Source: Neocallimastix lanati (nom. inval.)
Taxonomy: Eukaryota > Neocallimastigomycota > Neocallimastigomycetes > Neocallimastigales > Neocallimastigaceae
Assembly: GCA_016946835.1 (NCBI GenBank)
Contig: JACVTC010000043.1
Coordinates: forward strand, 367,501 to 405,000
Direction: 5' to 3'
Length of the DNA stretch: 37,500 nt
Part shown: piece by piece, positions 1-37,500 of the stretch
How the letters are laid out: every line of letters begins with the position of its first letter
How positions within the stretch are numbered: the stretch's first letter is position 1
The notes under the pieces: model-generated
Seen by the model: the letters and a program-made list of their open reading frames with translations, nothing else
What the model was told of the DNA's origin: nothing
Databases searched by the model: none
Position numbers and translations under genes: made by a program

Positions 1-1336
1 TGTAATATACAAAAATATTATTTTAAATATTCATTAATGAATTTATTAATAAAGTTATTTGTAATCTATAGAAAATATTGATTAAATAAGAGATAAACAA
101 GTACCAATTAATTAATAATTAATATATCTTGTTCAACAAAGTTTGTTCATTATAATTATTATTATTATTATTTATTATTTTATTTTTATTTATTATTATT
201 ATCATTATTTATTATTATTATCATTATTTATTATTATTTATTTTATTTATTTTATTCATTATTATTTATTTTTATTTATTATTATTTATTATTTCTTAAA
301 CTAATTTACTTTATAAAATAATAATAATATATAAAAAATATATATTATTTTATTTACCCCATAATATTTTTATTAAATATAATTTCAAAATTCAAATAAA
401 ATTTAAAAAATAAAAAAATTATTATATATATTATATATAGAATAAAGAGTAATTTATTTGTTAATAATAAATAATAAATAATAATAATAAATAGTTCATA
501 AAAAATATATATAAACTATATTAATTATAATAAATATTATAGGCAAATTTTTTTTTAAAAAAAAAAAAAAAAAAAGAGTGGAAATAAAAAAAAATAAATT
601 GTTAATATATATATTCAATAAAAAAACCTTATTTATTATTTTTAATTGTATTAGATGTTATATTAATTACTACAAAAAGAAATTAAATTTTAAATCATTT
701 AATTTAAAAATAATATTTAATTTTTCAACTTTTATTATATACAACGGATAATTCTAGATATATATAATTTTTAATGTTTTATATTATTTAGTATATTATG
801 TATTAATAAATAAAATATAAAATTATTTACTATAGATTAATTTATTATTTAATTTTTTATGATTAATTTACAATTAAAAAAATTTTAACAACGTTTAATG
901 AAAAAATTGTTGTTGATTAAATCCATTAACTTTTTTTTTTTTTTTTATTATAATTATTATAAGATTATAATTAGAATTAATATTTAAATTTGGATTTCAA
1001 TGAAATAAATAAAATATCAACAATATATATATTACATTATTTATATATTTAAGCATTAAAATATATATATTTATTTATAAATAAAATACTAGAAAAAAAA
1101 TTATATAAATATATAAATTTAATACTTCATTGATATATTTTTAAAAAAAAAAATAATAATAAATTAAATAAATAAACATAAATAATAATCATAAATTAAA
1201 ATGATATGGGCAAAACAAAATAAAATAAAAAAAAAATGAAAATAAAAAAAATTAATAATAATAAAATTAGAAAAATGAAAAATGAAAAATGAAAAAAAAA
1301 AAAAATAAAAGATAAAAGATAAAAAAAAAATATTAA
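1..1336. other. AT-rich intergenic DNA, no gene seen
   Basis: Downstream of the RBM22-like gene. Nearly pure A/T with TTA/TTTA-rich stretches (about 155-295) and short homopolymers. It includes the 3' flank of the - strand gene. No ORF of substance, tRNA or structured element was recognised. Confidence 0.8.
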
Positions 1337-2770
1337 TTAATGTCTAATTTTTTTTGCCGGAATATTTCCAAGATAAGTTGGATCTTGAGATGGATATAAC
1401 ACTTGCTGGGAACCAGCAGCACCAGGTGGTGGTGGTGGTACCATTTTAGATAATTCTGAATAGCTAAGTTGATTATAACTTGGAGTTTGTTCTGTTTCTA
1501 TTAATAAATTTTATAAATTTTTTTTTTTTAAATAAAATAAAATAAATTTAAAATAAAATAAAATAATAAAAATGAAATAAAAAGTTAATATATTTTTTAT
1601 ATATTTTAATTTTTAGTAATTACAATTATTATATCACTTTTATATGTATATAAATAAATTCAATTATAATATATATATATAATTTTAAAAATATTAATGA
1701 TTTAATTGATTATTTACTTTGAGTATCCTTTGATTCAGATTTTGGTCCTTGAACTTTAGGTTTACCCCATTGTACACGAATAACATGATCATTAATATTA
1801 CAATTATTATATGCTTTTTCAACAGCTAATTCAGCCCCACTACGAGTAGCAAAATTTACAAATGCACATTTTGATTTATAAATAATAACAACAGATTTTA
1901 TTTCACCAAAAGCATAGAAAAAGTTTTTTATATCTTTTTCTGTTATATCACTTTCTATTCCCGTTAAGAAAAGACTTGTAATAGATTTATCTTCTGGTTT
2001 CTTTAATTTACTTGCTCTATTAGTTCTATTCAACATCTATAATTAAATAGAGAAAAAAAATAAAATAAAATAAAATAAAATCTTAATTAATTAATTATTT
2101 ATATTTATAGTCTCTTTATAGATAAATTTATTTTATATTAAATAAAGTTAATAAAATAATTAATATTTATTTATTAAAATTTACTTTTTGAGCAACAGGA
2201 TCATTTGTACCAAAATAACGATCTTTTATATTTTGTTTAATCATTTCATTTTCTTTTGGTAATTCATGACTGATTTTTATTAAGAAAAATAGAATAATAA
2301 AGAATTAATTAATTGTTATATTCTATCTATATATTATTAATTGTATTAATTGAATTAATATAATAATATATATATATTTACCGATATGGACATTCTTCAC
2401 CACGTTTACATTCACCTTTCACAAAAAATGAACAAATATGTGGTCGATTACGTTTATAATATGGCTCAGTTCTTGCCATACGTTTTAATGATTCACGAGC
2501 TAAAGAATCAACACGACCATAACTGGTTACAGCAGCACCATGACTCATCTAATTATATTTATAAAAAAAAAAAAAAAAGGATATATATATATATTAAGAT
2601 CATTACGAATTAAATTTTGATAATATCAATATTTATTAATTATTATCATTAATATTTACTTACTTGTTTATCCATATTTTGTGAATAATATTGTAAATTA
2701 ATATCTGACGTTGGCATTTCATTAGCTGTATTTAAAACAGTATCTCTCACTTGTAGAGGTAAACCTTTTA

Positions 2771-2852
<82 letters not shown>

Positions 2853-3316
2853 ATTAGCATTATTAACAAAGTTATAATAATTATAAATTAATATAATATT
2901 AAAAATAATTATAAATTATATATAACTTTAATATTAATATATATATATATTTAATTATATATATATTATAATAGTTTTAACTTATATATTACCATTTTCT
3001 AAATCTAAAATACAAGTTTGACATGCATTCTTTAACTTAGCACAAGTTTGACAAATTTCAGTTTTCTTATAACGCATACCAGCACCTGGACACCATTTGA
3101 ATATTGTAAATGGTTTTCCACAAATCTTTTAAAGAATTATTATTAATATTAAATTATATATTTATTAATATGTTATTTAATAATATAAAGTTAATTAATA
3201 CATCTTTAAAATAATATATATAACCAATATAATATAAATTTTTTCAATACTTACTTTACATTCTTTACCATAACCTTGTCTTGTCTATAATATTTATATT
3301 TTATTAAAATAAGAAT

Positions 3317-3347
<31 letters not shown>

Positions 3348-4235
3348 TAATTAATATATAACTTTAATAATACTTTTACAAAACGGTATTAATAATACTT
3401 ACCATTCTAACATATGGATTATCACCAAGACAAGTTTCACATAAAATTGGAAATTCCTTTAATTATTACAAAAAAAAAATAAAAAATAAAAAATAAAATA
3501 CAAAAATAATAAAAATATAATAAAATACAATATAATATAATAATATAATAAAAGAATATAATAATGGTTTTATATTAATATTTTTTAATCAAAATTTATT
3601 TTTTAATTTAAAATTTAAAAAGTTGTATTCAAGAAAGATATTAGTTAATAATATTAATTCAATTTATAATAATAATTATTTATAATAAGATATTGTTTTT
3701 AATTAATAAAGTGTTAATTGATTACAATATTTATTTTTACATTTTAAGCTTAATTTATATTTTTTTACAATTGATTTAATTGTAGTATTTAATTAATGAA
3801 ATTAATTTCAAAAATAATATTAAAACTTAATAATAATAATAATAATATTAATATTAATAATAGAAAAAAAAAATTCTTCGATACTTTTATAATTGATATC
3901 ATGTAATTTCAATTTTATAAATTTTTGATATATAATTATATATATATTTTCATCAATAAATCTATCGTTATAATTTTTGTGTTTTTGTGTTTTATTTCTT
4001 TATTATTTTTATTTTTATTATTTTTTATTTGATGAAGGGATCATTTGTTTCAAGTACAATAAATTTGAAAGTTATTTGATTATCTCAATCATTTTCAAAA
4101 TAAATTGAATATATGTATATTTAACTATATATATAAATACATTTGATTAAATAAATTCTTAATTTTATTTCAATGTAATATAACTTATTCCAAAATAAAT
4201 TTCATCTATAAAAAAAAAAAGAAGAAGAAGAAAAA

Positions 4236-4268
<33 letters not shown>

Positions 4269-4605
4269 AAAAGAAGAAAAAAACATAAAAAAAAAAAAAA
4301 AAAAAAAGAAAATTAAAATATATATATATATATATTTAAGTTAATATAGCTTTTATTATAATAAATATTATTTATTATTATAATTATTATTATTATTATT
4401 ATAAATGTATCATTTTTTACTATATAATTAAAAAAAAAAAAAGTTTATAATTTGTTACAAATAAATAACATTTCTTTTATTGTATTATTTGTTACAAATA
4501 TATAATATACTAATATCTTTACTTTAACCCTTTTATATTTTTATATTTAATAAATTAAAAAAATAATATATTTACAGAATCCTCCCATTCCTGTCTTGTG
4601 GACAT
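1337..4605 (-). CDS. RBM22/Cwc2/Ecm2-type pre-mRNA splicing factor, 9 exons
   Basis: Spliceosomal RNA-binding protein of the RBM22 (human), Cwc2 and Ecm2/Slt11 (yeast) family. In the family it contacts U6 snRNA and the intron near the catalytic core. Exons in gene order are 4605-4576, 3456-3403, 3284-3255, 3125-2993, 2764-2664, 2548-2382, 2269-2185, 2036-1718 and 1497-1337. All junctions are GT-AG (donors GTAAGT, GTAAAT or GTAATA) and phases match throughout, giving 359 aa. Seen in the product: start [10 protein letters not shown]; an N-terminal Cys-rich part with CETC (16-19), ECKIC (36-40) and CQTC pairs at 63-66 and 73-76; the stretch [18 protein letters not shown] leading into a CCCH finger (C155, C163, C169, H173); [14 protein letters not shown]; an RRM at about 219-292 with RNP2 LFLTGI and RNP1 KCAFVNFA; and a proline-rich tail with YPSQDP near 341. 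Human RBM22 is about 420 aa and yeast Ecm2 about 364. The gene looks functional. Confidence 0.93.
2773..2850. repeat. (TTA)26 microsatellite in intron 4 of the RBM22-like gene
   Basis: An uninterrupted run of about 26 TTA units on the + strand (TAA in the sense of the gene). It lies inside the 228-nt intron between exons 4 and 5 and takes up a third of it. It should be length-polymorphic. Confidence 0.9.
3457..4575 (-). other. 1.1-kb first intron of the RBM22-like gene
   Basis: Intron between the 30-nt first exon (10 codons) and exon 2. The donor follows GATTCT as GTAAATA, and the acceptor precedes GAATTTCC. It is about 1,119 nt, whereas the other seven introns of the gene are 112-228 nt. 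It holds A-rich tracts (about 4208-4307) and AT-rich sequence. No ORF or RNA gene was seen inside it. Confidence 0.8.
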
Positions 4606-4927
4606 CTTGCTTTACTTTTTCTTTACTTTTTTTTTATCTAAATATTATGAAAATTAAAAATATTTTTAATTATTTCTTTTTATTTTAAATAAAAAAAAAA
4701 ATGGAGAATTTGAAAATAATAATTATATTTTATTATATATATATATATACTGAACTTTAATCATATTGTTACATAATACCCATTAATTTATGTATTTATA
4801 CACGTGATTAAAATTAAATAATAGTAATTTTAATGTAAAGAAATTCTAGATGAACTTTATCAACCATGTAATGATAAATTATTAACTATTTATAAAAAAA
4901 AATACAAATAAAAATAAAATAAAATAG

Positions 4928-4979
<52 letters not shown>
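4606..4979. repeat. Upstream flank of the RBM22-like gene ending in a 51-nt A run
   Basis: AT-rich 5' flank that presumably holds the promoter of the - strand splicing gene. Only CT-rich sequence just before the start (reading GTAAAGCAAG) stands out. From 4928 to 4978 there is an unbroken run of 51 A, the longest homopolymer in the window, and it ends directly against the LINE debris. Confidence 0.8.
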
Positions 4980-4980
<1 letters not shown>

Positions 4981-5260
4981 TGATTAATACTAGTATGCTA
5001 TGGTGTTTTGGTTCATTTTATAATATTAATAAAGAAGTCAATAAATTAAAGAATGTATGAAAAGGTTGCATTAAAAGAAATTCTACTATTAATACTTATG
5101 TTCTTTCTCAATTTTTTTTTTTTTTTTTTTTTTTTCTAGACTAAGAGAATAACTTTATTTAATGTTCTTTCTCGAGACCATCATATTTTCCCTATTGCTG
5201 GTTTCTGTGTATCAATATAAGCTAAGTACTTCCATAAAATCGATTAATAAATCATTAAAG
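4980..5260 (+). pseudogene. LINE reverse-transcriptase relic, 3' part, + orientation
   Basis: Degenerate coding sequence read on the + strand. From 4980 it gives LINTSMLWCFGSFYNINKE, then after frame slips KRNSTINTYVLS, and from about 5161 NVLSRDHHIFPIAGFCVS. This resembles the segment after the RT domain in fungal non-LTR retrotransposons, where a block like IQSL-INTGMLW-CxGS is followed by a Cys-containing PPxxGxC-type block. Stops and frameshifts make it non-coding now. It is interrupted at about 5110-5161 by a poly(T) insertion. It continues, in the opposite orientation, the piece at 5261-5603. The family call rests on remembered family patterns and was not searched. Confidence 0.65.
5110..5173. 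mobile_element. Small poly(T)-bearing insertion with 12-bp direct repeats
   Basis: A 52-bp insert, mostly a run of 24 T followed by CTAGACTAAGAGAATAAC, sits inside the LINE relic. The 12-mer ATGTTCTTTCTC lies on both sides (5098-5109 and 5162-5173). Skipping the insert plus one repeat joins NTYVLS to RDHHIFPIAG in one frame. This is the signature of a target-primed retroposition event: a target-site duplication plus a poly(A) tail on the - strand, carrying almost no body sequence. Confidence 0.6.
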
Positions 5261-5603
5261 TTAAAGATTGAATATTCCTATTTCGAATTTTTATTAGAAC
5301 CAAGTTAAGGGATTTAATGGTAAAATAAGATTAAAAGATAAAGAAACTTTGTTATTCATTAGAACATTAAGAAAGTAGAAATAAAGATTTCTCAACCATA
5401 GATTACATACTAGAATTAACAGGTTGAAGTGATAGATCACCGCTGAATAGAATTTCAAGATAAGTATAAGAGTACATACCAAGAAAGAAAGTAGGGATAT
5501 TCAAAAGAATGGGATTGAACAAAGTTAAGAGGTTTGATTACCATACATTTATTTATTCCAAATGACATTTCATTCTTGTCAGCCTATTTAAAGACATGAC
5601 GTA
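5261..5603 (-). pseudogene. LINE reverse-transcriptase relic, RT part, - orientation
   Basis: On the - strand from about 5603 downward the sequence reads NEMSFGINKCMVIKPLNF, then, one frame over, FLGMYSYTYLEILF and DLSLQPVNSSM, then SMVEKSLFLLS, and ends with KIRNRNIQSL near 5265. GINKC followed by a hydrophobic strand, and YTYLGIPF-like spacing, are typical of the palm/thumb region of fungal LINE reverse transcriptases. At least four stops and several frameshifts break it; another frame carries LMNNKVSLSF, as expected for the following helix. It is a remnant of one element, shared with 4980-5260. Confidence 0.7.
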
Positions 5604-5894
5604 TACTACGATGAATAATAAATAATAAATAATAAATAAATATTAAATATTAAATATTAAATATTAATTAATATTTAATATTTAATAATTAATAATTAAT
5701 AAAATATTAAATATAAAATTATAAATAATAAGTAATAACAATAATAAAACTAATAATTAATTTTATAAAATATATATTTAAATAGAATAATAAATAAAAT
5801 CAATTATTTCATATAAATTCATCAATAAGTATTTTTTTACAAAACAAATCATATATTGTAAATAATACTTTATGGTTTTAAGTATGCATAAATT

Positions 5895-5931
<37 letters not shown>

Positions 5932-6929
5932 AAAGAATATATTATTTAACTTTTGTTTTTAAATAATTTTAAACTAAAAACTTTTATTAAAGATTTTATT
6001 AAAAAAATTCTATTATAAATGCTTATTTCATTTTCTTTAATAATTTAATATATTATTATTTTTTTTTTTTAGGATTATCAAAGGTATCTTAAAATATCAA
6101 TATATTAACACCATAATTATAATTAAATAACATCTCTACTTCTACTGTTACTTCTATTTCCACATTTCCACATCTTGTCAACACTCTCCCGCATTTCTTT
6201 TCCATTATTCAATTTTTTTTTTTTTTTTTTTTTCTTATTTAATCATTTTTTAGTTAAATATCATTTTATTTAAAGTGAATATATTTATCAGTTAAATTAA
6301 TAATTTATGTTTAATATTTTTTATTTTTATTTTACTTATTTTCTTTTTTTATTATTTCTAATTATATTTTTTAAAATTAATAAATAAATAAATAAAATTA
6401 TGAAAAACACCATTAATTTTATGGATTGCTTTGTAATTTTTATTAAATAAATTTTTTTATAAATATATATATATATTTTAAAAATGAATTAAAAAAAAAT
6501 ATAAATCACTTTAATAAATGATATACTTTATAGATAGATATATCTATATGTTCATTTAAATAAGAACAAAATGATAATAGATTTTTTTAGTTGATCTGAA
6601 TTTGTTTTATTTTCTTTTTTCTTTTTTTTTTTTTTTTTTTTTTTTTAAAGGAAAAAAAAATAATCATTAAATTGTATATTTATTATACTCTTAATGAATT
6701 ATTATTATAATAATAACCCTTTATTATAAAAATAATCAAAATTAATTATACAATAAATTACAATATTAAATGGAAAGAAAATAAAATTATTTTATCTGGT
6801 TACTAAAGTAATAAGAAATTTTGTTTGACAAGATGCTATAAGTGATAATGATAAATGATTAAAAGATATCATTAAAATAACATTGATGACTTACTGTAAA
6901 CAAGTTTAAAAAAAATAACTTCTAAATGA
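5604..6929. other. AT-rich intergenic DNA with palindrome and homopolymers
   Basis: No gene seen. It contains a perfect 40-bp AT-only palindrome centred on TTAATTAA (5648-5687), built from AAATATT units; an A run at about 5898-5929; a pyrimidine-rich stretch at about 6128-6200; and T runs near 6213 and 6620. The right end is the 3' flank of the - strand gene that stops at 6930. Confidence 0.7.
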
Positions 6930-7667
6930 TTAAATGGTGTCATATATTGAATGAATATAATCAAAATTCGTTGAAAATACAGATGATGTTTCATTAGAGA
7001 TACTTTGATGTGCATCTTCATCATCACTTAATTCAACAATTTTGGGGGTATTAATTTCTTCATTAAGGTTAAAACAATTATAATTGTTTTTTTCTCCTTT
7101 TGATTTTTTATTTGAGAGTTTAAAACGTTTCATTGATAATGATGAAAATATTAATAATTCGGATGAAGATTTCACTTTAGGCAAAAGATCCATATCTATA
7201 TTATCTAAATAATCATCCATTTCTTCTTCATCCATTGTATCCAAATTAGTAAATATATCGGTATCCTCTACTTCACTATATGAACGTTTTTTATTTATTT
7301 TCTTTGTAGTTTCTAATGGTGATAATGGAGTATTTTTACGTATTTTATTATTATTAGTATTGATATAAGTATTCATATTGGTATAACTTCTTCCTGAAGT
7401 GGTATCTATATCAATATCAATATCATAATTATATGAAGAACAAGGGGAAGCACAATAATTATCAATGTCTGAAAATAAAGAATAATCTTTTAATTTTCTT
7501 TCTGTTTGATTTTCTAATATTTCAGTTAATTCGGGTGTACTTGGAGAACTTTTAGGTGAAGGATAATCCACACAACACTGATTTTCACAATAACAACCAT
7601 CAAAACAATATGTATTTTGACGTATGTTTGTATTTGAAATAAATGAAGGATCAGTTATTATTGACAT
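6930..7667 (-). CDS. Unrecognised acidic/basic low-complexity protein, probably nuclear
   Basis: A complete, intronless 245-aa ORF with clearly higher GC than its flanks. I do not recognise the family. Visible parts: an N-terminal Cys cluster (C21, C25, C27, C31, C32; CFDGCYCENQCC); a Ser/Pro segment (36-45); about six Ser/Thr-Pro sites in all; a DIDIDID stretch (82-88); a basic KKINKKR (122-128); a strongly acidic, hydrophobic-studded region (132-162, ending DNIDMDLL); a second basic patch KRFKLSNKKSK (180-190); and KIVELSDDED (209-218). The two basic patches look like nuclear localisation signals. The acidic part could be an activation domain, and IVEL followed by DDED fits a SUMO-interacting motif. 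These roles are inference. There is no membrane segment. The start ATG at 7667 is preceded by an A-rich leader. Confidence 0.75.
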   Translation of the reverse strand: MSIITDPSFISNTNIRQNTYCFDGCYCENQCCVDYPSPKSSPSTPELTEILENQTERKLKDYSLFSDIDNYCASPCSSYNYDIDIDIDTTSGRSYTNMNTYINTNNNKIRKNTPLSPLETTKKINKKRSYSEVEDTDIFTNLDTMDEEEMDDYLDNIDMDLLPKVKSSSELLIFSSLSMKRFKLSNKKSKGEKNNYNCFNLNEEINTPKIVELSDDEDAHQSISNETSSVFSTNFDYIHSIYDTI

Positions 7668-9210
7668 TATTTTTTCGTTTGGTTTTATAAAAAATATATT
7701 TATATTTACTAATTTTTTTATAATTTAATAAATATGATTTTTATGTTTATTTATTTTCTCAATTAATGCATGTAATGATAGTAAGGAACCATTGAAAAGA
7801 AAATAAAAAATAAACTTATCAAAAACAAAAAATATATTTTGTATTTGATTTTTAAATAAGAATGAATATATAATTATTTAATAATTCTATACTTGATTTA
7901 TATGTATAATTATCTATGTTTGGGTATTAATTTTATTCATATATATTATTGAAATTTAATTTATAAATTTATAAATAATAATTCATAATATATATTTAAT
8001 ATTTTTATTTTTTTAAATAAATGATTACACAAGACTACTGAAGCTTTTTAAATTAGCTTAATTTAATTATTATACCTTTTTACTATTTAAAAAAAATATT
8101 ATTAAACGTTATTGCATTATTAAAATTATTTAATATTTTAGCAAAAATATATATATATTAATTCTATATCATTGAATTTATTAAATATTTATAAAACTTA
8201 ACGTTATTTATTAAACTTGTATATATATTTAATATTAATAAAAAAAAACAATTTTCTAAAAAAAAAAAAAAAATAAAAAAAAAAAAGGACATTTATTGTT
8301 TATTAAATATTTATTTTTTTTTTTTCTCTCATTTCATTTATTATAAATCTTTCATTAAAAAATATATATATAAAAATAATATATAAAAATAAATTTATAT
8401 ATTATGAATATATAATTTTTTTTATTTTTTATTTTTTATTTTTTTTAATTATAAATTTAAATTTTATTTGTTAGTTTAAAATTTATAATTGACAAATTTT
8501 AAAGTAATAACAAATATATAAAAATATATTTTAATATATTGTATTTTTATAATGAGATTGGAAAAAATATAACTAAATAAAGAATATATAAGAATAAATG
8601 TTAATATATTTAAATTATTTTTAATTTAATTAAAGTTTATATTTAATTTAATTAAGTATTACTATATAATATATTGAATTTATTGTAATTAATTAAAAAA
8701 TCATATATATTAAATATATTTATTTTCAATATATTTTAAATATAATAACTGCAATGAAATATACTATATATTACAAATTAAAATTGTTTTATTTACAAAA
8801 AAATAACAATTTTTTAAAAAAGCATATATTGTAATTAACTGTATATATATTTAATTAAATCAATTACAATAGTGTACATATATTACGATACATTAAAAAA
8901 TAAAATCTAGAAAAAAATATTTTTAAAAAAAAAATAAAATATAAATAAACCTTATTGTCTAATATTCCATATTAATTATTTATTTTATGAATGTTTAACT
9001 AAATGAACTACTTGAACTACTTTTTATTAATAATAAAAAAAAATAGTTCAATTTAATATCTAAAATAATCTTTAATCTATTTAATTTTATATATATATTA
9101 CTAGGATTTATACCATAATTAAAAATATCAGAATTATGGGAGAGTACTATTATTGATAAAAGGTTTAATGACATCAATAAATAATATTTAAAGATCTAAT
9201 TTAATAACTT
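7668..9210. other. AT-rich intergenic DNA, no gene seen
   Basis: The 5' flank of the unrecognised - strand gene followed by about 1.4 kb of nearly pure A/T. A 60-codon frame on the - strand at 8995-9177 has no protein-like composition and ends in a Ser run, so it is not called. Confidence 0.7.
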
Positions 9211-9410
9211 ATATATCGATATATAAATAGAATGTTTGAAATAACTATAAATAATTGTGCTTATAAAATATATATATATAAAGATAGATTATTAATAAAT
9301 TATTATCAGGATATATCGATATATAAATAGAATGTTTGAAATAACTATAAATAATTGTGCTTATAAAATATATATATATAAAGATAGATTATTAATAAAT
9401 TATTATCAGG
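9211..9410. repeat. Perfect tandem duplication, 2 x 100 bp
   Basis: Positions 9211-9310 and 9311-9410 are identical base for base. Each unit starts ATATATCGATATATAAATAG and ends TAAATTATTATCAGG. The unit contains short frames (MFEITINNCAYKIY...), but the first copy runs into a stop at the junction. The second copy opens a 72-codon frame (9332-9550) that quickly becomes Lys/Ile-rich and is not convincing as a gene. Complete identity implies a recent duplication. Confidence 0.95.
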
Positions 9411-12293
9411 ATAAAGTTAACCATTTCATTTTAAATATTCTAATGAAATTATTAATAGTTATTGTTATTATGTTAAAAAATTCTATTCAGGTAATCAAAT
9501 ATGAAAAAAAAAAAATGTTACTGAAAAATTACAAAAAAAAAAGATTTTAAACTAAAAGTACTTATAATATAAATTAATTATTAAGTTGCAATAATTATAA
9601 AAAATTCTGGTTCCTCTCTTAGGAAAATTAAAATATTAAATTTTATTTATTCATTATATATTATATTTAATTATAATATATATTAAATATTCAACTGAAT
9701 AAAATTATAATTTTTAATTTTAATTACATAATTTTAATATTTATATATAAAATATATTTATTATTTTCTTGTTGTTTTACTAATTATAACAGATTGAAAG
9801 TTGGTAAAGTTAGTTTATTTTTTTAATCATAGTTCCTTTATAATTAATATATGTGTAATATATTATAATATATTGACTTTATATTCATATTAAATCTTAT
9901 TTTTATGAAAATAAATTATATGGATTAATAGAATATAAAAAAATTAAATATAATTAGTTTTTATTTTATTATACTAGTTAAAAACAATTAATAATATTTA
10001 AACAAATAAAATGTAGAAAAGAATTATTTACTTTTATTAATAATAAAAATAAAGAATTCTTAATAAGTTATATATTAATAATAATATAAAAATTTTTGTC
10101 GAAAATTAAAAAACTTTTTTCTCTATCCTCTCTAATATATAAATAATAAGTTTTTATAACATAAATATCAAGAAAAATATAAACAACTTTTCAATTATAT
10201 AAGTTTTTCTGTTTTTTTTTTTAATTATTATTATTTTTTTTTATAATTATTATTTATTATTAGTATTATTTTCACTGTTTATTTTAGTTTTTTTTTTTTA
10301 TATTTTTTTATTATTTAATTTTTTTTTTTTTTTTATTAATAAAATCAGGAAAATTTTAACAACAAATTAAAAAAATAATAATAATAATAACTATTGTTTA
10401 TAATTATTTAAAAATTATTGGATAAAATATTTTTTTATTCTATTTTATTCTATCATCAAAAAATAAAATAAAAAAAGATAAGATAAAGTTATTCAATAGT
10501 AATATATGTATAAATATATTATTATTATACTTTGAATACAATATAATTTATTTATTTATTTTATTTTTATAAATAGATAATAATTAAATAAAGTCTAGAT
10601 AATAACTTTTTTTTTTTTAAAAAAAACTAATACGATTGTAAAATACAATGTTTACATAAAATATTAAGGATTAATTAATATTTAATTTATAAAAAAAATA
10701 TATTAAACATTAATAACATAACGTTTCGTAGTTTTAAAATGTATACAATAAATAAATTTTCCTTTTATTTTATTTGATATTTTCATTAAAAAATATCCTT
10801 TAAAAATTCTATTAGCTAATACAATACATTATATAATCATTTATTAAAATATCCATTGAAGTATGAAATTGTATACATTAATCAATAATATATAAATTTT
10901 TTAAATAATTATAAAGTTAGTCATTAAATAAATAAAAAGTTTATTAAAATTAATTTAATAGGATAATAATTATAGTTATAATTGTAATTCAACAAATCTT
11001 TAATTATATTTACTATAATTCTGCTGGGAATAAGATTTCACAAAATATATTTTTTCATAAAAGAAAAAACTTTTTTTTTTCTTTGATAAGAAGGCCAATT
11101 TGTCTCATTTAGTTTTTAATCTTCTTTTTAACCTAATTATTATTATTTCATTAATTCAATGATTCATATGATTAACCATTCAATTAATATACCATTAATT
11201 ACATTTGTTACTTTTTATTTTATTATTATTTTATTATTGTTTATTGTTTATAATTTATAAATATTATTTATTATTTAATTATTCTATTATTTATTTATTA
11301 TTTATTATTTAATTATTTATTATTTAATTATTTATTATTTACTATTTAATTATTCAATTATTTATTTATTATCATTTATTATTATTTATTTATATATTAT
11401 TTATATAAATAATATATAAATAAATAATAATATAAATAATAAATAATATATATAATTTATTATTTATTAATAAAAATAAAAATTTTTATATATAAATATG
11501 TATTTAAATTACCATATATTAATATATAAAGTATTTAAAAAAAAAAAAAAAAAAAAGACAATATAAGACTCTATATGTTATATATTAAAAATAGGAAAAA
11601 AAAAAAGTTTTTCAAAATGACCTTAATAACTCTTTTTTATTTTATACCTAATTAATTTTTCCTGAAAGTTTAATAGGATAAATGATATAATGGATTATAT
11701 TTTAATTAATTCATCTACAGTTAGAGTTATGTAATGTATTAAAGAATGTATAAAATTTGTTTAACATTAAAATACAAAACATTTTTTTAATTAAGATAAA
11801 ATAAGAATAAAAAGAAATTAAAATTAAAACTAGATTACATTTTACAAATAAAGAAAAAAAAATTTATTTTTACATTTTATTTTTTCATCAACATTCAATC
11901 TACAAATAGCATAATAAAAAAAAATTGATCAGAACTTTAAAATTCAAATAAGTTAAAAAGTTTAATTTTTATTTAAAAAATAAAAAAATTAAAAATAATA
12001 ATAATAATAATATTAAAAAAAATTTAATATTAAAAAATAAAATTAATATTAAATAATAATAATAATAATAAAAAAAAAAATTTTTTTTTCAAAATTATTA
12101 AATCCATTTTTATTTATTTAAATTTATTAAATCAATAAAAAATTTTATAAATTAGAATTTGACATGTTTGGCAAATGATCAATAAATTGAATCATATATT
12201 ATTAATACATTATAATATATTATTATAAATTAAAGGATGATTAAAAATAAAACATTAAAATATTAAAAAAAAATTTTCTTTTTATTATACTCT

Positions 12294-12344
<51 letters not shown>

Positions 12345-13315
12345 TTATTTTTCGATTTTTTTTTTTTTTTTTTAAAAATTTCTTCTGTGGTTGATGAAAT
12401 TTCATCGCAATTTAAAAAAAATTTAATAAAAAAAAATATATATATATAAATTAACCTTTTTAAATATATGATAGTTTGTATATTGTAATCATATATTAAT
12501 TTACTTTAATAAAATAATTATAAATAAATAAATTAAATAAAAGAAAAAATCAATTATTTAATAATTACAAGTATTATTTAATTAAAAACTGTTCTTTTTC
12601 AATGAATAATGATTATATTTAAAATACATCATATCAGTTTTAGATTTTATGGTCTTTTCATTAGTCTCTACATATTACTTTTTATTATTCTCATTATTAT
12701 TATTGCTGTTAAGTGTTAACACCATAATTTGAAAGTTACATCCAACAAAATTTATATTATAATGTAGAATGCATTTAATTAAAAGAAACTAAATATAAAT
12801 TGAAACAGTAATAAAAGTGAAAAATACAATTAAAATAAAAAGAATAAATATTAATATAAACATATTTAGAAATGATATATTATATTTATTATTATTTATT
12901 ACTATTATTTATTATTTATTATTCATTATTCATAATTCATTATTCATTATTCTTTTTTCTTTATTCTTTATTCTTTATTCTTTATTATGATTTATTATTT
13001 ATTGTTTTTTATTCATTCTTATGATTCAAAGTTTATTCAAATTATTAATATTTTTATAATTCTATTATCTTACTCTAGTATTCAAAATTATTTTTTAATA
13101 ATTAATGAATTATTCAATATAAAATATTTTAAATACATAAAATAACTTAATAAAATAAATATAATAAATAAAATTTTAAAATATATACATATATATTAAA
13201 TATATAAATTAAAGTATTATAATGAAAATTTAATAATAATCTAGAAAAAATTATGTTAATAATGGTAGATTATAGAAATTAGTTCTGCCAGAAATATATA
13301 ATAAAATAAAATAAA
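9411..13315. other. 3.9 kb AT-rich intergenic DNA, no gene seen
   Basis: Almost pure A/T with TTA- and TTTA-type simple sequence (about 11216-11400), a (TTTA)n microsatellite at 12294-12345, TTTATTC-type heptanucleotide repeats at about 12935-12990, and several T runs. No ORF with coding composition, tRNA or mobile element was recognised. Confidence 0.75.
12294..12345. repeat. (TTTA)n microsatellite
   Basis: About 12-13 uninterrupted TTTA units in an AT-rich intergenic stretch. Confidence 0.9.
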
Positions 13316-13512
13316 AAAGAAAGTATTTGCAAAAGTAAAAAGTGTGCTGTCTGCTAAACTCTCTCCCTCAATTTAATTTCTATATAGAATAGTTATTTAT
13401 GAAGAAAGTTTATTTACTATTGGTACTTGTGGTGAATTTAAAAAATTAGAGTAATAAAAGTTCTTATTTGTTATATCAATATGACATCAACTCTTACTTG
13501 GTGATGAAAAGA

Positions 13513-13514
<2 letters not shown>
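13316..13514. pseudogene. Small GC-richer island, probable gene debris, strand uncertain
   Basis: About 200 bp of more balanced base composition, ending against a 41-nt T run. On the - strand one frame gives HIDITNKNFYYSN, NSPQVPIVNKLSS and IEGESLADSTLFTFANTFF with three or four stops. On the + strand one frame gives KVKSVLSAKLSPS and TIGTCGEFKKLE with five. Both look like former coding sequence, the - strand a little more so. No family is recognised. Confidence 0.35.

Positions 13515-13555
<41 letters not shown>
13515..13555. repeat. 41-nt T homopolymer
   Basis: Uninterrupted run of T directly after the GC-richer island. It is one of five runs of more than 40 nt in the window. Confidence 0.95.
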
Positions 13556-13767
13556 CTTTGTAGATACCTTTATTCATACATTTTAAATTATTGTTTATTT
13601 AAAGTTAAAGCAACTACCAAGAAAGAACCTTTAAATAATTTCATAAAATTATTCAATACAAACTTAAAATTATAAATCAAAAAAAAAAAAAAAAAAAAAA
13701 AAATAAGTAAATAGATAAAGAAAATTTCTTAATTTTTATTTCTAAATAAAATAATAAAGTTATTCTC

Positions 13768-13769
<2 letters not shown>

Positions 13770-13813
<44 letters not shown>
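13770..13813. repeat. 44-nt T homopolymer, followed by short inverted repeat
   Basis: Uninterrupted T run. Directly after it, AATTGTTAAA and TTTAACAATT (about 13814-13857) form a 10-bp inverted repeat around an A-rich loop. Confidence 0.9.
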
Positions 13814-13817
<4 letters not shown>

Positions 13818-14912
13818 GTTAAAAAAATAATAATAAAAAAAAAAAAAGTTTAACAATTATTCGTTTAGAATAAATAAACCATAATAAAAAGTACTACTTT
13901 AAATACAGTTGCATATAATGAAATGTTAATTTTAATTGATAATTTTTTAATATTTATTAGAAGAAAAAAATATTAGTAATAAAGTTTTTAATCGAGTACA
14001 GCAGGGAGCTTCTATTATAAAATTGAACAGAAATTATTTTGATCCTTTTCATTAATCGAAATTCAATAATTGAAATATTTAGATTTTATCAAATGACCTT
14101 TCTACTTTATTTAGAAATAAAGATTAAGGAATTTTCTTTTGTTTTTTCTTTTTACTTACTAAATATTTTTACTTTATACCAAATAAAATAAATATATATC
14201 TTAATTGATCTAAAATTTATAATATATCTCTAAATCTTTAATATTCCATAAATAATGGGCCATACACTCCATATAAATATTATTTAATATTTATTGGTGG
14301 CATCAAATCGATCTAGTCTTTTAATTTATTAAATAAAAATATAATTTATATAATTATTATTAATCAATTTTTTATAAATATGTATAAGAATTTTAATTAT
14401 AATTAATAATTATTACCCTTTTTTTTCTTTCTAATACTTTATGATTATATAATTTTAGCTAAGTAAAATTTTAAAATAATTTAATAATAATAATGATAAT
14501 TAATCCAATAGAATAATAATTGTAAATCAACGTTACACAAATTATTTATTATAAATAAGTATAAATATATATTATTAAAAAAAAAAAAAAGAAAATCTTT
14601 TTTTGACTTTTTTTTTTTTTTTTTTTTTAAATATATAATTATTGTTTATTTATTCTTTTTTATTTTAATATTTTATTTTATTTGTAATTTTATTTTTATA
14701 TATTTTAATTTGACCAAAAAAAACAATTGATGAAAAAATATTAAAAAACCTCTTATTTAATAATAATAATAATAATAATAAAGTTTGTTATATAATGATA
14801 ATAATTATTGAATAATTAATTATTATTTTAGAATTCATATATATATATATTGAATATATTTTTACTTTTGTTATTGTTTAATACAAGTATTAACAATAGT
14901 TTATTGTAATCA
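13814..14912. other. AT-rich intergenic DNA with faint debris
   Basis: Mostly A/T. Slightly richer patches at about 13985-14130 and 14250-14320 give only short frames with many stops and cannot be assigned. No RNA gene seen. Confidence 0.6.
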
Positions 14913-15235
14913 TATACCATCATAATCTCTGCCAACTAAAGATGGGATTGGATGACGTTTAATTTTTGACGAAAATAGACCTCTAACGCTTCCCATTCAT
15001 AAATGATCACCATGTGAATTATTAATATTTTCATATGAATCTGCATCAAAGTTTTTTCTATTATCTTATCATTTTGATGTCAACGTTATACATACATTGG
15101 ATTCGGTACCGAAATAGGTCGTAAAACTGAGGGAAACAAGTTACTGTCTCATTATCTACGGGAAAATGATACATATCGATTTAAATAGAACGAGAAGTTG
15201 AAGAGCCGAGGCTTTCGAGTGAAAGTGTAAAATAG
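14913..15235 (-). pseudogene. GC-richer island with a decayed coding frame, family unknown
   Basis: About 320 bp of clearly less AT-biased sequence. On the - strand one frame runs about 45 codons, FDADSYENINNSHGDHL, a TGA, then MGSVRGLFSSKIKRHPIPS and LVGRDYDGI before another TGA. Further upstream another - frame reads MYHFPVDNETVTCFPQFYDL. The + strand also has a fairly open frame (YIGFGTEIGRKTEGNK), so the strand is not certain. Frame changes and stops say it is not a working gene. A few short blocks resemble 18S rRNA, but I do not believe that reading. Confidence 0.35.
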
Positions 15236-15931
15236 TAATAGTTTTTTATTTTTTTTTTTTTTTCATTTATATTATGAAAAGAAATAATAATAATAATAAT
15301 AATAATAAATAGATATAATTAAGTACAAATAGAATTAAGGACATATAGTATTATTTTAATGGAAAAAAATTTTTTATAATAATATTATGAAAAATGAATT
15401 AAAAAAAAAAAAAAAAAAAAAAACAGATAAAAGGTAAAAAAAAAAACAGATAAAAGGTAAAATAAACCATAGAATAATAATAAAAAAAAAAAAGTAATAA
15501 AATAAAATAAAATAAAAAATAAAATAAAAATATATAAAATAAAATAATAATAATAATAATAATTATTATTATTATTATTATTAATATATGAAATACTAAA
15601 AAAAATATTTTAATATTTATATATATAATATTATATTTTAATTTTACTTTTAAAAATGCAATTAAAAAAAAAAAAATTATTTTTAAATAAAAAATTATTG
15701 AATTATATAGAAATAAGTAAGGATGACCACTAGTATTTTTTTTTTCTTTCCTATTTTAATTCTAATTATTATTATGTTTTATTGGAATATTTTATTTATA
15801 ATAAAAAACACATTATATATATTTTATTTTTTATTTATATATATATATTTATTAGATCAATATTTTCAAATATAGAATTTTCTTTTTCTTATTTTTATTT
15901 ATTTATTTATTTATTTATATAAAAATAGTAA

Positions 15932-15973
<42 letters not shown>

Positions 15974-16196
15974 AATATATAATTAAAAAAATTTTTTTTT
16001 TTTTTTCTTTTTTTTTTTAATGGTTTTGTTTTTTATTTCATTGTTGTCACGTTTTAATCTTAACATTCATTATTTATAATATATATTATATATACATACA
16101 TGTATATTCTTAAATTATATATATAGATATAAATAAATAAATAAATAAAATAATAATAGTTATTGAAAGATAAAATAAAAACAAAACAAAACAAAA

Positions 16197-16197
<1 letters not shown>
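15236..16197. other. AT-rich intergenic DNA, no gene seen
   Basis: A/T sequence with an (AAT)n/(ATT)n inverted repeat near 15545-15582, a duplicated AACAGATAAAAGGTAAAA unit around 15422-15462, and A/T runs near 15940-16005. No ORF or RNA gene. Confidence 0.7.
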
Positions 16198-16236
<39 letters not shown>

Positions 16237-16630
16237 TTATATCTCTATTATTTATTTATATTTATGATTCATTCATTCATTCATTTATTAATAATTATTT
16301 TTGTCATTTATTAGTATCTATATATTTATTTATATATATATTATTTTTCATTTTTATTTTTATTTTTATTTTTTTTTTTATTTTTATTTTTATTTTTATT
16401 TTTACTTTTTATTTTTTTTTTATTTTCTTTTCTATTTTTATATTATTATGATTATTATTAAAATAATATCTAATAATTATATATTTATATATATTTTGGA
16501 TGATTAGTAATTTTTTTTTTCTCATTTTTTATTTTTATTTTTTTTTTCTCATTTTTTATTTTTATTTTTTTTTTTTATTTTTTATTTTTTATTTTTATTT
16601 TTATCTTAATATTTTATGTTATTATTTTTA

Positions 16631-16662
<32 letters not shown>

Positions 16663-16795
16663 ATTTTTTATTTTTTATTTTTTTATTTTTTATTTTTTAT
16701 TTTTTATTTTTTATTTTTCTTATCTTGATTCTATTGAATATTATATTATATTTATATTTATAAATTCATTCTTGATAAAATTCATCAGAGTTATT

Positions 16796-16826
<31 letters not shown>

Positions 16827-16900
16827 TTTTATTTTATTTTATTTTATTTTTTATTTTATTTTTTATTTTATTTTTTATTTTTTTTTATTTATTTATTTAT
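16198..16900. repeat. A run followed by TTTTTA-type low-complexity DNA
   Basis: An A run (about 16198-16234) followed by some 550 bp dominated by TTTTTA, TTTTATTTT and TTTA repeats (about 16338-16900). It lies just downstream of the ankyrin gene, whose stop codon is at its edge. The + strand frames here translate to Phe/Tyr/Ile strings and are not genes. Confidence 0.85.
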
Positions 16901-19054
16901 TTATTTTGATTGTAAATAAAAATAGATAGAATAATTATTTTTACTAACGGCTAAGGATGCCGCTGTAGCCCCTTCATTATTTGTCATCTTTGTGTTCGCT
17001 CCATGTTCCACTAAATATTTTACAATATCAACATAATTTTTTAGGGAGGCGTTCATTAATGCCGTATATCCTTCATTATTTTTAATGTTGACTAAGGCAT
17101 CATGCTCTACTAAATATTCAACCATGCTGGTATGCTCTTGATCTACGGCATACATTAAGGCGGTAAACCCATACGTGTTCACTTCATTAACATCCGCTCC
17201 CTTATCCACTAAATATTTTAATATATGCTCTAACCCATGTTGAGCTGCAAGGATAAGCGCCGTATTTCCATCATAATTTCTATCATTGATATTAACATGA
17301 TACTCCTCCAATAAAAGTTGAATCATTTCTTCATGAGCATATTGAGTGGCAATTAAAAATGCAGTATCACCATCACTATTTCTTTCATGAATATTAGCGC
17401 CATTCTTGATGAGGGTCCTTACCATTTCTTTATGTCCCATTCTTGCTGCTTCGATAAGAAGAACAGATCCTTGATTATCTTTTTCATTTAAATTTGCTTT
17501 ATTATTAATAAGTAATTCAAAGAGTTCAGGATGGACATCATAGGATGTGGCACTGAGCGCGGTTTCACCTTCTATATTTTTAACATTGACATCCGCTCCC
17601 TTTTCAATAAGTGATCGTACAATATTGATGTGTCCATATTTTGAAGCTAATAATATTGGGGTGTTTTGTTCCTTATTACTTTTATTAATATCAGCACCAT
17701 GCTCTATTAATAAGTTACAGACTTCTTCATGTCCATTTTTAGCTGCTAATAATAATGGTGTATTCTCCTTTTGATTGACTTCATTAACATCTATTCCATC
17801 TTGCTCTAAAATAAATCTAACCGTTTCTAAATGACCTTGTTCTGAGGCATAAATTAATGCGGAATTACCTTGACTATTTTTTTTAAGAAGATCGACTGAT
17901 TTTTCATTTACTAAAAGTTTTACAAGATTTAAAATTCCATGATAAGCCATCATCATCACCAAAGTATCTCCATTATTTCTTTCTACATTTATATCTGCAC
18001 CATGATCTATTAAATAATTTATAATTTCTTCATGTGCATTTTCAGAGGCTTCAATTAATAAACAATTACCGTAACAATCTTTTTCATTTACATTAGCTCC
18101 TTTAGAAATTAAATATTCCATTAAATTAAGATATCCATTTTGGGCTGCAAACGTTAATGCCGTATAACCTTTACTATTTTTTGCATTAATATTGGCTTCA
18201 TTTTCAATTAAATATTTAACAATCTCTTCATAATTTCCTATTGTAGCATACATTAATGTAGAACAACTTAATATATCACTATCATTAACATTTGCTCCAT
18301 GTTCAACTAAACATTTAACAATGGCAGCGTAACCTTTTTCAGAGGCAAAAATAATTGCTGTTTTATTATCGGTATTATCTCTCAAATGTAAATTGGCACC
18401 TTTATCTGCTAAACAATTTACAATGGCTTCATTGTTTTGTAAAACAGCTTGAATTAATGCAGTATAACCCTGAACATCTTGATCATCAATATTTGCATTA
18501 TGTTCAACTAAAAATTGTACCACCTCCTTATTTGAATTATAGGATGCTAGCATTAATGCTGATGTACCATCTTTGTCCTTTAAATTAACTTCAGCACCAT
18601 TTTCTACTAGATATCTAACTATATTTATATATCCATAGGAAGAAGCTAACATTAAAGCTGTAGTATCTTTATAATTTTCTTCCTCTACTTTCATTAAATT
18701 TTTAACAAATTTATTATAAAATACATCTTGTATTATATTTGTTTTATAAATACTTTCTAAATTTAAATATGCCCCATTTTGATGTAGAAATTCTATTATT
18801 GGAAGTTGACCATTACGTGCAGCAAACATTAGTGCTGTCCAACCATTATTATCAATTTCATTAATGTTGATACCACGTCCTACTAAATATTTTACAAGTT
18901 CCAAATTTCCATTTTGACATGCATACATCAAAGCATTCCAACCTAATTCATCCTTTTCATTTATATTTGAACCATTATCTATCAGTTGTTTTACTAATTT
19001 ATCATTTCCATTTTGGGAAGCAATAATTAAATTCTGTCCTAATGAATTTGCCAT
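16901..19054 (-). CDS. Ankyrin-repeat protein, about 21 repeats, single exon
   Basis: An intact 717-aa ORF made almost wholly of ankyrin repeats of 33-34 residues. The core pattern is TALMxAxxxGxxxIVxYLVxxGAxVNxKD. I count about 21 units, the first and last degenerate as capping repeats. The only clear break is an insert at about residues 100-128 between repeats 3 and 4 (NLESIYKTNIIQDVFYNKF and on). There is no signal peptide, membrane segment or second domain, so it is probably an intracellular protein-binding scaffold; the partner is unknown. The ATG at 19054 follows an A-rich leader (AATAAGAAA). There are no introns, although most other genes here have them. The part encoding the C-terminal repeats (about 16950-17650) is visibly richer in G/C than the N-terminal half. 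Arrays like this are abundant in anaerobic fungi. Confidence 0.95.
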   Translation of the reverse strand: MANSLGQNLIIASQNGNDKLVKQLIDNGSNINEKDELGWNALMYACQNGNLELVKYLVGRGININEIDNNGWTALMFAARNGQLPIIEFLHQNGAYLNLESIYKTNIIQDVFYNKFVKNLMKVEEENYKDTTALMLASSYGYINIVRYLVENGAEVNLKDKDGTSALMLASYNSNKEVVQFLVEHNANIDDQDVQGYTALIQAVLQNNEAIVNCLADKGANLHLRDNTDNKTAIIFASEKGYAAIVKCLVEHGANVNDSDILSCSTLMYATIGNYEEIVKYLIENEANINAKNSKGYTALTFAAQNGYLNLMEYLISKGANVNEKDCYGNCLLIEASENAHEEIINYLIDHGADINVERNNGDTLVMMMAYHGILNLVKLLVNEKSVDLLKKNSQGNSALIYASEQGHLETVRFILEQDGIDVNEVNQKENTPLLLAAKNGHEEVCNLLIEHGADINKSNKEQNTPILLASKYGHINIVRSLIEKGADVNVKNIEGETALSATSYDVHPELFELLINNKANLNEKDNQGSVLLIEAARMGHKEMVRTLIKNGANIHERNSDGDTAFLIATQYAHEEMIQLLLEEYHVNINDRNYDGNTALILAAQHGLEHILKYLVDKGADVNEVNTYGFTALMYAVDQEHTSMVEYLVEHDALVNIKNNEGYTALMNASLKNYVDIVKYLVEHGANTKMTNNEGATAASLAVSKNNYSIYFYLQSK

Positions 19055-19506
19055 TTTCTTATTCTATTATTATTAATATTTAATATTAAATTAAATAATT
19101 TTAATATTATTATAATCTAAAAATTTATTTGAAGCTCAACTTGTAAAAATAATAAAATTCAATAATACACTATTTATATAAAATTAGTAATGCTTCGTTA
19201 ATAAGATTCTATAATTATATAAATATTTCTATGATTACTGTGATTCCAAGTATAAATAAATAAATAAAAAAAATGAAAAATGATAAAAAAAAATACTAAA
19301 ATATTACTAATTTTTTGTCAATTTATTTATTTATTTATTTATTGTATATTAGTAATATTAATAAAATATTAATATATATACATTTATATTTAAACTTTTG
19401 ATTTAATTAATATTTTATTATTGATTTGTAAAGATATTTACTTTTTTAATTGCTTTATTGTTTTTTCTATATTGACAAAGTTTAATTATTTAATATTTTT
19501 TATTTC

Positions 19507-19549
<43 letters not shown>

Positions 19550-20403
19550 TTCCTTTTCTTTCTCTTTATTTTTATTGATATTGTTTAATTATATTTTCAT
19601 TTTGTTGATATATTTTTAAAAATTATTTAATATCATTTTATATTTATTTATTTTAATAAAATTATATCATAATATTTATATTTTATTTTATTTTTCTTTT
19701 ATAAAAGAATATAAAATAAATAAATTAAGGATAGGTTAAATTTTTATAAAATATTAAGTGTAAAGAAAAAGAAGAAGTGAAAAAAAAATAAATAAATAAT
19801 AAAAAGAATATATTAAATAAAAAAAAATTTTTTTTTTTTAAAGTTGAACACTTTTTTCCTTTTCTTTTAAATTAAAAGATGGAATATTTACAATAAATAA
19901 ATTTTATAAAGTTTTTATTATTTAATTATATACATAATTTATATAAAAAAATTATAGAATAAATGATACAATTTTTTTAAAATTTCATTACTAATAACTT
20001 TATTCTTATTTAAATTATTAAAATTTGTATTAATACTAAATAATTAATAAAACAAATTATTAATTAATAAAAAAAAAAAAAAATTATAAATAAAAAAAAT
20101 AAACAAATTACTAATAGGTATAATAATAATAATAAAAAAAAAAAGTTTTATCCCGAAAAATGATTTTATATTATATGGCTGAGTAAAAACAATATATTTT
20201 ATAAAAACCATTACATAATTATTTAAATAATATAAAATGTGGCTTAAGTATTACTATTAATAACAAATTAGTTTAAAAAGAAAAATTATTAATTTAAAAC
20301 AAATATTTATTTCAAAATATTATTACTATTTACCTGAAAATATTCTTAGTGTAACTACTATTAATATTTTGTAGTACAACAATTAAAAAAAGGAAATAAA
20401 TAA

Positions 20404-20437
<34 letters not shown>

Positions 20438-21422
20438 ATAATAGAATACAGTAAGTAATAATAAATAATAATAAATAATTAATAATAAATAATAAATAAT
20501 AAAATTATAAATAATTATATAATAAATAAATAATAATAAATAATAATCAATAACTGATAAATAATAAATAATAAATAAATAATAATAAATATATAATCAA
20601 ATAATAAATTATAAATAACTGATTATTGAATAATAAATAATAATTAATAAATAATAAATAATAAATAATAAATAATTAATAAATAATAAATAATAAATAA
20701 ATAATAAATAATAAACTACTTATATAAAATTTTATAAATGACTCAATATTAAATTTTTATATAAATCTTTTTGTTCTTAAAAGATATTAATTTATAATAT
20801 AGGATTGTATTATAAAGTTGATTAAATATTTTCATTATTAAATTGAATGTATTTGAAAAAATAATATATTGCATATTTTTGATATAAAAATTTTTACAGA
20901 ATTCAAATTAATTTTTTTTTAAGAAGAAATGGTAAATATTAACATTAACGATACTAATATTTCATTCATCCTCATTTATCCGTATTAAAATTTAAATATA
21001 TTATTTATTTTTAAAAGATTCATAAAGCTAAAAAAAAAAAAAAAAAAATTTAAAATAGAAGATTATTTAATATCCATTATATGATTGTCGAAATTTTATA
21101 TTTTCTAAAATTTAAATTATTAAATAAATAATAATTTATGATAATAGTAATATTATTATTATATTATTTTTTTATTATTAGTAAATATTAACAAAAAAAA
21201 ATATTAATAATGAATTAATAACTTTATAATAAATAACCATTTAATAGTGTTATAATAGATACAAAAAAAAATTTTTTTCTAATTAACCCTAGTAATAAAT
21301 ATTTAATATCATTATAATAAATAAATATAATATAAATTTTTATATTCAAATAGCAGAAGAATTACAATAGAAAAACGTAACCATTTTATATCTATTTAGT
21401 AATTTTTTTTTTTTTTTGTTTT
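19055..21422. other. 2.4 kb AT-rich intergenic DNA, no gene seen
   Basis: The 5' flank of the ankyrin gene, then A/T sequence with a (TTA)n tract (about 19509-19550), an A run (about 20408-20435) and a long AATAAT/AATAAATAAT simple-sequence stretch (about 20445-20715). No coding or RNA feature recognised. Confidence 0.75.
20445..20715. repeat. AATAAT/AATAAATAAT simple-sequence block
   Basis: About 270 bp of irregular AAT and AAAT units. A very similar block lies at about 24800-25073. Confidence 0.85.
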
Positions 21423-21892
21423 TAAATTTTTATATTTTTTATCTCTAATTGGACTTTCATTTGAAATAGTATACCTTGCAAGTTCGTAACCAAGCTGATA
21501 GTCATTCACCGTTTCTTAAATAATATCCTCCCTTTTGAAGTGAACAACGACTGTTTCATTTCTGTGAACTTTTAAAAAAATCAATACAATCATCCAATAC
21601 AACAATAAATAGATATTATCATTAGTTTTGGGATTCCTACAATCACAGACATTATGAGAGAGGTATATGTTATTTTCACGATCATTTCATACAAGTTTTA
21701 TGTCGAGATATCTAATTCCATGTGTTCTTTAATACATAGTCTCTGAGTCTTTGTAAAAGGGATTATAAAAAAAAAAAAAAAAAAAAAAAGTCTTTACCTT
21801 ACGTTCAGCTGTCATGAGCTACAGGAATATGAATTTGGTCATGTTTCAACTTAAAATCGATATGACTCATCCAGAACTCATCACTGACGAGC
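21423..21892 (-). pseudogene. PI-PLC X-domain (phosphatidylinositol phospholipase C-like) pseudogene
   Basis: Read on the - strand from about 21892: LVSDEFWMSHIDFKLKHDQI, then HIPVAHDS, GKDSETMY, RTHGIRYLDIKLV, NDRENNIYLSHNVCD, one frame over VLDDCIDFF, then FLKVHRNETVVVHFKREDI and NDYQLGYELARYTI. This follows the order of the X domain of bacterial- and fungal-type PI-PLC: WM-x-I, IPGTHDS with the first catalytic His, GIRYLDIR, the LxHG-type second His, and a CIDFLK-NPxET block. The gene is dead: about six in-frame stops, a frameshift near 21590, and a poly(A) insertion at 21753-21795. A TGCAG acceptor-like site sits just before the first block, so upstream exons may once have existed. In life it would have cleaved phosphoinositides or GPI-type lipids. 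Confidence 0.7.
21746..21795. mobile_element. Poly(A) insertion with 7-bp direct repeats in the PI-PLC pseudogene
   Basis: AGTCTTT occurs at 21746-21752 and again at 21789-21795. Between them lie GTAAAAGGGATTAT and a run of about 22 A. Removing one repeat plus the insert keeps the PI-PLC frame (GKDSETMY) intact across the site. This looks like a retroposed, almost body-less poly(A) insertion with a short target-site duplication. It resembles the event at 5110-5173. Confidence 0.45.
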
Positions 21893-22199
21893 TCTGCATT
21901 AACAATCAATATTATGTAAGTCATGTAACAATAACAGTGTATAATAAGTTCTTTATGATATTTGTTTATTTGTAGTCTGAAAATGTACAATATTTTAATA
22001 TAACAAGTAATATATTATTACCATTATTATTTTTTTTTTTGAAGTTTGAAAATTAAAATCACTATAAGTTTTTTTTTTGTATCTAATCGATAATCAACAA
22101 TGCTAGTCTAAATATATTGCTACGATGTATCCAAAAACATGTTGTTGAATAAATTGTTGTTATAACGCTATGACACGATTTGTAATGTAGTATCTGATA

Positions 22200-22760
22200 T
22201 TTATTTATTTTTTTTTTGTTTCCTTCTTGAAGCAACAAGAGCGGCAAATAGTCAGTCTACGAAAGTAAGTTTATATATTGAGAAATTGATCGAAACTACA
22301 CCTATCTGCGCCTACACTATCAGATGGTCCTTTAGTTTGTTGCGTACAACCATGGCTACACGTTTAGATAGAACAATGGGCTCCTCTTCATTACAGATAC
22401 AATGCTTACTTATACATCTATTGGACAAGCAAACGGAACCAACGCTACAACTCCATGCTGTAGTAAATTTGAGACCATATTTCTTTATCACTACAGGCGT
22501 CGTCAATATATGTTGCTATGTTGTATACATGAAATCCATTTCAACCTAAATATCGTTTTTTGTAAAAAAAGTTAACTAAATATTCGTACTTGATTTTCAA
22601 TTTGTCTTCTTTGCTCAGAGTGCGTTAAGCTTCATTGCAAACATCTAGTCATCGTAAGAAATGCCTTATGATTTGTGGTAAGTGTATTTAGCTGTATTTA
22701 AAGTAGTTTCAATTAATACTTACAGCTATTACTATCAGTATTATCTGGAAAGTTGCCTAT
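22200..22760. pseudogene. GC-richer debris upstream of the PI-PLC pseudogene
   Basis: About 560 bp of near-balanced composition, holding open frames on both strands: + strand 22286-22549 (87 codons, RTTMATRLDRTMGSSSLQ) and - strand about 22312-22506 (KFTTAWSCSVGSVCLSN, NEEEPIVLSKRVAMVV). On the + strand, donor-like GTAAGT sites follow CTACGAAA (about 22265) and TTTGTG (about 22679), each after a pyrimidine-rich acceptor-like stretch. It may be 5' exons of the dead PI-PLC gene (- strand) or a separate dead gene. No family is recognised. Confidence 0.35.
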
Positions 22761-24479
22761 TTATAATATTTATCATTGGTATTGTACTAAAATCAGTATA
22801 TTTTATGTTATATTATTTTGCTTGAGATATAGGTTATTTATATTTTAAATATTAATATCTATATTTATATAATTTTAGGTTTTGTTAATTAGTATACCAT
22901 ACAAATTTTACTTATGAAATATATAGACTATAAAAAATTTATAGACATATAGTATATTTGAATGAATGTATAACAAAAATTGAAAAAAAGGATAATTAGA
23001 TTTTAATACATAAACAAATAAAAACAAAATATGAAATATGAAATAAAATTATAATAAATATATTTCATTATAAGTAGTTACAAAAATGTATTATTTTTAT
23101 AAGATCCAAATATTTTTTTTTTTGTGTTAAATAAATATTGAAAATAATATCTGAATTCAAATATTTCAATACATTTGATTATATCATACCAAATAGTAAT
23201 AAATAATGAATAGTTAAATCAGGTTAATGTAAAATAATAAATTAACCTTAAGTTTTACCAGTTTTTTTCATTATTAATCAAGATCAAATCCACTGGTTCT
23301 TGTTTTTTTTTAACATTTAAAGTTTGTTTAAAATTTTACCAAAAATTTATTAATTAAAATTTAAAACTTTACTAAAATATTATTAATTGAAATTTATCTA
23401 CTTTATGTATTATTATACATTAAAATTAATAATTAGTCACATGATTTATTTTGAACAAGTCTATAATTCAATTTTCTGCATTTTTAATTTACTATGAAAC
23501 TAACCTATGAAACTAACATGCTTTACAATTTGGAATATATATTATCCCAACTTATTAGAATTAAAATTTAATAAATAATAAACAACTCATTTAAATAATT
23601 AACTATTTATTAAAGTTTAAATTTAATTATTATATAATTCTATTTTAATATTAACTCTTCTACTGTTTTTTAATATTTAATTCCTTTTCTATTGTTAATT
23701 TTGAAAATGTTGTAATTATTATCATACACATTAATATATAACAAAAATTTCAATATATACAACTATATATATGAAATATATATAATTGATATATACAAAT
23801 AAATTAATATATAATATCAATTTAAAGATACAAATATAAACTCTAATTAATATGGAATCTAATTAGAGCAAGTAACACAGATATTAGCTATATGAATGAT
23901 GTGATATAGATAAAATTTATCACATGAGTTTGTGCCATTACAACATAAAATTATACAAGTAAATTTATTTATAGTATTAAATATTACTATAAATCAATAT
24001 GAGCTCATTAAATAAATATGTGAATGATATAAAACAGTCTAATAGAAAAATAATAAATTATCTATATATTTATGTTGAAATTAAAATGCATTATAGTAAA
24101 TATGTCAAATTATTAATATATATTAGTTTAATAATATAAAAATTTTATATTATTAAAGTAGCTAAATTATTTAAATTTGAAAATTTAAGAACTTTCAAAA
24201 TAAATTGTATAATTGTTGAGAGGGATAACCGTATTCAGTCGTTAATACTTACGATAGCTACTAAATAATTTGTGTTACTTAACACTAACTGGTTTCTTTA
24301 TTAATTAAAGTTTTCCGTTTGTACATTCAAATTGTTATATATTAATAAATATATATGAAAATATCGTTTTTTTTTTATTGCATATATATATTTCTATATA
24401 TCAAAATCTAATTATATATTTTAATATGCATAATAATTATTAAAACATTTATATTTGAAGATAAATATCTTTTTGTCAA
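22761..24479. other. AT-rich intergenic DNA, no gene seen
   Basis: Less repetitive than other gaps but still A/T-dominated, without coding frames. A slightly richer patch at about 24218-24320 cannot be assigned. Confidence 0.65.
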
Positions 24480-24735
24480 GAATAATCAAGAACCTAAACA
24501 AAATTATTTAGATGGAAAAAACTAGATTCCGGTTTCCTAGATTCTCCAATTACATTAGCTTATTGTGATTACTCTACATATTTTCTATAGGATATTCTCT
24601 ACATCCATAATTGTCATTTCTACTTAAACTTTGAAAACACACAATGCTTTCTGATGAGGAATCTTTAGTTTTTGGGTTAATGTGGTGATAATGACACTAT
24701 TTTCTATCATTTTGGCAATTTCATCAAATCACCAA
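24480..24735. pseudogene. GC-richer debris, strand and family uncertain
   Basis: About 250 bp with semi-open frames. The - strand gives KTKDSSSESIVCFQSLSRND and NYGCREYPIENM, the + strand gives LDSGFLDSPITLAYCDYST. Both contain stops. It is probably a remnant of a gene or transposon; nothing is recognised. Confidence 0.3.
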
Positions 24736-25609
24736 TGTAAATAGACAAGTATGTTGGTTTTAGTTTTAATTTTAAATTTGTATATTTAATATTTACATAT
24801 ATCAAAAAATAAATAAATAAATTAATAAATAAATATATAATAGTAATAAATATAATTATTATAATAATAGATAATAAAAAATAATAGATAATAAATAATA
24901 AATAAATAATAATAAATAATAAATAAACAAACAAATAATAAATAATTAAATAATAAATAATAAATAAATAATAATAAATAATTAAATAAACAAATAATAA
25001 ATAATTAATAATAAATAATAAATAAATAATTAATATTAAATAATAAATAAATAATAAATAATAAATAATAAATAGTTTTTATAATGAAACCATATATTTT
25101 TCCAATTTATAAAAATAAATTCTTTAGATAAACAAAATAAATTTTATGGATATATATTGAATTAAATAGGTTTTATGTTTATAGTTTATTTCATTTTACA
25201 AAGTATACTAATCAATTTATTAGTTTATATAAAAAATAGTAAAATTCTTTTTGATGTATAATACATTAATAATATCAGAGGCGGTAATAAAATATATATT
25301 AATATATATGACCCTCCGATATCCGGAAAAAATGAATTAATTTAATATATATATAATCTTAATTTAAATATAATTATTCTAGGTTTTTTTTATGACTAAT
25401 ATAGTAATTAGTTATAATTAAATAGTATCAACTAATATTTAGTTAAATAGAAAATTTTTAAATTATAAAAATATAAAAATAACAGTTATGAACAAAAAAA
25501 AATATATAATTAAATTTAAATTTTTTTTAAAAAAAAAAAATAAAAAATAAAATTATTATTATATATAAATTAAATATTTATTTTATTGGAATAATTGTGT
25601 TATTGAAAC
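24736..25609. repeat. AATAAT simple-sequence block and 5' flank of the first flavin-reductase gene
   Basis: About 24800-25073 is AATAAATAAT simple sequence similar to 20445-20715. The rest is the upstream region of the gene starting at 25610. No ORF. The one non-A/T spot is described separately (25276-25327). Confidence 0.75.
25276..25327. promoter_or_regulatory. Candidate regulator site upstream of the first flavin-reductase gene
   Basis: In otherwise nearly pure A/T, CAGAGGCGG and then ACCCTCCGATATCCGGA stand out about 285-335 bp before the ATG. TCCG-ATATC-CGGA (25315-25327) is a perfect inverted repeat. CGG/CCG half-sites are the usual target of fungal Zn2Cys6 regulators. Function is inferred only from position and symmetry. 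Confidence 0.3.
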
Positions 25610-26912
25610 ATGTCTCTTTCATTTATTAAGCCAATTTTAAAGTCTTCAGTTGCTGTTAATACTTTAGCACCATTAAATGCAGCTCTCTTAAATAAACGTA
25701 ATTTTTCTCATGCTCTTCCAAATCAATTTTTCTTTAACAAAAAATCATCAAAAGTTCAAGTTGAAAAACTTTCATTAGCAAATTGGAAAATTGGAACACC
25801 ACAAAAGATTCCAAGTGGTAAAACAGTAACATATGAACCAAAAGAAATAAAAAATTTATTAGACTTATTCTTAGGAACTGTATGTCTCTAAAATATAAAA
25901 ATAAGATTTAATATTTTATATAATTTTAATTTTGAAATTTGACATGTATTATTTATTTATTTATTTAATATATTTTATTTTAATAAAAAAAATTTAAATA
26001 ATAATAATAATAATAATAATGTAATAATGAATAATATATAATTTTAAATTTTATTTAAAAAAAAATTATAATAAAGATACCAATTCCTACAAGTCTTATT
26101 ACAACTGTTTCTTCTGAAGGTGTTGCTAATACTGCCCCATTTGCCCTTTGTAACTGTATTAATGCTAATCCACCAATTATTAGTCTTACTGTTGGCAAAA
26201 AGCCAGATGGTAGTGTAAAGGATACACAAGTTAATATTGATGCTACAAATGAATTTAGTGTTAATATCGTTAATGAAGACTTCCTTGAGTAAAAATCATC
26301 TATTTTTAAATTAATTAATAAATCTAATAGATAAAATAAAATAAAATAGAATAAAATAGAAAAATATAGAAAAAATTATGTTATTTATTATTTACTATAT
26401 ATATTTTATAAATATGATATAATGAAAAATATTATATTGTTATATTAAAATGATATGCATAAAGTTGAATTATTAAATTGATTTTATATCAATTTTTATT
26501 ATATATAACTTTATATATATATATATTAATTAATTATTCAACCTTTCATTCATTAAGATCTTCAGTAAGTGCAGCAGCTCCTCTTCCACACAATGTTTCT
26601 GAATTCGAAAAAATAGGATTTACTAAAAAGCCATCTTCTGTTATTAAGGCTCCATTAGTTGCACAAAGTCCAGTAAGCTATGAATGTAAGGTCATTTCAC
26701 GTAATCCAATCACTGATAAGGATGGAAAAGAAACTTCTGTTATCTATAACGCTGAAGTAGTTAAAATTCATATTAATGATGAAGTTTATGATAATAAAAC
26801 TGGAAATATTAACTATGATAAGTATAAATTACTTACAACTGTTAATAGTTTCAAATTTGATAGAATTAATTCTTTCATAGAAGTACCTAAACCAGCACCA
26901 TCAAAACAATAA
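25610..26912 (+). CDS. Flavin-reductase-like FMN-binding protein, organelle-targeted, paralogue 1
   Basis: Three exons, 25610-25879, 26077-26288 and 26558-26912, with GT-AG junctions and matching phase; 278 aa. The split-barrel FMN-binding domain of the flavin reductase/flavoredoxin family covers about residues 75-265. Visible blocks: GVANTAPFALCN, NPPIISLTVGKKPDGS, VKDTQVNI, EFSVNIV, then after intron 2 EFEKIGFTKKPSSV, PLVAQSPVSYECK and EVVKIHIND. Members bind FMN and move electrons from NAD(P)H or redox proteins to flavin or other acceptors. The N-terminus (MSLSFIKPILKSSVAVNTLA ending KRNFS) lacks acids, is rich in basic/hydroxyl residues and ends in an R-x-F-S cleavage-like motif, so hydrogenosomal or mitochondrial import is likely. 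Unlike its two neighbours it lost the HYSKINNI block and ends in a different tail (IEVPKPAPSKQ). Confidence 0.88.
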
Positions 26913-26940
26913 AGTAATTAATAATAAGAATTACTAAAAT

Positions 26941-26988
<48 letters not shown>

Positions 26989-27505
26989 GGATAATAGGAT
27001 TAATTTTATTATCGTTATAAATAAACTTAAAAATAAATAATAATAATAAAATTCATAATAAAAATAAATGCAAATAAATAAATAAATAAATAAAAATTAA
27101 ATTAACGTAAACAAAGCAAAAAAACAAAAAAAGAAAAGGAAAAAATTTATATAAAAAAAGTATTAGTTCAATTGAAAGATTTAATTATAATTATTTAAAA
27201 ATAATAATAATAATAATAGAAAATTAGCTTTTCTTTTAAAATTATTACATATTTTTTGACTCTTACATATTAATATAATATATATATATATTATATTAAA
27301 TTAATATGAAGAGTCAAAATAATACTTTTTTTTTTTAATTTGTTATACTTAATAAATTATAAATATTTTAAAAATTTTTTTTTTTTTTAGAATGAAATTT
27401 ATATATTTAAATAATAGTATGTAAATAATAAGCTTTTCAAATATAAAAATTTCTTTTGTAAAATATACATTATTTTAAACATGTTACGGTTGTTTTATTA
27501 TATGA

Positions 27506-27548
<43 letters not shown>

Positions 27549-28144
27549 GAGTTATTTAAAATTTTTTAATAATGTTTTAATTTTGTTGTTAAAAATATAT
27601 TATATAAATAATAATATATATGTATTAAATATATATGTATATATATATGTATATATATAATACTTAAATATTTAAAGTGATCAAAAATAATTTTTAGAAA
27701 TACTGATGAAACCTACACTGATCTTAATTATAAATATATTATATAATGTATTATATATATTATATATATATTTATTTAAAAATTTAGTATTTATATATAT
27801 ATATTTTTTTAATTTTTTTTAATAGTATATTCAATATATTCAATATATTATAATATATCATATTAAAGTTTAAGCTTATTTAGAATAGATATAAAGTATT
27901 AAATAATTTATGCTTTTTATTAATTCTTTATATAGTAGAAGATATTATTATATAATATTAGATATATTTAATTTTATTTAATTTTATTTTATTTTTATTT
28001 TATTTTTAATAATAAAATTCTATTCATTGTTTTTATTTTATTTTTATTTTTTTTTTTAGTACTTTTATAATTTCTTAACTTTCTTTTTTATTAACTTTTA
28101 TTAGGTTTTTTTTTTTTAAAAAAAAAATTTTTTTTTTGAAAAAA
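26913..28144. other. Intergenic DNA between flavin-reductase paralogues 1 and 2
   Basis: AT-rich. It holds a 41-nt A run (26945-26985), an imperfect long hairpin (27254-27319, separate entry) and TA-rich dinucleotide tracts. No gene. Confidence 0.8.
27254..27319. repeat. Long imperfect inverted repeat (fold-back)
   Basis: TTTTGACTCTT (27254-27264) pairs with AAGAGTCAAAA (27309-27319), CATATTAA pairs with TTAATATG, and TA-rich inner arms continue inward with one small bulge on each side. The stem is some 28 bp. The outer 11-bp arms contain G and C, so they are not just A/T symmetry. It may be a small fold-back or MITE-like element, or a structured 3' element. Confidence 0.5.
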
Positions 28145-28505
28145 ATGTCTCTTTCATTGACTAAGTCATTATTTAAATTACCAACTACTAATGTTATATC
28201 TACACTTAGTAACCATGTTGTTTTTAAGCGTAATATTTCACGTACCATTCCAACCCAATTTTTCTTTGGAAAAAAACCTGAATTTGAGTTAAAAAAAATT
28301 CAAATTCCAAATTCATCTTGGAAAAAAGGTTCTAAACAGAAGATTCCACCAGGTAAATTAGTTTCCTATGAGCCAAAAGAATTACATAATATGTTAAGAT
28401 TTGGTTTAGGAACTGTAAGTTATTATTAATTTTTTTTTTTTTTCTTTATTCTTATATGTAATATTATAAGATTAGATTTATAAAGAATTATAATTAAATA
28501 TATAG

Positions 28506-28560
<55 letters not shown>

Positions 28561-29518
28561 GAAATTGAGAAATTTCAAGATTAAAGGATGAATTTTATTT
28601 AGTTCATAAATTAATAATATTGATACTAATATTAATACTAATATTAATATATTTTTTTTTCTTTTTATCTTTTTTTATAATTTTTTTCATTTATTTTATT
28701 ATTATGAATATTATGAAAAATATATTTGTATTAATATAAAAGTTACAAAGCACTACTAGTTTAATTTCTACTATATCTGCTGATGGTGTTGCTAATGTCG
28801 CACCATTTGCTTTTTGTAATTTAATTTGTCCAAACCCACCAATTATTTCTGTTACTGTTCACAAAAAGCCAGATGGTTCTTTAAAGGACACTCAAGTTAA
28901 TATTGATGCTACTAAAGAATTTACTGTTAGTATTGTTAGTGACTGGTTCTTTGAGTAAGTTATTCTTATTCTTATTCCTATTCTTCTTTTATATATATAT
29001 ATATTTATATATTTATAAATATTATCTACTATTCCATTTTTCATTATCAAGGATTAAATAGATATATGAATATATAATACTTTACTCTAATATGTAAAAA
29101 ATATTTTTAAAAATATATTAGTAATTAATAATTAATTTATAATCATGATATGTAAATATATATTCGATATTTATATAGATCTGCTATTTCTACTAATGAA
29201 AATCTTCCACCAGAAGAAGATGAATTTGAAAAGATTGGTTTAACAAAAATTCCAGCTACTGTTATTAAGCCACCATTAGTTGCTCAAAGTGCAGTTAATT
29301 TTGAATGTAAACTTGTTAATCGTACTCCATTTTATGATGAAAATGGTAAGGAAACCTCCGTTGTTTTCAGTGGTCAAGTTGTTAAAGTTCATGCCAATGA
29401 TGAATTCTATAATAATAAGACTGGTGAATTTGATTATGAAAAATTAAAGTTAATTACTAGAGTTGGTGGTCACTATTCAAAAATTAATAATATCATTGAT
29501 GCTGAATTTGTTAATTAA
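28145..29518 (+). CDS. Flavin-reductase-like FMN-binding protein, organelle-targeted, paralogue 2
   Basis: Exons 28145-28414, 28743-28954 and 29179-29518; 273 aa. The first ATG in the MSLSL context is at 28145; the upstream TTG-AAA-AAA codons are not needed. The domain blocks match those of the family: DGVANVAPFAFCN, NPPIISVTVHKKPDGS, LKDTQVNI, EFTVSIV, DWFFES, DEFEKIGLTKIPATV, PLVAQSAVNFECK, VVKVHANDEF, and a C-terminal GGHYSKINNII. The presequence is MSLSLTKSLFKLPTTNVIS running to KRNIS. Exon 2 is exactly 212 nt, as in both neighbours, and the junctions fall at the same codons. It is the most family-like at the C-terminal end. It has EGxxDEFE in the form of an EEDEFE extension after ENLPP. 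Intron 1 contains a T run (about 28521-28551). Confidence 0.88.
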
Positions 29519-31405
29519 AATTAAAATTAGAGAAAAAAAAAGAATAAAATAAAATAAAATAAAATAAAAACTAGTTAAAAGAATATGTATATATATTAAT
29601 ATAGTATTTATTTATGAGTATCGTAAATGGTAAAACATTATAATAAGAAAGATATAATATAAAATTAATAAAATCAAATTAATCAAATGAATAATACATA
29701 TTTTTAAAATAAAAAAAAAAAAAATCCAAGTAAATATGAATATAAAAAAGAAATATGTATACAAATATAAAAAATGAAAATAATTATAAATATGCAAATA
29801 AAAAAATAAATATGAGTAAGAAAAAAAAATTAATAATAATAATTATTTTTTTTTTTTTATTTTTTATTTTTTATTTGGTTTTTATTTTTTGTTTGGTTTT
29901 TATTTTTATTTTTATTTTAATAATTAAATGAAAAATATAAATTTATATATTAATATTTAAAAAATAAGTTATTAAAAAAAATATGGATAATTCATTAAAA
30001 ATTAATAAAATAAATATATATTTTAATTATCTAAAAAGTTAATTCATAATTTATTTCTTTTTTTTTATTTATTTATTTATTCCTTTTATTTATTTATTTG
30101 TTTGTTTGTTTATTTATTTATTTATAATTAAAAATAAAAATTTGATTATTTATTTCATTTAGTATTAAAAAAATAAAAAAAAGAGAAAATAAAAATATAT
30201 TAATATATTTATTATATTTATTATTCATAATAAAATAAATATCAATATATATTAAAGATAAAAAAAAATATATATATAATAGATAAAGTCTTTTTTTTTA
30301 TATATATATCATTATTATATGTAAATTTAAAAATTAATAATTATATATATATATTTTAAAAAAAATATAATAAAAATAATTATTTATAATAATTAATAGT
30401 AATTATTAAAATACCTTTTGCCATAAAAATGTTTAATCTTTTTTTTTTTTTCTTATTTTTATTTTATTTTATTTAATTATAATTATTATTATAATAAATA
30501 TATTATTAAATTATTCATAAATTGTTAAATTAATGATGTGTTTAAAAGGTTAGATAATACTAATTATTCATTTATAATATTTGATTTTTTTAGGTATTTG
30601 TATAAATATCGTATGCTTTTATTATTACTAATACAATACAATAAAATTGCAATATTCTTAATATATATTTTATTAAATTTGTCTTTCAATATTTTTTTTT
30701 TTTAACACTCTTTTAATATATGAGCATCTACTTTATTGTACATTCCAATTTTAATATATTGTAAATTATATACAATAATTTAATAATTATATATTTATTA
30801 TATTTATATTTATTTTTGTCTAGTTATTAGTTCTTATTTAATGTGATAATAACTAACTATTATTTATTAAATGTTGATAAAATTAGTAGATTTCTGTGTT
30901 GTACAAAAATGTATTTTTATATTATATATTATATATTATATATATATATTTTTTTAAAAAAAAAATAATAAAAAAAAGTAAATAATAAAAAATTGCATAA
31001 TTAGTTAATTTAAAATAATTTATGATTCCGAAGTTTTTAATTTAAAAATAATTTGTGATTGTTACACATATAAATTATAATAAATAAGATTCATTTTTAT
31101 TTTATTTTTTTTTTTATTTTTAAGTATTTTTTTAATTTGTAAATTACTAAAAATGAACCTGATAGGAACTTAAATATATATTAATATTATTCTCTTTATC
31201 CTTTTGTAATACAATAACTCATAATTAAAAAAGATATTGTAATTAAAGGTATCATGTAATCCATGTTGATTTTAAGGTATTTTTTTTTTTTTTTTTTTAT
31301 TTTTCTTTTTCTTTTTTTATCATTAATTAAATATATTTGTAAAAAAATAAATTTATTTATATTTTTTTTATCTTTATTAAAAATAGAGAAAAATAACAAT
31401 TAAAA
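29519..31405. other. Intergenic DNA between flavin-reductase paralogues 2 and 3
   Basis: 1.9 kb of A/T sequence with TTTA and TTTG repeats (about 30064-30125). The few frames are Phe/Tyr/Ile- or Lys-rich and not credible. The last few hundred bases must hold the promoter of paralogue 3; no motif was recognised. Confidence 0.75.
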
Positions 31406-32589
31406 ATGTCTCTTTCAATTGTAAGACCTTTAATTAAATTACCAACTTCTGTTAATACTATATCAGCTATTGGTAGAACTATATCTTCAAGACGTAACTT
31501 CTCAAATACTACTCCAAATCAATTTTTATTCAATAAGAAACTTAATAAAGTTGAATTTGAAAAAGTTCAAATCCCAAATGCTAATTTTAAAATGGGAACA
31601 CCACAACCAATTCCAAAAGGAAAGTCTATTGAATTGGAACCAAAAAATGTTAATAACATGTTAGGATTTTTCTTAGGAGCTGTGAGTATTATATATATTT
31701 TAAGATATTAAAATAAATAAATAAACTCTGTAATTATATGAATAAAATTATTATTATAATATTATATATATGTGTTTGTTAAATTAAAGTAGTTAGTTGT
31801 ATTATTGTAATTTTAATATAAAACGAAACTAATATATTTATTTATTGCAATAAATAATTTATCTAAAGTTACCAAGTAGTATTAGTCTTGTTTCTTCCAT
31901 TTCACCAGAAGGTATTCCAAATGCTGCCCCATTTGCTCTTTGTAACTGTATCAGTTATAATCCACCAGTCATTTGTCTTACAGTTGGTAAAAACCCAGAT
32001 GGTTCTGTAAAGGACACTCAAGTTAATATTGATGCTAACAATGAGTTTGCAGTAAATGTTGTTAGTAAGTGGTTCTTTGAGTAAGTATTAATTATTAATT
32101 AAATTTATAATTAAAAATATTTAAAAAAAATATAGATACTATACTTTAAATATACGTATTTACATACATACATACGTACATATATTTATATATTATTAAA
32201 TATATAATATTTTATATATTTTATTATAATTACCTTTATTATTAATTAGATCCTCACTTACTGCTGCTGCACCATTTCCACATGAAATTTCTGAATTTGA
32301 TAAAGTTGGTTTCACTAAAAAGTCATCATCTGTTATAAAGACTCCATTAGTTGGTCAAAGTGCAATTAGCTTCGAATGTAAGGTTATTTCTCGTAATGCT
32401 TTTACAGATAAAAATGGAACTGAAACTGCCGTTGCTTATAATGGTGAAGTTGTTAAGATTCATGTTAATGATGAAGTTTATGATGTTAAATCTGGAAACT
32501 TTAATTATGATAACTTAAAGTTAATGCTTTCCCTTGGTGATCATTATTCAAAGATTAACAATATTATTGATATTAACTCTTCAAACTAA
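31406..32589 (+). CDS. Flavin-reductase-like FMN-binding protein, organelle-targeted, paralogue 3
   Basis: Exons 31406-31681, 31869-32080 and 32250-32589; 275 aa. Blocks: EGIPNAAPFALCN, NPPVICLTVGKNPDGS, VKDTQVNI, EFAVNVV, KWFFES, SEFDKVGFTKKSSSV, PLVGQSAISFECK, VVKIHVNDEV, then GDHYSKINNIID. The presequence MSLSIVRPLIKLPTSVNTIS ends in SRRNFS. The intron 1 donor is GTGAGT, where the paralogues use GTATGT and GTAAGT at the same codon. The sequence is closest to paralogue 1 in the middle (FALCNC) and to paralogue 2 at the C-terminus, which suggests recombination or retention of the ancestral tail. Its codons are typical of the two neighbours and nothing suggests inactivity. Confidence 0.88.
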
Positions 32590-32600
32590 AATACCAGTAT

Positions 32601-32740
32601 TTTTATAAATTAAAAATAAATAAGTAATAATAATAATAATAATAGCAATATTTTATAAATTGAAAATAAATACGTAATAATAATAATAATAGCAATAATT
32701 TATAAATTGAAAATAAATACGTAATAATAATAATATAATT
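32601..32740. repeat. Three tandem copies of a 43-50-bp unit after paralogue 3
   Basis: Three near-identical copies of TTTATAAATTGAAAATAAAT followed by ACGTAATAATAATAAT and AGCAATA (about 32601-32650, 32651-32697, 32698-32740), starting 12 bp after the stop codon. They differ mainly in the number of AAT units. They probably lie in the 3' UTR. Confidence 0.85.
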
Positions 32741-33556
32741 AAAAATATTAAAATAAGACAAAATTAAACAAAGTAAAAATAGAATAAATAAATTAAAATA
32801 AAAGCTAACTAAAATAAAATGAAATGAAAATATGATAAAAAGCAATGAAAAATTAACAAACAAATAAACGAAAAACAAAATAAAACAGAAAATAATAAAA
32901 TAATAATAAAATCAATAGAAATAATAAATTTTTTAAAAAAAAATTTTTTTTTAAAAAAAAAATAAAAATAAAACTAATAAAATCAATAAAAATAATATAA
33001 TTAAAAGTATCGAAAACAAAAACAAAAACAAAAATGAAAAAAAAAAAAAAAAGTACAATTAAAAATGAAAAAGCAATAATAATAATAATAATTAAAATAT
33101 ATATATATATATATATAAAAATTAATTTATAGATTATTATAATTTATAAAAAATTAAAGTAAATTATAATAAAAATAATATAATAATACATATGAAAATA
33201 AATAGTATTAATTATTTTATATAACTACTATAAATATTTCTTTTATTATTATTATTATTTTAAAATTTCTTTATTTATTTTTTTTAATAAATAAATAAAT
33301 AAATATATAAATAAAAATTAAATAATAAAAGATTTTATTGTTATTTAAATTAAAGTAGAATAATTTATTAAATAAAAAAAAATAAATAAATATCAAAAAA
33401 AATGTTAAGAGTACTATTTATTAAATGATAGAACGATAGAATTTATTAAATAAAGAATTTAATAATTAAAAAAAAAAAATTTTTTTTAAAAAAAATTATA
33501 ATCTATTTTAATAAAAAATTAATTTTTGCTATAATATAGTTACGAACCTTGACAAA

Positions 33557-33558
<2 letters not shown>

Positions 33559-33603
<45 letters not shown>
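33559..33603. repeat. 45-nt T homopolymer
   Basis: Uninterrupted T run followed by (TTTA)n. Confidence 0.95.
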
Positions 33604-33605
<2 letters not shown>

Positions 33606-35001
33606 TTATTTATTTATTTATTTATTATTATTATTATTAATATTTAGATTAAAATTTTATTTTATTTTTTTTTTTTAAGCACAAACGTTTTATAAATTTT
33701 TTTATTTTTAATCACAAAATTTATATAATTTTTTTTTTCTTTTTAATAAATTTGTTCATAATTACTGTAAATTGTAATAAATATAAATATGAATATATAT
33801 TTTTTATTTTTTATTTTTATTTAGTTATTTTAGATTTGTTTTTAAATTCTTAAAATAAAATATATCTTCTATTTTAAATGTGATTTAAATTGTTGTTTAA
33901 TTAATAATTAATAAAGTAACTGAAAAATATTTTTTTATTAAGTAAAAAAAGAATAATAATACTTAATAATAATAAAAAAAAATTAGAGAGATTAATTTTA
34001 ATTCATTGTTATAATATCAAAGACGTCAAATACATCAAATACAAAATTTCTAAAATAACTTCAATCAATAATAATTATTAAAACTTTTTTTTCCCACTTC
34101 CAATATTAACAAATAGGCTTATGTATAATCATACAATGAATGAATTTAAAACTATAATTTATATTGTTATCATTGATTTTTTTTAAAAAAAAAAAAAATT
34201 TAAAAATTTTGAAGAATTTAAATATATAAAAATATTAATAATTCATAAATATAAATAATTTTTTTTTTTTTTTTTTTAAATTTCATTTAATATTTATCTT
34301 TATAAACTTTATTAATAATCTTATAATTATGGGTTATGATTTTATATATATATATATAATTTATTTAATATGCACAAATATTTTATATTTAAATTTAAAT
34401 TATTTAATTAAAGATTTTGCAGCTCACTTTTAATTTTTTTTTTAATATACTAATAAACCAAAATTTGTTTTAACATCATTAGTAGCTTTTGATGAAATAT
34501 TAGGTATAATAATATTTATAAAGAAATTTTAATGATATTTGAATAATTATTAAGTAATGATTTATATAAAAATTATTTTTTTAAGTTTTTTCAATAGACT
34601 ATTTTTATCTAATAATTAATTTTTAATTTTCATTTTTCATTTTCATTTTTCATTTTCATTTTTCATTTTCATTTTCATTTTTAGTTTTTATTATTATTTT
34701 TTTTTTAAAAAAAAAGTTTATTTTCTTCAAAATTTTAAAAATTTTAATGTAGTTCCATATATTAATCATTAAAATTTGATTTATTTAAATAAATTGCAAT
34801 AAATTAATAATTATTCCATGTATTAATGTAATTAACAATAAATTATATATATAAATAAATAAATAATAAATAAATAAATAAACAAATAAATAAATAATAA
34901 AAAAAAAATTTTTTTTTTTCTTTGAACTGAAAATATTAGTTGAAAATTTAAATTTGATATTTTATAATTTTAGCTTTCATGCGTTAATTAACTTTTATAT
35001 A

Positions 35002-35049
35002 TATTACATTAATAAATATATTTATATTAATATATTTATTAATGTAATA
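35002..35049. repeat. Perfect 21-bp inverted repeat with 6-nt loop
   Basis: TATTACATTAATAAATATA (35002-35020) is the exact reverse complement of 35031-35049, and two further pairs extend into the loop. It is almost entirely A/T, with one C and one G, so it may be chance symmetry. Confidence 0.7.
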
Positions 35050-36485
35050 ATATATATATAATTTTATGTGTAATTAATTTAAATTTTAATGTTATTAAAA
35101 ATAAAATCTAAAAAAAAAAAGATATGACTAAAATATGTTCATACTTAGAAAAAAATAATTATATGTATAATTATTTTATTAATAATATATATATTTTTTT
35201 TAAATGACTTGACAAGAAAATCTATAAATTATATAATTATATAATGAATTTATTAAAATTAAAGTATAAAAAAAAAAAGATAATAATAAATAAATTTTAT
35301 TTTTTTTATCTTTTATAATTTTTTTTTCCATATATATTTTTACAGTATATATATATTAAATAAATATATCAATGAAATAAATTAGTATACTTTAATATAT
35401 TATTTCTCATAAATTAATTTAAATCAAATTAGTATTAAATTTTAGTGTATTAAATAAATGAAATATACTAAATTGGGAATAATAAAAAAGTGAAAAAATA
35501 ATTAATATTAGATGCAGAGAAAAAAATAAAAGAAAAAAAATTTGAAAAAAGAAATATAAAACAATAAAAAACAGAAAACAGAAAAGTTTTCTTTTGCTAG
35601 TTGAAATTTTATTATATAAAAATAAAAAAAATATATATCTATAATATAATAATAATAAGCATGTAAACAATTAATTATAAAAAAATAATCTTTTTATAAG
35701 GTAAAATAACAATATTTAATGAAACAAACAAAAAATAAAAAGATAACATATGAAGAATAGTAGTAGAAAAAAGTATATATTGAATCTTTTATAATATCTA
35801 TTTAAACCATCCTAATGTACATATATATATATATTTTTTTACTTCTAATTTACTTATTTATATTTTTTATTAATCATATTGACAATAATATTAAATTTAT
35901 TAATATTTATTTTTATTACCATTATATATATTAGACAAAACAATTATTAAAAAAATAATGTCAATATATAATAAAAATTAAGAAAGCAATTTTAATAAAA
36001 ATAAATTAAAAAAACCATAAAAAAAAAAAAATACAACATTACAAATTTACTTTAAGTTGTATAAAAGCAAAACATATCTTTGAAAATTAGTAATTACAAA
36101 ATTTAAATTGAAGAATTAATTTTTCTTTTTTCTTTTTTCTTTTTTACAATTATCCTTTTTATAATATATTTAATATTTTTACTTTTAGAAAAAAAATTTT
36201 TTTTTACTTTTTTAATTATAATTTTTTCTTTATGAAAATATAAGAAACAAAAAAAAAAAAAAATAAAAATAAACAAAATTTAAAAGCAATTAAATAACAA
36301 GAACGAATTTATTGATATATTATATATATAACAACAATTGACAACTTTGTTAAAGAATAAAAAAAAAAAGAGAAAAAAAAAAAAAAAGAAAAAATTATTA
36401 TTTATCACAATATTTATTTAAGAACTTTATTAAGGTATATAATTTTGAATATGATATATAATTAATTTAGTTTTTTTTTTTTTTT

Positions 36486-36517
<32 letters not shown>

Positions 36518-37232
36518 CATTTTTTATTTTATTTTATTTTATTATATATATAATTTTTATTAGCCTTTTTTTTATTAAGTAAAATTTTTAGCTCGTTAAA
36601 AAAAATAAAAATTTAATTATAGTGTGAAAAATAATATGGATATTATTTTATTTTTAAAAAATACAGAAATACTATAGTATATGATTTAAACAATTAAATT
36701 AATATGAAAATATACATTTTAAAAATCTCGATATTTTTAATAAAATTCTTGTACAATGATATATTAGTTCAAAACTTTAAAATATGTATTAATAATGTAT
36801 TATAAAAAATTTTAATTAAAATTATAATACTATTAAAAAATTAGATTCTTTAATTTTTTTTTTTTTTTTTTATAGGACTTAAATTTTATACTTTAATTTT
36901 CATTTTTTTCTTTTTTGAAAGAAAAATAAAAATAAAAGCATGCTAATATTAATAAAAATGTATATATATATTTTTTCTTTTATCATATATAAATAATAGG
37001 TGTTTAAAATATATATATATTTTTTTAATAAAATATATTTATAAAGTAAAAATAACAAATAAAAAAAAAAATATATATATATATAATAATAAATTATGAT
37101 ATTTAAACAATTGTCTTATACAGAAAGAAAAATTAATATAAATCAAAATCAAAAATAAAAATATATTAATAAAAATATTAGTAAATATTAATTAAAAATA
37201 AAAACTAAATTAAAATTTTAAGATATTTTCTG

Positions 37233-37260
<28 letters not shown>

Positions 37261-37263
<3 letters not shown>

Positions 37264-37500
37264 GAGGCTACATTAATTCAAATGAAAAAGTTTATTGAAA
37301 GATCAATAAGTATCTCTTCATTATCATCTTCTTTAGTAAAAAGAAAAAAAATATCAAAAAAGCAGATTATTCCAAATGAAATTTTATATAAAATTTTCAG
37401 TTATTGTGATATTGATACACTTTTTCATTCGATTCCATATGTATCACATCAATGGAATAGTTTATTATCAAAAATGTCTTTTGCTGGTCAAATTAATTTA
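37261..37500 (+). CDS. F-box protein, N-terminal part, cut by window end
   Basis: An open frame of 80 codons that runs off the window. Residues 36-66 (IIPNEILYKIFSYCDIDTLF, then SIPYVSHQWNSLL) are a clear F-box: the Pro-x-Glu-Ile-Leu start, the central Ile-Phe, and the V-S-x-x-W core. The F-box binds Skp1 and makes the protein a substrate adaptor of an SCF ubiquitin ligase. The substrate-binding part (LRR, WD40, ankyrin or other) lies beyond the window. Before it is a Ser-rich segment (15-24) and a basic patch KRKKISKK (27-34), a possible nuclear signal. The ATG follows directly on an A run of about 26-28 nt. Confidence 0.85.

Follow-up and report, generated by a model that had tools for sequence, protein, structure and literature searches.

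What are the three similar genes that stand together at this locus of Neocallimastix lanati, and where would their products work? The window, which is the whole analysed stretch of 37,500 nt, has a G+C content of 10–22% per 2,500-base step and belongs to a genome assembly of 199 Mb in 762 contigs. Genes A, B and C (25610–26912, 28145–29518 and 31406–32589) are placed head to tail on the + strand, and each contains three exons (Table 1). The original prediction of a head-to-tail trio with a common exon structure is borne out by the spliced models, which were built by hand without transcripts. Each of the genes has a second exon of 212 nt, and all six introns are bounded by GT and AG. The equal lengths of exon 2 are explained by common descent. 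Comparison of the introns of A–C with one another (blastn, n = 6, E 1e-3) reveals no non-self match, although the low-complexity filter hides much AT-rich sequence here. The predicted MSLS start and the basic leader with R-N-F/I-S are present in A, B and C.

Table 1. Exons and introns of the three tandem genes (positions are those of the window).
Feature	Position	Strand	Basis or remark
Gene A exon 1 (leader, linker, first domain residues)	25610..25879	+	Spliced model; R-N-F-S at residue 30
Gene A intron 1, 197 nt	25880..26076	+	GT..AG
Gene A exon 2, 212 nt, PF01613 core including NPP and KDT	26077..26288	+	Spliced model, Pfam, residue table
Gene A intron 2, 269 nt	26289..26557	+	GT..AG
Gene A exon 3 and stop	26558..26912	+	Spliced model; protein A 278 aa
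Gene B exon 1 (leader)	28145..28414	+	Spliced model; R-N-I-S at residue 29
Gene B intron 1, 328 nt	28415..28742	+	GT..AG
Gene B exon 2, 212 nt	28743..28954	+	Spliced model
Gene B intron 2, 224 nt	28955..29178	+	GT..AG
Gene B exon 3 and stop	29179..29518	+	Spliced model; protein B 273 aa
Gene C exon 1 (leader)	31406..31681	+	Spliced model; R-N-F-S at residue 30
Gene C intron 1, 187 nt	31682..31868	+	GT..AG
Gene C exon 2, 212 nt	31869..32080	+	Spliced model
Gene C intron 2, 169 nt	32081..32249	+	GT..AG
Gene C exon 3 and stop	32250..32589	+	Spliced model; protein C 275 aa

Three other reading frames noted in the window lie on the − strand. A single-exon gene at 16901–19054 encodes a 717-aa ankyrin-repeat protein (Pfam Ank_2, E 2.1e-147). 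The ORF at 1710–2036 contains an RNA recognition motif (RRM_1, E 2.4e-12), and a 264-aa reading frame at 6930–7724 has no Pfam match at E 0.01.

Pfam Flavin_Reduct (PF01613) is found in A (61.8 bits), B (58.9), C (57.1) and in two further copies described below, D (61.6) and E (67.4). The E-values of the five matches range from 1.9e-18 to 2.9e-15, and the curated cut-off of the family is 27 bits. Among solved structures, six distinct chains match copy B at E ≤ 0.001, with 3bpk at the top (E 6.3e-24), and the same six chains match a profile of A–C at E ≤ 0.01. The second-best solved relative is 4z85 (E 7.1e-13 with copy B and 2.9e-20 with the A–C profile). The FMN-binding protein 1eje (E 1.2e-12) and flavoredoxin 2d5m (E 1.7e-6) are also matched by copy B. 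The original prediction had assigned the genes to the flavin-reductase-like family with an FMN-binding split barrel and had pointed to a domain search as the check. That search returned PF01613 for A, B and C, and this match, together with 3bpk as the best solved relative, supports the assignment. NCBIfam gives one match at chance level (E 0.094), and none of the PHROGs matched copy B. The array is a real PF01613 gene family of a known kind, in a possibly unusual place.

The two further paralogues, D (contig C9) and E (contig C757), come from a protein search of the genome with B. The counts of this search are lower bounds, which puts the family at five genes or more. The tandem family of three that had been predicted is thus real as a trio, but not as the whole family, two members of which lie on other contigs. 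In the models of D and E, also built by hand, the introns are at the same positions as in A–C. D is 276 aa with an exon 2 of 209 nt and starts with MSLS; E is 286 aa with an exon 2 of 212 nt and starts with MYLS. Protein identity is 53% for A-B, 58% for A-C and 53% for B-C, and ranges from 45 to 58% over all five copies. By the NG86 method, dN among the five copies is 0.30–0.49 and dS is 0.63–1.13, the latter being rough in so AT-rich a genome; dN/dS among A–C is 0.40–0.56. A recent tandem burst finds no support: A–C differ at 42–47% of residues with an NG86 dS of 0.63–0.74, and they are not grouped together in the tree.

No other close match to exon 1 of gene B is seen in the genome. Inspection by eye shows the genes for malic enzyme, hydrogenase, SCS-beta and NuoE in sets of two or four very similar copies, spread over different contigs. 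These could be either separately kept haplotypes or duplicated segments.

The relatives outside the genome used for comparison are 11 prokaryotic proteins, one of them archaeal. This set is small and chosen: it contains the 4 loci found in one run of the genome_contigs scan and 7 plasmid records picked for variety among 40 listed of 274 matches. The plasmid scan matched these 274 among 72,556 records, all at less than 60% identity, and the viral_contigs scan gave no match. The 11 relatives show 29–40% local identity to the best-matching copy. A tree computed under LG+G4 from 184 columns unites the five copies in a single clade, apart from the 11 prokaryotic relatives, with a support of 100/100. 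The order inside the clade is weak (ultrafast bootstrap 60–80, SH-aLRT 8–78); E is nearest to the prokaryotic branch, and A–C are not a supported clade.

The low identity to the 11 relatives and to all plasmid matches gives no support to a recent bacterial transfer; an older one may have taken place. With a comparison set of prokaryotic sequences only, a bacterial origin of the family is neither supported nor refuted. In the portion of the source available, three strains of Penicillium roqueforti have three or four PF01613 domains outside the SORBUS cluster and one inside it (PMC9200314). These domains weaken the earlier statement that flavin reductases of this family are mostly bacterial. Because they occur in another fungus, the family may equally have an ordinary fungal origin. 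The word "flavin" is absent from the main text, with its table of 35 transfers, in the accessible portion of PMC10978972.

Within PF01613, a P-R-P signature and a KDT block mark the NTA-B-like group. The P-R-P signature, located before the first strand, is seen in all 11 prokaryotic relatives and in none of the three tandem copies. The residues at this position are PIP in A, QST in B, PSS in C, PRS in D and PRP in E. In the five PDB alignments shown, PRP is present in three, and the other two start too late to tell. The KDT block, which we take to be a phosphate contact, is kept in all five copies and in 10 of the 11 prokaryotic relatives, the remaining one having KDS. All 11 prokaryotic relatives have Arg in the late x-R-L block; among the five copies, only B has it. 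APFS is changed to APFA in all three tandem copies, and N.AP and EC are kept in all five copies. Since A–C are devoid of P-R-P, their activity has probably diverged from the ancestral one. Flavin reductase activity is not assured, because PRP is absent in A–C and the late Arg is present only in B. Copy E is the most conventional member of the family.

The N-termini share another feature. The first acidic residue (D or E) is found at residue 52 in A, 46 in B, 50 in C, 47 in D and 70 in E. The first 45 residues contain none in any of the five copies, compared with 9–12% afterwards. The probability of such a stretch by chance is 0.3–1.4% per protein, the copies not being independent. The leader status of prokaryotic relatives is judged only from the 4 annotated ones, with reading frames of 197 to 241 residues, as the other starts were set by script. 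The R-3 processing motif is RX(F/Y/L)|(A/S), and that of Arabidopsis ICP55 is RX(F/Y/I/L)|(S/A)(S/T), according to the available portion of PMC4986872. In four of the five copies (A–D), RX(F/Y/I/L)(S/A) is located at residue 29–30; C and D carry a second one earlier, and the box of E is C-N-F-S, with C in place of R. When the first 60 residues are shuffled 5000 times, the motif appears anywhere in 310 (A), 342 (B), 715 (C) and 688 (D) shuffles. A, B and C all combine a leader free of acidic residues with an R-3 type site, and a mitochondrial-type leader is plausible for them.

Malic enzyme, hydrogenase, SCS-beta and IscU are hydrogenosomal enzymes of gut fungi by published knowledge, not by data on this genome, and serve as controls. 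Malic enzyme has eight genome matches, of which three are shorter copies without a located start and one is a fragment. All four long-form copies contain AKRTFFAP near residue 24–31. [FeFe]-hydrogenase has seven genome matches, and TRSLATAA is present in both full-length copies. The hydrogenase matches and the malic enzyme leader, which is of the Neocallimastix type, point to an anaerobic gut fungus. One of the two copies of SCS-beta contains QKRFLSVHEY and one of the two copies of IscU contains LIRSYHE, both located in upstream frames taken as exons of these genes. The strict R-3 motif is found in two of the four control families, and malic enzyme and IscU fit only a looser pattern. The motif is seen in none of the four contrast genes (rubrerythrin, the ankyrin-repeat gene, the RRM gene and the gene at 6930). 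Rubrerythrin has one genome match, the frame of which starts close to the first Met without a leader. One of the two hydrogenases of N. lanati is predicted to be cytoplasmic in Table 3 of PMC8561657, as far as the available portion of that source goes.

An amphipathic helix was also considered as evidence for targeting, but the measure did not discriminate. When the hydrophobic moment is computed over residues 1–34, 935 (A), 1470 (B), 705 (C), 1221 (D) and 100 (E) of 2000 shuffles are as high. The corresponding numbers are 156 and 146 for malic enzyme, 777, 774 and 685 for hydrogenase and IscU, and 116 for the ankyrin-repeat protein. The measure scored a non-organellar protein well, but not hydrogenase and IscU. 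From the leader and its candidate processing site, import of A–C into the hydrogenosome is likely.

A–C thus belong to a nuclear gene family of a Neocallimastix-type fungus, five or more in number, that encodes PF01613 proteins of the FMN-binding split-barrel type. In the reading proposed here, each protein would be synthesised with an N-terminal leader (about 30 residues), taken up by the hydrogenosome and cleaved at R-N-(F/I)|S. The protein in the matrix would bind FMN and might pass electrons from NAD(P)H, supplied for example by hydrogenosomal malic enzyme, to free flavin, oxygen or nitro compounds. Its mode may be flavoredoxin-like, without a dedicated monooxygenase. We give roughly an even chance to such an imported PF01613 family acting in the matrix as a flavin-based electron carrier or as a reductase, with import, FMN binding and catalysis all predicted. 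It is rather doubtful that a hydrogenosome-specific PF01613 branch of at least five genes with altered signatures constitutes a soluble flavin electron-carrier module, with oxygen or another acceptor as the sink for NAD(P)H.

The proteins might instead be a flavin reductase family of the cytosol or another compartment, with an N-terminal extension that has no targeting role. The hydrophobic moments of A–D, not above shuffles, and the box of E, without Arg, are consistent with this. Yet the 45 residues without acidic residues in all five copies, the R-N-F/I-S box conserved in four of them, and the similar N-termini of enzymes known as hydrogenosomal, contrasted with the absence of the motif from the four contrast genes, make a location outside the hydrogenosome unlikely. 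A nitroreductase-type role in the detoxification of nitro compounds taken in with plant food is suggested by 4z85, deposited as 2-nitrobenzoate nitroreductase, being the second-best solved relative. Family membership, however, says little about the substrate, and a eukaryote offers no operon context; this function is quite unlikely. It is improbable that A–C no longer carry out the redox reaction and are now flavin-binding or chaperone proteins: KDT, N.AP and EC are kept in all five copies and dN/dS is below 1, although PRP is lost and APFS is replaced by APFA in all three tandem copies, and the late Arg is lost in A and C.

Neither a luciferase-type partner (PF00296) nor an HpaB-type partner (PF03241) has a match in the genome in an exon-by-exon search; PF00296 is matched in 10 and PF03241 in 4 of 14 control genomes. 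The same domain search with PF01613 itself showed three of the five known copies (C, D and E), intron-split genes being missed, and the missing partner genes are therefore weak evidence. A classical reductase component feeding reduced flavin to a monooxygenase would need a partner that escaped this search, as two PF01613 genes did, and the best solved relative is indeed a monooxygenase component B. With PF00296 and PF03241 unmatched in this imperfect search, and with oxygenation making little sense in an anaerobe on general knowledge, such a role is highly improbable.

The route by which fungal hydrogenosomes get rid of NAD(P)H is unsettled, and a flavin module in the matrix would be a concrete candidate for it. 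The authors of the N. lanati model state that the hydrogen dehydrogenase reaction, run in reverse, is very unfavourable in energetic terms, and they count a bifurcating hydrogenase and nuoE/nuoF among the open points (PMC8561657). Table 3 of that paper contains no flavin reductase, and its main text does not contain the word "flavin" (PMC8561657). If the matrix carrier is real, the flavin electron-carrier module would be a part absent from that model. If the proteins are cytosolic, the array is an ordinary duplicated gene family. No publication joining anaerobic fungi or Neocallimasti- with flavin reductase was found in a search outside of which most subscription journals lie.

Among known systems, component B of NTA monooxygenase (3bpk), the group of which is presumably DIM6/NTAB, shares with A–C the PF01613 domain and the NPP and KDT blocks. 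It differs from them in that A–C have introns and an N-terminal leader, lack PRP, and have no luciferase-type partner found. Flavoredoxin 2d5m and 1eje, which we take to be prokaryotic, belong to the same family as A–C; their match is weaker than that of 3bpk, and the leader lies outside it. The flavin reductase of Trichomonas vaginalis is presumably a cytosolic protein with a flavodoxin-like fold, unlike that of A–C. Among the matches listed, the partially available literature on hydrogenosomes and flavin reductase is mostly on T. vaginalis, and it is there that this enzyme is named together with hydrogenosomes. In another fungus, Penicillium roqueforti, g12061 contains PF01613 as A–C do according to the available portion of PMC9200314.
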